DNA of 64,000 nucleotides from NCBI GenBank assembly GCA_021847015.1, contig JAJZVW010000006.1:1-64000 (forward strand). Reading direction: 5' to 3'. The position numbers were made by a program, and so were the translations under genes. The notes beneath the pieces are model-generated. The model saw only the letters and a program-made list of their open reading frames with translations, did not search any database and had not been told where the DNA came from. This document shows, piece by piece, positions 1 through 64,000 of this stretch. Every line of letters begins with the position of its first letter. Position 1 is the stretch's first letter. The stretch comes from Pseudomonadota bacterium. Its GTDB lineage: Bacteria; Pseudomonadota; Alphaproteobacteria; Rhodospirillales; Magnetospirillaceae.

Positions 1-142
1 CAGCAGTTCTCATTATGCGCCCGCATGATGATGTCATCCCGAGGAAGCGGAGCGACTGAGGGATCTTTCAGGCACGTTCGCGTGAAAGATCCCTCGCCTT
101 CGGCTCGGGATGACATCGAAAAACGCATAATGAGAACCGCTG
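1..142. repeat. Palindromic MITE-like element, full copy A
   Basis: The outer inverted repeat (AGCAGTTCTCATTATGCG at the left, its near-complement at the right) encloses an inner palindromic core. The core runs from a TGTCATCCCGAG arm through GGGATCTTTCA to the mirrored arm ending GGGATGACAT. It is the same family as the copies at 41134, 56938 and 61640. The left flank lies outside the window, so a target duplication cannot be tested here. Positions 143-344, up to the next gene, hold nothing recognisable except the strong Shine-Dalgarno GGAGGAGGGG at 331-340. Confidence 0.85.
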
Positions 143-344
143 ATGCCCGGCCGGAACGGCCGTGGCGCATGGTCCCCGCCGCATCCGGCTCTTTTTTTCC
201 GACGATCCCCGCCGCGAATGCGGCTGCGCCTGCCGCCATGGCGGCGCGGCCAGGGGATTTTCCTGGCAGCATGGTGTGGACCGGTGGTGATCGTCCCCGG
301 CGGCTGACCATATTACCCTCGTATGCGCCGGGAGGAGGGGACGA

Positions 345-1280
345 ATGCTGCTCTGCCACGCTCCGGACATCCGCGAAAGGGAGGTCACCGACCGCCGCCG
401 TCTGTCCGGCCGGCGGCGCTTCCTCACCTTCGGCGCGGCCGGCGCCGCGGCCGCCCTGCTGCGGCCGGGCGTTGCCCTCGCGGCGGCCATCGGCCCGTAT
501 CGCCAGGGCGTGGTGACCTTGGACGACACGCTGACGCCGCTCGACGCCGTCACCTCCTACAACAACTTCTACGAATTCGGCACCGGCAAGGACGACCCCG
601 CCAAGAACGCCCCGGGGCGCCTGATCGCCCGGCCGTGGACCGTCACGGTCGATGGCGAATGCGCCAAGCCGGGAACCCTTGCCCTCGACGATCTGATCCG
701 CCCCCATCAACTGGAAGAACGCATCTACCGGCTGCGCTGCGTCGAGGCGTGGTCCATGGTCGTCCCCTGGATCGGGGTGCCGGCGGCGGCCGTGCTCAAG
801 CGGTTCGAGCCGACCTCGAAGGCCAAGTTCGTGCAGTTCACCGCCCTGTTCGATCCCCGCCGGATGCCGGCCCAGACCACGCGCGTTCTGGACTGGCCCT
901 ATGTGGAGGGCCTGCGCATCGACGAGGCCATGCATCCGCTGACACTGCTTGCGGTCGGTCTCTACGGCGAGGAGTTGCCCGCCCAGAACGGTGCGCCCAT
1001 CCGCTTGGTGGTGCCGTGGAAATACGGCTTCAAGAGCATCAAGTCGGTGGTCCGCATCTCCTTCGTGGAGGCCCAGCCGGTCACCACCTGGATGAAGGCG
1101 GGGCCGCTGGAATACGGCTTTTATTCCAACGTCAATCCCGACGTCGATCATCCCCGCTGGAGCCAGGCCAAGGAGCGCCGCATCGGCGAATTCCTCCGCC
1201 GCCCGACCTTGCCGTTCAACGGCTACGGCGATCAGGTGGCCTCCCTGTACCAGGGGATGGACCTGAAGGCGAATTTCTGA
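345..1280 (+). CDS. msrP: Protein-methionine-sulfoxide reductase catalytic subunit MsrP (YedY family)
   Basis: This is a periplasmic molybdopterin enzyme that reduces methionine sulfoxide in oxidised envelope proteins, taking electrons from a membrane heme partner (MsrQ). The 311-aa length is normal for the family. A twin-arginine signal ([12 protein letters not shown], about residues 24-35) precedes a hydrophobic stretch and an Ala-rich cleavage region, so Tat export of the folded cofactor enzyme is expected. The Cys in RLRCVEAW is the expected molybdenum ligand, and the C-terminal KYGFKSIKS stretch is typical. GGAGGAGGGG lies just upstream of the ATG. No msrQ follows downstream; it may lie upstream of the window or elsewhere. 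Confidence 0.93.
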
Positions 1281-1321
1281 CGATGCGGCGGCGGCGCTTG
1301 CCCGCGCCGCCGCTTTGCCCG

Positions 1322-1540
1322 TCACGGATTCTGGGAGCCGCCGCCTTCCGTTCCCGTGCTCGGCGGCGCCGAGGGGGTGCTCGGGGCGCCTTGCTCGGGC
1401 GCCGGGGCCGGCTTGGTCTCCTGTTGCTGCTCGGTGCCCTGTTTGGCCGGCTTCTTCGCCTCCTCGTTGCCGCTCTTGCCGCAGGCCGAGAGGCCGACCG
1501 CCAATCCGAGGACGGAAACGGCGAGAAATCTCTTCAACAT
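1322..1540 (-). CDS. Small Pro/Glu/Gln-rich lipoprotein
   Basis: This 72-aa protein has a short N-terminal hydrophobic signal and a lipobox (LSAC), so the mature lipoprotein starts at Cys about residue 18. The rest is low-complexity and disordered, rich in Lys, Glu, Gln, Pro, Ser and Thr (KPAPAPEQGAP). The second of two close ATGs was chosen because GGAGG lies six bases before it; the first ATG directly abuts that site. It faces the neighbouring exported-protein gene head to head. Function is unknown; a surface or periplasmic tether is conceivable but not shown. Confidence 0.7.
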   Translation of the reverse strand: MLKRFLAVSVLGLAVGLSACGKSGNEEAKKPAKQGTEQQQETKPAPAPEQGAPSTPSAPPSTGTEGGGSQNP

Positions 1541-1636
1541 GGGCATCCTCCGGTCTGGGGGAACACGCACTGCCCGTGGGAACGCCCCGTGGTTGCGAAG
1601 GTTCCCGGTTCCATGGGGCGGGGTTTGAAGGCAATA

Positions 1637-2134
1637 ATGGTGGCGATGGTGAAGCGCGCGACCCCGGTGACGCTGCTCGTCTGCGTCTGTCTCTCCGCCC
1701 TGCCGGCTCCCGTCGCCGCGGCGGGGCCCAAGCGCTGCTTGCGGCCCCAGGACGTCGTGACCGAGCAGATCGTCCGCCACGGCGTCTTCCTGCGCGAGGC
1801 CTCGGCCCGCTGTGCGGAGATCACGCCCGAGGTGACCGGGCTGTGGCGGGATTTCTACGCGACCTATGGCTCGCGGCTGCATGCGCAGACGGTGAAGCGG
1901 GAAACCTTTTTCCAGCGGACGTTCAAGGCCGACGCCAAGGACACCAATCTCTATTTCGACGGCCGTCTGGTGACCAATCTGCGCAACGTCCCGGTAAACC
2001 GGTCCTTCTGCCAGAACCTCAAGAAACTGCTGGACGCCAACAAGCGCCGGGGTTGGGCCAGTTTCGTCAAGCAGGCCAAGACGCTCCAGGATGAGGTCGC
2101 CCTGGATTACAAGCTCTGCGAGGCGAAACGCTGA
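1637..2134 (+). CDS. Exported protein of unknown function, 165 aa
   Basis: A cleavable Sec signal (residues about 1-28, ending PVAAA) precedes a mature domain with four cysteines (KRC, ARC, SFC, KLC). These could form two disulfides in the periplasm. The family is not recognised. A GAAGG site five bases before the ATG supports this start. The gene is divergent from the small lipoprotein and convergent with the phasin gene, whose stop lies 24 bp away. Confidence 0.65.
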   Translation: MVAMVKRATPVTLLVCVCLSALPAPVAAAGPKRCLRPQDVVTEQIVRHGVFLREASARCAEITPEVTGLWRDFYATYGSRLHAQTVKRETFFQRTFKADAKDTNLYFDGRLVTNLRNVPVNRSFCQNLKKLLDANKRRGWASFVKQAKTLQDEVALDYKLCEAKR

Positions 2135-2158
2135 CCGGCCGGGCGCGGTAAGCGGGTG

Positions 2159-2695
2159 TCAAGAAGGGCGCCGGCCGGCCTCGCCGCGGCTTTGGAAGCG
2201 TTCGGCCATGGGGCTGGTGGCCTCGCCGGCCACATGGGTCGAAATCTCGAACAGCCGCGCCGATTCCTGAAGCAGGGAATCGACGCTGTTCTTGAGGAAA
2301 TTGCGTTGCACCTCGATCACGTCCTCGAGGGACCGGCAGCTCATCATGTCGTTGGCGGCCTGCAACCCCATGCGCAGGGAATTCTGGGTGAACTGCATCA
2401 TTTCCCAGCTGACGTCCTGGAATCCTTTGGCCAGCCGCGCGCCGGTCTGCATGAAGACGTCCACGTCGCCGCGCGAGATGTCGGCCATGCCCCGGTAGGC
2501 GCGCGCCGAGGCGCCGATCAGCCGCCGGCCGGTTTCGCCGGCCTGTGCAAAGCCGGGCTCGGCCATCCGCGCGCCGCTCTCGGCGGCTTCCGCGGGCGCC
2601 CGTCGCGGCCGTTCGGCAGCCGGCTGTTCTCCCTGGGCGGGATGGGCTTCCTCGGGTCGGTCCGCCATCTCCTTGTCGTCCTTCTTGCTTACCAT
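2159..2695 (-). CDS. Phasin family protein
   Basis: This 178-aa protein has a charged, Pro/Ala-rich N-terminus (about residues 1-60) and an amphipathic helical phasin region: RGDVDVFMQTGARLAKGFQD, then LEDVIEVQRNFLKNSVDSL. Phasins coat polyhydroxybutyrate granules and control their size. The VQRNFLKNSVD segment matches the phasin_2 pattern well. The start codon has GGAAGGA eight bases upstream; the longer in-frame extension upstream lacks such a site. A 3-hydroxybutyrate dehydrogenase at 58.4 kb fits the same metabolism. Confidence 0.85.
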   Translation of the reverse strand: MVSKKDDKEMADRPEEAHPAQGEQPAAERPRRAPAEAAESGARMAEPGFAQAGETGRRLIGASARAYRGMADISRGDVDVFMQTGARLAKGFQDVSWEMMQFTQNSLRMGLQAANDMMSCRSLEDVIEVQRNFLKNSVDSLLQESARLFEISTHVAGEATSPMAERFQSRGEAGRRPS

Positions 2696-3072
2696 GTGCC
2701 TGTCCTTCCGCTGGTTGCCCAATGAGCGACCGCTGTCGCGCCAGCGCTGGCGGCGGACCAGTGCGCCCCCTCGAGCCTCTACAACACCTACGTCCCGGGG
2801 TGGTTCCTCGCCGCTAGCGCGGCAATGTTCGATGCGGTTCATGGTAGACGCAGTGGCGGATTGCGGTCTGCGTCCGAAACGGGGGAGGGCGGTGTCCAGG
2901 AGAGGCACCGCCACCGGCAGGGACCGGCCCACCGCAACGGCATGACGACGATTCCGATGCGGGCGAAAGGTCGCGGAGGAGGCAGGCCGGGGAAAGGATG
3001 GCCCTTCCGAAAAGGCGAACGCCCCGACGGCGGCCGTCGGGGCGTTTCCAGCCGAACCGGAATGGCGTCGGA
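2696..3072. other. Intergenic stretch, no gene seen
   Basis: This is the leader of the phasin gene and the downstream region of the small membrane-protein gene. Apart from the hairpin at 3018-3046 nothing convincing is visible. Short open frames here lack ribosome-binding sites and protein-like composition. Confidence 0.5.
3018..3046 (-). terminator. Strong GC hairpin, likely terminator of the gene at 3073-3279
   Basis: AACGCCCCGACGGC pairs perfectly with GCCGTCGGGGCGTT around a single central base, 27 bases past the stop codon of the small membrane-protein gene. On the minus strand it is followed by a short CCTTTTC tract. The stem is very stable and would work in either direction. Confidence 0.6.
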
Positions 3073-3279
3073 TCAGGCCTCGTCGCTGCCGCCCGTGGTG
3101 GCCAGGAACATGATCAGCGACAACCAGATGGCGGTGAGCGCCAGACCGACGTAGATCAGCCAGTTCATCGGGCTGGCGCCGTGGAAGAACGCGCCGAAAA
3201 CCGAGCCCGAAATGTAGAGTGCGATGACCAGAACGCCGGCCACCGTCATGCCGAGAACCTTCGGAAGGACGTCCATCAT
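3073..3279 (-). CDS. Small two-TM membrane protein
   Basis: This 68-aa protein has two hydrophobic helices (VLGMTVAGVLVIALYISGSVFG and WLIYVGLALTAIWLSLIMFL) joined by a short FFHGASPMN loop, with an acidic C-terminus. AGGAG precedes two consecutive ATG codons, so either may be used. The family is not recognised. It is transcribed away from the Nramp operon's end, with a hairpin after the stop. Confidence 0.7.
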   Translation of the reverse strand: MMDVLPKVLGMTVAGVLVIALYISGSVFGAFFHGASPMNWLIYVGLALTAIWLSLIMFLATTGGSDEA

Positions 3280-3401
3280 ACGCTCCTTAATGTCTTGCCG
3301 GCTGGCGGCCGGCCCCCTCGGCGAATACCTGTAACAGAATCATGTGTGCTACGGAAGGTCAATTCCGCGGCTGTCCAGGGCAATCGCCCTCGCCGGCACC
3401 G

Positions 3402-3617
3402 TCACGCGCCCATGAGCGAGAGAGTCCGGTACGCCACCAGCAGCACCATGAGAATCAAATACCCGCGGAGCGCGAGGAGGGAGATTCGGACAGCCGGCGT
3501 CATCGCGATGCGGCCGAGACCGCCGTGGTAGAGCTTCTCCTCGGGGACGTCGTCGAGGGGATGGACGACCCGGAGGTCCGGCGCCTTGTCGAGGAGGATT
3601 CCGCTGGTGACGGTCAT
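3402..3617 (-). CDS. Small single-TM protein coupled to the Nramp transporter
   Basis: This 71-aa protein has a polar N-terminus (KAPDLRVVHPLDDVPEEKLYHGG) and one C-terminal transmembrane helix (ISLLALRGYLILMVLLVAY). AGGAG lies seven bases before the ATG. Its start codon overlaps the transporter's stop (ATGA), which predicts translational coupling and a linked role. It could be an accessory or regulatory subunit. The family is not recognised and the function is inferred from position only. Confidence 0.75.
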   Translation of the reverse strand: MTVTSGILLDKAPDLRVVHPLDDVPEEKLYHGGLGRIAMTPAVRISLLALRGYLILMVLLVAYRTLSLMGA

Positions 3618-4948
3618 TGGGGTTCTCCTTGGCCGCTCGGTTGGGGAATGGGGCTTGCCGAAAGCGTGTCCGGCGCGATTACCTGGACGGCGAGGACGAG
3701 CGACAGGGCGAAGAGGACGGCGATGACCGTCCAGTTCACGGCGTTGTTCCACGGCCGGTTGACGAAGCGCTCGCCCAGGATTTCGCGGTCGTTGAGGAGG
3801 AGCTGGAGGAAAACGATGGCCGAGGGCAGCATGACCCCGGCCAGGACCTGCACGCTGACGATGATGGTCTGGAGCGGGGCGCCGGGGATCAGCACCAGCC
3901 CGGCCGCCAGGGCCACGCAAGCGATGTAGACGGCGTAGAACCCCGGGGCGTCGGCGATCGACATCTGGAGGCTGTGGCGCCATTCCATCACCTCGCCCCA
4001 GGCCCAGGCGCTGGACAGCGAAATCGCCGTCGCGCCCAGAAGCGCGGCGTTGGCCATCATCAGCAAGATGAGCGATTCGCCCGTCCTCCCCAGCACCGGC
4101 GTCAGCGCCGCAGCCATCTGGGCGGGGTCCTCGAAGGTCCCGCCCATGCGGTGGAAGGCGTCGCCGACCAGCATCATGCAGCCGGCCACGGCCACGACCA
4201 CCACCGCGCCGATGAAGGTGTCGAGGCGGGCCCATCCGAGGTCCGCGAAGCGCAGGCGCTTGTCGGCGACGCAGCTTTGCTGGAAGAAAAGCTGCCATGG
4301 CGCGATGGTGGTGCCGACGATGGCGATGACCAGGAAAATCAGGCCCGACGTGGCGCCGCCTTGGGGCAAGGCCGGGATGACGGTGTCGCGGGCCGCCGCC
4401 CGGATGTCCGGCCCCGCCTTCCACGCGAGGAAGAACCAGGCGAGATCGAGCCCGCACAGCAACAGCGTCATGCGCTCCCACCGCCGGTAGCTGCCGGTCC
4501 CGACCAGGAACAAGAGCGCCACGGCTCCGAGCGGCACCCCGAGTTCCGGCCGGATGCCCAGCTTCGACGAGGCAAGCGAGATGGCTGCGAACTCGGTCAC
4601 CAGGGTGAGGAAGTTGACGAGGAGGAGATCGAACAGGGAGAACCGGCCCCACCACTTGCCGAACCGCCGGTAGATCATGGCGGCATGGCCCTGGCCGGTG
4701 GCGATGCCCAGGCGGGCCACCATTTCCTGCACGAAATAGGATACCGGCAGGAGCAGCAGCAGAACCCACAGCAGCTTGGTGCCGTATTGCGCGCCGGCCT
4801 GGGTGTAGGTGGAGACCGCTCCGGCGTCGTTGTCGGCGATCATGACGATGATGCCAGGACCGGCCACAACGAGAAAACCGAGCAGGCGCCGGCTCCAGTG
4901 GGAGCGGAGCGAACGCGCCTGCGGTTGGGCAATTCCGGCTTGAGACAT
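3614..4948 (-). CDS. Nramp-family divalent metal transporter, variant binding motifs
   Basis: This 444-aa polytopic protein has about 11 hydrophobic helices and the Nramp fold. The helix-1 metal motif, classically DPGN, reads ADNDAG (GIIVMIADNDAGAVSTYTQ). The helix-6 segment reads GTTIAPWQLFFQQS, with Ala in place of the metal-binding Met of the usual MPH motif. Loss of that Met is associated in the family with altered selectivity, as in Nramp-related magnesium transporters. The substrate (Mn, Fe or Mg) is therefore open. The start was set at the ATG with GAGG nine bases upstream. It is first in a two-gene operon with the overlapping 71-aa gene. Confidence 0.85.
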   Translation of the reverse strand: MSQAGIAQPQARSLRSHWSRRLLGFLVVAGPGIIVMIADNDAGAVSTYTQAGAQYGTKLLWVLLLLLPVSYFVQEMVARLGIATGQGHAAMIYRRFGKWWGRFSLFDLLLVNFLTLVTEFAAISLASSKLGIRPELGVPLGAVALLFLVGTGSYRRWERMTLLLCGLDLAWFFLAWKAGPDIRAAARDTVIPALPQGGATSGLIFLVIAIVGTTIAPWQLFFQQSCVADKRLRFADLGWARLDTFIGAVVVVAVAGCMMLVGDAFHRMGGTFEDPAQMAAALTPVLGRTGESLILLMMANAALLGATAISLSSAWAWGEVMEWRHSLQMSIADAPGFYAVYIACVALAAGLVLIPGAPLQTIIVSVQVLAGVMLPSAIVFLQLLLNDREILGERFVNRPWNNAVNWTVIAVLFALSLVLAVQVIAPDTLSASPIPQPSGQGEPQ

Positions 4949-5050
4949 CGGGGCCATCCTCGAAACGGCTGTTCGTCGACCGCCGGGATGACCCTTCCGC
5001 TCACAGGACGAGGGGCGATCCCGGCCGACGCTTCCTCTTTGGCGCTGTCG

Positions 5051-5089
5051 GCGGCGCTGCCGCCGCACCATGGCCGGCGGCAGCGCCGC
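5051..5089 (-). promoter_or_regulatory. Perfect 14-bp hairpin in the leader of the Nramp operon
   Basis: GCGGCGCTGCCGCC and GGCGGCAGCGCCGC are perfect complements separated by 11 bases. The hairpin lies between the 75-aa gene and the transporter start, about 100 bases upstream of the latter. It could terminate transcription of the upstream gene or form part of a transporter leader. No known riboswitch consensus was recognised. Confidence 0.45.
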
Positions 5090-5149
5090 TACTAGGGTGA
5101 CTTTCCATCGGTTTCTCCATGGTCGCGGCGTGGCTGCCCGAGCGTCCGC

Positions 5150-5377
5150 TCAGGCGGCCAGCCGGTCGATTCGGCGCTCGCGGAAGCGTTTGTCCCCCTG
5201 CGCGGCCGGCGCGTCCTGGGCTTCGACGCGCCACACACACACCATTCCGCGCCCCGCGGGATCGCGCACCCACGCGCAGACGAGCGGGCGGCGGACGGGC
5301 GCGGCGCTTGCGGCCGGCCGGGGGGTGGACACCGCCGGCTGGCGGCGGAGGACGGGAAGAACGTGGATGAGCGCCAT
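5150..5377 (-). CDS. Small conserved-looking hypothetical protein, 75 aa
   Basis: An Ala/Pro-rich N-terminal half leads to a motif RPLVCAWVRDPAGRGMVCVW, then a basic C-terminus (KRFRERRIDRLAA). The two Val-Cys-x-Trp repeats around Asp-Pro recall short alphaproteobacterial proteins of unknown function. GGAGG precedes the chosen ATG by five to six bases, while two upstream in-frame ATGs lack such a site. It reads in the same direction as the Nramp operon. Confidence 0.6.
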   Translation of the reverse strand: MALIHVLPVLRRQPAVSTPRPAASAAPVRRPLVCAWVRDPAGRGMVCVWRVEAQDAPAAQGDKRFRERRIDRLAA

Positions 5378-5813
5378 TGATGCCTCCATCTGGTCCAAGG
5401 TTCCTGATTCGCGGCTACCCTGGACGGCATCGGCGCTTCCGGACGTTACGGGGCGGTTGAGACCCCTGACGGAAGAACGCGAGACCTGTCGTCCCGGGCA
5501 GTCCGCACTCGAATGCTTCCCGTCAGCGCGACGCGCCGACTGGAAGGCTCCGAAAGCGAGCTGCTAGATCGCGGTGTCATGACGTTCCGAAATGTCGTTG
5601 CGGCAAGGATGCGGGCGAACCGCCCCCATCTGTGCGCGATATAATCTCCGCTTTCGTGGGTGTCAAGGCTTTTCGCCGGCGGGATGGTTCCCTCGAGGCC
5701 GCGTTCCCGTTCGCGCGCATCCCCCTTTCGTCGGCCGCCGCCATCGGGGCATTGACGGCGCTTCCTCCCGGCGAAAGATGCCGAAGGGGAACAGGTGCCG
5801 ACGGGAGGTGCGG
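5378..5813. other. Intergenic stretch upstream of glgE
   Basis: No gene is supported here. A TATAAT hexamer at 5640-5645 points toward glgE, but no -35 match stands at the right distance, so it is only a weak promoter candidate. The glgE frame is open through 5592-5813, but the residues there do not look like family sequence. Confidence 0.4.
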
Positions 5814-8800
5814 GTGCGCCCGGGGCCGAGGATCTACAACCTTTTCCCGTCCTTGCTGGGACCGGTGGAGCGGTGGGTGGCCGAACTGCCGCGGATCTCC
5901 TCCCTGGGGTTCGACTGGGTGTGGGTCAACCCTTTCCACTATCCCGGCTTTTCGGGAAGCCTGTACGCCGTCAAGGACTACCATCGCCTCAATCCGCTGT
6001 TCGACGATGGCGGCGCTCCGGCCGAAGTCCAGCTCGGACGGTTCACCGGGGCGGCCCGTTCGCTGGGCTTGAAGGTGATGATGGACCTGGTGGTCAGCCA
6101 CACGTCGAAGGACGCGCTGCTGGTGACCGAGCATCACAACTGGTATGCCCGCACGCCCGAGGGCGCCCTCAAGTCGCCGGTGGTGGCCGATCCCCAGGAT
6201 CCCTCGAAGCTGACGGAATGGGGCGACCTCGCCGAACTCGACTACTCCGACCCCGCGCATCATCCCGACATGATTGCCCACTGGCGGCGGCTGGCCGAGG
6301 ATTACGTGCGGCTCGGCTTTTCCGGGTTCCGGTGCGACGCCGCCTACAAGCTGCCGTCGGCGGTCTGGGCCGGCGTGATCGGCGGTGTGCGCGACACCGC
6401 TCCCGAGGTGATGTTCGCGGCGGAAACCCTGGGGTGCGACATCGAAGCCATCGACCGCTTGCACCGGGCGGGTTTCGATTACCTCTTCAACAGCGCCAAA
6501 TGGTGGGATTTCCATGCGCCGTGGCTGCTCGACCAATACGAGCGGCTGCGGGCCATCGCCCCCTCGATCGCCTTCCCCGAAAGCCATGACACCGAGCGCC
6601 TGGCGGTGGAGATCGAACGGGAGGGGAAAGGCGACGTCGAACGCTGGTACCGGCTGTGGGCCTTGTTCTCGGCGTTCTTCTCGGCCGGCTGGATGATGCC
6701 CATCGGCTACGAATACGGTTGCCGCCGCCGCCTCGACGTGGTCCGCACCCGCCCGGCCTCCCGCGAGGCGCCCCGCTTCGATCTGTCGCCCGTCATCACG
6801 GCCCTCAACCGGGTGAAGGCCGAAACCCCGGCGCTCAACGACGAGGGGCCGCAAAGCCGCCTGACCCCGCCGGAATCGCCGGTGGTGGCGCTGCTGCGCC
6901 GGACCCGGTCCTGGGATTGCGCGGCGCTGCTGGTGATGAACACCGATCCCGTCCACGGCCACCTCCTCGACACCGCCCGCCTGCTCGCCGATTGCGGGCT
7001 GGCGGCCGAGGGGTTCAACGACGTCACCCCGTTGGGGGAAGGCCGGGGCCGGCCAGGCTCGCTCACCCTGGCGCCGTTGGAGGCCCGGCTTTACCGCACG
7101 GTGCCGGCGGCGGCCGAATTGCCCGCCCCCGGCCCGGCGGCCGCTCTGCCGTCCGGGGAGGCGGGAATCCTCATCCTCGCGGTGGCGCCGTCGGTCGATT
7201 GCGGCCGCTTTCCGGTCAAGCGCGAAGTCGGCGACAGCCTGGAGGTCACGGCCGACATCCTGACGCACGGCCACGACCGCCTGGGCGCCATGGTGCTGTG
7301 GCGGGAAGCGGGCGAGGATGTCTGGCACGGTTCGCCCATGCGCTTCCAGGACAACGACCGCTGGATCGGGGCGGTGCCGCTGGAGGCGGAAGGGCGCCTG
7401 TTCTACACCGTGGAAGCGTGGGTGGATGCCTACGAATCCTGGCGCGACGGCATCGGCAAGAAGGTGTCCGACGGCCGGCCGGTCGCGGTGGAGGCGGCCG
7501 AGGGACGCACCTTGCTGGCCGACGCGGCGGCGCGGGTCCAGGGCAAGGACCGCGAGCGGCTGGAGCGGGTGCTGGCCGAGGCGGACCGGGCGACGGCCGA
7601 CGACGACCGGGCCGCGCTGATGACCTCGGCCCTGGTGCGGGGCATCATGGCCCGCTGGCCCGACCGCTCGCGCGCCGTGCGCCACGGGCATGTCCACGAG
7701 GTGGTGGTGGACCGGGTCGCCGCGCGCTTTTCCGCCTGGTACGGGATGGTGGCGCGCAGCCAGGGAGCCGACCCGGCGCGCTCGGCGACCTTCGACGATT
7801 GCGAGCGGCGCCTGGCCGACATCGCCGCCATGGGGTTCGACGTGGTCTATCTGCTGCCGATCCATCCCATCGGCCGGGTCCATCGCAAAGGCCGGAACAA
7901 CAGCGCGACCTGCGATCCCGGCGGTCCCGGCAGTCCCTATGCCATCGGCGCCGCCGAGGGCGGTCATACCGCCATTCACCCCGACCTCGGCTCCATCGCC
8001 GATTTCCGCCGGTTCGTGGCTGCGGCCCACGGCCACGGCATGGAGGTGGCCCTGGATTTCGCCATCCAATGCGCTCCCGACCACCCGTGGGTGACGGAGC
8101 ATCCCGAGTGGTTCACCTGGCGCCCCGACGGCACCATCAAATACGCCGAGAATCCGCCCAAGACCTACGAGGACATCGTCAACGTCGATTTCCACGGGGA
8201 GGCGGCCGGAGCCCTGTGGGCCGAGTTGCGCGACGTGGTGTTGTTCTGGGTGCGGGAGGGCGTGCGGATTTTCCGCGTGGACAATCCCCACACCAAGCCG
8301 GTGCCGTTCTGGGAATGGCTGATCCGCACCATCCGGGAGGACCATCCCGACGTGATCTTCCTGTCCGAGGCCTTCACCCGTCCCAAGATGATGGCGCTTC
8401 TGGCCAAGGCGGGGTTCAGCCAGTCGTACACCTACTTCACGTGGCGCAACTTCAAGCGCGAGATCGCCGCCTATGTCGAGGAATTGGCCATGGGCGAATC
8501 GCGCGAGTACATGCGGCCCAATTTCTGGCCGGCGACACCCGACATCCTGCCGCCCTTCCTTCAGACCGGCGGCCGGCCCGCCTTCCTGATCCGGCTGGTG
8601 CTGGCGGCGACGCTGTCTCCGGCCTACGGCATCCCGGGCGGCTACGAGCTGTGCGAGAACGAAGCGGTGCCGGGACGGGAGGAATACCTCCATTCCGAGA
8701 AATACGAATACAAAGTCCGGGACTGGGACGCCCCCGGCAACATCAAGGCCGAGATCGCGCGGATCAACGCCATCCGCCGCGAGAATCCCGCCCTTCAGGA

Positions 8801-9122
8801 ATTCGGGAACGTCCGGTTTCATCCGGCCGACGACGATTCGGTGCTGTTCTACGGCAAGGCCACCCTCGACCGCTCCAACATGATCTTCGTGGCGGTGACG
8901 CTCGATCCGTTCGACGTTCGCGAGGCGGTCCTGGAGTTCCCCCTGGAGGCGATGGGGGTTCCGCCGGGAGAGACCTTCGAGGTCGAGGAATTGCTGGGCG
9001 GCCGGCGCCATCTGTGGCGCGGCGCCCGGCACGAGGTGCGTCTCGATCCCCGCGAAGCTCCCGCCCGCATCTTCCGCGTCACCGTCTGGGCAAGCGTCGA
9101 TTATCGGACACCGTGTTTGTAA
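5814..9122 (+). CDS. glgE: GH13-GlgE fusion: alpha-1,4-glucan:maltose-1-phosphate maltosyltransferase
   Basis: The C-terminal two-thirds is GlgE, which transfers maltosyl units from maltose-1-phosphate to growing alpha-1,4-glucan. It has the family N-domain (about residues 450-570, including VKREVGDSLEVTADI), then the catalytic barrel with nucleophile Asp823 (FRVDNPHTKP) and acid/base Glu852 (LSEAFT). The N-terminal 430 residues form a second GH13 barrel with its own Asp175 (FRCDAAYKLP), Glu204 (FAAETLG) and PESHDT motifs, so it appears catalytically intact. The GTG start was chosen because GGGAGG precedes it; it gives 1102 aa, about the length of fused homologues. An upstream in-frame ATG is possible. 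It heads the alpha-glucan cluster. Confidence 0.9.
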   Translation: MRPGPRIYNLFPSLLGPVERWVAELPRISSLGFDWVWVNPFHYPGFSGSLYAVKDYHRLNPLFDDGGAPAEVQLGRFTGAARSLGLKVMMDLVVSHTSKDALLVTEHHNWYARTPEGALKSPVVADPQDPSKLTEWGDLAELDYSDPAHHPDMIAHWRRLAEDYVRLGFSGFRCDAAYKLPSAVWAGVIGGVRDTAPEVMFAAETLGCDIEAIDRLHRAGFDYLFNSAKWWDFHAPWLLDQYERLRAIAPSIAFPESHDTERLAVEIEREGKGDVERWYRLWALFSAFFSAGWMMPIGYEYGCRRRLDVVRTRPASREAPRFDLSPVITALNRVKAETPALNDEGPQSRLTPPESPVVALLRRTRSWDCAALLVMNTDPVHGHLLDTARLLADCGLAAEGFNDVTPLGEGRGRPGSLTLAPLEARLYRTVPAAAELPAPGPAAALPSGEAGILILAVAPSVDCGRFPVKREVGDSLEVTADILTHGHDRLGAMVLWREAGEDVWHGSPMRFQDNDRWIGAVPLEAEGRLFYTVEAWVDAYESWRDGIGKKVSDGRPVAVEAAEGRTLLADAAARVQGKDRERLERVLAEADRATADDDRAALMTSALVRGIMARWPDRSRAVRHGHVHEVVVDRVAARFSAWYGMVARSQGADPARSATFDDCERRLADIAAMGFDVVYLLPIHPIGRVHRKGRNNSATCDPGGPGSPYAIGAAEGGHTAIHPDLGSIADFRRFVAAAHGHGMEVALDFAIQCAPDHPWVTEHPEWFTWRPDGTIKYAENPPKTYEDIVNVDFHGEAAGALWAELRDVVLFWVREGVRIFRVDNPHTKPVPFWEWLIRTIREDHPDVIFLSEAFTRPKMMALLAKAGFSQSYTYFTWRNFKREIAAYVEELAMGESREYMRPNFWPATPDILPPFLQTGGRPAFLIRLVLAATLSPAYGIPGGYELCENEAVPGREEYLHSEKYEYKVRDWDAPGNIKAEIARINAIRRENPALQEFGNVRFHPADDDSVLFYGKATLDRSNMIFVAVTLDPFDVREAVLEFPLEAMGVPPGETFEVEELLGGRRHLWRGARHEVRLDPREAPARIFRVTVWASVDYRTPCL

Positions 9123-9151
9123 GGGGGGGAAGCGTTCAGGCTCCCCCGTGG

Positions 9152-9240
9152 TGTCGTCCCGAGCCGAAAGCGAGGGACCTTTCACGCGATGGTGCTTGAA
9201 AGATCCCTCGCTTCGTTCGGGATGACAGTAAAAACGCATA
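9152..9240. repeat. Palindromic core repeat, right end retained
   Basis: The inner palindrome shared with the full elements (TGTCGTCCCGAGC arm and GGGATGACA arm around GGGACCTTTCACGCG) lies between glgE and treS. The right outer terminus is partly present (CGCATA); the left one is absent. Confidence 0.75.
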
Positions 9241-9277
9241 TTGGAAAAGGGCCGCCCGCTGACGGATGGGAGGAGCC

Positions 9278-12514
<3,237 letters not shown>

Positions 12515-13156
12515 CGGCGGGTCGGCCGATAAGTGGAAAACCGTGGAGCATCGTCACGGCCGGGCGTGATCCGGCTCACGTCCCGCGACAACGACGGCGG
12601 TGCGCCGATCAACCCGTTTCGATGGCAGCAAGAATAGACCGGCGAAAAGGCTCTATTCGCGGATCGTATTGATCGGGCCACACCTTACCCGTCATGCCCG
12701 CGCTCGTCGCGGGCATCCACGCCGTTCCACCTGAGAGGCGGTGGAGGATCGGCACGGCGTGGATGGCCGGAACACGTCCGGCCATGACGATATCATATTG
12801 AAATTACGCTATTTATAGCGCCAATACGATCCGCGAATAGACCGGCGAAAAAGAACTTCGATCGGGATTGTTGCCATGGCTAAACCAGAGATGCGCATGC
12901 GCAACTCTCCACGAACAGGCAGTGATGTGGAAATTAATCCATCGTCATGGCAACCCTAATCCCTGTCGCTTCAACCCTAATGCGGAAGGTCAATAGGCCG
13001 ATACCAAAGAACACGCGGCATTGCTTCTCCATGACCGCAGTTTAGGATAAGATTCATCTTATAGTGACATTCCATCAGCCAAATGCCAGCTTACAAATAT
13101 TGGCGGCAAGGGCCTGGATACGGAGTGAAAAATGCGAACATCATATAGGTGCGGCT
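12515..13156. other. 642-bp intergenic region between treS and the chemoreceptor
   Basis: The left part holds the inverted-repeat element at 12632-12851. The right part (about 12855-13156) is clearly more AT-rich than its neighbours and contains TTTAGGATAAGATTCATCTTATAG around 13040-13064, where a GATAAGAT...ATCTTAT inverted repeat could be an operator or promoter. No gene is supported. Confidence 0.45.
12632..12851. repeat. Second palindromic element type with perfect 19-bp inverted ends
   Basis: CTATTCGCGGATCGTATTG (12653-12671) is the exact reverse complement of 12822-12840. Inside are paired arms of the kind GTCATGCCCGCG and CGTCCGGCCATGACG. A 17-bp direct repeat, GAATAGACCGGCGAAAA, stands at 12632 and 12835, consistent with a target duplication or with a neighbouring remnant. 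It is non-coding and MITE-like. Confidence 0.65.
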
Positions 13157-15214
13157 ATGAATATTGAAAATTTAAAGATACGGACAAAGTCGATCCTTGG
13201 CATCGCAGTGATTGCATCAATTGCCTTGTTAGGTGGAATCAATGCCGGACTGCAATTCAAGAAGATCGATGACAGTTATAGCGACCTGATCGCCCGCAGG
13301 GATACGGTCACCGTCGAACTGGCGCGGTCCAGCCGTGACTTGGCCTGGTACGGCCGCGACATCTACGCGCTGACTCTGGAGACCTCGGATGAGGGCAATC
13401 AGCGCCTGCTCGCCCAATTGGGGAAGCTGCAAGAGCGGGTCGAGAAACGATACGCCGACATGCTCCGGCGCCTGCCTGAGGAGGCGCCGCGGCTCAAGCC
13501 GGCGCTTGACCAGGTTCGGGCCACCTTCGCCGCGTGCCAGGGGCCCATCGAAGCCGCCGCGAAAGCCAGAAATTTCGACGACATGCAAAAGGCCGCCGGC
13601 CGCGTCCAAAAGGAATGCGACTCCGTCATGGGAGACACGATGGATGCCACCAGGCGGATTACGGACGAACTGATTTCCGCGGCGGACAAAGCCTCCGACG
13701 ACTTGACGGGCCGCACCCACCGGAGCATCGCCTTCGTGCTGGGCAGCATCGGCGCCGGCCTGATCCTGGGGAGCGCGTTCGCCATGTGGGTGTCCCGCCG
13801 AGGCATCGTCGGCCCGCTCGACGCCTTGATGGGGGTCATGGAACGCCTGGCCCACAACGACGTAAACGTCGAGGTTCCCGGCCTGCGCCGAGGCGACGAA
13901 CTGGGAGGCATGGCCCGGACGGTCGAGGTGTTCAAGCGGAATGCCGTCGAGCGTCAGCGGTTTGAACTGGCGGAAAAACAGCGCGTCGCCAATCGGGAAC
14001 AGCGCCAGAAGCATGTGGACAAGCTGGTGGAGGATTTCGACCGGGCCGTCTCGGGCATGCTCGATACCGTGGCAGGGGCGGCCACCCAGTTGAACGGGAC
14101 CGCGCAGGCCATGTCGGCCAATGCCGACCAGACCAATCAGCAGGCCGCCGCCGCCGCCGCCGCCACCGAGGAAGCCTCCGCCAGCGTCCAGACGGTCGCC
14201 AGCGCCGCCGAGCAATTGTCGGCCTCCATCCGCGAAATCGCGCATCAGGTCGAGCAATCCAGCCGGATTTCGAAGACCGCGTCCGAAGAGGCCAGCCGCA
14301 CCAACGAAACGGTCAAGGGGCTGGCGGAAAGCTCGGCGAAGATCGGCGCTGTGGTCAGTCTCATCAACGACATCGCCAGCCAGACCAACCTGCTGGCGCT
14401 CAACGCCACCATCGAGGCGGCGCGGGCGGGCGACGCGGGCAAGGGGTTCGCCGTGGTCGCAGGCGAGGTCAAGAACCTCGCCAATCAGACGGCCAAGGCC
14501 ACCGACGAAATCAGCGCCCAGATCGGCGCGGTCCAGGCCGCGACGCAGGGGGCGGTCGCGGCCATCGGCGGCATCGTTTCCCGCATCGACGAGATCAGCC
14601 GGATCGCCGCCGCCATCGCCTCGGCGGTGGAGGAGCAATCGGCCGCGACGGCGGAAATCGCCCGCAACGTCCAGGAGGCCTCTACAGGCACCCAGCAGGC
14701 TTCGGCCAACATGGGCGGCGTCAGCCAGGGCGCGCAGAACAACAGCCTGGCGGCGAAGGAGGTCCTGGAGGCGGCCGGCGGGTTGAGCGGCCAGGCCGCA
14801 ACCCTGTTCAGCACCGTCGACGGCTTCCTCATCGACGTCCGCCACACGAACATGTCGGCCGAGGAGATCGTGGAGCACGCCAAGGAGGACCACCAGACCT
14901 TCGAGAGCAAGGTGCTGGCCACCATCGACGGAAAAGCCCGTATGACGGCGTCCAATCTGACGACCCATGAGACCTGCCGGTTCGGCCGATGGTACGGTTC
15001 GGTCGCCGAAGACACGATCCGATCCCACCCCTCCTTCGACCGCATCGCCGATCCGCACCGGCGCGTGCACCAGGAGGCCAGGCGGGCCCTGGAACGGCTG
15101 GAAGCCGGCGACCGCGCCGCCGCCCAGGAGGCGGCAGGACGCATGCGGCAAGCGGTGACGGAGGTCGTCGGCGACCTCGACTCGCTGAGGGAGGAAATCC
15201 GCAAGGGCGCATAG
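13157..15214 (+). CDS. Methyl-accepting chemotaxis protein with C-terminal CZB zinc domain
   Basis: This 685-aa chemoreceptor signals ligand binding to CheA/CheW at the inner membrane. TM1 lies at about residues 12-32 ([16 protein letters not shown]). A roughly 150-aa helical periplasmic sensor follows, then TM2 ([21 protein letters not shown]), a HAMP domain and a long coiled-coil signalling domain with the conserved hairpin tip ([20 protein letters not shown]). The tail after about residue 560 is a chemoreceptor zinc-binding domain: [19 protein letters not shown] and HRRVHQEA supply the His/Cys ligands. CZB receptors are known to sense zinc or hypochlorite. The gene interrupts the alpha-glucan cluster and has an AT-rich leader; its link to glycogen is unclear. 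Confidence 0.92.
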
Positions 15215-15296
15215 ACGCGGCGCCGGCCGTCCTGTCCCGACAATTCGGCGCAGGGGGGGGCGGCGGGCGGTCCGGGAGCCCGGTGAAAACCCCCGT

Positions 15297-15333
15297 TGTC
15301 ATCCTCGGCAAAGCGAGAGATGCTTCGGGCGCC
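15297..15333. repeat. Degenerate half of the palindromic core repeat
   Basis: TGTCATCCTCGGCAAAGCGAGAGATGCTTC resembles one arm of the core element, with decay. It lies in the 151-bp gap between the chemoreceptor and glgB. Confidence 0.45.
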
Positions 15334-15365
15334 ATCGTTCCCTTGTCGCATCGGAGTTTTCCCTC

Positions 15366-17567
<2,202 letters not shown>

Positions 17568-17580
17568 CGGGGCAGCCGAC

Positions 17581-19740
17581 GTGACCGCCCGCCGCCGCAT
17601 CTGGCCCGGTTCCCCTTATCCCTTGGGCGCCACCTGGGACGGCAACGGCGTCAACTTCGCGCTGTTCTCGGCCCATGCCGAACAGGTGGAGCTGTGCCTG
17701 TTCGACGACCACGGCCAGCGCGAAATCGAGCGCATCGCCCTTCCCGAATACACCGACGAGGTCTGGCACGGCTATCTGCCCGACGCCCGCCCCGGGCTCT
17801 TGTACGGCTACCGGGTCCACGGTCCCTACGATCCGGCGAACGGGCACCGCTTCAACGCCCACAAGCTGCTGATCGACCCCTATGCCAAGGCCCTGTCGGG
17901 GACCCTGGCCTGGTCCGACGCCAATTTCGGGTTCCGCCTGGGGGCGGGCCGCCAGGACCTGTCCTTCGACCGGCGCGACAACGCCCGCTTCATGCCCAAA
18001 TGCCGGGTGATCGATCCCGCCTTCACCTGGAACGAGGACCGCCACCCCAGGATTCCCCGGTCGGAAACCATCGTCTACGAACTGCACGTGCGCGGCTACA
18101 CCATGCGCCATCCGGGCGTCGCGCCCCAGTACCAGGGCACCTTCCTGGGGCTCGGCCAGCCGGTGGTGATCGACTATCTGCGGCGGCTTGGCGTTACCAG
18201 CGTGGAATTGCTGCCCGTCCACGCCATCGTCGATGAACGCCATCTGGTCGAGCGGGGCCTGCGCAATTACTGGGGCTACAACCCCATCAACTATTTCGCC
18301 GCCGATCCGCGCTATTACACCGCCAGCCCCCACGGCGATTTCAAGACCATGATCCAGCGGTTCCACGACGCCGGCATCGAGGTCATTCTCGACGTCGTCT
18401 ACAACCACACGGCCGAGGGTAACCATCTGGGACCGACGTTAAGCTACCGGGGCATCGACAACGTCAGCTACTACCGCCTCGTTTCGGGCAGCGAGCGCTG
18501 GTACGAAAATTATTCGGGCTGCGGCAATACGCTCAACCTGCACCATCCCCGTGTGCTCCAGATGGTGATGGACTCGCTCCGCTATTGGGTCGAGGACATG
18601 CATGTGGACGGCTTCCGCTTCGACCTGGCGGCGACGCTGGCGCGCGAAAAGGCGGGGTTCGACGGCGGCTCGGGGTTCCTGGACGCGGTCCGCCAGGACC
18701 CGGTCCTGTCCAAGGTGAAATTGATCGCCGAGCCCTGGGATCTGGGCGGCGACGGCTATCGTCTGGGCGCCTTCCCGCCCGGCTGGGCCGAGTGGAACGG
18801 GCGCTACCGCGACACCGTTCGGCGCTTCTGGCGCGGCGACGGGGGGCTGATCGGCGATACCGCCTCGCGGCTGACCGGCTCGTCCGACCTGTTCGGCTGG
18901 GGCGGGCGGCGGCCTTGGGCCAGCCTGAACTTCGTCACCGCCCATGACGGCTTCACCATGAAGGATCTGGTCTCGTACGAGCGCAAGCGCAACGAGGCCA
19001 ACGCCGAGGGCAACCGCGACGGCACCGACGCCAATTACGCCTGGAACTGCGGCCACGAAGGCCCCACCCGCGACCCCGCCATTCTGACCTTGCGCCGCCG
19101 GCAGATGCGCAATCTGTTCGCCACCCTGCTCTTGTCCCAGGGCGTGCCGATGCTGCTGGCCGGGGACGAGATGGGCCGCAGCCAGGGCGGCAACAACAAC
19201 GCCTATTGCCAGGACAACGAGATCGGCTGGATCGACTGGCACGACATCGACGAGGACATGCTGGCGTTCGTGCGCGCCGTGATCGCGCTGAGACGCGCCC
19301 ATCCCGTCTTCCGCCGGCCGCGGTTCTTTGAGGGCCGCCGCATGCGCGGCAGCGAACTCAAGGACATCACCTGGATCACGCCCGAAGGGCGCGAGATGGG
19401 CCAGGCGGACTGGACCCTGCCGTATGCCCGGTCCCTGGCTTTCCTCCTGGGCGGCGAAAGCTGCGCCATCGATTCGCTGACCGGGCGCGAGGAGAGGGAC
19501 GATACCTTCCTCATCCTGCTCAACGCCTACAGCGAGGCGATCCCCTACATCCTGCCGGCCGTCGCCGTGCTGGAATCCTGGGAGGTGGTGCTGGATACCG
19601 GCCGAGCCGATCCCATGTGGCCCGACGAAGTATGGGAAGCGGGCGCCAGCTTTCCCTTGCAGCCCCATTCCATGGCGGTGCTGGTGCGGCGCGCCCACAA
19701 GCGGATTCCGCGCAAGCCGGGGGCGGAGGGACAGGCGTGA
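17581..19740 (+). CDS. glgX: Glycogen debranching enzyme GlgX
   Basis: This isoamylase-type GH13 enzyme hydrolyses alpha-1,6 branches, preferring short outer chains. The protein is 719 aa with a GTG start. The N-terminal domain (GATWDGNGVNFALFSAHAE) leads into the barrel with YNHTAEGN, nucleophile Asp348 (GFRFDLAATL), Glu384 (LIAEPWDLGG) and AHDGFTMKDLVSY. It follows glgB by 13 bp. With MalQ downstream it would recycle glucan chains made by GlgE and GlgB. No glgA, glgC or glgP is visible in the window. Confidence 0.95.
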   Translation: MTARRRIWPGSPYPLGATWDGNGVNFALFSAHAEQVELCLFDDHGQREIERIALPEYTDEVWHGYLPDARPGLLYGYRVHGPYDPANGHRFNAHKLLIDPYAKALSGTLAWSDANFGFRLGAGRQDLSFDRRDNARFMPKCRVIDPAFTWNEDRHPRIPRSETIVYELHVRGYTMRHPGVAPQYQGTFLGLGQPVVIDYLRRLGVTSVELLPVHAIVDERHLVERGLRNYWGYNPINYFAADPRYYTASPHGDFKTMIQRFHDAGIEVILDVVYNHTAEGNHLGPTLSYRGIDNVSYYRLVSGSERWYENYSGCGNTLNLHHPRVLQMVMDSLRYWVEDMHVDGFRFDLAATLAREKAGFDGGSGFLDAVRQDPVLSKVKLIAEPWDLGGDGYRLGAFPPGWAEWNGRYRDTVRRFWRGDGGLIGDTASRLTGSSDLFGWGGRRPWASLNFVTAHDGFTMKDLVSYERKRNEANAEGNRDGTDANYAWNCGHEGPTRDPAILTLRRRQMRNLFATLLLSQGVPMLLAGDEMGRSQGGNNNAYCQDNEIGWIDWHDIDEDMLAFVRAVIALRRAHPVFRRPRFFEGRRMRGSELKDITWITPEGREMGQADWTLPYARSLAFLLGGESCAIDSLTGREERDDTFLILLNAYSEAIPYILPAVAVLESWEVVLDTGRADPMWPDEVWEAGASFPLQPHSMAVLVRRAHKRIPRKPGAEGQA

Positions 19741-19744
19741 CGGC

Positions 19745-19913
19745 CGTCATCCCCGGCCGGCGGCGAGGGATCGTTCCGGCATTTCGCGTGAAAAGGTTCC
19801 TCCGCTCGCCGGCGCCCGGTCGGAACGACAGACCTGGATTGTCGCCCCGAGCGCAGTCGAGGGACTTTTCAGGCACGTCGCGGGACGACTCCCTCCGCCC
19901 GCTCGGGATGACA
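19745..19913. repeat. Tandem pair of palindromic core repeats
   Basis: Two core palindromes lie head to tail (19745-19830 and 19839-19913). Each has GTCATCCCC/GTCGCCCCGAGC-type arms and a GAGGGATC or GAGGGACTTTTC centre. They fill the gap between glgX and malQ and lack the outer AGCGGTTCTC termini. Confidence 0.7.
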
Positions 19914-19927
19914 CAAGGAGCCACGGC

Positions 19928-22126
19928 ATGACGGGTTCGAACGCGCTCGACCGGCTTTCGGCGCTCGCCGGCATCGAGGACGGGTGGTGGGATTTCTTCG
20001 GCACCTGGCGGCCGGTGCCGGCCGAGACCAAGCGGGCCTTCCTCACCGCCATGGGATTCCGCGCGGACACCGAGGAGGCGGTTCGCGCCAGCCTGGAGGA
20101 GCTTGAGGCCCGGCCCTGGCGCCGGTGGCTGGAACCGGTGCTGGTGGTGGACCGGAACGGGCCGGAGCCGGCCGTCACCCTGACCGTCCCGGCCCAAAGG
20201 GACGCCCAGGTGATGGAATGGATGCTCGAAGAGGAATTGGGCGCCGTCCACGCGGGCTCCTTCCGCGTCGATACCCTGGAATGGCAGGAAGAACGCTGGC
20301 TCGACGGCGTTCTCGTCAAGCGCTGGCGCCTGCGTCTGCCCGAGGTTCCGCCGCTCGGCTACCACCGCTTCCGGCTCGGCGCTCCCGATGGCGCTTCGGC
20401 GGCGATGACGCTGATCGTCGCTCCCGAGCAGGCGTATGTGCCGCCGGCCCTGGAGGACGGGGGCAAAGTCTGGGGCGTGGCCACCCAGCTTTACGCCCTC
20501 AGGTCCCGGAACGACTGGGGGGTGGGAACCTACACGGCGCTGGAACGGTTCGCGGCGGGCGTGGGCGCCCTGGGGGCGGCCACCGTGGGTGTGAACCCGC
20601 TGCACGCGCTGTTCCCCGCCCAGCCGGAGCGGTTCAGCCCCTATGCGCCGTCTTCGCGCCGGTTCCTCAATGTCGCCTATATCGACGTGGAAACCATCCC
20701 CGAATTCGCCGCCGACCCCGCCGCCCGGCAGGCCGTCGCCGCGCCCGGATTCCAGGCGGCGCTGGTGGAAGTGAACGCCCTTCCGCTGGTGGATTACCCG
20801 GCCGTCGCCCGCCTGACCCGCCCCGTCTTGGAACAGTTGTACCGCACCTTCCGCGCCCGCCACCTGGAACCGGTGGATCGGCGCGGGGCGGCGTTCCGCC
20901 GTTTCCAGGAGACGGGCAACGCCGCCGCCCGGCTGTTCTGCACCTTCGAGGCCCTGCACGAACGCTTCCTCGCCGAGGGCAAAGGCTATTGGCGCCACTG
21001 GCCTCAGGAATTCCGCCATCCCGGCACGCCGGAGGTGCGCCGGTTCGCCGAGGAGAACCGGGACAGAATCGAATTCTTCTGGTGGCTCCAGTTCGTCGCC
21101 GACGAACAGCTCGCCGCCGCCCATGCGGAGGGGAAGGCGGCCGGCGCGGTTATCGGCCTCTACCGCGACCTGGGCGTCGGCATCGCCGGCGATGGCGCCG
21201 AGGCGTGGCTGGAACAGGATAACCTGTCCCTCGGGGTGTCGGTGGGCGCTCCGCCCGATCCGCTGGCCCTGAAGGGCCAGGATTGGGGGCTGGTGCCGTT
21301 CAATCCCATCGCGCTGCGCGAGGCCGCCTATGGCCCCTTCATCGGCGTGATGGCGGCCAACATGCGCCATGCCGGCGCGCTGCGCCTCGACCATGCCATG
21401 GCGCTGCAACGGCTCTATTGGGTGCCGGCGGGCGCCGCCGCCGACCAGGGCGCCTATGTCCGCTATCCGGTGGACGACCTGTTCCGGCTGGTCGCTCTGG
21501 AAAGCCGCCGCAACCACTGCCTGATCATCGGCGAGGACCTGGGCACCGTGCCCGACGGGTTCCGCGAGCGCATGGACCGCATGGCCATGTTCGCGTACCG
21601 CGTGATGGTGTTCGAAAAGGATCACGATCAGCGGGTGCGCCGCCCCGAGGATTTCGACGGGCAGGCCCTGGCCATCTTCGCCACCCACGACCTTCCCAGC
21701 GTGCGCGGCTGGTGGGACGGCATCGACATCGACAGGCGCGAGGACCTGGACCTTTATCCCCGTCCGGAGATGGCCGCCGAGGAACGGGACGCCCGGCAGC
21801 GCGACCGCGAGGCGATGGTCGCCGCGCTCGGCGGCGAAGGATTGCTGGCGCCGGATTTTCCCGCCCATGGGCCCCTCGACGATTCCCGGGCCGTGGCTCT
21901 GGCGGCGGCGGCGCACGAATATCTCGCCCGTGCCCGCTCGCGGCTGATGATGGTTCAGGTCGAGGACGTGCTTGGTCTGGAAAGCCAGATGAACCTGCCG
22001 GGAACCACCGACCAGCACCCCAACTGGCGCAGCCGTTTTCCGGCCGACGTGGAAGCCATTCTGGCCGACGGCCGCCTGAAACGGCTCGCGGCCGGTCTCA
22101 ACGGCCGCCGTACGGCCCGGGCCTGA
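19928..22126 (+). CDS. malQ: 4-alpha-glucanotransferase MalQ (amylomaltase)
   Basis: This GH77 disproportionating enzyme transfers alpha-1,4-glucan segments between maltooligosaccharides and releases glucose. The protein is 732 aa, with an N-terminal extension (about 150 residues) as in the bacterial long form. The catalytic domain starts near WGVATQLYALRSRNDWGVG. Nucleophile Asp488 (ALRLDHAM), acid/base Glu536 (IIGEDLGTVP) and the ATHDLPSVRGWW segment are all present. It would process linear chains released by GlgX. It is separated from glgX by a pair of palindromic repeats, so it may have its own promoter. Confidence 0.95.
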   Translation: MTGSNALDRLSALAGIEDGWWDFFGTWRPVPAETKRAFLTAMGFRADTEEAVRASLEELEARPWRRWLEPVLVVDRNGPEPAVTLTVPAQRDAQVMEWMLEEELGAVHAGSFRVDTLEWQEERWLDGVLVKRWRLRLPEVPPLGYHRFRLGAPDGASAAMTLIVAPEQAYVPPALEDGGKVWGVATQLYALRSRNDWGVGTYTALERFAAGVGALGAATVGVNPLHALFPAQPERFSPYAPSSRRFLNVAYIDVETIPEFAADPAARQAVAAPGFQAALVEVNALPLVDYPAVARLTRPVLEQLYRTFRARHLEPVDRRGAAFRRFQETGNAAARLFCTFEALHERFLAEGKGYWRHWPQEFRHPGTPEVRRFAEENRDRIEFFWWLQFVADEQLAAAHAEGKAAGAVIGLYRDLGVGIAGDGAEAWLEQDNLSLGVSVGAPPDPLALKGQDWGLVPFNPIALREAAYGPFIGVMAANMRHAGALRLDHAMALQRLYWVPAGAAADQGAYVRYPVDDLFRLVALESRRNHCLIIGEDLGTVPDGFRERMDRMAMFAYRVMVFEKDHDQRVRRPEDFDGQALAIFATHDLPSVRGWWDGIDIDRREDLDLYPRPEMAAEERDARQRDREAMVAALGGEGLLAPDFPAHGPLDDSRAVALAAAAHEYLARARSRLMMVQVEDVLGLESQMNLPGTTDQHPNWRSRFPADVEAILADGRLKRLAAGLNGRRTARA

Positions 22127-22159
22127 CCGCCCCGCAGGGGCGCGGAGCCGCCGGTGCCC

Positions 22160-22876
22160 TCAGGCCGCCACGGAGACTGCCGAGTTCGACGCCTGGTTCT
22201 GAAGCGCCGAAGAGACGTTTTCATACTGGTTGATCGCCTGTAGCAGATTCTGCATCAGCGTGATGGTCGGGGCGTCCAGCGACGCGGCGGATGTGCCCGA
22301 GGCGGTGCCCGAGGTCGATGAGGCGGACGACGCCGTGGTGGACGTGCCGTCCGACGGCGTCGTGGTGCCCGAGGTCGAAGCCGACGTCGAGGTCGCGCCG
22401 GTCGCGTTCAGCAGGGCGGCCAGGTCCTGGGACAGCGTGTCCATGGCGGAGGCCAAGGAGCCGCCCCCGAACAATCCGTGGTCATGGTGGTGATGATGCG
22501 GCTGGCCGGCGGAAACGCCGTTGGCGGATTGCCGGTCGGCGGCGCCGCTCTGGCTGGTGGCGCCCTGGGTGGTGCCCGCGGTCTGGGTGGTGGTGGAATT
22601 CTGGCTGCTGGCGTCGCCCTGCAACTGGATCAGCATCGCCTGAAGCTGGCTGGCCAATTGCTGGAAGGCACTGGTGAGGCTCGTCGAAGACGACGGCGAT
22701 TGGGTCGATCCGCCGTCGGCCATCTGGCTGAGGAAGCTGCCGCCCCCGCCGCCGTCGCTCCCTTGAGCGCCACTCGTGGCCGGGTTGCCGCCGGATTGAC
22801 TGGCGGCGATCTGCTGAAACAGCGCGGCCAGTTGGTTGGCGGCGAGGGAGCCTTGACGGCCTGTGCTTTGAATCAT
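22160..22876 (-). CDS. Ser/Thr/Gln-rich low-complexity protein, 238 aa
   Basis: The composition is dominated by Ser, Thr, Gly, Gln and Ala. Short hydrophobic-amphipathic helical segments occur (NQLAALFQQIAA, FQQLASQLQAMLIQL, DTLSQDLAALLN and a C-terminal LMQNLLQAINQYENV), along with a five-His run (QPHHHHHDHG). There is no signal peptide or recognised domain. GGAGGG lies about six bases before the ATG. Similar proteins are often annotated as hypothetical; a secreted or structural role is possible but unproven. It is convergent with malQ. Confidence 0.6.
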   Translation of the reverse strand: MIQSTGRQGSLAANQLAALFQQIAASQSGGNPATSGAQGSDGGGGGSFLSQMADGGSTQSPSSSTSLTSAFQQLASQLQAMLIQLQGDASSQNSTTTQTAGTTQGATSQSGAADRQSANGVSAGQPHHHHHDHGLFGGGSLASAMDTLSQDLAALLNATGATSTSASTSGTTTPSDGTSTTASSASSTSGTASGTSAASLDAPTITLMQNLLQAINQYENVSSALQNQASNSAVSVAA

Positions 22877-23282
22877 GGGGGCCCTCCGTTGGCTGATCGC
22901 CGCGCCTGGAGCCAGCCTGGCGACAAATTACACGCGGCCATCCGCAAATTCCTGTGGATTCTTAAAAAGAATAATTTCCGCTCGGTGCCGCGAAAGATTG
23001 GTAACGCACGGGGTAAAGCAGTATCAGTGTCGCAGCAATTGTTCTAGATGCGACCGCCATTGCCGGTATTTTCCGTGGTCGGCGCATTGGCAACAGCGAT
23101 CAGCAATCTCCGTGCCAAACGGCTTGTTGCGATCGGCGGCGGATTTGCTGAATTCTTTGGGCGGGAAGTCATGGCGAATCCGGCATTTCCTGCCGCCCGG
23201 CAGGAAAAAATTGCCGGCCGGGTCGCGCGCTGAAAGCCGATGGACGGGGTGGACGAGGGCGGACGGGCGAAGGGGGACGGCT
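22877..23282. other. 406-bp intergenic region, divergent promoters expected
   Basis: It separates the low-complexity gene from the sigma-like trio. A perfect 10-bp hairpin, TTTCCTGCCG/CGGCAGGAAA with a 2-base loop, lies at 23186-23207. The A-run after it argues against a plus-strand terminator. No sigma region 2 coding sequence was found in any frame here. AT-rich stretches at 22960-23050 could hold promoters. Confidence 0.45.
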
Positions 23283-23531
23283 ATGGCCCGCCAGCCGATG
23301 CCGGCGGCGCGGCAGTGCCGCGAGGTCATCGTCGAATGTCTGGCGGGGCTGGCCCATCGTCAGCGCATCGCCCTATCCCTCTATTATTTCAGCGAGGCCA
23401 GTGGGCCGCAGGCCGCACGTATGCTTGACATCCCGGTGGCGGCGCTGGAAGCGTTACTGGTTCGTGGACGGCGCGCGCTCAAGGAAGCCCTGGCCGCCCG
23501 TGGCGTTACCGGCGTTGAGGACATCGTATGA
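23283..23531 (+). CDS. Sigma-70 region 4-only protein (ECF-like, truncated)
   Basis: This 82-aa protein is almost entirely a sigma region 4 helix-turn-helix. The segment CLAGLAHRQRIALSLYYFSE is the region 4.1 pattern, and GPQAARMLDIPVAALEALLV followed by RGRRALKEAL is the -35 recognition helix region. Region 2, needed to bind the -10 element and core polymerase, is absent. A purine-rich GGGGGAC precedes the ATG. Its last codons overlap the next gene (ATGA). The order sigma, small protein, periplasmic metal sensor matches CnrH/CnrY/CnrX-type systems, so it is either a degraded ECF factor or a DNA-binding derivative. Confidence 0.7.
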   Translation: MARQPMPAARQCREVIVECLAGLAHRQRIALSLYYFSEASGPQAARMLDIPVAALEALLVRGRRALKEALAARGVTGVEDIV

Positions 23532-23728
23532 GCCCGACGGAGTTCGACCGCCTCATCCGTTCCGGCGTTCCCCCGGTCGCGATGCCGTCCGGCCGGGTCG
23601 AACGCCTGCTCGATCCGGTGCTGGCCGGCATCGATGCGCCGCCGCGGCGGCCGTGGTGGGATCGGGCCGGCCCGGCCGATCCGTGGGGCCAGTTCGTTTC
23701 CGCGCCACTCTTCCCGATGGATTCGTGA
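23528..23728 (+). CDS. Small protein between sigma-like gene and metal sensor, possible anti-sigma
   Basis: This 66-aa protein, TEFDRLIRSGVPPVAMPSGR onward, is Pro-rich in its second half and has no clear transmembrane helix. It overlaps the preceding gene by four bases and the following gene by one (TGATG), so all three are translationally coupled. In Cnr-like systems the gene in this place is a small anti-sigma factor; here that role is inferred from position only. Confidence 0.6.
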   Translation: MSPTEFDRLIRSGVPPVAMPSGRVERLLDPVLAGIDAPPRRPWWDRAGPADPWGQFVSAPLFPMDS

Positions 23729-24165
23729 TGTCGCCGCTGGGTGTCCACCGTTGGCTGCTGCCCGCGTCCCTGGCGTTGAACGCCTTCCTCGGCGCGCTGC
23801 TGATCGTGCCCGGCGACGATCCGCCGCCGCGGCGCGATCTTGCCCATATGGCCGAGGAGATGGCCGCGGCGCTGCCGCCGGCAGACGCGGCCATCCTGCG
23901 CGGCGCGGTCGCGCGCCAGGCCGGCGCCATGGCGCGCGCGCGGGCGGGAATGCGGGCGTTTCCCGAGGGCGTCCGCGCCGCCCTGGAGGCGCCGGTGTTC
24001 CAGCCCGACGCGCTGCGGCAGGCCTTGGCGAGCGGCCGCGAGGCCCGCGACGCGTTCGACGATGCCATGGCCGCGGCGCTGGTCGAGGCGGTGGGGGCGA
24101 TGTCGCCGGAAGGGCGGCGCAGACTGGCCGCATGGCGCCCCCACCATCCGCCGCCCAGGGACTAG
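23728..24165 (+). CDS. Periplasmic heavy-metal sensor-like protein (CnrX/metal-resistance family)
   Basis: This 145-aa protein has an N-terminal signal anchor (WLLPASLALNAFLGALLIV) and a mostly helical Ala/Arg-rich periplasmic domain: LPPADAAILRGAVARQAGAM, then FQPDALRQALASGREARDAFDDAMAAALVEAVGAMSPEGRRRLA. This is the pattern of the heavy-metal resistance/Spy-CpxP-like family, whose members sense metals or envelope stress. No Met/His-rich metal site stands out except the C-terminal RPHHPPP. It is the last gene of the coupled trio. Confidence 0.75.
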   Translation: MSPLGVHRWLLPASLALNAFLGALLIVPGDDPPPRRDLAHMAEEMAAALPPADAAILRGAVARQAGAMARARAGMRAFPEGVRAALEAPVFQPDALRQALASGREARDAFDDAMAAALVEAVGAMSPEGRRRLAAWRPHHPPPRD

Positions 24166-24223
24166 ATGTCAAAGGCGCGGTCATGGCGTACCATGACGTG
24201 TCGCCTACGGAGAGGGGGTGCCG

Positions 24224-25750
24224 ATGGCTGCCGATGCCCAAGCCCCGGTCCTGGCCGTGCTGTCCGATCCGGCCACCTACGGCGGCCTCGCGCCCGCCCG
24301 CGTGGACACGCACATTTCCAGCGTGTTCCTGGCCGGCGACCGCGTCTACAAGCTCAAGAAGGCGGTGCGCCTGACCTTCCTAGATTTTTCCACCCTGGCG
24401 GCGCGCAAGACCGCTTGCGAGGCGGAATTCGCCATCAATTCCCGCGCCGCGCCCGGCCTTTATCTGGGGGTCGTGCCGGTGGTGCGGGGAAAGGACGGCG
24501 CTCTGGCGCTGGGCGGCGAGGGCGAGGCGGTCGATTACGTCGTCGCCATGCGCCGCTTCGACGAGGATTCCCTGTTCCGCAATCTGGTCCGGCGCGGCGC
24601 CCTCGACCGGGGGCTGCTGCGGGACTTGACCGAGACCGTCGTCGCTTTCCACCGCGCCGCGCCCGTCCGCCGCGACAAGGGGGGCGCGGCGGCGATGGCC
24701 CGCACCCTCGACGACAACGAGGCGGCGATGCTTCCCCACGTGCCGCACCTGCTGCCGGCCGAAGGGGTGGCCCGGTTGACGCGCCTGTCGCGGGATTGGC
24801 TCGCCCGTCTGGCGCCGCTCCTGGACTCGCGCCGCGAGCAGGGGTTCGTGCGCCAGTGCCACGGCGACCTTCATCTGGGCAACATCTGCCTGTTCGAGGG
24901 GCGCCCGACCCTGTTCGACGCCATCGAGTTCAGCGAGGATATCGCCTGCATCGACGTGGCCTACGACCTGGCGTTCCTGCTGATGGACCTGGACGCCCAT
25001 CACGCGCGCGATCTTGCCAGCCAGGTGATGAACCACGCCCTCGACCTCACCGGCGATTATCCGGCCGTGGCGGCGATGCCCTTCTTCCTGTCGCTCCGCG
25101 CCGGGGTGCGGGCGCTGGTCACCGCCACCACCGCCGCCGGCTCCGCGGGCGCCGAGCGCGAGCGCCTGGGCGCCGAAGGCCGCTCCTATCTCGCGGCCGC
25201 TCTCGCCTATCTCGACCCTCCGCCGCCCCGACTGGTGGCCGTCGGCGGTCTGTCGGGCAGCGGCAAGTCGCGCATGGGGCGGCGGCTGGCGCCGTTGCTG
25301 GGGGTGCCCGGCGCGGTGGTGGTGCGCTCGGACGCTCTGCGCAAGCAATTGACGGGGGCGCATCTGCGCGACCGCCTGGGGCCCGAAGGCTATGCTCCGG
25401 AGGTGACGGAACGCACCTACCGGTCCCTGTTCGACACCTGCGCGATGCTGCTGAAGGCGGGGAGTTCGGTCGTCGCCGATGCCGTATTCGCCCGTCCCGA
25501 GCAGCGCGCCGCGATCGAGCGGGTGGCGGCCGCGGCGGGGGTGCCCTTCGCCGGCCTGTGGCTGGAGGCGCCGGAAGACGTGGCCGCCGCCCGGATCGGC
25601 GGCCGCACGGGCGATGCCTCGGACGCCACGGTGGAGGTTCTGGCACGTCAACGCCAATACGACCTCGGCCCCATCGCCTGGAAGCGGCTCGACACCTCGC
25701 AGCCCGGGGACGGCGCCTTTACCGAAGCCTGCCGCGCCCTAGGGGTGTGA
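24224..25750 (+). CDS. Bifunctional APH-fold kinase / P-loop kinase fusion protein
   Basis: The N-terminal 330 residues have an aminoglycoside-phosphotransferase-like fold with catalytic loop CHGDLHLGNICLF and metal motif FDAIEFSEDIACIDVAYDL. The C-terminal 170 residues are a P-loop kinase with Walker A GGLSGSGKSRMGRRL and a later SDALRKQL segment, resembling gluconate kinase or zeta-toxin-like ATPases. The fusion is common as an uncharacterised AAA-family protein; its substrate is unknown. The ATG at 24224 follows AGGGGG by five bases; a GTG six bases earlier is less likely. Length is 508 aa. Confidence 0.85.
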   Translation: MAADAQAPVLAVLSDPATYGGLAPARVDTHISSVFLAGDRVYKLKKAVRLTFLDFSTLAARKTACEAEFAINSRAAPGLYLGVVPVVRGKDGALALGGEGEAVDYVVAMRRFDEDSLFRNLVRRGALDRGLLRDLTETVVAFHRAAPVRRDKGGAAAMARTLDDNEAAMLPHVPHLLPAEGVARLTRLSRDWLARLAPLLDSRREQGFVRQCHGDLHLGNICLFEGRPTLFDAIEFSEDIACIDVAYDLAFLLMDLDAHHARDLASQVMNHALDLTGDYPAVAAMPFFLSLRAGVRALVTATTAAGSAGAERERLGAEGRSYLAAALAYLDPPPPRLVAVGGLSGSGKSRMGRRLAPLLGVPGAVVVRSDALRKQLTGAHLRDRLGPEGYAPEVTERTYRSLFDTCAMLLKAGSSVVADAVFARPEQRAAIERVAAAAGVPFAGLWLEAPEDVAAARIGGRTGDASDATVEVLARQRQYDLGPIAWKRLDTSQPGDGAFTEACRALGV

Positions 25751-25821
25751 GCGCGGGAAGCGATTAACAAACGACGAGGGCGGGCGCATACTCTGCCCGG
25801 GGGGATTGAAAGGAGAAGGCC

Positions 25822-26691
25822 ATGTCCGGGTTCAAGACGATCCTCGTTCCCGTCGGGGACGCCGCCAGCGGCAAAGGACCGTTGGAGTTCGCGCTGCGGC
25901 TCGCCGCCGACTTCTCCAGCCACATGATCGGCCTGCACGTCCGCGTCGATCCCGCCACGGCGGTGCCGCTGATGGGCGAGGGGATGTCCGGGGCCATCGT
26001 CGAAGACCTGATGCAGGCCACCCAGAAACAGGCCGCCAGCCGCGCCAAGGCGGCCCGGCAGGCCTTCGACGAGGCCTGCGCCCGTCACGGTGCCACCCTG
26101 ACCGCGGGGCCGCCGGCCGAAGGGGTTACCGCCGAGTGGATCGACGTCACCGGCCGCGAGGAAGAGGTGGTCGCCGCGCGCGGGCGTCTGTCCGACGTGG
26201 TGGTGCTCGGCCGCCCTGGCGGCGAAGCCGACATGCCCTCGCCGATAACGCTGAATGCCGCCCTCATGGAAAGCGGCCGGCCCCTGCTGCTGGTGCCGCC
26301 CGAACCGCCGGCCGTCATTGGCCATTCCGTGGCCATCGCCTGGAACGGCAGCGCCGAGGCGGGCCGGGCGGTGGCGTTCGCCATGCCGCTGCTGCAACGG
26401 GCGGCGGCGGTCCACATCCTGTCGGTGTCCGAGGAGATGCGCGCCGGGAATGCGCCGGCCGAGGAACTGGCCGCCTATCTCGGCTGGCACGGCATCGCCG
26501 CCCAGTGCCACGCGCTGCCCGCGGGCGCGTCCCATGCCGGCGACTCGTTGATGGCCGCCTGCCGCGACCTCGGCGCCGATCTGCTGGTGATGGGCGCCTA
26601 TACCCACTCGCGGCTGCGCCAGCTCATCCTGGGCGGCGTCACCCGCCACGTGCTCCACCACGCCCCGCTGCCCTGCCTGATGTCACACTGA
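25822..26691 (+). CDS. Universal stress protein with two Usp domains
   Basis: Two UspA-like domains lie in tandem in 289 aa. The first begins FKTILVPVGDAASGKGPLEFA; the second begins about residue 165 (SVAIAWNGSAEAGRAV). The C-terminal domain keeps the nucleotide-binding loop, MGAYTHSRLRQLILGGVTRHVL (Gly-x2-Gly-type spacing), while the first domain's loop is degraded, so ATP binding is likely by domain two. These are cytoplasmic stress-response proteins. AAAGGAGAAGG precedes the ATG. Confidence 0.9.
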   Translation: MSGFKTILVPVGDAASGKGPLEFALRLAADFSSHMIGLHVRVDPATAVPLMGEGMSGAIVEDLMQATQKQAASRAKAARQAFDEACARHGATLTAGPPAEGVTAEWIDVTGREEEVVAARGRLSDVVVLGRPGGEADMPSPITLNAALMESGRPLLLVPPEPPAVIGHSVAIAWNGSAEAGRAVAFAMPLLQRAAAVHILSVSEEMRAGNAPAEELAAYLGWHGIAAQCHALPAGASHAGDSLMAACRDLGADLLVMGAYTHSRLRQLILGGVTRHVLHHAPLPCLMSH

Positions 26692-26711
26692 GGGGGCGGG
26701 GCGGCTTCCGG

Positions 26712-26858
26712 GCGAAAGTGCCTGAAAGGTTCCTCGTCGCTGGCGCTCGCTCGGAACGACATGTTTTTGTTTCCTTGTCGTCCCGAGCGGAGCCGAGGGA
26801 GCTTTCACGCACCCCGCCGGAACGATCCCTCCGCTCGCTTGCGCCCGGCCGGGATGGC
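26712..26858. repeat. Palindromic core repeats between usp and der
   Basis: A half core (26712-26761, GCGAAAGTGCCTGAAAGGTTCC and a GGAACGACA arm) is followed by a nearly full core (26776-26858). The repeat runs up to the last codon of der on the opposite strand, so it may serve as a bidirectional terminator. Confidence 0.65.
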
Positions 26859-26860
26859 CG

Positions 26861-28291
26861 CTACTTCCTGTCCGCGTAGGGATTGTGCCCGGCGCGCAGG
26901 TAAAGGCGGATGGGCACGCCCCGCAGGTCGAAGCCGTCGCGCAGCGAATTGACCAGATAGCGGCTGTAGGATTCCGGCAGCTCGTCGGGCTTGGAGACGA
27001 AGATGACGAAGGTCGGCGGCCGGGCCTTGACCTGGGTCATGTAGCGGATCTTGATGCGGCGGCCGCCGGCCAGGGCCGGTGGCGCGTGGAGGGCGACCAC
27101 CTCTTCCAGCCAGCGGTTGAGCCGGCTGGTGGCGATGCGGCGGTTCCACTGGGCGTGGATGGCGACGACGGCATCCATCAGCTTGTCGATGCCGCGGCCG
27201 GTCAGGGCCGACAGGGTGACGGTGGGGATGCCCTTGACCTGCGGCAGCGACGTCTCCAGCCGGTCGCGCAGGCGCTGGAGCGCCTCCTGCGGGCGATCGA
27301 CCATATCCCATTTGTTGACGGCGATGACCAGGGCGCGGCCTTCCTCGACCGCCAGCCGGGCGATGGTCAGGTCCTGCTTGTCGAGGATGGCCGAGGCGTC
27401 GCACACCAGCACCACCACCTCGGCGTAGCGGATGGCTTCCAGGGTGTTGGCCACCGACAGCTTTTCCAGGCTGTCCTCGATGTGGGACTTCTTGCGCAGG
27501 CCCGCGGTGTCGACCAGCCGGATGCGGCGCTCGCCATACGTCCATTCCACGGCGATGGCATCCCGCGTCAGGCCGGCCTCGGGTCCCGTCAGCAGGCGGT
27601 CCTCCCCCAGCAGGCGGTTGGCCAGGGTGGATTTGCCGACATTGGGGCGTCCCACCACGGCCATGCTCAAGGGGCGGCCGGGCTCGGGCGGGGTTTCCTC
27701 CTCTTCCTCGTCCGTGCCGTCCGGCCGGCGCTCGGAAAGGGCGATGGCCTCACGTTCGGCGTCGTCCGCCGTCCCGGTTTCGTCCAGGGCGCCGGCCGCT
27801 TGGGCATGGGGCATCAGGGCGTCGAGGAGGTCGGCCAGTCCCTCGCCGTGTTCGGCCGAGACCGGCACCGGATCGCCGAGGCCGAGCCCATAGGCTTCGT
27901 AGAGGCCGGGTTCCCCGGCGCGGCCTTCGCATTTGTTGGCGACCAGGATGACGGGCGTCTTCTGGCGGCGAAGGTGGTCGGCGAAGTGGCGGTCGAGGGG
28001 AGTCACCCCGGCACGGGCGTCGATCAGCAACAGGGCCACGTCGGCGCCCGCCACGGCCATGTCCGTCTGGCGGCGCATGCGGGATTCGACCGAATTGCCG
28101 GTGGCGTCCTCGAAGCCGGCGGTGTCGATGACCGTGAAGTCCAGCCCCAGCAGCGAGGCCTGGCCCTCGCGGCGGTCGCGGGTGACGCCGGGGGTGTCGT
28201 GGACGATCGCGAGGCGGCGGCCCGCCAGCCGGTTGAACAGGGTCGATTTTCCGACGTTGGGCCGCCCCACGATGGCTACGGTGAATGACAT
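26861..28291 (-). CDS. der: Ribosome assembly GTPase Der (EngA)
   Basis: This essential double-GTPase acts in maturation of the 50S subunit. It is 476 aa. The first G domain begins at the N-terminus ([20 protein letters not shown], then [17 protein letters not shown]). A long acidic linker ([15 protein letters not shown]) leads to the second G domain ([30 protein letters not shown]) and a KH-like C-terminal domain ([18 protein letters not shown]). It starts 20 bp after bamB. The order yfgM-like, bamB, der is conserved with enterobacteria. Confidence 0.97.
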
Positions 28292-28311
28292 CCGCGTTCC
28301 GTGAGCCGTGT

Positions 28312-29640
28312 TCAGCGATAGGCGACGACGTCGGCGTCGTCGGTGTAGAAATAGATGGTGCCGTCGGCGACCACCGGCTGGATCGAGATCCCCGCGGGCG
28401 CCTTTTCGTAGCCGAGCACCTTGCCGGTATAGGGCGACAGGCTCAACAGGTAGCCGTGGGAACTGCCGAAGATCAGGCGGTCCGAGGCCAGCACCGGACC
28501 CGCCCAGACGATGCGGTGGGTCTTGATGTCGGGATTCTTCCAGGTCTGCAACTGGGTCACCCAGAGGACGTGGCCGTTCGTCGCGTCCACCGCGACCGCT
28601 TCGTTGTCGTTGGTGACCAGGAACAGGTAGTCCCCGGCGATCCACGGCGATTGCATGCCGCCGATGTCGCGTTCCCAGACGCGGCGCCCGCTCCGCAGGT
28701 CGATGGCCACCAGAAGGTCCGAATGGCCGACCGCATAGACCTTGCCGCGGTCGATGATGGGCCGGCCCCGAATATCGGTCAGGGTGCCGATGCCCTGGGT
28801 GCGGCTGATGGCGGACAGCGAATCCTGCCACAGAACCGCGCCGTTCTCGACCCGGAGCGCGAACAGCTCGCCCGAGGAATAGGGGACGATCACCACGTTG
28901 CCGTCCACCGCCGGGCTGGTTCCGGACAGCAGCGAGGCCTGTTCGGCGATTCCCTGCTGGGACCACAATTCCTTGCCGTCCTCGGCCGACAGGCAATGCA
29001 CCTGGTCGTCCACGGTGATGACGAAGACCCGGCCGCCGCGCACCGTGGGGGCGCCGCGCATGGGTCCCGACAGCGGCTGGCGCCACACCACCTTGCCGTC
29101 CTTGGCGTTCACCGCCACCACCTGGGCGAAGCCGGTAGCCACGTAAAGGTGCCCGTTGTCGTAAGCCAGCCCACCGCCCGAGCCGCCCTCGACGTTGTCG
29201 GGGGTGATGTCGGCCTGCCAGAGGATGTTGCCCGTCTTGGCGTCGAGCGCGGAGACCTGCTTGTCGGCGTCCAGGGTGAACACTTTGCCGTCGGCCACCA
29301 CCGGCTGGGCCAGCAGGCGGATGCGCGCGCTCGAGCCGGTGCCGACATTGGTCTCCCACGCCTTCTTGAGGGTGGCGCCCACCTTCATGTGGTGCATCGC
29401 GTGGTTGGCCAATCCGCCCGCCTCGGGCCAGTCGGCGTTGATTTCGGGCGGAGGCAGCCGGATGGGCGCCTCCTTGTCGGTCGTCAGCACGTTGTCCTGG
29501 GAAAGCACGGCGATGCGCTTGCCGGGCAGCGGCGGGTCGGGATTGTCGCCCAGCCACGTATCGCACGCTGCCAGTCCAGCCGCGACGATCAGGCCCGCGC
29601 TCGCCAACGCCAGACGACGTTTCATCCTCACCACCCCCAT
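28312..29640 (-). CDS. bamB: Outer membrane assembly lipoprotein BamB
   Basis: This beta-propeller lipoprotein of the BAM complex supports insertion of outer-membrane proteins. It has a signal peptide with lipobox LAAC (mature Cys near residue 26), then repeated PQQ-like blades (for example [54 protein letters not shown]). Length is 442 aa from the upstream ATG (AAGG seven bases before); a second ATG five codons later (MKRR) is equally plausible. It sits between the YfgM-like gene and der in one operon. Confidence 0.94.
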
Positions 29641-29657
29641 ATCCCCGCCTTTGACCC

Positions 29658-30338
29658 TTAACCCTTGCCCTTGGGCTGTTCGATAGCCAGCATCTCGGCC
29701 GCGCGGGCGCGCACGCCTTCGGGCGCGGCGATGTCGTCGGCGAGCTTGCGGAAAAGATCCGCGGCCTTGGCGTGGTCCCCGCGCTTGCGGGCGGCCAGCG
29801 CCAGAATCTCGCGGGCGGAATGGCGCCACGGGCTGTCTTCGGCCGCCAACGGCTGCACGGCCTTTTCGACGATGGCCGGATCGACCGTGTCGAGGTCGAG
29901 ATACGACGCCTTCAGCAGCGCGATGTCGCGGTACGCGTCGTCGGCCTTGCCCGCGGCGACGGCGTGGTAGATGGCCGACGCGCCGGCGGTGTCGCCCGCC
30001 TGGACGCGCAGGTCGGCGCGCTTCAGATCGGCGAGGACGCGGTAGCCCGCGGTTCCGTCCACCGACAGCTTGGCCAGCGCCTGGGCGGCCTCGTCGCGCT
30101 TGCCGTCGGCGGCCAGTTGCAGGGCGTCGGCGTAGCGTTCGCCCGAGGCCAGGCGTTCCTTGGTCCGCCAAGCCTGCCAGGCCTGCCAGCCGGCCACCGC
30201 CAGCACCAGCACGACGGCGCCGGCGACGAACAGGTTGGCGTATTTCTTCCACAGCTTGGTGAGCTGTTCCTGCCGCAGGTCCTCGTCCACCTCCTTGATC
30301 AGGAGATCGGTGGCGGCGTCTTCATGGTGTTCGCTCAA
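29658..30338 (-). CDS. YfgM-like TPR membrane protein
   Basis: This 226-aa protein has a cytoplasmic N-terminus ([21 protein letters not shown]), one transmembrane helix ([17 protein letters not shown]) and a periplasmic tetratricopeptide-like helical domain. Enterobacterial YfgM assists the SecYEG translocon together with PpiD, and its gene also precedes bamB and der, so the same role is likely. The start is a TTG: GGAG stands six to seven bases before it and family-like sequence begins there. Its stop is 17 bp before bamB. Confidence 0.85.
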
Positions 30339-30521
30339 AGGACACTCCCAGAGTTCGGCAGGTCGGCCGTCGCGCGGCGAACCCGGACGACCCTTCAGGG
30401 GACCGGGCGTAAGATAGTCCGCCGTGTCCGGCTTGGCAAACGCCCCGTGCCGGCTTCGCCTTCGGCGTGCCGGCGGCGGGTGCGCCGCCATCGCCCCGGG
30501 CGCGTGAGGGGTTGGGCGTTT

Positions 30522-31076
30522 CTATTCGTGCCGCCACTTGATCGAGCAGCCCATGCTGGGAATCTGCTCGGCCGGCCCGCGGCCGGTTTCGGCCACGGCG
30601 CGCATGGCCTCGAACAATTCCCGCCGTGCGTCCTTGGGAGCCGCCTCCTTGCGCGAGGCGTCGAGACGGCCGCGGTATTGCAGCCCCAGCCCGGCGTCGA
30701 AGCCGAAGAAATCGGGCGTGCATACCGCACCGTAGGCGCGCGCCACGTCCTGGGTTTCGTCGATGAGATAGGGGAAGGTGAACCCGTTGCTCTTCGCGAA
30801 GAGGGCCATGTTGTCGGCGGAATCCTCGGGGTATTGGCTGGCGTCGTTGGACATGATCGCCGCCACGCCGATGCCCAGGGCCTGGAGGTCCTTGACGTCG
30901 CGGACCAAACGGTCGATCACCGAGCGGACGTAGGGGCAGTGATTGCAGATGAACATCACCAGGGTGCCCTTGGGACCGCGCACGTCGGCCAGGGACCAGA
31001 TGCGGCCGTCGGTCGCGGGCAAACGGAAATCCACCGCCTTCCAACCGAAATCACAGACGGGCGTCTCCATCGCCAT
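30522..31076 (-). CDS. Thioredoxin-fold peroxiredoxin-like protein
   Basis: This 184-aa AhpC/TSA-type redoxin has a CNHCPY motif (FICNHCPYVRSVIDRL, about residue 45), where a C-x-x-C pair replaces the usual peroxiredoxin arrangement. There is no signal peptide, so it is cytoplasmic. The family is widespread and named thioredoxin-family protein; its partner is unknown. Another Cys pair occurs late (VCTPDFF, MGCSIKW). AGGAG is seven to eight bases before the chosen ATG. It is divergent from the lipoprotein gene that follows. Confidence 0.85.
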   Translation of the reverse strand: MAMETPVCDFGWKAVDFRLPATDGRIWSLADVRGPKGTLVMFICNHCPYVRSVIDRLVRDVKDLQALGIGVAAIMSNDASQYPEDSADNMALFAKSNGFTFPYLIDETQDVARAYGAVCTPDFFGFDAGLGLQYRGRLDASRKEAAPKDARRELFEAMRAVAETGRGPAEQIPSMGCSIKWRHE

Positions 31077-31182
31077 CGCACAGCTCCTTTTTTTTCCGAT
31101 TGAACCGGCAAGACCCGGAATCTCTTGATTCGCCAAGGTCCGCCACGGACAATATAGCGGAAGCTTGGACGGGGTCATAGAA

Positions 31183-31566
31183 ATGATCAGGCGTATCGCC
31201 CCCTTTCCCTTGGCCGCCATGGTGCTGCTCGGCGGGTGTGCCGTGTTCGAGGACCCGAGCCTTCAGCTCAAGCCGCCCTACACGCAGATCGCCCCCACCT
31301 ACCTCGCCCTGGAGGTCGTTTCCCTGACCACCACGCACAAGACCATGTTCGACCATGTCGCCACCTGGGTGACCGGGAGGAATTGTTCGACCGCGCGGGC
31401 GGAGCGCGAGGGCGCCTATTGCGTGGATTGGCCGCAGGCGTCGCCGCCCCCGCGGGAGGAATATTGCTACGCCTCGCTCGCCCACCCGACGTGCTTCGCG
31501 CAGCCGTATGACGAAGGCAACGACCGCCTCATCGGCTTCGCTCCCGCCTCGGCGCCGGTCCGCTGA
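31183..31566 (+). CDS. Small lipoprotein, Cys-rich
   Basis: This 127-aa protein has a hydrophobic signal and lipobox LGGC (VLLGGCAVFEDPS). The mature part contains four more cysteines (NCST, YCVDW, EYCYAS, PTCFAQ), suggesting two disulfides in the periplasm. No known domain was recognised. The ribosome-binding site is weak (GGGG about eight bases upstream). Confidence 0.65.
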   Translation: MIRRIAPFPLAAMVLLGGCAVFEDPSLQLKPPYTQIAPTYLALEVVSLTTTHKTMFDHVATWVTGRNCSTARAEREGAYCVDWPQASPPPREEYCYASLAHPTCFAQPYDEGNDRLIGFAPASAPVR

Positions 31567-31612
31567 CGCTCCGTGCCGGAGGCACTGGACGGGGGCGGCG
31601 TTCTGTCCGAAA

Positions 31613-31993
31613 ATGCCGGTTCCCGAATTCATGGACCCACGCATGGTCAAGGTCATTCCGCTGGCCGAGCTGCGGGCGAAGCGCGCCTTCGTCCACTTCA
31701 ACCGTACCGAGCTGACGCTGCTGCTGGACCTGTACGCCCGGCGGGTGGCGGCGGGCGAATGGCGGGATTATGCGGTCGACCACGGCCCGGACCGGGCGGT
31801 GTTCTCGGTCTTCCACCACAGCGGGGAATATCCCCTGTTCACCATCACCAAGCTGGCGTCCGGAAAGGGCTCGCGCGGCGGCGTCTTCGTGGTGGCGTCC
31901 GCCGGGGGCGAGATCACCCGCTCAGGCTCGTTGTCGGAGGCCTTGGGGGCGCTGACGGCGACCGCCGCCGAGGAGCGGCGTCCCTTCGCCTGA
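31613..31993 (+). CDS. DUF2794 family protein
   Basis: This 126-aa protein matches the alphaproteobacterial DUF2794 pattern: VHFNRTELTLLLDLYARRVAAGEWRDYA near the start, then FSVFHHSGEYPLFTITKLAS and the GGVFVVASAGGEITRSGSL block. It is cytoplasmic and of unknown function. Three in-frame ATGs (31613, 31631, 31643) lack clear Shine-Dalgarno sites, so the start is uncertain; the conserved part begins after the third. Confidence 0.82.
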   Translation: MPVPEFMDPRMVKVIPLAELRAKRAFVHFNRTELTLLLDLYARRVAAGEWRDYAVDHGPDRAVFSVFHHSGEYPLFTITKLASGKGSRGGVFVVASAGGEITRSGSLSEALGALTATAAEERRPFA

Positions 31994-32001
31994 CACGCGG
32001 A

Positions 32002-32178
32002 TCAGGCCCGGGGGTCGAGCCGTTCGCAGATCATCCGCATGCTCTGGCGGATTTCGGGATGGACGTTGGCGATGCGCGCGGCGAGGTCGCGGGCGTGGTC
32101 GCGGTCGAACGGGCGCCCTTCCGCTTCGGCTTCCAGGATATGGGAAAGCTGCCGCAGCTCGTGCCTGGCGGGCTTCAT
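32002..32178 (-). CDS. Small helical hypothetical protein, 58 aa
   Basis: KPARHELRQLSHILEAEAEG followed by RDHARDLAARIANVHPEIRQSMRMICERL predicts two charged helices. GGAGG lies about nine bases before the ATG. It is convergent with the DUF2794 gene, 8 bp away. Function is unknown. Confidence 0.6.
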   Translation of the reverse strand: MKPARHELRQLSHILEAEAEGRPFDRDHARDLAARIANVHPEIRQSMRMICERLDPRA

Positions 32179-32304
32179 AGCGTGACCCTCCAATGGTGGT
32201 GGGCCAACCATGCCCCCTATCCTTTGGACGGAAAAGGGAAGCTTGCGTTACAAGCCATCGCCGGGTCATATGTTCCCTGTCTGTTCCAGAAAACGGGGGC
32301 GGCC

Positions 32305-32544
32305 ATGCGCGGTGGCCCGGCGACCCTTGCGGATATCATCGACCAGCGGCTGGACGTGTTCTGCTGGTGCAATCGCTGCGGCCACTGGGCGGTGCTGCCG
32401 GCCGAGGGGCTGGCGCGGCAGATGGGGCCGGCCATGGCGGTGCCGCGGGTGGGCGCGCGGCTGGTGTGTTCGGGTTGCAGCTCCCGCGACGTCAGCACTC
32501 GTCCCGACTGGCCGTCGGGCGGCGTCGTCAGCCGGCACGGTTAA
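32305..32544 (+). CDS. Small zinc-ribbon-like protein
   Basis: This 79-aa protein has two Cys pairs, CWCNRCGHW and CSGCSSR, about 30 residues apart. They could bind one zinc. The N-terminus (TLADIIDQRLDVFCWCNRCG) and the middle (LPAEGLARQMGPAMAVPRVG) look like conserved small alphaproteobacterial proteins. GGGGGCGG precedes the ATG. It is convergent with imuB, 13 bp away. No function is assigned. Confidence 0.65.
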   Translation: MRGGPATLADIIDQRLDVFCWCNRCGHWAVLPAEGLARQMGPAMAVPRVGARLVCSGCSSRDVSTRPDWPSGGVVSRHG

Positions 32545-32557
32545 CCAGACCCCTCCA

Positions 32558-34060
32558 TCAACCAAATCCCCCGTGCAGATACCAGCGGCCGTCGCCGCCG
32601 TCGCGGAACAGCCACCAGCGGCGGCCGCGCTCGTCCTCGACGCGCCAGTAATCGCGCCACGACGCGGCGGGCGGGGGCAGGGCGGCGTGCCACCATTCGG
32701 CGGCGATGCGCTCGGGACCCTCGGCGCGGGCGACGGCGAGGGTTTCGCCGTGGCGGTAAAGACGCGCGGGCCGGCCGTCCACTTCCGCCACCCGGATCGG
32801 TTCGGGGCGCGGCAGCAGCCGCACCGGCCGCAAGCGGCGCGGCCACGCGCCGCCGGGCTCCGCCGTCGGGGCGGCCTTGGCGCACAGGCGTTCCGGCAGA
32901 TGGGTGGGGCGGGGCAGCGGGCGCCAGGCGGCCGCCGGGCCCAGCCGCCGCGCCAGCCGGTCCATCAGCAGCGGCAGCGCCGCGCCCTCGGGGCGCCGTT
33001 CCATGTCGGTCTGACGGGCGCCGAGGGGATCGGCGGCGGCGGCCGTCATGGTCATGGCCTCGATGCCGAAGCCGGCGTCCAGGCCGTCCAGCCCCTCGGC
33101 GAACAGCCGGGCGAGATGGCCGGGCGTCCGCACCGGCGCGGCTGTCCCCACATGTCGCGTCAGCACGCCGCCATCGACGCGGAACAGGCGCAGGATCAGG
33201 GAACGCGCGCCCAGGCCGCGGCGTTCCAGCCGCTTCGCCAGCACGTTCAGCAGGCGGAGGACGGCCGCCGCCACGTCCTCGGTGCGGCCGATGGGCTCGG
33301 CGAAGGCGAGGCGGGCGAAGAGGGGCTCCTGTGGCGGAAGCGCCGACAGCGGCTCGGGGATGCGGCCGAGCAATTGGTCGATCCGCCGGGCGACGACGGC
33401 GCCGAAGCGCGCAGCCAGCGGTGCCCTCGGCAGCGCCATCAGGTCGTCGAGGCGGCGCACGCCCAGCCGCCGCAAGGTGGCCACGGTCTCGGGCGGCAGC
33501 CTCAGGGCGGCGACGGGAAGGCCGGCCAGAAGCTGGCGGGCGGCGCCTTCGGGCACCACCATGGCCTTGCCGTCGCCGAACCGGGCCGCCGCCCAGGCCG
33601 CGCCGGGGGTGTCGGCGATGGCGGCGCGCACGGCGAAGCCCAGGCCTTCGAGCGCGGCCACCACGTCATCGAGCATGGCTTTTTCGCCGCCGAACAGATG
33701 GGCGCAGCCGCTGGCGTCGATCCACAGGCCGTGATCGTTCCCGGATTCGCGGTCGGGCGCCGTCCAGGGACTCCAGCGCCGGCACCATTCGGCCAGGGAT
33801 TCCAGCGCCTCCCGGTCGGAATCGGGCTCGGCCGGCACGGTGGCAAGGCCGGGGCACAGCGCCGAGGCGTCCGCCGCCGCCACTCCCGGCACCACGCCGG
33901 CCGCGCGCGCGGCGGCGTTGGCGGCGGCGACCGCCGCCCGGCCGCCGGCACGGGCCACGGTGGCGAGGGGACGCTTCCGCAGCGCGTCCAGCCGCTTCCC
34001 CGGCCGGGTCAGCCGGTCGGTCGCGAACAGCGGCAGCGACAGCGCGATGATCCGTTTCAT
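32558..34060 (-). CDS. imuB: ImuB-type Y-family polymerase-like protein
   Basis: ImuB is the catalytically inactive Y-family polymerase homologue that links the DnaE2 polymerase to the beta clamp in SOS mutagenesis. This 500-aa protein has the Y-family N-terminus (ALSLPLFATDRL), a palm with DASGCAHLFGGE, a helix-hairpin-helix (LRRLGVRRLDDLMALPR) and a long C-terminal region ending YWRVEDERGRRWWLFRDGGDGRWYLHGGF. It is separated from imuA by an opposing small gene, and no dnaE2 is in the window. A near-match to the SOS box lies 26 bp upstream (34086-34100). Confidence 0.9.
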   Translation of the reverse strand: MKRIIALSLPLFATDRLTRPGKRLDALRKRPLATVARAGGRAAVAAANAAARAAGVVPGVAAADASALCPGLATVPAEPDSDREALESLAEWCRRWSPWTAPDRESGNDHGLWIDASGCAHLFGGEKAMLDDVVAALEGLGFAVRAAIADTPGAAWAAARFGDGKAMVVPEGAARQLLAGLPVAALRLPPETVATLRRLGVRRLDDLMALPRAPLAARFGAVVARRIDQLLGRIPEPLSALPPQEPLFARLAFAEPIGRTEDVAAAVLRLLNVLAKRLERRGLGARSLILRLFRVDGGVLTRHVGTAAPVRTPGHLARLFAEGLDGLDAGFGIEAMTMTAAAADPLGARQTDMERRPEGAALPLLMDRLARRLGPAAAWRPLPRPTHLPERLCAKAAPTAEPGGAWPRRLRPVRLLPRPEPIRVAEVDGRPARLYRHGETLAVARAEGPERIAAEWWHAALPPPAASWRDYWRVEDERGRRWWLFRDGGDGRWYLHGGFG

Positions 34061-34085
34061 CGGGACGGACCCCGGTGGTGGCAAG

Positions 34086-34100
34086 GTTCCCGGAAAGGAC
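34086..34100 (-). promoter_or_regulatory. Degenerate SOS box candidate upstream of imuB
   Basis: GTTC-N7-GGAC matches seven of eight conserved bases of the alphaproteobacterial LexA site. It lies 26 bp before the imuB start. It is plausible because imuB cannot be read from the imuA promoter without crossing an opposing gene. Confidence 0.35.
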
Positions 34101-34241
34101 TTGTTTCGTTCTTGATCATATGGCATATAATTCATGCGTGATATGCGAAATTGGTGGGGGTCCCTGGTTCTCGAACCATCACACTCGCCGCCAAAAAACG
34201 AATCCGCGACAGGTTTCGCCCAAGGAATGGGGGGAGGGGGC

Positions 34242-34436
34242 ATGTCTTACCCGCTGGTCGATACCGGTTATACCCTGTGGGCGGCCGACCTCGATTCGGC
34301 CCTCATGTACCGATACGGCATGTCGGCCCGCAGTCTCGGCGTCAACCCCAAGGAACTGCTGCACAGCTATTACCGGGGGGTTTCCGTTTCCGCCGCCGTC
34401 GCTTCCATCAGTGAGCGTCACGGCCTTCCCCGCTGA
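34242..34436 (+). CDS. Small hypothetical protein between imuB and imuA, 64 aa
   Basis: MSYPLVDTGYTLWAADLDSA, then MYRYGMSARSLGVNPKELLHSYYRGVSVSAAVASISERHG. The composition is balanced and protein-like. The ATG follows an excellent purine-rich site (GGGGGGAGGGGG), and a perfect TATAAT stands at 34126-34131. It runs against the imu genes and its end overlaps the imuA 3' end by 29 bases. The family is not recognised. Confidence 0.6.
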   Translation: MSYPLVDTGYTLWAADLDSALMYRYGMSARSLGVNPKELLHSYYRGVSVSAAVASISERHGLPR

Positions 34437-35067
34437 CGCCGTCCGGCGCGACCGTCCATTCGCCGGGCATTCCGCCCCGGCACCGTTCCAGAGCCAGGTG
34501 CCAGCGCCCCCCCGGCAGGGCGCCGACCCGCCACCGGGTGGTACCGGCGTTGGCGGCGCGGGTGGGCGGGGGATGCAGCGCCAGTCCCGTGACCCGGCCG
34601 GCCTCCGCGGCCAGTTGCAGCCGGCGGCCGGCAATCAGGTCCAGGCCGGCGATCTCGGCCACCACGCAGGCCAGATCTGGACAGCGCAACGCCTCTTCCA
34701 TCACCCATAGCCGCTCGGCTTCGGCCGCCGCCCGCACCACGATCAGGCGTTCCGGAACCAATCCCCAGGCCGCCAGCCCGGGAGGATAGAGGTCCTCCGC
34801 CACCGGCGCCCACAGCACCGGCCGGCCCTTCCGCTCGGCCAGGCGGCCGGCGATGAGCGCCGCGAAGGCCGTGCCGGCGGAATCGGCGGCGACGAGTTGG
34901 TGCAGGCACGCCAAGGCCAGGCCGCCGCCCGGCAGCGCCCGGTCGATCTCGGGGAACAGCGGCAGGGATTCGCCCGGTCCATGGGTGCCGCCCTGTTCCA
35001 GCGTGCGGATGCGGGCGCGCAGGGCGTCGAGGGAAGGCGGGGGGAGGGAGGGAAGGGGATCGGCCAT
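34408..35067 (-). CDS. imuA: ImuA, SOS mutagenesis accessory protein
   Basis: This 219-aa RecA/SulA-related protein works with ImuB and DnaE2 in error-prone translesion synthesis. The N-terminal region (LDALRARIRTLEQGG, then LPLFPEIDRALPGGGL) and the core (HQLVAADSAGTAFAALIAGRLA, VLWAPVAEDLYPPGLAAWGL) follow the family. The position of the RecA Walker A loop reads ADSAGTAFA, so ATP binding is doubtful, as in other ImuA proteins. A perfect LexA box lies 15 bp upstream of the start codon; no Shine-Dalgarno site is evident. Confidence 0.88.
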   Translation of the reverse strand: MADPLPSLPPPSLDALRARIRTLEQGGTHGPGESLPLFPEIDRALPGGGLALACLHQLVAADSAGTAFAALIAGRLAERKGRPVLWAPVAEDLYPPGLAAWGLVPERLIVVRAAAEAERLWVMEEALRCPDLACVVAEIAGLDLIAGRRLQLAAEAGRVTGLALHPPPTRAANAGTTRWRVGALPGGRWHLALERCRGGMPGEWTVAPDGVSGEGRDAH

Positions 35068-35081
35068 GGCGGATGCGTTTC

Positions 35082-35096
35082 GTTCACTTAATGTTC
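35082..35096 (-). promoter_or_regulatory. LexA (SOS) box of imuA
   Basis: GTTCACTTAATGTTC is an exact GTTC-N7-GTTC direct repeat, the alphaproteobacterial LexA operator. It stands 15 bp upstream of the imuA start codon in the region shared with the divergent lipoprotein gene. Confidence 0.85.
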
Positions 35097-35270
35097 CAGA
35101 TTACCCGACGGGATCGGTCGAGGTACAGGACTTCATTTGGAGTGGCCAGCCATAACCCGAACTCACGAATAGGCCCCCATCCCGAAAGAAGGGCATTCGG
35201 GAGGACGGGATTGCCGACGCGCCCGCATCCGCCACGTCTGAGAGAGGATTCGTGCGAAAAGGAGGCGGAG

Positions 35271-36410
35271 ATGCGGCGCGGGCTGGCTCTGGTGCTTGCG
35301 GCGGGGCTGGTCGCCTGCGCGCCGGCCGGGGAGGAGAGACCTTCGGGCTTGGCCTCGGTCCTGCCGCCGCCCGTTCCGGGCGCCTTGCCGCCTCCGGTGG
35401 GAAGCGAATTGGTGATGCCCCTGGGGTACGGGGCGAACGTCGTCGCCGCCGATCTGGTCGATCCCCGGGCGGTGGTGATCTCCCCCTCCGGGCAGGTCTA
35501 CGTGGTCGAGGGAACCTCGGCGCGGCTGACCCGGGTGGAGGCCGGCGGCACGCTCTTTCCGGTCGCCACCGGCGGCGGCAACGGCCCTTGGACGGGCGCG
35601 GCCATGCTGGACGGCCGGCTGTACGTGGCCGAGGCGGGCGGCCCGTTGGGCGGCCGCATCCTTGAGATCGGCGACCACGGCGCCATAGCCGCCTTGCCGG
35701 CGCGGCTGCCGGCGGGGGGGCTGCTGGGGCCGCTCGCCGCCGGTCCCGACGGCTGGCTTTATGTGGGGGTGGCCTCGCCGGGGCGGGCGGGCCGTGATAT
35801 CCCCTGCCGCAACCTGCGTCTGGCCGGCGGCGGCGAAATCTCCGGAACGGTTCCCTGCACCGGCTCGGTGCTGCGCATTTCCCGGGACGGCCGGCGGATC
35901 GAAGCCTACGCCTGGGGATTTCGGCGCCCGGTGAGCCTCGCCTTCACCCCGTCCGGGCAATTGCTGGTGGCCGACGACGTCACCGAGGGCGTGGGCGGCG
36001 GGAAGTTTCCGGCCGAACGGGCGCCCGACATGCTGTGGGCGGCGGTGCCGGGCCTGTGGTACGGCTGGCCCCAGGCGGCCGGCGAACTGGCGTCCAGCGA
36101 GCCGGAACTCGCCGCCCTTCCCAATCCGCCGCCGGCCCCGGCGGCCACCATTCCCGGACGGGTGGCCGCCGTGACGGTGGTGCCCGAATCCACGCGCGCC
36201 TTCGGCCCCGCGGGCCGGCCGCTGGTGGTGTTCGACGCGCCGAGCGGCACCGGCCAGGTGACCATCGCCGACACCGCCAACGGGGGCGAAAAGCGGTTCA
36301 TCGGCAATCTGGCCGATCCCAGCGCCCTGGCCTTCGCCCCCAACGGGACCGCATTGTGGATCGCCGATGCGGGAACCGGCCGCTTATGGAAGGTCACCGC
36401 CTTCCAGTAG
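35271..36410 (+). CDS. Beta-propeller lipoprotein (NHL/sugar-dehydrogenase-like)
   Basis: This 379-aa protein has lipobox LVAC (mature Cys near residue 16). Repeated blade motifs follow: DPRAVVISPSGQVYVVEGTS, DGRLYVAEAGG, AYAWGFRRPVSLAFTPSGQLLVADD and DPSALAFAPNGTALWIADAGTG. The GFRRPVSLAF and DDVTEG segments recall PQQ-type sugar dehydrogenase propellers, but the usual catalytic His is not evident, so a binding or structural role is as likely. AGGAGGCGGAG precedes the ATG. Export to the periplasmic face or outer membrane is expected. Confidence 0.8.
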   Translation: MRRGLALVLAAGLVACAPAGEERPSGLASVLPPPVPGALPPPVGSELVMPLGYGANVVAADLVDPRAVVISPSGQVYVVEGTSARLTRVEAGGTLFPVATGGGNGPWTGAAMLDGRLYVAEAGGPLGGRILEIGDHGAIAALPARLPAGGLLGPLAAGPDGWLYVGVASPGRAGRDIPCRNLRLAGGGEISGTVPCTGSVLRISRDGRRIEAYAWGFRRPVSLAFTPSGQLLVADDVTEGVGGGKFPAERAPDMLWAAVPGLWYGWPQAAGELASSEPELAALPNPPPAPAATIPGRVAAVTVVPESTRAFGPAGRPLVVFDAPSGTGQVTIADTANGGEKRFIGNLADPSALAFAPNGTALWIADAGTGRLWKVTAFQ

Positions 36411-36539
36411 GATTTTCTGGTCGTGTCTCAGGTTGAAATTCGAATCGTAGATCCCGGGTGAGGCCGTGGCCTACCCATTCGGCGTAATAAAAAAATTAAC
36501 TGTTCGTCATGTAGGGTTTGCAGTAAGGTTTCGAGAACG

Positions 36540-36560
36540 GAACGTGTACACGATACGTTC
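36540..36560 (+). promoter_or_regulatory. Inverted repeat upstream of the Panacea gene, operator candidate
   Basis: GAACGT and ACGTTC arms flank a GTACAC-containing centre, ending 21 bases before the start codon. Toxin-antitoxin operons are commonly autoregulated at such sites, so this may be an operator. It is inferred from symmetry and position only. Confidence 0.35.
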
Positions 36561-36581
36561 TGCCAGGGAGAGGGATGAAGG

Positions 36582-37025
36582 ATGGCTGTGCATCCTTTTG
36601 CGGCAGCAACCCAAATTTGCGAATTGGGGGGCTGGCGCGTAACGAATCTCGAGCTGCAAAAGATTCTGTATATCGCGCATATGGTTCATATGGGCGAAAA
36701 TAACGGTGCACGACTGATAAATGGGTCATTCGAGGCGTGGGACTACGGCCCGGTAGAGCCGAATATATACCACAAAGTTAAGATATTCGGTGGCAACCCA
36801 ATTCAGGATATTTTCTTTGCACACCCGCCTATAGAGATGTCCGCGGAATGGAATACCATTGTAAATGCCGCAAAATTTCTTCTTGGGAAGCGACCCGGAG
36901 AATTGGTGGCTATAACACATTGGGAAAAAGGTGCGTGGGCGAAAAATTATGTCTCAGGAATCAAAGGGATCGCTATCCCCGACAGCGACATTATCGCAGA
37001 ATATAACGCACGAGTTGCCGCCTGA
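36582..37025 (+). CDS. Panacea-domain (SocA/GepA-like, DUF4065) protein, candidate antitoxin
   Basis: This 147-aa protein shows the Panacea pattern: LELQKILYIAHMVHMGENNG, then FEAWDYGPVEPNIYHKVKIFG and the late GELVAITHWEKGAWAKNY. Panacea domains are antitoxin modules paired with many unrelated toxins. The gene is markedly richer in A and T than its neighbours, a sign of horizontal acquisition. GAGAGGG seven bases before the ATG supports the start. It overlaps the next gene by 77 bases in another frame, so the two are coupled. Confidence 0.85.
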   Translation: MAVHPFAAATQICELGGWRVTNLELQKILYIAHMVHMGENNGARLINGSFEAWDYGPVEPNIYHKVKIFGGNPIQDIFFAHPPIEMSAEWNTIVNAAKFLLGKRPGELVAITHWEKGAWAKNYVSGIKGIAIPDSDIIAEYNARVAA

Positions 37026-37353
37026 CACAGTTTTTACCAAGATAGCAGCAGTTCACGCTACAAAGCTGGACGATACCGCTGCGATTTTGGAGCGGCAGCT
37101 TCAAGCAGAGAAAGAATCTAGAAAAGAAGAGAGATTTTTTTGGATTTTTGCCATTGCGCTCGTGATGGATGTTGTTCTTTTCAACGGTATTGAAAAATGG
37201 CAAGCTATTTTAGCAATTTTTCTTCTCGAAATTGTTTTTCTTATTGGTCTCGCGGGCTGGCTCGGCGTTGATCACGTAGCGGTATGGCTTGCGCGATTGT
37301 TCCATAATTTTTCACCTCGCCCCGACAAGCGATCTGGCCGAGAAGAGCGCTAA
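36949..37353 (+). CDS. Two-TM membrane protein overlapping the Panacea gene, candidate toxin
   Basis: This 134-aa protein has a polar N-terminus, a charged helical segment likely to form a coiled coil (KLDDTAAILERQLQAEKESR) and two transmembrane helices (FFWIFAIALVMDVVLF and WQAILAIFLLEIVFLIGLAG). The tail is basic (RPDKRSGREER). It begins inside the Panacea gene and has the same low GC, so both entered together. No known family was recognised. Toxin function is an inference from the Panacea partner and the membrane-protein character; an accessory or effector role is also possible. Confidence 0.7.
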   Translation: MSQESKGSLSPTATLSQNITHELPPDTVFTKIAAVHATKLDDTAAILERQLQAEKESRKEERFFWIFAIALVMDVVLFNGIEKWQAILAIFLLEIVFLIGLAGWLGVDHVAVWLARLFHNFSPRPDKRSGREER

Positions 37354-37515
37354 GAGCCGTTTACCTGTTGATGGGTGCGATACGTGGCCGGCCGCTTTCG
37401 GTTTCTCCGCCCGTGCGTCGATCAGCGCCACGATATCATCCATGCTCCACAGCCGATTTTCTTTACCTTTCGCGCAATTGGTGGCAGCATGGTGCATCGG
37501 AGGGAGTGCGGCGCC

Positions 37516-38226
37516 ATGTCCGTCACCGCGATTTCGTCGGCCAACGACTATACGCAAGCGCGCAATCAGTTCCCGCCTGCCGATGGGACGGCGGGGAGCG
37601 CAAATCCGTATCCTGCGGCGTTCACGAATCAGCCCCCTCCGGTCACAGGGACGTTCCATGCCTCCACGGAGGCATCGGCGTCCGCATCCCCGGTGGTGAC
37701 CGCGACTCCGGCGGCGGCGGCGGTTGCGGCGGTCAGCCATCCCAGCGCCGATTTGTTCACCCGGATGGCGCCCAAGCCCAATCCCAATCCCTCCGCGGCG
37801 GCCGGCAACGGGTCCCACACGCCTTCGGATTACGCGGCAAGGGTGCAGCAAAGCGGGGCCGGGCAGGGGATCGAACAGAATTCGCCTAGGGCGGTGCGCC
37901 AGGGCAAGGCGATCGGCGCCGAGGTGCAGGCCGTGAACAGCCAGGCGGCGGGCAGCGTCAACGTCGACCTGTCCAGTCCGGCGGCGGTCGATGCCGCCCG
38001 CGCCCAAATCGCCGCCGCCATCGTCCAGCAACAGAGCCGGGAAAACAGCCCCAACCCGCAGACTCAGGCGTTGAAGACCCAGGCGAGCCCGGTCCTGGCG
38101 GTCAATACCGTGATCGCCGCCACGGTCACCAGCGCTTCTGGCGCCAATCCGTACACCACCTATGCGGCGCCGGAAAACTACGCCGCCCCCCTGCCGCGCG
38201 GCAACACGGTCAACATCCACGGGTGA
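37516..38226 (+). CDS. Ala/Ser/Thr/Asn-rich low-complexity protein, 236 aa
   Basis: VTAISSANDYTQARNQFPPA is followed by long stretches of small residues (ASASASPVVTATPAAAAVAA) and a more regular helix (SPAAVDAARAQIAAAIVQQQS). There is no signal peptide, transmembrane helix or known domain. GGAGGGAG lies about 11 bases before the ATG; an ATG nine codons earlier is possible. Its stop is 10 bp before the ABC ATPase gene. Confidence 0.55.
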   Translation: MSVTAISSANDYTQARNQFPPADGTAGSANPYPAAFTNQPPPVTGTFHASTEASASASPVVTATPAAAAVAAVSHPSADLFTRMAPKPNPNPSAAAGNGSHTPSDYAARVQQSGAGQGIEQNSPRAVRQGKAIGAEVQAVNSQAAGSVNVDLSSPAAVDAARAQIAAAIVQQQSRENSPNPQTQALKTQASPVLAVNTVIAATVTSASGANPYTTYAAPENYAAPLPRGNTVNIHG

Positions 38227-38236
38227 CCCCCCTTTG

Positions 38237-38851
38237 ATGCTGATGGTCGAGGGCCTCCGCCGCCCGGGTCTCGGGCCGGTGGATTTCAGCCTGTCCGCCG
38301 GCGAATGCGTCTCCCTGTCGGGTCCGTCCGGCGTGGGCAAGACCCTGCTGCTGCGCGCCATCGCCGATCTCGATCCCAGCACCGGGCGGGTCGTCCTCGA
38401 CGGCGTCGGCCGCGAGGCCGTGCCAGCGCCGCGCTGGCGGCGGATGGTGCGCTATTTCGCCGCGGAGCCGGGCTGGTGGGCCGAGCGCGTGTCCGACCAT
38501 TTCGCCGATTGGGACGCGGCGGTTCCGCTGGTCCGCTCGCTCCTCCTGCCGCCCGAGATCGGCAAGGCTCCGGTGGCACGCCTGTCCACCGGGGAACGGC
38601 AACGGCTGGCCCTGGTGAGGGGGCTGATGGCGCGGCCGCTTGTGCTGCTTCTCGACGAGCCCACCGCGGCGCTGGACCCCGCCGCCCGCACCGCCGCCGA
38701 GGACATGCTGGCCGCGCGCCAGGCGGAAGGGGTGGGGATGCTGTGGGTCACCCACGATGCCGCCCAGGCGCGGCGGGTCGCCACCCGCCATCTGGTAATG
38801 GAGGACGGGCGGGTGCGCGAGGCGAACGATGGCGGCGGGGACGCGGCGTGA
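38237..38851 (+). CDS. ABC transporter ATPase, FetA-like (YbbL)
   Basis: This 204-aa ATP-binding subunit has Walker A GPSGVGKTLLLRAI (near residue 33), signature LSTGERQRLALVRGL, Walker B LVLLLDEPTAALD and the switch His (WVTHDA). It overlaps the permease gene by four bases (GTGA), and the permease is of the FetB/YbbM type, so the pair should form an inner-membrane iron exporter or related metal/oxidative-stress transporter. The first ATG has no strong Shine-Dalgarno site; a second lies two codons later. Confidence 0.88.
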   Translation: MLMVEGLRRPGLGPVDFSLSAGECVSLSGPSGVGKTLLLRAIADLDPSTGRVVLDGVGREAVPAPRWRRMVRYFAAEPGWWAERVSDHFADWDAAVPLVRSLLLPPEIGKAPVARLSTGERQRLALVRGLMARPLVLLLDEPTAALDPAARTAAEDMLAARQAEGVGMLWVTHDAAQARRVATRHLVMEDGRVREANDGGGDAA

Positions 38852-39639
38852 CGTATATCAGCCTCAGTTTTTCCGACCTCGCCCTTGCGGCGCTGCTGAT
38901 CCTGGTCAACGCCGGATTGTCGCTGGCCTTGGGTTTGGGCCTCGAACGCCGCCTGTTCGTGGCCGCCTCGCGCATGGTGGTCCAGCTTCTGCTGGTGGGC
39001 CTGGTGCTCGAAGCCCTGTTCCGGACGGTCAATCCCTGGGCCACGGCCCTGGTGGCGGCGGCCATGGTCGGCTTCGCCGGGCGCGAGGCGACGGCCCGTC
39101 AGGAGCATCGGCTGGCGGGCTGGTGGTCGCAGGGGCTGGGGACCGGGGCCATGCTGATGGCGGCGGGCATCGTCACCCTGTTCGCGCTGACCACCCAGCT
39201 GCGCCCGCACCCCTGGTACGACCCCCGCTATGCCATTCCGCTGTTGGGCATGGTGCTGGGCAACACCATGAACGGCATCAGCCTGGGGCTGAACGCCCTG
39301 ACCGGGGACCTCGGCCACAACCGGGCGGCCGTGGAAGCCCGGCTGGCGCTCGGGGCCGACCGCTGGCAGGCCATGCGGTTCCTGGCGGGGAAGTCTCTGC
39401 GCATGGCCACGACCCCCATCGTCAACAGCATGGCGGCGACCGGGCTGGTGTCCCTGCCCGGCATGATGACCGGCCAGATCCTGGGCGGCGTCGCGCCCTT
39501 CGAGGCGGTGAAGTACCAGATCCTGGTGATGTTCCTGATCGCCGGGGGAACGGGCATCGGCGCCGTGGCCGCCATCGGCGGCGGCGTGCTGCGCCTGACC
39601 GACCACCGCCACCGGCTGCGCCTGGACCGGCTGGGGTGA
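38848..39639 (+). CDS. ABC transporter permease, FetB-like (YbbM)
   Basis: This 263-aa protein has about seven hydrophobic helices and the family motifs MVLGNTMNGISLGLNAL, EARLALGADRWQA and LPGMMTGQILGGVAPFEAVKYQI. In E. coli the FetAB pair exports iron and increases peroxide resistance. The GTG start overlaps the ATPase stop. It is followed by palindromic repeats, with tyrS convergent beyond them. Confidence 0.9.
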   Translation: MTYISLSFSDLALAALLILVNAGLSLALGLGLERRLFVAASRMVVQLLLVGLVLEALFRTVNPWATALVAAAMVGFAGREATARQEHRLAGWWSQGLGTGAMLMAAGIVTLFALTTQLRPHPWYDPRYAIPLLGMVLGNTMNGISLGLNALTGDLGHNRAAVEARLALGADRWQAMRFLAGKSLRMATTPIVNSMAATGLVSLPGMMTGQILGGVAPFEAVKYQILVMFLIAGGTGIGAVAAIGGGVLRLTDHRHRLRLDRLG

Positions 39640-39659
39640 GCGGTTGCGCCCGTGCCGCG

Positions 39660-39789
39660 GTCATTCCGAACCGAAGGCGAGGGATCGTTCGGGCACTTCC
39701 GCGTGAAAGGTTCCTCCTCGCTGGCGCTCGTTCGGAACGACAGCACGGCATTGTCGTCCCGAGCGCAGCCGAGGGACCTTTCACGCGAC
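39660..39789. repeat. Palindromic core repeats between fetB and tyrS
   Basis: There is one full core (39660-39742, GTCATTCCGAACC arm to GGAACGACA arm) and one half core (39751-39789). They lie between two convergent genes and could terminate both. Confidence 0.7.
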
Positions 39790-39801
39790 CAAGCCCGGCG
39801 G

Positions 39802-41052
39802 CTATCCCGCCTTCACCAGCGCGTGGCGCTTCTTGCCGGCCGACAGCTTGACGGCGCCGTCGCGGATGTCGGCGTCCGTGATCTTGCGGGCCTCGTCGGC
39901 CACGGCGGCGTCGTTGACGCGGGCGCCGCCGCCCTTGATCAGCCGGCGGGCCTCGCCGTTGGAGGCGGCGAGCCCAGAGCGCACCAGAAGCGGGACCACC
40001 GGAATGCCGGCGGCAAGCTCGGCGGCGGGGACGGTCACGGTCGGCAGAGCTTCGGCCAGCGCGCCTTCCTCGAAGGTCTTGCGGGCGGTCTCGGCGGCTT
40101 GGAGCGCGGCGGCGTCGCCGTGGGCGAGGCGGGTGATTTCGGTGGCCAGGATCTTCTTGGCCTCGTTGATCTCGGCGCCCCCCAGCGCTTCCAGGCGGGC
40201 GATCTCGTCCAGCGGCATCTCGGTGAACAGGCGCAGGAAGCGGCCGACGTCGGCGTCCTCGGTGTTGCGCCAGTACTGCCAGAAATCGTAGGGCGACAGC
40301 CGCTCGGCGTTCAGCCACACCGCGCCCTGGGCGGTCTTGCCCATCTTGGCGCCCGACGCGGTGGTGAGCAGCGGCGAGGTCAGGCCGAACACCTCGGCCT
40401 GGTCCACCCGGCGGGTCAGCTCGACGCCGTTGACGATGTTGCCCCATTGGTCCGAACCGCCCATTTGCAGAACGCAACCGTGGCGGCGCTTGAGTTCCAG
40501 GAAGTCGTAGGCCTGGAGGATCATGTAGTTGAACTCCAGGAACGACAGGGGCTGTTCCCGCTCCAGGCGCAGTTTGACCGATTCGAACGTCAGCATGCGG
40601 TTGACGGTGAAGTGCCGGCCGTAATCGCGCAGGAAGCCGATGTAATCGAGGCCGTCCAGCCAGTCGGCGTTGTTGACCATCACCGCGCCGGAGCCGCCAT
40701 CGCCGAAACTCAGGTATTTGTCGAATACGCCGCGGATGCCGGCCATGTTGCGGGCGATGTCGGCGTCCGACAGCAGCTTGCGCGCTTCGTCCTTGCCCGA
40801 CGGGTCGCCGATGCGGGTGGTTCCCCCGCCCATCAGCACGATCGGCCTGTTGCCGGTCTTCTGCCACCAGCGCAGCATCATGATCGGCAGCAGCGAGCCC
40901 ACATGCAGGCTGTCGGCGGTGCAGTCGAAGCCGATGTAGCAAACCTGCGGCCCTTCGGCGAGGCGCTGGTCGAGCGCGTCCGCGTCGGTGCATTGGTGCA
41001 GGAAACCCCGCTCGGAGACAGTGCGCAGGAAATCGGATCGAAAGCTTTTCAT
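39802..41052 (-). CDS. tyrS: Tyrosyl-tRNA synthetase
   Basis: This enzyme charges tRNA-Tyr. It is a 416-aa class I enzyme with the HIGH-like motif HVGS at residues 50-53, the tyrosine pocket ([10 protein letters not shown]), [14 protein letters not shown] near residue 200, and KMSKS replaced by KMGKT at 236-240. A C-terminal S4 RNA-binding domain ([22 protein letters not shown]) closes it. The ATG at 41052 gives the family's usual N-terminus ([16 protein letters not shown]). It is divergent from anmK across a full palindromic element. Confidence 0.97.
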
Positions 41053-41133
41053 CGGACGGTGTCTGCCTGCTTGCGGGGAAGCCGCAGCATTTAGCACAAT
41101 CCCGACATCGCAACAATCGGGGGGGCCCGAGGG

Positions 41134-41276
41134 CAGCGGTTATCATCATGCGTTTTTCGATGTCATCCCGAGCCGAAGGCGAGGAATCTTTCACGCGAAA
41201 GTGCCTGAAAGATCCCTCAGTCGCTCCGCTTCCTCGGGATGACATCGTCAATGCGGGCGCATAATGAGAACCGGGG
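41134..41276. repeat. Palindromic MITE-like element, full copy B
   Basis: Outer ends CAGCGGTTATCATCATGCG and GCATAATGAGAACCGGGG enclose the common core. Perfect 9-bp direct repeats GCCCGAGGG flank it at 41125-41133 and 41277-41285. The right-hand duplicate supplies the GAGGG Shine-Dalgarno site of anmK. Confidence 0.85.
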
Positions 41277-41292
41277 GCCCGAGGGAAACGTC

Positions 41293-42387
41293 ATGACCAT
41301 GCTCGCCTTGGGGCTGATGAGCGGCACGTCGCTGGATGGCGTCGATGCGGCGCTGGCGGTTACCGACGGGGTCGCGGTGGAGCGGCTGGGGCCGGCCATC
41401 ACCGTTCCCTACGATGCCGACGCCCGTGAAGCCCTGCGTGCGGTGCTGGGCGGCGTCGGGGACGTGGCCGGAATCGAGCGCGCGCTCACCCTGTTTCACG
41501 CCGACGTGGTCGCCAAGCTGCTGGGCGACAACGGCCTGTCGCCGGGCGAGGTGGACGTGATCGGCTTCCACGGCCACACCATCCTGCATCGCCCGCACCA
41601 GCGCCGCACCTGGCAGATCGGCGACGGCGCCCTGCTGGCCGGCCGCACCGGGATCCCCGTGGTGTGCGATTTCCGCACCGCCGACGTGCGCGCGGGCGGG
41701 CAGGGGGCGCCGCTGGTGCCGGTGTTCCATCGGGCCCTGGCTGCCGGGCTGCCCCGTCCGCTGGCGGTGTTGAACCTGGGCGGGGTGGGCAACGTCACCT
41801 GGATCGGCGAGGACGACCGCCTGCTGGCCTTCGACACCGGCCCCGGCAACGCGCTGATCGACGACTGGGCGCTCCGTCACACCGGCCGGCCGGTGGATGT
41901 CGGCGGCAAGCTGGCGCGCATGGGCCGCGCCGATACGGTGGCCGTCGAAACCTTCGCCCGTCACCCCTATTTCGGGCGGGTTCCGCCCAAATCCCTCGAC
42001 CGCGACGATTTCCGCGCCTTCGCCACCGGGTTGGTGGCGGAGATGGGCGGAGCCGACGGCGCCGCCACGCTCACCGCTTTCACCACCCGCGCCGCGGCGC
42101 TGGCCCGGCGCCATTTTCCCCAGCCGGTCCGGCGCTGGCTGGTGTGCGGTGGCGGCCGCCACAATCCTGCCATCATGGCGGCGCTGAAATGCGAATTGGA
42201 GGTGCCGGTGGACGCGGTCGAGGCGGTCGGCTGGGACGGCGACGCGCTGGAGGCGCAGGCTTTCGCCTATCTGGCGGTGCGGTCCTTGCGGGACCTGCCG
42301 CTGACCTATCCCGAGACCACCGGCGGTCCGGCGCCGTCCTTGGGCGGGCGCTTCCACCGGCCGGGAGAGCGAAGGGGGGAACCATGA
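41293..42387 (+). CDS. anmK: Anhydro-N-acetylmuramic acid kinase AnmK
   Basis: This enzyme phosphorylates and opens 1,6-anhydro-MurNAc released during peptidoglycan turnover, giving MurNAc-6-phosphate for recycling. It is a 364-aa kinase of the ASKHA fold with the signature GLMSGTSLDGVDAAL at the start, GFHGHTILHRP, the phosphate loop VLNLGGVGNVTW, FDTGPGNALIDDW, and VCGGGRHNPAIM near the end. GAGGG is seven bases before the ATG, within a target duplication of the adjacent repeat. Its stop overlaps the next start (ATGA). Confidence 0.96.
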   Translation: MTMLALGLMSGTSLDGVDAALAVTDGVAVERLGPAITVPYDADAREALRAVLGGVGDVAGIERALTLFHADVVAKLLGDNGLSPGEVDVIGFHGHTILHRPHQRRTWQIGDGALLAGRTGIPVVCDFRTADVRAGGQGAPLVPVFHRALAAGLPRPLAVLNLGGVGNVTWIGEDDRLLAFDTGPGNALIDDWALRHTGRPVDVGGKLARMGRADTVAVETFARHPYFGRVPPKSLDRDDFRAFATGLVAEMGGADGAATLTAFTTRAAALARRHFPQPVRRWLVCGGGRHNPAIMAALKCELEVPVDAVEAVGWDGDALEAQAFAYLAVRSLRDLPLTYPETTGGPAPSLGGRFHRPGERRGEP

Positions 42388-42878
42388 GGCTCGCGCACGG
42401 GGTTTTGGCCGCCGCAATCCTGGGGATGGCGGCCCTGCCGGCCAAGGCCGATCCCGCGTCCGCCGCCTTGGCGGTGCGGCAATTGCCCAATGTCCTGAGC
42501 GCGGTGCCCGACAATGCCGGCAACCTGTGGGTCATCGTCAACCCCAAGTCCGGTGCCGCGTGGACCCAGCTCGCGGCCGTAGCCTGCGTGGTGGTGGCGC
42601 CCTACCAGGCCCGCATTTTCCAGGTCAAGGTGGTGGACGCCACCTCCGTCCACACCAAGCAGCCGCGCGACTGGCGCCAACTGGCGGCCGTGCCCTGTTC
42701 CCAGGTCTCCGTCCCCGCCGCTCCCGCCGCTCCCGTCGTCCCGATCATTCCCGCCGCTCCCGCCGCGTCTGCGACTCCGGCCGTCCCGGCAACCCCCACC
42801 GTTCCCGCCATTCCCGCCGTCCCGGCCATTCCCGCGATCCCTGCCGTTCCCACCATCCCCGCCATTCCGGCGCCGTAG
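42384..42878 (+). CDS. Exported protein with C-terminal Pro-Ala-Ile-Pro repeats
   Basis: This 164-aa protein has a signal peptide ending PAKA and a roughly 90-aa domain containing LWVIVNPKSGAAWTQLAAVACVVVAPYQARIFQVK. The last 55 residues are degenerate PAxP/IPAVP repeats (AIPAIPAVPTIPAIPAP). Such repeats form extended polyproline structures that can span the periplasm. It is coupled to anmK by an ATGA overlap, which hints at a cell-wall role. The family is not recognised. Confidence 0.7.
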   Translation: MRLAHGVLAAAILGMAALPAKADPASAALAVRQLPNVLSAVPDNAGNLWVIVNPKSGAAWTQLAAVACVVVAPYQARIFQVKVVDATSVHTKQPRDWRQLAAVPCSQVSVPAAPAAPVVPIIPAAPAASATPAVPATPTVPAIPAVPAIPAIPAVPTIPAIPAP

Positions 42879-42897
42879 CGGGCGGCGCAGGACCGCC

Positions 42898-44520
42898 TCA
42901 GCCCGAGGCCGCCGCGATCCGTTCCAGGTCCTTGGGCGTGTCCACGTCGTCGAGCACGGCATCGTCGTCCATCACCACCTCGAAAACCAGTTCGGGGTGG
43001 TCGGCCAGGATCTTGCGGGCGCCGCGGTCGCCGTCGATGGAGCGGATCTCGTCGAAGAAGCCGCGCGCGAACAGCACCGGGTTGCCGCGCCGTCCCTTGT
43101 GGACCGGCACGCAGATGGCGCGGCCCTCGTCGGGATCGAAGGCGGTCCGGATCCGCACCAGATGGCTGGCGCAGACGCGCGGCATGTCGGCCAGCATCAC
43201 CACGGCGGCATCCACGTCCTCGGGCAGGGCCGAAATCCCCAGGCGCAGCGAGCTGGCCATGCCCTGGGCGAAGTCGGGATTGCGGATGGTCAACACGTCG
43301 CAGGTGGGCAGGGATTCCTCGACCTCGTCGGCCTGGAAGCCGGTCACCACCATTACCGGGCCGAGGCCCGCCGCCAGGGCCGCCTGGGTGGCGCGGGCCA
43401 CCAGGGTTTCGCCCTCGAACTCGTCCAGCAGCTTGTTGTGGCCCATGCGCTGCGAGCGGCCGGCCGCCAGCACGATGGCCGCCACCCGGGCCTCGCGCGG
43501 GGCGGAGGGGACGGAGAGTTCCTCCACGCGGGCGGCCGCGGCGGGCGGCTCCTTCAGCAGGCCGCCCGGCCCCATGCGCATGATGTCGGCGGGCTTGACG
43601 GTCACCCCCACGGCCAGGCGCCGGAGCACCCAATCCAGCCCGTTGGGCTTCGGCGAACGGCCGCAGCCCGGCAGATCGACGATGGGCAAGGCGCCGATGC
43701 GCGCCAGCAGCAGAAGGTTGCCGGGGTCCACCGGCATGCCGAAATGGTCGATGGTTCCCCCGGCCCGGGCGATGGCGGCGGGCACCACGTCGCGGCGGTC
43801 CACCGTGGCCGAGGCACCCGCGATCAGCAAAAGGTCGATGCCGTGGCCCATGGCCTTGCCGATGGTGCGCTCCAGCGCGCCGACCTCGTGGGGGCAGCGC
43901 AATTCGGCCACCACCTCGCCGTCCAGCGCCTCGACGCGGGCGCGGGTGACGGCGGCGGTGGAGGCCAGCACCCGCTGCTGGATGCCCGGCAGGGTGGTGA
44001 GCACCAGCGCCACCCGTAGCGGCAGGAACGGGCGCACGGTGACCAGCGGCCCGCCCTTGGACGCCAGGGCGCTGCACACGTCGACGACGCGGCGGTCGAC
44101 GCCGAAGGGGATGATCTTGACGGTGGCCACGAGCTGGCGCGGGGCGACGATGTCGTAGGGCGGCAGGGTGGCGACGGCGACGGCCTCGTCCACGAGATTG
44201 AGGCGGTCGAGGCGGTCGCGGTCGATGGCCACCACGCCGCGGTCGGTGGCGAACAGGTTGCAGCGGCCCGAGAAGGGCGCGCTGGCGCTGACTCCGGTGC
44301 CGGCCAGGGCGTCGGCGATCAGGCGGGCGGCATCGTTCTCGCCGACGTCGTCCTCCTCCAGCCGCGCGCCCGTGACGAAGTTTATGTCGGAATCCTTGAG
44401 GGCGCGCACGTCCTCGGCCGTGAGCACGCGGCCTTTTTTCAGCATGGCGGCCGGAAGGCGCAGCGAGTGGGCCAGAATCAGCCCCTCGGCCTCGTCGACT
44501 CGCACCTCCCCGAAAAGCAT
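42898..44520 (-). CDS. Molybdopterin-binding / MoCo cytidylyltransferase fusion (MocA-like)
   Basis: This 540-aa protein has two parts. Residues 1-340 are a MoeA/MogA-like molybdopterin-binding region (EGLILAHSLRLPAAMLKKGR; LLLIAGASATVDRRDVVPAAI). Residues from about 345 form a nucleotidyltransferase of the MobA/MocA type (VAAIVLAAGRSQRMGHNKLL; VVMLADMPRV; RRGNPVLFARGFFDEI). It would attach CMP to molybdenum cofactor for xanthine-oxidase-family enzymes. It is the last gene of an operon with XdhC and the FAD and FeS subunits. GGAGGGACGAGG precedes the ATG. Confidence 0.88.
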   Translation of the reverse strand: MLFGEVRVDEAEGLILAHSLRLPAAMLKKGRVLTAEDVRALKDSDINFVTGARLEEDDVGENDAARLIADALAGTGVSASAPFSGRCNLFATDRGVVAIDRDRLDRLNLVDEAVAVATLPPYDIVAPRQLVATVKIIPFGVDRRVVDVCSALASKGGPLVTVRPFLPLRVALVLTTLPGIQQRVLASTAAVTRARVEALDGEVVAELRCPHEVGALERTIGKAMGHGIDLLLIAGASATVDRRDVVPAAIARAGGTIDHFGMPVDPGNLLLLARIGALPIVDLPGCGRSPKPNGLDWVLRRLAVGVTVKPADIMRMGPGGLLKEPPAAAARVEELSVPSAPREARVAAIVLAAGRSQRMGHNKLLDEFEGETLVARATQAALAAGLGPVMVVTGFQADEVEESLPTCDVLTIRNPDFAQGMASSLRLGISALPEDVDAAVVMLADMPRVCASHLVRIRTAFDPDEGRAICVPVHKGRRGNPVLFARGFFDEIRSIDGDRGARKILADHPELVFEVVMDDDAVLDDVDTPKDLERIAAASG

Positions 44521-44545
44521 GCCTCGTCCCTCCCTCCGTCCCGCA

Positions 44546-45553
44546 CTATGTCATATTCCGCCGCCGGATGGCGATGGCTTCGGCGAGGACCGAGACGGCG
44601 ATCTCGGCGGGCGTGCGGGCGCCGATATCCAGGCCCACGGGGGCGGACAGGCGGTCGAGGGCCTGCTCCGGAACGCCCCGCTCCGCCAGCCGTCGCCGCC
44701 GCGCCGCGTGGGTGCGCCGGCTTCCCAGGGCGCCGACATGGAAGCAGCCGGCCTCCAGCGCCAGGACCAGGGCGTCGTCGTCGATGCCCGAATTGTGCGC
44801 GAGCGTCACCAGAGCGGTTCGGCGGTCCAGCCGCAGATCGGGCAGGACCGCATCGGGCCAGCCGCACCGCACCTCGCCCACGGGAAAGCGCGCGGGCGCC
44901 GCGAAGGCCGGGCGGGGATCGACGACCACCACCTGGAAGCCGGCGGCCGCCGCCATGGGCGCCAGTGCCTGGGCGATATGCACCGCTCCCACCAGGACCA
45001 GCCGCCAGGGCGGGCCGTAGGCGCGCACGAACAGGCCGTCCGCCAGGACGCCGCTGCGATCCTGTTCCGCCAACTCCCGCACCCGGGACAAATCGGACGC
45101 GGCCAGGGCAAGGTCGCCCGCCGCCCCATGGGCGGTCACCGCCGCCGCCCGGCCCGTTTCCGGGGCGTAGGCCAGCGCGGCCGGCTCGCCGCGCCCGATC
45201 GCGTCGAGCAGGGTGCGGATCGTTTCGCGGGCGGGGGCCATCAGACCGACGGCGATGCGTCCGCCGCAGGGCAATCCCACCGCCCAGGCGGCGTCATCCC
45301 CGACGCCGACATCGATCCGGCGCGGCCGACCGTCGGCCAGCATCGCCCCGGCCTCGGCGATCACCGCGGCCTCGATGCAGCCGCCCGAGACCGAACCGGC
45401 GAAGGCCAGATCGCCGCGCACGGCCATATGGGCGCCGATCCCGCGCGGCGCCGAGCCCCAGGTGGAGACCACCGTCGCCAAGGCGGCCGCATGCCCCTCG
45501 GCCAGCCATCCGGCCAGGGCCGCGAGAATCGCGGCATCGTTCGCATCGGTCAC
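44546..45553 (-). CDS. xdhC: XdhC/CoxF family MoCo insertion factor
   Basis: XdhC proteins bind molybdenum cofactor, promote its sulfuration and insert it into xanthine-dehydrogenase-type apoenzymes. This 335-aa protein has the N-terminal XdhC domain (ATVVSTWGSAPRGIGAHMAV, then AGSVSGGCIEAAVI with the conserved Cys) and a C-terminal Rossmann domain (LVLVGAVHIAQALAPMA; VTLAHNSGIDDDAL; GALGSRRTHAARRRRLA). The GTG start has GAGGA eight bases upstream. It lies between the FAD-subunit and MocA-like genes. Confidence 0.9.
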   Translation of the reverse strand: MTDANDAAILAALAGWLAEGHAAALATVVSTWGSAPRGIGAHMAVRGDLAFAGSVSGGCIEAAVIAEAGAMLADGRPRRIDVGVGDDAAWAVGLPCGGRIAVGLMAPARETIRTLLDAIGRGEPAALAYAPETGRAAAVTAHGAAGDLALAASDLSRVRELAEQDRSGVLADGLFVRAYGPPWRLVLVGAVHIAQALAPMAAAAGFQVVVVDPRPAFAAPARFPVGEVRCGWPDAVLPDLRLDRRTALVTLAHNSGIDDDALVLALEAGCFHVGALGSRRTHAARRRRLAERGVPEQALDRLSAPVGLDIGARTPAEIAVSVLAEAIAIRRRNMT

Positions 45554-45584
45554 GGCATCGGTCCTCGCATGGGTTGACGCTCCG

Positions 45585-46370
45585 TCACTTGGCCGCGGCG
45601 ACGGCACGGCGGGCCAGCACGGCGATCAGGTGGGCGCGGTATTGGGCGCTGGCGTGCAGGCTGTCCCGCAATCCTTGCGCGGACACCGTCAGGCCGGCCA
45701 GCGCGTCGGGGCCGAACCCGGCGGCCAGGGCGCGTTCGAAGGCGGGCAGGCGGAACGGGCGGGGGCCGGCACCGATCACCGCCACCCGCGGCCCGTCGGC
45801 GGTCTCGGCGGCGAAGACGCCGACGACGGGATAACCCGAGGCCGGATCGCGCATCTTGGCATAGCCGGCGCGGCGCGGCCGGGGATAGGCGATTGCGACC
45901 ACCAGCTCGTCGGGGTCCAGCGCTGTGCGGAACGGGCCGGTGAAGAAGGAATCGGCCGGCAGGGTCCGCCGGTCGGTGCGGATGTCCGCCCCCAGGCCGA
46001 GCGCCGCCGCCGCATGCTCGCCCGCCGGGTCGTTGTTGGCGAGCGATCCGCCGAGCGTGCCCATGTTGCGGATCTGGAGGTCGCCGATGACCCGCGCCAG
46101 GGCGGCAAGACCGGGCAGAGACCCCGCGTCGCGGGCGATCGTGGCATGGGTGGCGGCGGCGCCCACCACCAGCCGGCCGCCCTCGTCCCGTATGCCGGCA
46201 AGGTCGGGAATGCGGGCGACGTCGATCAGCGCCGAAGGATGCGCTCCGCCCGCCGTCAGGGTTCCGATCAGGGTCTGGCCGCCGGCGAGGAAGGCCGATG
46301 CCGGCTCGCGCCACCGCAGCAGGACGGCCTCGGCCACGGTGGCCGGCCGGTGGTAGGCGAAGGGCGTCAC
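45585..46370 (-). CDS. FAD-binding subunit of xanthine dehydrogenase/CO dehydrogenase family
   Basis: This 261-aa medium (CoxM-like) subunit carries FAD between the FeS clusters and the electron acceptor. It has the FAD motifs AGGQTLIGTL and TLGGSLANNDPAGE, and the late RRAGYAKMRDPASGYPVVGV segment. The GTG start overlaps the stop of the 2Fe-2S subunit gene by four bases. The expected partner, the large molybdenum subunit, is not encoded in this operon or in the window. Confidence 0.92.
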   Translation of the reverse strand: MTPFAYHRPATVAEAVLLRWREPASAFLAGGQTLIGTLTAGGAHPSALIDVARIPDLAGIRDEGGRLVVGAAATHATIARDAGSLPGLAALARVIGDLQIRNMGTLGGSLANNDPAGEHAAAALGLGADIRTDRRTLPADSFFTGPFRTALDPDELVVAIAYPRPRRAGYAKMRDPASGYPVVGVFAAETADGPRVAVIGAGPRPFRLPAFERALAAGFGPDALAGLTVSAQGLRDSLHASAQYRAHLIAVLARRAVAAAK

Positions 46371-46843
46371 GCCTTGCGCTCCCGCCTTGCGGCGACGGCG
46401 TCGGCGATGGCCTCGACGATGGGGGTGTAGCCGGTGCAGCGGCACAGCGTCCCGGACAGGCCGGCGCGGATGGCCCATTCGTCGGGCGTCTCCAGGGTTT
46501 CGGCCAGGTCCAGCCCGGTCATCACCATGCCGGGCGTGCAGAAGCCGCATTGCAGGGCGTGATGGTCGCGGAACGCCTCCTGCAAGGGATGCAGGGCGCC
46601 GTCGGGCGCCGCCACCCCTTCGATGGTGGTCACGCGCCGGCCGTCCGCCTGGACGGCGAGGACCAGGCAGGCTTTCACCGCCCGTCCGTCCAGATGGATT
46701 GTGCAAGCGCCGCATTGGCCGCTGTCGCAGCCCACATGGGTCCCGGTCAGCCCCATGTGTTCGCGCAGGAAGGCCACCAGCAGCGTGGCGGCTTCCACCT
46801 CGGCTTCGATCGAACGGCCGTTGATGTCGAGCGCGATCCGCAT
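46367..46843 (-). CDS. 2Fe-2S subunit of xanthine dehydrogenase/CO dehydrogenase family
   Basis: This 158-aa small (CoxS-like) subunit has two [2Fe-2S] clusters. The plant-type ferredoxin site is GCDSGQCGACTIHLDG plus a later Cys (KACLV); the second is CGFCTPGM and CRCTGY. Electrons pass from the molybdenum centre through these clusters to FAD. It is the first gene of the operon (small, medium, XdhC, MocA-like) and is divergent from the second Panacea-like gene. GAGG precedes the ATG. Confidence 0.94.
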   Translation of the reverse strand: MRIALDINGRSIEAEVEAATLLVAFLREHMGLTGTHVGCDSGQCGACTIHLDGRAVKACLVLAVQADGRRVTTIEGVAAPDGALHPLQEAFRDHHALQCGFCTPGMVMTGLDLAETLETPDEWAIRAGLSGTLCRCTGYTPIVEAIADAVAARRERKA

Positions 46844-46976
46844 GTCCAGTCCTCTTTGGTGTTCCCAGGAGGTGAGGCGTCGCGCCCGCATGGTCAAGCG
46901 GAATCCACTTCCGGGGATTGGCGCCCGCGCGGATGGGAGGCTATGGTTCCGGTGTGGAACAAAGGAGTGGCGGGCG

Positions 46977-47528
46977 ATGCCCTTCGCGGTGACATCGTGC
47001 CTGGACGTGGCGTTCTGGTTCACCGACCGGGCGCTGAACGACAGGGAATACTTGCAGCCTCAGAAGCTGCACCGGCTGATGTATCTGGCGCAGGCGTACT
47101 TTTCGGTCGCCTATCCCGGGCGCAAGCTGATGCCCGCGGTGTTCGTCACCGACGAGATGGGCCCGGTCGAACCGACCGTCTTCCATGCGCTGGCCTATGG
47201 GCGTCCGCACATGGTCGAATCCCACCCCATTCCCGAACGGGTGGCCCACTTCCTGGACAGCATCTGGCGCCGGTTCGGCGCGTCCACCGCCGACCAGTTG
47301 ACCCAGAGGGTGAACCAGCACACCCCGGTCGCCGAGGCCATGGGCAAGGGCGCGGGCGAGGAGATCGCGTTCGAGGCGATGGTGACATTCTACGCCAGCG
47401 AGGCGGCCACCCGCCGCAGCGGCGCCCTGCCGGTGGACAAGGTGCTGCGGCCGAGGGTGATGCGCTCCCAGGACGGCAAGCCGGTCAGCGTCACCGCCTG
47501 GCGGCCCAAGGCGGCGCCGAAGACGTGA
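46977..47528 (+). CDS. Panacea/GepA-like (DUF4065) protein
   Basis: This 183-aa protein has the same core pattern as the gene at 36582: LQPQKLHRLMYLAQAYFSVA, then VTDEMGPVEPTVFHALAYG. The GC content matches the host, unlike the other copy. There is no short partner gene on the same strand next to it, so it may be a solitary domesticated copy. AAAGGAG lies about nine bases before the ATG. It is divergent from the molybdo-hydroxylase accessory operon. Confidence 0.72.
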   Translation: MPFAVTSCLDVAFWFTDRALNDREYLQPQKLHRLMYLAQAYFSVAYPGRKLMPAVFVTDEMGPVEPTVFHALAYGRPHMVESHPIPERVAHFLDSIWRRFGASTADQLTQRVNQHTPVAEAMGKGAGEEIAFEAMVTFYASEAATRRSGALPVDKVLRPRVMRSQDGKPVSVTAWRPKAAPKT

Positions 47529-47566
47529 CGTCCCGGTCATTCCCCGCCATCCATGCGGCCTGACGC

Positions 47567-48367
47567 TCACCCCGCCGCGCGGGCCAGGGGCTCGTACCAT
47601 GCGCGCGGCATGCCGGCTTCGGCGCGGGCGGCGTGGTTGAAGGGGGGCTTGAGGCCGCCGGGGAACAGCCGGCCCAGGTAATCGCGGTAGGCTCGCGCCG
47701 GGTCGAGCCCGCGCCGCTCGGCCAGGAACGCGAACCAGCGCACCCCGGCGCCGACGTGGCCGATCTCGTCGCGGTAGATGACGTCCAGGGCCGGCGGCGT
47801 GTCGCGGTCGCCGTTGCGCTCCAGGCGGCGGATGGTCTCGGGCGTGGTGTCGCAGCCCCGCGCCTCCAGGGTCATCGGCACCAGCGCCAGCCGGGCCATG
47901 AGGTCGCCCGCCGTCTTCTCGGCCGCCTGCCACAGCCCGTCATGGGCCGGCAGGTCGCCATAGGCGGCGCCCAATCCGCCCAGCAAGTCCTCCAGCAGGA
48001 TGAAATGCCGGGCCTCGTCCAGCGCGACATGCACCCAGTCGTCGTAGAATTCCCTGGGCATCGCCTCGCCGGGGAAGCGGCAGAGGATGTCCCACGCCAG
48101 GTCGATGGCGTTCAGTTCAATGTGCGCCAGGGCATGGAGCAGGGCGATACGGCCGCCGGCTCCGCCATAGGCGCGCTTGGGCATCTCGCGCGGCGGCAGC
48201 AGGACGGGCCGCAAGGGGCGCGCGGGGCGGGACGGGGGCCGGGCGGCGCCGACCATGGCGATTCGGCCCGACGCCCAGTCGGCGGCGAAGCCTTCGGTCA
48301 GCCGGCACTTCTCCGCCGCGCCGGCCGTGGCCAGGACGGCCAGCGCGGCCTCGCACAGGGTGGTCAC
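47567..48367 (-). CDS. DUF455 ferritin-like protein
   Basis: This 266-aa protein has a four-helix ferritin-like domain with several metal-ligand motifs: HALAHIELNAIDLAWD, WVHVALDEARHFILLED and DVIYRDEIGHVGAG. These E-x-x-H motifs suggest a di-iron centre. DUF455 proteins resemble the tRNA hydroxylase MiaE, but their reaction is unknown. The GTG start overlaps the bcp stop by four bases, so the two are co-translated. Confidence 0.88.
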   Translation of the reverse strand: MTTLCEAALAVLATAGAAEKCRLTEGFAADWASGRIAMVGAARPPSRPARPLRPVLLPPREMPKRAYGGAGGRIALLHALAHIELNAIDLAWDILCRFPGEAMPREFYDDWVHVALDEARHFILLEDLLGGLGAAYGDLPAHDGLWQAAEKTAGDLMARLALVPMTLEARGCDTTPETIRRLERNGDRDTPPALDVIYRDEIGHVGAGVRWFAFLAERRGLDPARAYRDYLGRLFPGGLKPPFNHAARAEAGMPRAWYEPLARAAG

Positions 48368-48843
48368 GGCCGTGGCATTTCCCCGAGCGAGGCCAGCGTC
48401 GTGAGGATCTCCCGGCTGTGGCCTGCGACCTTGACCTTGGGCCAGACCGCCACCACCACGCCGTTCTGGTCGATCAGCACGGTGGTGCGCTCGATCCCCA
48501 TGTAGGTGCGCCCGTACATGGATTTCTGTTTCCACACGCCGTAGGCATCGCACACCGCGCCGTCCGCGTCCGAGGCCAGCGGGAAGGGCAGGGTCAGCTT
48601 GGCGCGGAACTTGACGTGGCTGGTGACCGTGTCCCGCGAAACGCCCAGGATTTCGGTGCCGAACAGGGCGAAGCGGTCGAAGTCGTCGGCGAACGCCTTG
48701 GCCTCGGAGGAGCATCCCGAGGTGTCGTCCTTGGGATAGAAGTACAGCACCAGACGCTTGCCGCGGTAATCGCCCAGGGACACCTGCCCGTCGTCGGTGG
48801 GCATGGAGAAGGGCGGAGCCGGCTGGCCGATGGTGACGCTCAT
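48364..48843 (-). CDS. bcp: Peroxiredoxin (bacterioferritin comigratory protein, Bcp type)
   Basis: This 159-aa thiol peroxidase reduces hydrogen and organic peroxides in the cytoplasm. The peroxidatic Cys is residue 44 in KDDTSGCSSEA. The position five residues later, where many Bcp proteins have the resolving Cys, is Lys, so it is a 1-Cys or atypical form (another Cys occurs in AVCDAYG). It is the first gene of a pair with DUF455. Confidence 0.92.
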   Translation of the reverse strand: MSVTIGQPAPPFSMPTDDGQVSLGDYRGKRLVLYFYPKDDTSGCSSEAKAFADDFDRFALFGTEILGVSRDTVTSHVKFRAKLTLPFPLASDADGAVCDAYGVWKQKSMYGRTYMGIERTTVLIDQNGVVVAVWPKVKVAGHSREILTTLASLGEMPRP

Positions 48844-49067
48844 GCTCTGGGCCTCGTGTCGCGGAGTGGTCGCAGGGAAATTTTTGGCACAACCGGACCT
48901 TACCGCAAGTGAAGACCTCGTGTATGCAATTTTCAGATGCTCTCCCTAGGGAGTAGAGTGGCTGAAGGAGCTTCTATGCTTGTAAATCGGCTGTTTTCAC
49001 GCATCGAAAGACAATTCATACACGGGCATCGCGATTCCATCTATCGGACCGTCGCTCAGGGATGCAA

Positions 49068-49121
49068 GGCTCCGAACTCGGGTTTCGAATTGGTCAATGT
49101 CATCGTCCCCCCTGTCATCCC
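49068..49121. repeat. Half copy of the second palindromic element type
   Basis: GGCTCCGAACTCGGGTTTCG and the following GGTCAATGTCATCG match the left end of the element at 61793-61993 almost base for base. It then breaks off shortly before the glnE stop at 49137. The rest of the 48844-49136 gap shows no gene and no clear promoter. Confidence 0.7.
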
Positions 49122-49136
49122 TAATGAATGTGGCCA

Positions 49137-52070
49137 TCATCCGCCCAGCAGTCGCCGGTAGACCTCGGACGCCGCCGTCGCGCAATCGTCCATGCGGTCG
49201 ATCAGGCTGCGGAAATCGGTGAGCCCGGCGGCGCGCGCCATCAGCGCCCGCAGGCCGCCGGGCGCGGTGCGCTCGTCGAAATCCCCGGCGATGGTCTGGC
49301 GCAGCACCGACTGCACCGCCGACCACAGGCGCCACGCCTCGGCCAGGGTGTCGCGGTCGCCGGGCACCAGCACCCCGGCGGCGGCGGCGCGGTCCAGCGC
49401 CGTGCCGGTGTTGGCGGAAAGGATGTCCGGGTGGTCGTGGGCGTGGGCCAGTTGCAGGTACTGGGCGACGAACTCGATGTCCACCAGCCCGCCGCGCCGG
49501 TGTTTGACCTGCCAGCGGCTTTCGGCCTTGTGCTCGCGGGCGATGCGCTCGCGCATGTCCGCGATGTCGGCCAACAGCCTGGCGCCGTCGCGCGGCTGCG
49601 TCAAAACCTCGCGCACCACCGCCTCGACGCGCCGGCCGAGCGCGGGATCGCCGGCGACCGCGCGGGCGCGGGTGAGCGCCATGTGCTCCCACGTCCAGGC
49701 CGCCTCCCGCTGGTAGCGGCGGAAGGAATCCAGGCTGGTGGCGATGGGGCCGGAATTGCCCGAGGGTCTCAGGCGCATGTCCACCGCGTACAGCCCGCCC
49801 TCGCCGGTCTTGGCGGTCAGCGCGGTGATGATGCGCTGGGTCAGCCGGGCGTACCAGGTGGCGAGGGCCAGCGGCCGCGGCCCGTCCGATTCCTCGATGC
49901 CGGGCGGCGCGTCGTAGATCAGGATCAGGTCGAGGTCCGAGGTGGCCGTCATCTCGCGCCCGCCCAGCTTGCCCATGGCCAGCAGGCACCATTCGCCGCC
50001 GGCGATGCGCCCGTGGGCGCGGGCGAATTCCGCCTCCACTTGGCGGCCGAGCCGGTCCAGCACCGCCTCGGCGATGTCGGAAAAGGCGCGGCCCGCCCGC
50101 CCGGGGTCCAGCGTCCCGCGCAGGATCTGCACGCCGGCCTGGAACTTGCGGTCGTTGACCCAGCGCCGGCTGGCGTCCAGGACGGCCTGCATGTCGCCGC
50201 CGGCCTCGGCCAGGATCGGGTCCAATTCCAGGGCAAGCTCCGGCGCGGACGGCACCGGCGCCAGGAAACCCGCCTGGAGCACGCCGTCCAGCACGATCGG
50301 GTGGCGGGCCAGGTGGTCGGCCAGCAGCGGCGCGTCCCCCATGATCTCGGCGACGAGGTCGAGCAGCGACGGATTGGCGTGGAACAGCGAGAACAGCGGC
50401 ACGCCCATCGGCAGCCGGCCGAGGAAATCGTCGAAGCGCATGAAGGCTTCGTCGGGATTGGCGGTGGTGGCGAGCGCCGCCAGCAGCGCCGGGGTCAGTT
50501 CGGTCAGCAATTCGCGCGCCCGCGTCGAGCGGGTGGCGCGCACGCGCCCATGGTGCCAGCCGCGGATGGTGGAGCTGACCGCGTCGGCGTTGGCGAAGCC
50601 CATCTCGGCCAGGGTGCGGACGGTCTCGGGATCGTTCTCGCCGCCGGTGAACACCAGATTGCCATGGGTGCCCAGCGCCGGAGCGTGCTCGAACAGCCGC
50701 GCGTAATGGCCTTCCACCGCCAGGAGATGGCCGGTCAGCACCCGTGCCATCTCGTCCGCATCGGCGTGGCCCATGAAGGCGGCGATCCCGGCCAGCCGGG
50801 CGGGGTCGGCGGGCAGGGTCTGGGTCTGCTTGTCGTCCACCATCTGCAACCGGTGCTCCAGGCTGCGCAGATAGCGGTACGCCGCCTCCAGCTCGGCCGC
50901 CACCGTTTCGCCGATATGGCCGGCGCCCGCCAGGGCGCGCAAGGCCTGAACCGTGGCGGGGACGCGCATGGCCGGCTCGCGGCCGCCCCATATCAGTTGC
51001 TGGGTCTGGGCGAAGAATTCGATCTCGCGGATGCCGCCACGGCCCAGCTTGATGTTGTGCCCGCCCACGGCGACGACGTGACCGCCGCGATAGGCGTTGA
51101 TCTGCCGCTTAATCGAATGAATGTCCTGAATGGCGGCGAAATCCAGGGATTTGCGCCAGATGAACGGTTTCAGGAAAGCCAGGAAACGGGCGCCGGCATC
51201 GGGATCGCCGGCCACCTGGCGGGCCTTGATCATGGCCGCGCGTTCCCAGTTCTGGCCGAACCCTTCGTAATAGGCTTCGGCGGCGACCAGGGAGACGGCC
51301 ACCGGAGTCGCGCCGGGATCGGGACGCAGGCGCAGGTCGGTGCGGAACACGTAGCCGTCGGCGGTGCGCTCGTCGAGGATGCGCACCAGCTCCTTGGTCA
51401 GCGCGATCATGCACTCGGGCAGGCTGCGCCGCCCGCGGTAGTCGATCTTTTCGTGGTCGTAAAGGACGATCAGGTCGATGTCGCTGGAATAATTCAGCTC
51501 GCCCGCGCCCAGCTTGCCCATGCCGAGGACGACCACGCCGGAGCCCTTTTCGGGGTCGGCCGGGTCGGCCAGTACCAGTTCGCCCTTGCCGGCCTGCCGC
51601 CGCAGCAGGTATGTCACCGCCACACGGACGGCGGTCTCGGCGAAGCGGGTCAGGGCTTCGGTCACCGATTCCAGGGTCCAGGCGCCGGCCATGTCGGCCA
51701 GCGCCACCAGGAGGGCGGTTCGACGCTTGGCGACGCGCAAGGACTCCATCACCCGGGGCTGGTCGGCCGCGTCCGCCGTCTCCGTCCGCAATTCGGCGAT
51801 CAGCGCCGCGAAGGCGCCGTCCGGCCCGGCCCCCAGGATGCGGCGGGCGAAGGCCGGCTCCCGCAGCAGGCAGAAGGTCAGCCATGGACTGTTGCCGAAC
51901 GCTGCGCCCAGGAGCGCGCCCGCGGCCGGGTCGGCGGCGGCGTCGCGCATGAAGCGGGCGAGGCCGGGATCGGCCTGCTCGGCGGCTTCCTCCAGCCAGC
52001 GTTCCATCCCGCGGTCGCGGGCCGCGGCGTCGCCGGGACGCGGCAATGTCTTGGCCGACGGAAAGTTCAC
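49137..52070 (-). CDS. glnE: Bifunctional glutamine synthetase adenylyltransferase/deadenylylase GlnE
   Basis: This enzyme adenylylates and deadenylylates glutamine synthetase in response to PII and glutamine, setting nitrogen assimilation. The 977-aa protein carries two nucleotidyltransferase domains, each with the G-M-G-K-L-G signature: GMGKLGAGELNYSSDIDLIV (deadenylylase half) and AMGKLGGREMTATSDLDLIL (adenylylase half). Linker and regulatory helices lie between them. The GTG start at 52070 has GGAG about eight bases upstream; other in-frame TTG/GTG starts up to 52130 are possible. Confidence 0.94.
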   Translation of the reverse strand: MNFPSAKTLPRPGDAAARDRGMERWLEEAAEQADPGLARFMRDAAADPAAGALLGAAFGNSPWLTFCLLREPAFARRILGAGPDGAFAALIAELRTETADAADQPRVMESLRVAKRRTALLVALADMAGAWTLESVTEALTRFAETAVRVAVTYLLRRQAGKGELVLADPADPEKGSGVVVLGMGKLGAGELNYSSDIDLIVLYDHEKIDYRGRRSLPECMIALTKELVRILDERTADGYVFRTDLRLRPDPGATPVAVSLVAAEAYYEGFGQNWERAAMIKARQVAGDPDAGARFLAFLKPFIWRKSLDFAAIQDIHSIKRQINAYRGGHVVAVGGHNIKLGRGGIREIEFFAQTQQLIWGGREPAMRVPATVQALRALAGAGHIGETVAAELEAAYRYLRSLEHRLQMVDDKQTQTLPADPARLAGIAAFMGHADADEMARVLTGHLLAVEGHYARLFEHAPALGTHGNLVFTGGENDPETVRTLAEMGFANADAVSSTIRGWHHGRVRATRSTRARELLTELTPALLAALATTANPDEAFMRFDDFLGRLPMGVPLFSLFHANPSLLDLVAEIMGDAPLLADHLARHPIVLDGVLQAGFLAPVPSAPELALELDPILAEAGGDMQAVLDASRRWVNDRKFQAGVQILRGTLDPGRAGRAFSDIAEAVLDRLGRQVEAEFARAHGRIAGGEWCLLAMGKLGGREMTATSDLDLILIYDAPPGIEESDGPRPLALATWYARLTQRIITALTAKTGEGGLYAVDMRLRPSGNSGPIATSLDSFRRYQREAAWTWEHMALTRARAVAGDPALGRRVEAVVREVLTQPRDGARLLADIADMRERIAREHKAESRWQVKHRRGGLVDIEFVAQYLQLAHAHDHPDILSANTGTALDRAAAAGVLVPGDRDTLAEAWRLWSAVQSVLRQTIAGDFDERTAPGGLRALMARAAGLTDFRSLIDRMDDCATAASEVYRRLLGG

Positions 52071-52156
52071 CTTGCCGGCTCCAAAGCCTTGTGGTTGCCT
52101 CACAGTGGGCAATGCAAGGTGTGGGGTCAACAGCGCTTCTTATCCTGCGCTGTTGT

Positions 52157-52230
52157 TGTCGTCCCCAGCGGCGCGAGGGATCTTTCCGGCACCATCGCGT
52201 GAACGATCTCTCACTTTCGGCTCGGGACGG
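52157..52230. repeat. Palindromic core repeat upstream of glnE
   Basis: TGTCGTCCCCAGCG arm, GAGGGATCTTTCCGGCAC centre and a degraded right arm (TCGGGACGG). It lies between the divergent glnE and AsmA-like genes. Confidence 0.6.
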
Positions 52231-52292
52231 CCATGAAGGAACGCGCGGGATGACGGTTGGTGTGGTCAAGGTGGACACGGAGGCTCCCCGCG

Positions 52293-55200
52293 GTGGTTCA
52301 CGGCGCGGTTAGACATCTTTTCCAGCTTCTGGGAGCGCTCGTCGTCGTCCTGTTGATCGGCGTTCCGCTGTCGGTCTGGCGGTTGTCCAACGGTCCGGTG
52401 GCGCTCGATTTCCTGACGCCGTACATCGAAGCGGCGCTGACCGATGCGGACGGCCGCTACGCCGTCCGGCTCGACCGCACCGTGCTGGCGCTGGACAGGG
52501 GCCGGCGCCTGCTGGAAATCCGCGCCGTCAACGTGGTCGCCTTCGCCGGCGGCGACAAGCCGGTGGCCACCGTTCCCCAGGTGGCGATGAACTTCAGCGG
52601 CCGCGCCCTGCTGCGCGGGAATCTGGTTCCGCGCGCCGTGCGCGTGTACAACCCCAAGATCACGCTGGTTCGCGACGAGAGCGGGCGGCTGTCCTGGGGG
52701 ATCGGCGACAAGCCCGAGGCAGAGCCCTCCAACGACGTCGTGCGGGGCCTGGTCGATGAACTGGTCGGCGCGCAGGATCCGTCCAAACCTGGCCGCCTGC
52801 TGCAAAGCGCGGCCATCCTGGGGGCGGACGTGGTGGTCGACGACCGTGCCCTTCATACGGTATGGCATGCGCCCGACGTCGATCTCGAAATGAAGCGCTC
52901 ACCCGTCGGCATCCAGGCCCTGGCTCATGTTTCCCTCGACCTCGACGGCCAATTGGGGACCGTCGGCGCCCGCGTGGACTACCTGTCCGCCGGGGGGGGC
53001 ATTGACGGCGAGATGCGGCTGTCCAACATTCGCCCGATGGTCCTGGCCCGGTTCGGCGGTCCGCTCGCCAGTCTGTCGGCGCTCGACATGCCGTTGGAGG
53101 GGACGGTGCGCGGCAAGGCCACCGCCGACGGAACGGTGTCGGAAATCGCCTTCGATCTGTCGGGGGATGCGGGGGTCATCACCCTGCCCGCGCCGGTTTC
53201 GGCCACCTACCGGGTCGCCGGCACGACATTGCGGGGAAGGCTGACGAACAATCTCGCCCATGCCGACATCGACGAACTCGGCATCGATTTCGGCGGCCCG
53301 AGGGTTACGGTCGCGGCGCGCATCGACGGCCTGGGCGGCGATACCGTCATCAACGCCGACGGCACCGTCCGCGAGGTGCCGTTCGATTCGCTGCCGGGTC
53401 TGTGGCCGGCCGCCGTGGCGCCCGAGCCCCGGGCCTGGGTCGTCGCCAACCTGCACAAGGGGGTCGTCCGCGAGGGCCATGTCACCGTCTCGGCGCGGTC
53501 GCCGTCGGGGCGGCTGGAGGACCTGGAAATCGGCGCCGTGACGGGCGATCTGCACGGCGAGGGGGCCACCGTCGACTATTTGCACCCCATGCCGCCGGTG
53601 CGGAACGCCTCGGCCTCGGCCACGTTCGATTCCCACCGTTTCCGTATCACCGTCGACGGCGGCGAGGCCGACGGCCTGAAGGTGGACGACGGCGTGATCG
53701 AGCTGTCGGGGCTGGACCAGGCGGTTCCCGCCGCCAATGTCGATCTCACCATTTCCGGCGCTGCCGCCGACGCCTTGAAGCTGATCGACCATCCGCCGCT
53801 GCGCTACGCCCAGGCGCTGGGAATCAAGCCCGACAGGATCGGCGGCAAGGCGGTCACCCGGTTGCGCCTGACCTTCCCGCTGCTCGCCAACCTGAAAATC
53901 GACGATCTGTCGGTCAAGGCCCATTCGGTCATCGACGGGGCCAGGGTGCCGGGGGTGTTGATGGGGCTCGACCTCTCCCAGGGGCATCTGGCGCTCGACG
54001 TGGATGCGCGCGGGATGGACGTGACGGGGCCGGTGGTGCTGGGGACCATCCCGGCGCGGCTGGCGTGGCGCGAGAATTTCACCAGGAACGCCCCCTTCCG
54101 GAGCCGCTATGTGGTCGATGCGCCGAGCGTGGACGAACAGCAGCGGCGCTCCCTGGGTCTGGATTCGCCGCCCTTCGTCGCCCCGTGGCTGGAAGGGCCG
54201 GTGGGCGCCACGGTCACCGCCACCCTCCAGCCCGGCGGCCGTGCCGACGTGGACGCCAAGATGGACCTGTCCCCGGCGCACATGAGCCTGCCGGGATTGG
54301 GATGGCGCAAGGAACGGCGCACCACCGGCGGCGCCCAGGCACTGGTCCGGATCGTCAAGGGCAGAATCGCCGCCGTTCCCCGCTTCTCCCTCATCGCCGG
54401 CGATCTCCAGGCCCAGGGGTCCATAGCCTTCCGCCCGGACGGCACGGCGCAACGGGTCGATTTCGACAGGATGGCCTTCGGCCGCACCGATCTGGCCGGT
54501 ACGGTGGCCTTCCTTCCCGGCGGCGCGCTGAACATCGCCTTCAAGGGAACCAGCTTCGACGCCAAGCCGCTTCTGTCCAGCCACGACAGCGGGAGCGGGG
54601 AGGACGGCGGCGGGAACAAGGAGCCGCCCGCCGAGGACGATCTGCCGGTCATGGACGTCTCGGTCGCCGCCAAGTCGCTATGGCTGTCCACGCCGGGGCG
54701 CCTCATCGACGGCTCGGCCACGCTGCGGCACGAGGGCGGGGATTGGCGGGCCGCCAGCATCCGGGGCACGGTGAGCGACGGAAAGACCTTCTCGGCGGTG
54801 CTCCGCCAGGACTCGCCGGGACGGCGGTCGGTCACGGTGGTTTCGGACGACGCGGGCGGTGTGATGCGTGCGTTCGACGTCTATGACGACGTGGTGGGCG
54901 GCGCCCTGGATATCGCCGCCACCATCCGCGACGACGAGCCCGCCAAGCCGGTGTCCGGCGTGGTGCGCATCACCGATTATAGCGTCGTCCATGCCCCGCC
55001 GCTGGCCCGCCTGCTCACGGTGGCGGCACTGACCGGCATCGTCGACCTGCTGCGCGGCGAAGGGGTGAGCTTTTCGGTCCTCGATGCTCCCTTCACCCTG
55101 ACCGACGGCGTGCTCGAGGTGACCAACGCCCGCGCCCACGGCACGGCGTTGGGGCTGACGGCCAACGGCCAGATCGACCTCAATGCCGGCCGTCTGGCGC

Positions 55201-55457
55201 TCGAAGGCACGGTCGTGCCGATCTACTCGCTCAACGGCGCCCTGGGAAACATACCGCTGCTGGGCTGGCTGACCACCGGGGGAGAAAAGGGGGGTGGATT
55301 GGTGGCCTTCAACTTCAGCATGAAGGGGTCCACCCAGGAGCCCGACGTGGTGGTCAATCCGCTCTCCGCCCTGGCGCCCGGGTTCCTGCGCCGGTTTTTC
55401 GATATTTTCGACAGCGGCTCGGAGACCGTGGTGCGGCCGAAGGCGGCGTCCCCGTAA
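52293..55457 (+). CDS. AsmA/YhdP-like (DUF3971) envelope protein
   Basis: This 1054-aa protein has one N-terminal transmembrane helix (LFQLLGALVVVLLIGVPLSVW) and a very long beta-rich periplasmic region. Its C-terminal segment is AsmA-like (TNARAHGTALGLTANGQIDL; LEGTVVPIYSLNGALGNIPL; VAFNFSMKGSTQEPDVVVNP). YhdP and relatives form grooved rods that carry phospholipids to the outer membrane, so that role is likely. The GTG at 52293 follows GGAGG by nine bases; earlier TTG/GTG starts at 52257-52260 lack a good site. Confidence 0.82.
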   Translation: MVHGAVRHLFQLLGALVVVLLIGVPLSVWRLSNGPVALDFLTPYIEAALTDADGRYAVRLDRTVLALDRGRRLLEIRAVNVVAFAGGDKPVATVPQVAMNFSGRALLRGNLVPRAVRVYNPKITLVRDESGRLSWGIGDKPEAEPSNDVVRGLVDELVGAQDPSKPGRLLQSAAILGADVVVDDRALHTVWHAPDVDLEMKRSPVGIQALAHVSLDLDGQLGTVGARVDYLSAGGGIDGEMRLSNIRPMVLARFGGPLASLSALDMPLEGTVRGKATADGTVSEIAFDLSGDAGVITLPAPVSATYRVAGTTLRGRLTNNLAHADIDELGIDFGGPRVTVAARIDGLGGDTVINADGTVREVPFDSLPGLWPAAVAPEPRAWVVANLHKGVVREGHVTVSARSPSGRLEDLEIGAVTGDLHGEGATVDYLHPMPPVRNASASATFDSHRFRITVDGGEADGLKVDDGVIELSGLDQAVPAANVDLTISGAAADALKLIDHPPLRYAQALGIKPDRIGGKAVTRLRLTFPLLANLKIDDLSVKAHSVIDGARVPGVLMGLDLSQGHLALDVDARGMDVTGPVVLGTIPARLAWRENFTRNAPFRSRYVVDAPSVDEQQRRSLGLDSPPFVAPWLEGPVGATVTATLQPGGRADVDAKMDLSPAHMSLPGLGWRKERRTTGGAQALVRIVKGRIAAVPRFSLIAGDLQAQGSIAFRPDGTAQRVDFDRMAFGRTDLAGTVAFLPGGALNIAFKGTSFDAKPLLSSHDSGSGEDGGGNKEPPAEDDLPVMDVSVAAKSLWLSTPGRLIDGSATLRHEGGDWRAASIRGTVSDGKTFSAVLRQDSPGRRSVTVVSDDAGGVMRAFDVYDDVVGGALDIAATIRDDEPAKPVSGVVRITDYSVVHAPPLARLLTVAALTGIVDLLRGEGVSFSVLDAPFTLTDGVLEVTNARAHGTALGLTANGQIDLNAGRLALEGTVVPIYSLNGALGNIPLLGWLTTGGEKGGGLVAFNFSMKGSTQEPDVVVNPLSALAPGFLRRFFDIFDSGSETVVRPKAASP

Positions 55458-55471
55458 CTCCCTGAACCGGT

Positions 55472-55585
55472 TTCCGATCGATCGGAACAGGTCCAGGTTT
55501 GTCTTGCCCTCGCCGGGTGCAGGCTCCGCCTGCTTGGCCGCCGCCTCAGCGGCGGCAGGGAGTGATCCGAATCGATCGGATCACT
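55472..55585. repeat. Two strong palindromes in the gap after the AsmA-like gene
   Basis: TTCCGATCGATCGGAA (55472-55487) is a perfect palindrome. AGTGATCCGA and TCGGATCACT (55561-55585) form a perfect 10-bp stem with a 5-base loop, directly abutting the stop codon of the convergent lipoprotein gene. The second is a good terminator or mRNA-stability hairpin, though without a T-run. Confidence 0.6.
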
Positions 55586-56071
55586 CTAACTCACGATTTT
55601 CCACGAGCCGTCGGGCTGGCGGCAGGCGGTGCCGTGGCTGCGCTGCTTCTGGCCGCCGATGGTGATGGTCTGCTGGAATTCGCGGCAGTATTGGCCGGGC
55701 GCGGGCTCGTAGGTCCCGGTCGGGGTGACGGTGCCGTAATGGCCGTTGTCGGGGTTGTTCCAGGTGATTCCCGTCCCCGTGGGGGCGGTCTCGAACGCCT
55801 GCTGGCCGGCGCGGTTGGCATAGGCGACGTCGGCCCGGTCCAGGGATTTCCCGACCTCGCTGCCGATGAAGGCCCCCAGCAATGTGCCGAACGCGGTCGC
55901 CGCCAGTTTGCCGCTGCCGCTGCCGAACTGGGAGCCGGCCAATCCGCCGCCCACCGCGCCCAGGACCGCGCCGCCCGTCTGCTTGCTCACGCCGTATCCG
56001 CCTTCGGTGCCCGGCTGGGCGCAGCCCGACAGCATCGCCGCCACCGCCGCCGCGGCCATTACCTTGCGCAT
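55586..56071 (-). CDS. Glycine-zipper outer-membrane lipoprotein (17-kDa antigen-like)
   Basis: This 161-aa protein has lipobox LSGC and a Gly-rich 2TM glycine zipper (GGAVLGAVGGGLAGSQFGSG, then FGTLLGAFIGSEVGKSLD). A C-terminal domain with YCREFQQTITIGGQKQRSHGTACRQPDGSW holds two Cys likely to form a disulfide. This is the rickettsial 17-kDa surface antigen arrangement. It is probably outer-membrane anchored; function in envelope integrity is presumed. Confidence 0.88.
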   Translation of the reverse strand: MRKVMAAAAVAAMLSGCAQPGTEGGYGVSKQTGGAVLGAVGGGLAGSQFGSGSGKLAATAFGTLLGAFIGSEVGKSLDRADVAYANRAGQQAFETAPTGTGITWNNPDNGHYGTVTPTGTYEPAPGQYCREFQQTITIGGQKQRSHGTACRQPDGSWKIVS

Positions 56072-56225
56072 GTCCGTCCTCCGCCCTGTCCCTTCCGTCC
56101 GCACGATGCGGGCTATTGGAATGACATGGTCGCTCGCCGTGACGGAGGGAGGGGGCGAATATGGCGAAAGGAGCGCTGTCCGCCGGGCCGGCCGCGCGTG
56201 CCGGCTCCGGACCGAGGCGAGGGGA

Positions 56226-56813
56226 TTATTCGACGGGGCGGTCTTGGTGCTCGTGCCCATGCTCGTGTTCGGGAAGCGGGGCCACCAGGCCGCTGCGCGG
56301 GCGCGCGATGGTGACCGCCTTTTCCAGATCGGCTTCGGAGCACAGGCCGAGCGTCACCGGGTTGCGCGGCTTGATGTTGGCCGCGTTCCAATGGGTTTTG
56401 TCGCGCACGGACTGGATGGTCGGCTTGGTGGTGCCGATCAGCTTGCAGATCTGGGCATCCGACAGTTCTGGGTGGTGCTTGAGAATCCAGGCGATGGCAT
56501 CGGGCCGGTCCTGGCGCTTGGACACCGGTGTGTAGCGCGCGCCCTTCGGCTTGGCCCGCGGCTGCGGATAATCGGTGGCGTTGAGCTTCATCCGCGAATC
56601 GGGATCGGCCTCGCACCGTTCGATTTCCGATCGGGCGAGCTGACCGTTGGCGACCGGGTCGAGGCCGACGATGCCGCTGGCGACCTCGCCGTCGGCGATC
56701 GCCTGCACTTCCAGCGGATGGAGGCCGCAGAAATCGGCAATCTGCTCGAAGCTGAGGGCGGTGTTCTCGACGAGCCAGACGGCGGTCGCCTTGGGCATGA
56801 GCGGCAGGGCCAT
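56226..56813 (-). CDS. trcR: Cell-cycle transcriptional regulator TrcR (DUF1013)
   Basis: This 195-aa alphaproteobacterial protein matches DUF1013 along its length. Residues 1-40 (KATAVWLVENTALSFEQIAD, FCGLHPLEVQAIADGEVA) form one helix-turn-helix-like unit. A second is near residue 110 (AIAWILKHHPELSDAQICKL, IGTTKPTIQSVRDKTHWN). A His-rich tail follows (EHEHGHEHQD). The family is linked to CtrA-type cell-cycle transcription. AGGAGG five bases before the ATG fixes the start. RcdA, another cell-cycle factor, is encoded at 60.0 kb. Confidence 0.9.
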   Translation of the reverse strand: MALPLMPKATAVWLVENTALSFEQIADFCGLHPLEVQAIADGEVASGIVGLDPVANGQLARSEIERCEADPDSRMKLNATDYPQPRAKPKGARYTPVSKRQDRPDAIAWILKHHPELSDAQICKLIGTTKPTIQSVRDKTHWNAANIKPRNPVTLGLCSEADLEKAVTIARPRSGLVAPLPEHEHGHEHQDRPVE

Positions 56814-56937
56814 GAATCCTCCTAATGTGGGCTTTGCGCGGGACCCGCGGACCCGGCGCCGTCGGCGGCGGCGTGAACGGACGCGCCGGTAGTTATATTG
56901 AACGGCTCCCCATCGGTCAAACCGGTTGGACCTGCTC

Positions 56938-57081
56938 CAGCAGTCCTCATTATGCATTTTTCGCTGTCATCCCGAGCCGACGGCGAGGGATCTTTCAGGC
57001 ACCTTCGCGTGAAAGATCCCTCTATCGCTCCGCTCTCTCGGGATGACACCATTCCTTGGTGCCGCATAATGAGAACCGCTG
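56938..57081. repeat. Palindromic MITE-like element, full copy C, inserted in a gene end
   Basis: Outer ends CAGCAGTCCTCATTATGC and GCATAATGAGAACCGCTG enclose the core. Perfect 9-bp direct repeats GACCTGCTC flank it at 56929-56937 and 57082-57090. The right half of the element is read as the last codons and stop of the quinone oxidoreductase gene on the minus strand. Confidence 0.92.
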
Positions 57082-58083
57082 GACCTGCTCGCCTCGCACA
57101 ACGAGGACGATCTTTCCTATATGTGCGTTCGACTCAATCAGTCTATGGGCATCGGCCGCCCGGTCCAAAGGATATGTGGCATGTACCACTGGACGAATGG
57201 TCCCCGCTCCGATCAGCGGCCAGACATTCCGCCTGAGCGAATCGGCGATGCGCGCCTTGGCCTCGCCGGATTGGGGGCGCAGCGTCGAACCGGTCAGGGT
57301 CAGGCGCTTGACCATCACCGGCATGAAATTCACCTCGGCGGTCGATCCCTTCATGAAGGCGATGAAGACCAGCCTGCCTTCGGCCGCCAGAGCGCGGATG
57401 TTGCGGGGGATGTCGCCGCCGCCCACCATGTCGAGGATGACGTCGACACCCGTGCCGCCGGTCTCGCGCTTGACCACATCGACGAAATCCTCGGCGCGGT
57501 AGTCGATGGCGCGATCGGCGCCGAGCGAGCGGCACACGTCCAGCTTGCCGGCGCTGGCGGTGGTGAAGACGGTGGCGCCGAAAGCCTTGGCCAACTGGAT
57601 GGCGGTAATGCCGATGCCCCCGGCGCCGCCGTGGACGAGGATGCGCTCGCCCGGTTGCAGGCGGCCGCGCTCGAACACATTGTGCCAAACCGTGAAGAAG
57701 GTTTCGGGCAGGGACGCGGCCTGAACGAAATCCAGGCCTTCGGGCACCGGCAGGCAATGGCGGGCATCGGCCGCCACGTATTGGGCATAGCCACCCCCGG
57801 CCACCAGAGCGCAGACGGATTGCCCCAGGCCGGGCCATTCCGTGCCGTCGCCGACGGCGACGACGGTGCCCGATACCTCCAGGCCCGGCAGGTCCGACGC
57901 GCCGGGAGGAGGCGGGTAGGAGCCTTGGCGTTGCAGCACGTCGGGACGGTTGATTCCGGCGGCGGCCACGGCGATCACCACCTGGCCCTTGCCGGGACGA
58001 GGCGTCGGCCGTTCGGCGGAACGCAGGACTTCGGGGCCGCCGGGATGGGCGATTTCGATGCAGGTCATGTGGTCGGGCAGCAT
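57022..58083 (-). CDS. NAD(P)H quinone oxidoreductase (zinc-independent MDR, PIG3 type)
   Basis: This 353-aa medium-chain reductase likely reduces quinones with NADPH. GINRPDVLQRQGSYPPPPG is the PIG3/QOR signature; LPGLEVSGTVVAVG and the Rossmann motif LVHGGAGGIGITAIQLAKAFG follow. No zinc ligands are visible, as expected. GGAGGGGACG precedes the ATG. The last 17 or so residues (QRFSLCGTKEWCHPERAER) are encoded by an inserted palindromic element; without it the protein would end GEQVQPV. It is divergent from the DUF1192 gene. Confidence 0.93.
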   Translation of the reverse strand: MLPDHMTCIEIAHPGGPEVLRSAERPTPRPGKGQVVIAVAAAGINRPDVLQRQGSYPPPPGASDLPGLEVSGTVVAVGDGTEWPGLGQSVCALVAGGGYAQYVAADARHCLPVPEGLDFVQAASLPETFFTVWHNVFERGRLQPGERILVHGGAGGIGITAIQLAKAFGATVFTTASAGKLDVCRSLGADRAIDYRAEDFVDVVKRETGGTGVDVILDMVGGGDIPRNIRALAAEGRLVFIAFMKGSTAEVNFMPVMVKRLTLTGSTLRPQSGEAKARIADSLRRNVWPLIGAGTIRPVVHATYPLDRAADAHRLIESNAHIGKIVLVVRGEQVQRFSLCGTKEWCHPERAER

Positions 58084-58157
58084 CGTCCCCTCCGATTGTG
58101 CGGTGCGAGATGAGTCTGTTACGTTCACAAAGCGAAGGCAAGTGCGGAGGCGGCGTC

Positions 58158-58340
58158 ATGGACTGGGAAGATCTTGAGCCGCGCCGGAAGGCGCCCGCGC
58201 CCAAGAACCTGGAGACGATGAGCGTGGAGGAACTGGGCGAGTATATTTCCCAATTGGAAGCCGAGATCGCCCGTGCCAAGGCGGCCATCGCCGCCAAGCG
58301 ATCGGTGCGGGCCGGCGCCGACGCGCTGTTCAAGCGCTGA
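58158..58340 (+). CDS. DUF1192 family small protein
   Basis: This 60-aa protein matches the alphaproteobacterial DUF1192 pattern: DWEDLEPRRKAPAPKNLETM, then SVEELGEYISQLEAEIARAKAAIAAKR, an acidic helix likely to form a coiled coil. GGAGGCGGCGTC precedes the ATG. It lies 19 bp before bdhA and is probably co-transcribed. Function is unknown. Confidence 0.9.
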   Translation: MDWEDLEPRRKAPAPKNLETMSVEELGEYISQLEAEIARAKAAIAAKRSVRAGADALFKR

Positions 58341-58359
58341 CGTCACAGGAGGTGGTGAC

Positions 58360-59142
58360 ATGCTCAAAGGCAGAACGGCCGTGGTCACCGGGTCCACCAG
58401 CGGCATCGGGTTGGGGATCGCCCGTTCCCTGGCCGCCGCGGGCGCCAACGTGATGCTGAACGGCTTCGGCGAGCGCGAGGCCATCGAAGGGATACGGGCC
58501 ACCCTGGCCCGCGATTTCGCCGTCGAGGCGCTGTTCAACGGCGCCGACCTGTCGGACGCGGCGGGCTGCGCAACGCTGATCCGCGACGCCGAGGCCCGGC
58601 TGGGCGCGGTGGACGTGCTGGTCAACAACGCGGGCATCCAGCATGTGTCGCCGGTGGAGACCTTCCCGCCCGAACGGTGGGATGCGGTGATCGCCGTCAA
58701 CCTGTCGTCGGCCTTCCACACCATCCGCACGGCGCTGCCGGGCATGACGATCCGGGGCTGGGGGCGGATCGTCAACATCGCTTCGGCCCACGGCCTGGTG
58801 GCTTCGGCCAACAAGGCGGCCTATGTGGCAGCCAAGCACGGACTGGTCGGGCTGACCAAGGTGGTGGCGCTGGAGACGGCCGAAACCGGCATCACCTGCA
58901 ACGCCATTTGCCCCGGCTGGGTGCTCACGCCCCTGGTCCAGGCGCAGATCGACGCGCGGGCCGAGGCCGAAGGCACGACGGTGGAAGCGGCGGGCCGCGA
59001 TCTGCTGGCGGAAAAGCAGCCGACCAAACGATTCACCACACCGGAGCAGATCGGCGACCTTGCCGTTTTCCTGTGTTCACCGGGCGGTGACAACATGACC
59101 GGCGCCGCCCTGTCCATGGACGGCGGCTGGACGGCGCAGTAA
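58360..59142 (+). CDS. bdhA: 3-hydroxybutyrate dehydrogenase
   Basis: This short-chain dehydrogenase oxidises D-3-hydroxybutyrate to acetoacetate with NAD, in breakdown of polyhydroxybutyrate. It is 260 aa. The cofactor motif TGSTSGIGLGIA is at residues 10-21, NNAG at 89-92, catalytic Ser142, Tyr155 and Lys159 (YVAAK). The substrate-domain features ICPGWVLTPLVQAQI and the C-terminal GAALSMDGGWTAQ are typical of this enzyme rather than of FabG. AGGAGGTGGTGAC precedes the ATG. Confidence 0.93.
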   Translation: MLKGRTAVVTGSTSGIGLGIARSLAAAGANVMLNGFGEREAIEGIRATLARDFAVEALFNGADLSDAAGCATLIRDAEARLGAVDVLVNNAGIQHVSPVETFPPERWDAVIAVNLSSAFHTIRTALPGMTIRGWGRIVNIASAHGLVASANKAAYVAAKHGLVGLTKVVALETAETGITCNAICPGWVLTPLVQAQIDARAEAEGTTVEAAGRDLLAEKQPTKRFTTPEQIGDLAVFLCSPGGDNMTGAALSMDGGWTAQ

Positions 59143-59156
59143 CGCGGAGCGGTTCA

Positions 59157-59175
59157 GGGGGGCGCGACGCCCCCC
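59157..59175. terminator. Hairpin between convergent bdhA and hsp20
   Basis: GGGGGGCG and CGCCCCCC form a perfect 8-bp stem with a CGA loop, 15 bases after the bdhA stop and 14 before the hsp20 stop. It lacks a T-run, so it may act as a weak bidirectional terminator or 3'-end protector. Confidence 0.5.
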
Positions 59176-59188
59176 CGATTCCGAAGGG

Positions 59189-59671
59189 TCAGGCGGCCTT
59201 TTCCGTGTCGGCTGGAGCCGGGGCGGCGTCGAGGATCGCGGGCGGCGCCTTGGCCTCGATCCGGATCGAGCGGGGCTTCAACGCCTCGGGCACCTCCCGC
59301 ACCAGATCGACGTGCAGCAGGCCGTTGACCAGCGAGGCGCTCGCCACCCGGATGAAATCGGCCATCTCGAAGCGGCGCTCGAACGAACGTCCGGCGATGC
59401 CGCGGTGCAGGTATTGGGCGTTGCCCTCTTCCTTCCGGGCGCGTCCGGCGATCGTCAGGGTCGGCCCATGGGCCGTGACGTCGAGATCGGCCTCCGAGAA
59501 GCCGGCGACCGCCATGGTGATGCGGTAATGGTCCTCGCCCATCTTCTCGATGTTGTAGGGGGGATACGCAAAGGCCGCATCGTCCAGGCGCGCGGCGGAA
59601 TCCAGCATTCGGCCGAGATGGTCGAAGCCGACGGTGGAGCGGAACAGGGGAGAGAGGTCGAAGGTACGCAT
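59189..59671 (-). CDS. Small heat-shock protein Hsp20 (IbpA-like)
   Basis: This ATP-independent holdase binds unfolding proteins. It is 160 aa. The N-terminal arm (RTFDLSPLFRSTVGFDHLGR) leads to the alpha-crystallin domain (YPPYNIEKMGEDHYRITMAV through LVNGLLHVDLVREVP) and a C-terminal tail containing the RSIRIEAK anchor. Transcription is expected from a heat-shock promoter at 59787-59814 and translation from a ROSE-like leader at 59676-59694. Confidence 0.95.
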   Translation of the reverse strand: MRTFDLSPLFRSTVGFDHLGRMLDSAARLDDAAFAYPPYNIEKMGEDHYRITMAVAGFSEADLDVTAHGPTLTIAGRARKEEGNAQYLHRGIAGRSFERRFEMADFIRVASASLVNGLLHVDLVREVPEALKPRSIRIEAKAPPAILDAAPAPADTEKAA

Positions 59672-59675
59672 TCCA

Positions 59676-59694
59676 GTCCTCCTGACGAAGCAAC
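59676..59694 (-). promoter_or_regulatory. ROSE-like RNA thermometer hairpin of hsp20
   Basis: On the transcript GUUGCUUCGUCAGGAGGAC folds so that the anti-Shine-Dalgarno arm GUUGCUUC masks AGGAGG, with a bulged G inside UUGCU. This is the hallmark of ROSE elements in alphaproteobacterial small heat-shock genes. Further GC hairpins lie upstream in the 100-nt leader (59695-59779). Heating would open the hairpin and free the ribosome site. Confidence 0.75.
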
Positions 59695-59786
59695 CAGAGG
59701 GAACGGCGACACGGTCCTTCGGCCCCTCGCGAGGACAGGGCCCGGTGCCGCCGCATGGTCCCGAATTCGGCGACCATGCCCCGACC

Positions 59787-59814
59787 AGATAGGCGCGGAT
59801 CGCGACTCGTCAAG
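59787..59814 (-). promoter_or_regulatory. Heat-shock sigma factor (RpoH) promoter of hsp20
   Basis: On the minus strand CTTGAC (59809-59814), a 16-base spacer and CTATCT (59787-59792) match the alphaproteobacterial sigma-32 consensus. It would give a leader of about 105 nt containing the ROSE-like hairpin. The rest of the 59672-60006 gap holds the rcdA upstream region with no clear site. Confidence 0.7.
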
Positions 59815-60006
59815 AGCGGCGGCCACCTCTTGCGAGGACGGCATCCCCCTCGGGCGGCCAATTGCGGGCATCGCCGCCAAGGCCCAAATGGGCGCAAGCG
59901 AAGGACGGGAATGGTTAGCGCCGTTGCCGTTCCGGTACTACAATCGCGGGGCGGTTGTGCGGTGCCGGACGGCGATAACTCCTAGAGTCTTGGACGAGGT
60001 TGGGTC

Positions 60007-60447
60007 ATGGAATCGCCCGCGTTTTTCGCCAAGATGTACGACGAGACCCTCGCCCTATTGGTGGAGGCTCGCAACTACGTCGCCTATGGCGAGCTCAAGG
60101 CCCAGAGGGAGCCCAAGGCTCGTCAGCGCGACGGGGCGGGTGGCGGGCTGCACGCATCCTGCGAGGCGCTGCGGGTTACCGCGCGGCTGACCCAGGTGAT
60201 GGCGTGGCTGATGATCCACCGGGCGGCGGGCGAGGGCGAGATAGCGCCGGAGGAGGCTCTGGCGGACCACAACCGCCTGTCGGGAGGGGACGTCTGCCTG
60301 GACGGGCGGTCCACCGCGGACGAGACTCTGCCGGCCGGTTTGCGCAGTCTGCTGGATCGCAGCCATCGCCTTTATCTGCGCGTCGGGCGCCTCGAAGCGC
60401 AGATGCTGGACGGCGTCAGCCGGGTGGCGCGGTCCTTACCCGGCTGA
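60007..60447 (+). CDS. rcdA: RcdA-like regulator of CtrA degradation (DUF1465)
   Basis: This 146-aa helical protein matches the DUF1465/RcdA family: FFAKMYDETLALLVEARNYVAY, then RVTARLTQVMAWLMIHRAAGEGEIAPEEAL and LRSLLDRSHRLYLRVGRLEAQML. In Caulobacter RcdA is an adaptor that helps ClpXP degrade the master regulator CtrA. GAGG seven bases upstream supports the ATG. Its 3' end overlaps the convergent hypothetical gene by 32 bases. Confidence 0.88.
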   Translation: MESPAFFAKMYDETLALLVEARNYVAYGELKAQREPKARQRDGAGGGLHASCEALRVTARLTQVMAWLMIHRAAGEGEIAPEEALADHNRLSGGDVCLDGRSTADETLPAGLRSLLDRSHRLYLRVGRLEAQMLDGVSRVARSLPG

Positions 60448-61528
60448 ACACGCGCGCGATGAAGGCCGCCACGTCGGGAAGCGGGGTTTCGGGGCCGATG
60501 CCCCCTTGCCGGGCATGGCCGATCAGTTTCTTGATCATATCGGGGTTGGCCTCGTCGCCGAAGACGCGTCCGAAGGCGCCGCTCCCCATGCTGCCGTAGG
60601 CCGCGAGCAACACGACCGCGAGTTGGTCGAGGCGCAGGCCGAGGCCGCCGGCCAACGCCGACCTTGGGCCGTCGGCGACGGTTTCGAGGACGGATGCGGG
60701 ATGGAAGCCGACGTTGCCGCTCTCCAGCGCCCTGCGGACCTCCGCCGACAGCAAGGCATCGGCGAAGCGGGCGCCGGCCGTCCCATCGTCCTCGGCGCCA
60801 AGGGCGGCGCCGCCGGATATCGCCGACGGCAGGGGCTGGGGGGCGGATTCGGGCAGCGGCCGGTCGGGGTCGGCCTCGACCGCCAGGCCCGGAGGCAGGC
60901 CGAGCGCCTTGGCCAGTTTTCTGGGGCAATCGTAGTCCAGCAGATGACGCCCCAGCGTCTGGACCTGGGTCGGGGTCATCCGCGCGTAGGTGGGCACCAG
61001 GGGCACCTGCCAGTCGTAAAGCAGGTGGTGCTTGATGCAGTCGTACAACTCGTCGGCCGGGGACCGCACCGTTGTTCCGGGCTGCCGTTCCGCGGTGGCG
61101 GCCGTCAACAGGCGCATGCGTCCCAGCAACCCGTCCCGCCGGCGGTTGTCGGAAGGCTGGGGCGGGGGGGCGATACCCAGCTGCCGCCGGAAATACCGTC
61201 GAGCGGCGGTGCAAACGATCATGGCCACCACCTGCTCCAGGCTGCGCCCGCACGCCAGGGGCGTGACGTCGTCGGTGACCGCGCGGCCGGACGCGTCAAC
61301 CAGAACGTCCCCGAAATGGGAACGCTGCGCGCGGAAGGTGATGAAGCAGCGGTGGAGGAGATGGACGCTGCCGATGACATGGTCGTAAGCCATGTCCTCA
61401 GGCACGTCCGACAATTCCGGCATCAGCCGTCGCAGGGTTCCGACGACCGGTCCCCTGAGGGTCGCCCGGATGATTCTGACCGGTTCCGCCTCACGGAAAA
61501 AATCAGCAGATACTGCCGTGGCATTCAT
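60416..61528 (-). CDS. Uncharacterised 370-aa protein
   Basis: There is no signal peptide or transmembrane helix. Recognisable segments are only descriptive: VIGSVHLLHRCFITFRAQRS, CGRSLEQVVAMIVCTAARRY, HLLYDWQVPLVPTYARMTPTQ and a C-terminal helical region (LDQLAVVLLAAYGSMGSGAFGRVFGDEANPDMIKKLIGHA is split over two helices). Coding is supported by length, composition and a GGGGGAC site before the ATG. The family is not recognised. It shares a 32-base 3' overlap with rcdA. Confidence 0.7.
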   Translation of the reverse strand: MNATAVSADFFREAEPVRIIRATLRGPVVGTLRRLMPELSDVPEDMAYDHVIGSVHLLHRCFITFRAQRSHFGDVLVDASGRAVTDDVTPLACGRSLEQVVAMIVCTAARRYFRRQLGIAPPPQPSDNRRRDGLLGRMRLLTAATAERQPGTTVRSPADELYDCIKHHLLYDWQVPLVPTYARMTPTQVQTLGRHLLDYDCPRKLAKALGLPPGLAVEADPDRPLPESAPQPLPSAISGGAALGAEDDGTAGARFADALLSAEVRRALESGNVGFHPASVLETVADGPRSALAGGLGLRLDQLAVVLLAAYGSMGSGAFGRVFGDEANPDMIKKLIGHARQGGIGPETPLPDVAAFIARVFSRVRTAPPG

Positions 61529-61639
61529 ACCGTCCCCCCGGGCCAAGCCCCGAGCGCCGCCGGCTCCCCAGCGTGTGCGTAATCCCCATTCGAACTGTGG
61601 AGCGGGTATGGCGCGGTGTCAAGCCAAACGGGGAGGCGA

Positions 61640-61783
61640 CAGCGGTTCTCATTATGTGGCATCAGGGCATGTTGTCATCCCGAGGGGGCGGAGCGACTGA
61701 GGGATCTTTCACGCGAAAGTGCCGGAAAGATCCCTCGCCGTCGGCTCGGGATGACAGCGAAAAATGCATAATGAGAACCGCTG
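61640..61783. repeat. Palindromic MITE-like element, full copy D
   Basis: Outer ends CAGCGGTTCTCATTATG and CATAATGAGAACCGCTG are a 17-bp perfect inverted repeat around the core. Flanking 9-mers GGGAGGCGA (61631-61639) and GGGAGGCGC (61784-61792) match at eight of nine bases. It is part of a 605-bp gene-free stretch (61529-62133) made almost wholly of repeats. Confidence 0.9.
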
Positions 61784-61792
61784 GGGAGGCGC

Positions 61793-61993
61793 CCAGGGCT
61801 CCGAACTCAGGTTTCGAATCGGTCAATGTCATCGTCCACCCCCCCCTGTCATCCCGACAGAGCGACAGCGACGAGGGATCCTTCAGCCGCTGGCGGCTGC
61901 CGTTCGTGCCTGAACGATCCCTCGCTCCGCTCGGGATGACACCATCATTCGCGGGGGCGTCAAGGATTCGGTCATCTGAGTTCGGAGCCCTGG
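61793..61993. repeat. Second palindromic element type sharing the same core
   Basis: CCAGGGCTCCGAACTCAG (61793-61810) and CTGAGTTCGGAGCCCTGG (61976-61993) are a perfect 18-bp inverted repeat. Between them lies the core palindrome (TGTCATCCCGA arm, GAGGGATCCTTCA, GAACGATCCCTCGC, CGGGATGACA) also found in the first element type. GGGAGGCG occurs immediately on each side. Confidence 0.88.
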
Positions 61994-62002
61994 GGAGGCG
62001 AC

Positions 62003-62066
62003 CAGCAGTTCTCATTACGGGTCCGACACGCCACAATTCCCCCTCTCCCGCGGTGCGGGAGAGGGG
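62003..62066. repeat. Orphan left terminus of a third element plus strong hairpin
   Basis: CAGCAGTTCTCATTA (62003-62017) is the left end of the first element type without a matching right end. It is followed by CCCCTCTCCCGC/GCGGGAGAGGGG, a 12-bp stem with a 3-base loop (62040-62066). The hairpin lies 68 bases after the cyclase stop and may terminate it. Confidence 0.65.
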
Positions 62067-62133
62067 ATTTCGCCGCCACCGGCGCCACAATGAGATTTGC
62101 GAGGAAGACGGCGGGGCTCCGAATGCCCGGCCC

Positions 62134-63978
62134 TCAGCCGGTGGCGGATCGCCAGGAGATTTCGAACAGCGGGACGGGATCGCGGAACCCCTTGAGGATC
62201 CGGCTGCCGGCCGGTACGAACGATGCTCCCTTGCCGGAGGCCAGATCCTTGACCACGGCGGTGCACAGGATCTGATCCGGGTCGGTGGCGGCGCATACCC
62301 GCGCGGCGAGCTGGACCGTGCTGCCGTAGAGGTCGTCCTCCTCCTCGATCGGCTCCCCGGCGTTGAGGCCTATGCGCAGCCGCATCCCCAGTTCGGGATG
62401 CCGCTGGTTGTGGGCTTCGACGCCGCGCTGGATTTGCGCCGCGGCTTCCACCGCGCCCGACGCCGACGGGAACGAGGCCATGATGCCGTCGCCGGTGTGC
62501 TTGATTTCGCGGCCCTCCTGCTGGGCGATGGCGGAACGGACGATGCCGTTGTGGCTGCGCACCACCTCCTGCGCCGCCATGTCGCCCTTGGCCTGGGTCA
62601 GGTCCGTGGAACCGACCATGTCGGTGAACATGACGGTGACGATGCTGGCCTTCTTCTCCGTCGGGTGCCCCCATTCCCTGATCACGCCTTCCAGCCCGCG
62701 ATGGGCTTCGCGTTCGCGGCCGTCGAGGAAATCGTTCATGGCGCTGCGGCCGGCCTGGATCACCCGCATGTAGCGCGGCTCCAGCAGGTATTCGGGCAGG
62801 TGGTCCTGGAACCGGTCGGCCATCTCCCCGGCGGTGCCCAGCGTCTCCAGCGCCGTGCCGGTGAGTTGGCGGCGGTCGCCGTCATCCAGCCGGCTGGTCT
62901 CGCAAAGGGTGTCGACGCCGCCGGCCACGTAGAGGTGCAGGGCGAATTTGTTGTAATTGTCCAGGCGGATGGCGATGGCCCGGATGACGTCGAGGGCGGT
63001 GTCCAGGAAACGCATGAGCGCCGAGCGCGGCGGTTCGGCGGCGGCAAGGGGCGGCGGCGGAACCTCCGCGGGCTTCGGTTCGGGATTCGGTTCGGCCGCC
63101 GGATCGGGCCCCGCCGGGGCGTGCTCCGGCGGTTCCGGTTCGGCGCGCTGGTGGGGTGGTTCGGCCGCCGGGGGCGGCGGCACCGCGACGGAAGGGGCGG
63201 CCGGCACCGGCTCGGCCGGCGGCTCGCCGGACGGCCCGCCTAGTCCGAGTTCCGCCAGCATCTCCTCGGTCAATGCCTGCCGGGCCAGGCGATCGAGCGA
63301 ACGCTTGAGTTCCCGCGACCGGTCGTTTTCGGCGGCGGCGGCGGCTGGCGGCGGCGGCGCCGGCCGGTGGCGGACCTTGACTTCGGCCTGGCGCGGCAGA
63401 AAACGCATCGCCAGGGGGACGGCGGCCATCAGGAACGTCAGAATGAAGACGGCGAACAATATGCCCGGGTAGTTCTCCGGCTGGACGTTCACCGCCACGC
63501 CCCATTTCCACATGGTCATGATGGCGTCGGGGGTGATCTTGACCGCCAGCATCGCCACCACCAGGGCCGCCGCCAGGATGGCGGCCAGCCGCAAGACCAC
63601 CTGGCTGGCGGCCCGCGCCTCGGGGACCTTCTTCCGTGGCGGGGGGCGGGACGGAGCGGGCTCGGCCGCCGATGGCTTGCCGGAGGGCTGCGACGCGGAG
63701 CGCCCGGAACCGCCGCGGGCGGCGGCCGGCGCGGGAACGGGCCGCGCGGCCGGCCGCGACTTGTCCACCGGCGCCTTTCCGGTCATGTAGACGTCGGCTT
63801 CGTCGAAGGTATTGGAATCGGTGTGGTACGTCTCGCGGACCACCCGAACCTTCATGGCATGCTTTTCGAGTTCTTTGGCCTCGGCGATGGCCTCGTCGCG
63901 CTCGTTGCGCGGAAAACGCGCATGCAGCATCCACCCGCGCGGCTCGAGGACGTAGACCTCGTAGTGGACGATCATCAT
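62134..63978 (-). CDS. Membrane-bound class III adenylate/guanylate cyclase
   Basis: This 614-aa protein has an N-terminal soluble domain (about residues 1-75, MMIVHYEVYVLEPRGWMLHA onward) and a Pro/Ala-rich linker. Two transmembrane helices follow (VVLRLAAILAAALVVAMLAV and YPGILFAVFILTFLMAAVPLA), then a long Pro/Glu-rich stretch, a helical segment and the C-terminal cyclase domain. The cyclase keeps metal Asp residues (VTVMFTDMVGSTDLTQ), HTGDGIMASF and GLNAGEPIEEEDDLYGSTVQLAARVC. It would make cAMP or cGMP from the inner membrane. The ATG at 63978 is doubled at 63975; no upstream gene is visible before the window ends. Confidence 0.88.
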   Translation of the reverse strand: MMIVHYEVYVLEPRGWMLHARFPRNERDEAIAEAKELEKHAMKVRVVRETYHTDSNTFDEADVYMTGKAPVDKSRPAARPVPAPAAARGGSGRSASQPSGKPSAAEPAPSRPPPRKKVPEARAASQVVLRLAAILAAALVVAMLAVKITPDAIMTMWKWGVAVNVQPENYPGILFAVFILTFLMAAVPLAMRFLPRQAEVKVRHRPAPPPPAAAAAENDRSRELKRSLDRLARQALTEEMLAELGLGGPSGEPPAEPVPAAPSVAVPPPPAAEPPHQRAEPEPPEHAPAGPDPAAEPNPEPKPAEVPPPPLAAAEPPRSALMRFLDTALDVIRAIAIRLDNYNKFALHLYVAGGVDTLCETSRLDDGDRRQLTGTALETLGTAGEMADRFQDHLPEYLLEPRYMRVIQAGRSAMNDFLDGREREAHRGLEGVIREWGHPTEKKASIVTVMFTDMVGSTDLTQAKGDMAAQEVVRSHNGIVRSAIAQQEGREIKHTGDGIMASFPSASGAVEAAAQIQRGVEAHNQRHPELGMRLRIGLNAGEPIEEEDDLYGSTVQLAARVCAATDPDQILCTAVVKDLASGKGASFVPAGSRILKGFRDPVPLFEISWRSATG

Positions 63979-64000
63979 GGCGTCTCGGTACAACCCCCGG

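Follow-up and report, generated by a model that had tools for sequence, protein, structure and literature searches.

Insertion-sequence ends around a pair of tagged palindromes: a MITE at the end of a quinone oxidoreductase gene in an alphaproteobacterial genome

The window, by which we mean the whole 64,000-nucleotide stretch that was analysed, carries on its minus strand a quinone oxidoreductase-like gene of 368 codons (57022..58128; ADH_N, ADH_zinc_N and ADH_zinc_N_2), followed on the same strand by trcR (PF06242; 56229..56813). A 144-bp element occupies positions 56938..57081 and thus overlaps the present end of the oxidoreductase gene. An earlier note on this DNA had placed the element between identical 9-bp flanks, and this is borne out: both flanks read GACCTGCTC (56929..56937 and 57082..57090), and the ends of the element are inverted copies of each other, CAGCAGTCCTCATTATGC and GCATAATGAGAACCGCTG. 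Each terminal inverted repeat (TIR) is 18 bp long; the one on the plus strand (56938..56955) has two mismatches to the consensus, and the one on the minus strand (57064..57081) is to be compared with the minus-strand consensus CAGCGGTTCTCATTATGC. The identity of the flanks extends two bases beyond the 9 bp (TGGACCTGCTC), which we take for chance because the family to which the element belongs shows duplications of 9 bp. Between the TIRs lies a core of two inverted palindromes with outward GTCAT tags (56966..57047). In the family consensus the two palindromes of this core are likewise inverted, their TGTC tags point outward and TGTCAT stands at both ends; TGTCAT is also present on both sides of the core in this copy. 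The element is predicted to fold into a hairpin of -91.7 kcal/mol, as against -53.7 kcal/mol (sd 4.0) for 200 shuffled sequences (z = -9.6); no Rfam family matches anywhere in the window at gathering thresholds. Being short, bounded by TIRs and devoid of a transposase gene, the element is a MITE without genes of its own, and we refer to its family as A. It differs from the family consensus at 11 of its 144 positions and is for that reason probably one of the older copies.

The oxidoreductase gene now ends ...GKIVLVVRGEQV-QRFSLCGTKEWCHPERAER-stop, that is, in GEQV followed by residues encoded by the element. The gene does run into the element, as the earlier note had stated; the tail, put there at about 17 residues, comes to 19. 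Removal of the element together with one repeat gives ...GKIVLVVRGEQVQPV-stop, or GEQVQPV-stop, exactly as had been proposed. The reconstructed stop (TGA) falls within the -35-like TTGACC (56915..56920, minus strand) of a TTGACC-17-TATAAC promoter-like sequence of trcR, the -10-like TATAAC of which is at 56892..56897 (minus strand). Among 37 relatives examined, out of 80 fetched, trcR lies within 600 bp downstream of the oxidoreductase gene in 35; the TTGACC/TATAAC-like sequence is present in 25 of these 35, and in 11 of the 35 the stop lies inside the trcR -35 box at exactly the reconstructed offset. None of the 35 ends in GEQVQPV, and several of the closest relatives end in GKIVLTV or GKIILTV. 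Relatives thus agree with the predicted empty site in the position of the stop but not in the final residues. These residues are therefore this lineage's own, though the restored layout does occur in relatives; the genus is represented by a single genome. The empty-site case is stronger at a second family A copy (C10:122261-122404), which lies within a gene for a GIY-YIG endonuclease that now ends in 24 element-encoded residues. Without this copy and one 9-bp repeat the gene would end in ...KKWRRVWKIALVQCDNPQWRDLYNDILR, which can be aligned with the gene ends of four relatives in which the gene is intact.

Family A is abundant in this genome. At up to three mismatches, the consensus TIR was found 103 times in forward and 103 times in reverse orientation in the 3.59 Mb genome, and the control gave no hits in either orientation. 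First-look searches yielded 292 and 301 candidates, of which 40 were scored in each case; at least 11 copies are identical to the consensus among the 40 scored from the 301. In addition to the copy at the oxidoreductase gene, the window holds a copy at 61640..61783 with flanks GGGAGGCGA and GGGAGGCGC (8 of 9 positions matching), an older one at 41134..41276 with four TIR mismatches and perfect flanks GCCCGAGGG, and one at the contig start (1..142), the left flank of which is not present. Target-site duplications were counted over 53 copies with two recognisable ends, a selection that favours well-kept copies: the flanking 9-mers match perfectly in 33 and at 8 or 9 of 9 positions in 41, as compared with none of 2,756 mismatched flank pairings reaching 8 or more. 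Twelve copies fall below 8 of 9, among them L015 and L025, which are flanked by a repeat of 10 bp. The enrichment of identical 9-mers that had been anticipated for genomic copies is thus found, and these family-wide counts support the view of the earlier note that the element is mobile and duplicated a 9-bp target site on insertion. Direct observation covers the ends, the number of copies, their duplications and, at two copies, the logic of the empty site. Within the order, the A end joined to the GTCATCCC core was found in only one of 317 genomes, namely this one (60 and 70 sites), by an exact pattern that diverged relatives would escape.

The A end itself is more widespread, and at up to two mismatches it occurs in 11 of 55 genomes of the family. 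In one of these (G011) it bounds a 1,431-bp IS with the left end CAGCGGTTCTCACTATGG and a 9-bp duplication, ATGCCGTAG, on both sides, so that the MITEs share their ends with an autonomous IS, albeit one found in a relative and not in the same genome. One end of this IS agrees with the A consensus at 16 of 18 positions, and the other is a loose match (12 of 17). Its protein matches DDE_Tnp_1 just at the cut-off (23.2 vs 23 bits) and gives IS4-type matches that lie below the NCBIfam cut-offs. The protein was found in three of the 55 family genomes, and relatives of 31-45% identity occur on 14 plasmid records, one of them annotated as ISNCY. Two IS copies on Calothrix plasmids that encode such relatives are bounded by CAGCAATTCTCATTTT ends and by perfect duplications of 9 bp, GAAATATAC and GTTATCTAT. 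Taken with the G011 element, these copies indicate that this transposase group is associated with A-type ends and duplications of 9 bp; the joint occurrence of such ends, such duplications and an ISNCY-like transposase in one IS is likewise a direct observation. Our genome gave no match to the G011 transposase and none to PF01609 (control positive in 9 of 14 genomes). As it is assembled in 77 contigs, a repeated IS could be missing from it, and the partner transposase of shell A may have been lost from this genome or may be unassembled.

Three other candidates for the mover were rejected. An IS belonging to this genome seemed possible at certain TIR sites, which turned out to be MITE copies holding other insertions (L111, L123 and L126). 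ISAs1 does not account for shell A, as there is no match to PF13808 in this genome (control positive in 3 of 14) and the partner of A is another transposase. A RAYT was also considered: the sole Y1_Tnp (RAYT-type) gene found in the genome (L166, C48:82530-82853) lies in a 3.3-kb locus from which this palindrome is missing, so that the arrangement typical of REP/RAYT systems, a RAYT gene flanked by the palindrome, is absent there. As to the insertions within MITE copies, L111 (2569-3600) has an IS1-like transposase gene in a MITE-A core (NF033558, 74 bits, below the cut-off of 100). L123 and L126 (1-171 in each) have a foreign sequence in common, and in both it begins at one and the same position of the MITE-A core, which suggests a site-specific IS.

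A second family, B, about 195-200 bp long in this genome, has the same kind of core as A within unrelated ends, CAGGGCTCCGAACTC. One copy lies in the window at 61794..61992 with 10-bp flanks that match at 9 of 10 positions, and 5 of 8 B copies in the genome have flanks matching at 9 or 10 of 10; chance B pairs (L179, L009 and window 61433-61992) were left out. At up to two mismatches the B end is found in 32 of 55 family genomes; control hits in 11 genomes mean that only those with multiple copies carry weight, namely G000 (32 and 27) and G030 (17 and 15). Among 18 B-end stretches in relatives, 10 have one end and eight have both. The latter comprise three IS, two of 1,270 bp and one shortened, together with five elements from four genomes that contain CGTC-type palindromes. 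The B-ended IS encodes an ISAs1-family transposase (NF033564, 355.5 bits; L206 38-1307). In L206 its flanks are identical over 10 bp; in L191 the contig stops within one of the two flanks. Flanks agree at 9 or 10 of 10 positions for four of the five elements with palindromes, but not for the 186-bp element in L205. Shell B thus shares its ends and its duplication length with ISAs1 IS, as expected of an ISAs1-derived MITE, and PF13808, which would mark its ISAs1 partner, has no match in this genome. In both families the ends and the duplication length are those of an IS, ISAs1 (10 bp) for B and ISNCY-like (9 bp) for A; the MITEs differ from these IS in having a palindrome pair in place of a transposase gene.

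The palindromes themselves resemble the CGTC-tagged group, in the account of which given in PMC3733652 (2013) the tag is often TGTC, the palindromes occur mainly as outward-tagged pairs and most are in alphaproteobacteria. The A core agrees with that account in its TGTC tag, the group allowing CGTC, TGTC or CCTC, in its AT stem base, in its outward pairing and in its host. In the group the stem runs uninterrupted for 8-9 bp, the loop has 4-5 bases and the tail is mostly CCA; the A core departs from this, since by eye it has a 5-bp stem, a 2-base mismatch and the tail CTT. With its stem interrupted and its tail different, the A core belongs to the group only in part; palindromes that agree with the group in stem, loop and tail are found in the B elements L195, L204 and L205 of relatives. 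In the same account these palindromes 'apparently lack a dedicated transposase'.

Palindrome pairs were also sampled irrespective of their shells, over 464 kb made up of the window and 20 further stretches. Of the 21 pairs found, 12 are still bordered on one side or both by an end of type A, with no more than 6 mismatches in 17 positions. By chance 32 of 3,000 random 45-bp stretches match as well, and with the orientation reversed the figure is 1 of 42 sides; family B accounts for two further pairs, and seven have no recognised shell. Many of the bare palindrome pairs in this genome therefore look like decayed MITEs. The shell can also hold another core: in L138 (G010) shell A surrounds a CCCTCTCCC-type palindrome with perfect 9-bp flanks, and the flanks of another such locus, L145, match at 8 of 9, with L147 a doubtful third case. 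In L137 of the same genome G010, from 3047 onward, an A-type end is followed by a CGTC palindrome pair with no recognised second A end.

In all likelihood, then, family A is a MITE family moved by an ISNCY-like partner. It would be a non-autonomous transposon in which IS ends surround a pair of inverted TGTC-tagged palindromes, and a DDE transposase of ISNCY-like type recognising CAGCGGTTCTCATTATG-type ends would have moved the element in trans. This mover was presumably a relative of the G011 transposase that has been lost from the genome or lies in unassembled sequence. At the locus examined here, the element would have inserted among the final codons of the oxidoreductase gene, at a point 17 bp upstream from the trcR -35 box, and duplicated 9 bp. 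The palindrome pair would ride as cargo and outlive the ends, so that many bare pairs may be decayed MITEs, and the protein tail is probably a by-product of the frame of entry.

Comparable systems have been described. MITEAba12 (PMC6382973), as described there, is also short, shares its TIRs with an IS, makes 9-bp duplications and can bring about a premature gene stop; it differs from family A in that its IS is in the same genome and its core is AT-rich, whereas for family A the IS is found only in a relative and the core consists of tagged palindromes. The Coxiella elements QMITE1 and QMITE2, as presented in PMC5896051, likewise overlap gene ends and supply the last residues, with QMITE duplications of 7-9 bp. 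Short QMITE2 copies that resemble extragenic palindromes are read in that source as truncated MITEs. The palindromes there are referred to one MITE family, whereas here there are two unrelated shells with identified IS partners. Gene ends supplied by MITEs are thus already in print in these two sources. What is new here is the presence of tagged palindrome pairs within two kinds of IS shell and the association of such palindromes with small GIY-YIG genes. As the two shells occur in one genome with clean duplications, and as intact, half-decayed and bare copies form a series, the spread of the palindromes can be put to the test.

The link with GIY-YIG genes rests on a survey with a home-made palindrome detector. 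Among 50 GIY-YIG loci that are not uvrC-like (30 supplied loci plus 20 hand-picked rows with open frames of 88-292 aa, irrespective of shared ancestry), 23 have a CGTC/TGTC palindrome within 350 bp of the GIY-YIG domain and 27 have none; palindromes lie on both sides in 12 of the 50, and 10 have an outward-tagged pair. The same palindromes are found at none of 20 uvrC-like loci, these being rows hand-picked by frames over 600 aa without individual checks of uvrC identity, and the background, obtained with the same detector, was 9 in 514 kb of 80 named loci. Such palindromes are seen beside GIY-YIG genes among loci L209-L258 (e.g. L221, L237 and L239), with L017 and L258 in this genome. The GIY-YIG gene interrupted at C10:122261-122404 is itself flanked by a CGTC-type palindrome pair, and in two 479-bp B elements of G003 (L195 and L204) a GIY-YIG reading frame lies between two palindromes. 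As judged from sequence, the small GIY-YIG enzyme is a candidate partner of CGTC/TGTC palindromes by association, not by function. Literature searches combining 'GIY-YIG' with 'extragenic palindrom' returned only PMC9465073, with the terms in a gene table and a reference, and neither the letters GTCATCCCGAGC nor RAYT together with REP and alphaproteobacteria was found in the papers searched; in the available text of the RepRanger paper (PMC12306157) 'CGTC' appears once, in a reference, and GIY-YIG, MITE and RAYT are absent.

It is plausible that IS shells answer the question of how CGTC palindromes move. We tentatively propose, as an idea that could well prove wrong, that CGTC/TGTC palindromes have two vehicles. 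As pairs they would travel inside at least two unrelated DDE IS-end shells (ISNCY-like with 9 bp and ISAs1 with 10 bp), the hairpins remaining as extragenic palindromes after the ends decay; in addition, modules of palindrome, small GIY-YIG gene and palindrome would be the group's own coding unit, a counterpart of RAYT for GTAG palindromes.

The most serious alternative is that mobility resides in the palindrome pair itself, which might move with the aid of small GIY-YIG endonucleases, for instance, and has repeatedly entered IS or MITE shells, which then spread it. We regard this as rather unlikely. It would explain why the same kind of core sits in two unrelated shells within one genome, and it accords with the frequency of palindromes near GIY-YIG domains relative to uvrC-like loci and with the layout of L195 and L204; however, there was no case of a pair inserted in a shell that is intact in other respects. 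The GIY-YIG link, moreover, is one of association rather than activity, among loci that may have common ancestry, and the palindromes beside the two flanked GIY-YIG genes of this genome are tagged CGTC, whereas those of the MITE core are tagged TGTC.

The earlier note was correct that the element can donate a tail, as the 19 residues at the end of the oxidoreductase demonstrate, and had likened this to the Rickettsia palindromic elements, with which family A does share the property of being a short palindromic repeat able to become protein sequence; RPE-4 and RPE-6 are even placed in the CGTC group in the account of PMC3733652. In the descriptions in PMC3733652 and PMC10969869, however, Rickettsia elements are in-frame insertions within reading frames that leave the frame open, whereas family A has IS-type ends and duplications and the frame of the oxidoreductase gene closes within the element. 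The same holds for 22 of the 25 gene-like frames entering a family A copy, and several frames are used; these counts are rough, the codon score behind them being of our own making and its cut-off low (it is passed by 25 of 106 approaches). In the oxidoreductase frame the family consensus would give 43 residues and this copy stops after 19, which, together with the varying frames, indicates that the tail follows the frame of entry. There is no sign of selection for the tail, and it looks incidental. The likeness drawn to Rickettsia is therefore not supported, and an element of that type, kept for a useful peptide added to proteins, is very improbable, even though the oxidoreductase and other gene-like frames do end in element-encoded residues, given that family A has the ends and duplications of a MITE.

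Chance repeats or an assembly error can be dismissed as scarcely credible: contigs of this genome do often end in MITE-A copies, but 11 differences from the consensus in 144 positions mean that the copy at 56938-57081 is not a collapsed repeat, the order of the oxidoreductase gene and trcR is common to 35 of 37 relatives, and 33 of 53 copies have perfect duplications. Many contigs start or finish in MITE-A sequence, as the window does at 1-142, which indicates that the assembly breaks at the element and that a full IS could be hidden there.

Copies of the two families are also found close together. At 61640-62017 of the window, a MITE-A copy is followed by a MITE-B copy and then by another A-type end. 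Near-identical repeats, GGGAGGCG(A/C)(C), stand between them, which looks like insertion of elements at one another's ends. A and B copies lie near each other in L020 and L158 as well. In L124 (1-280), a palindrome pair is bordered to one side by an A-type end and to the other by the inner portion of a B-type end; it is possibly an A/B hybrid that arose by exchange within the shared core.
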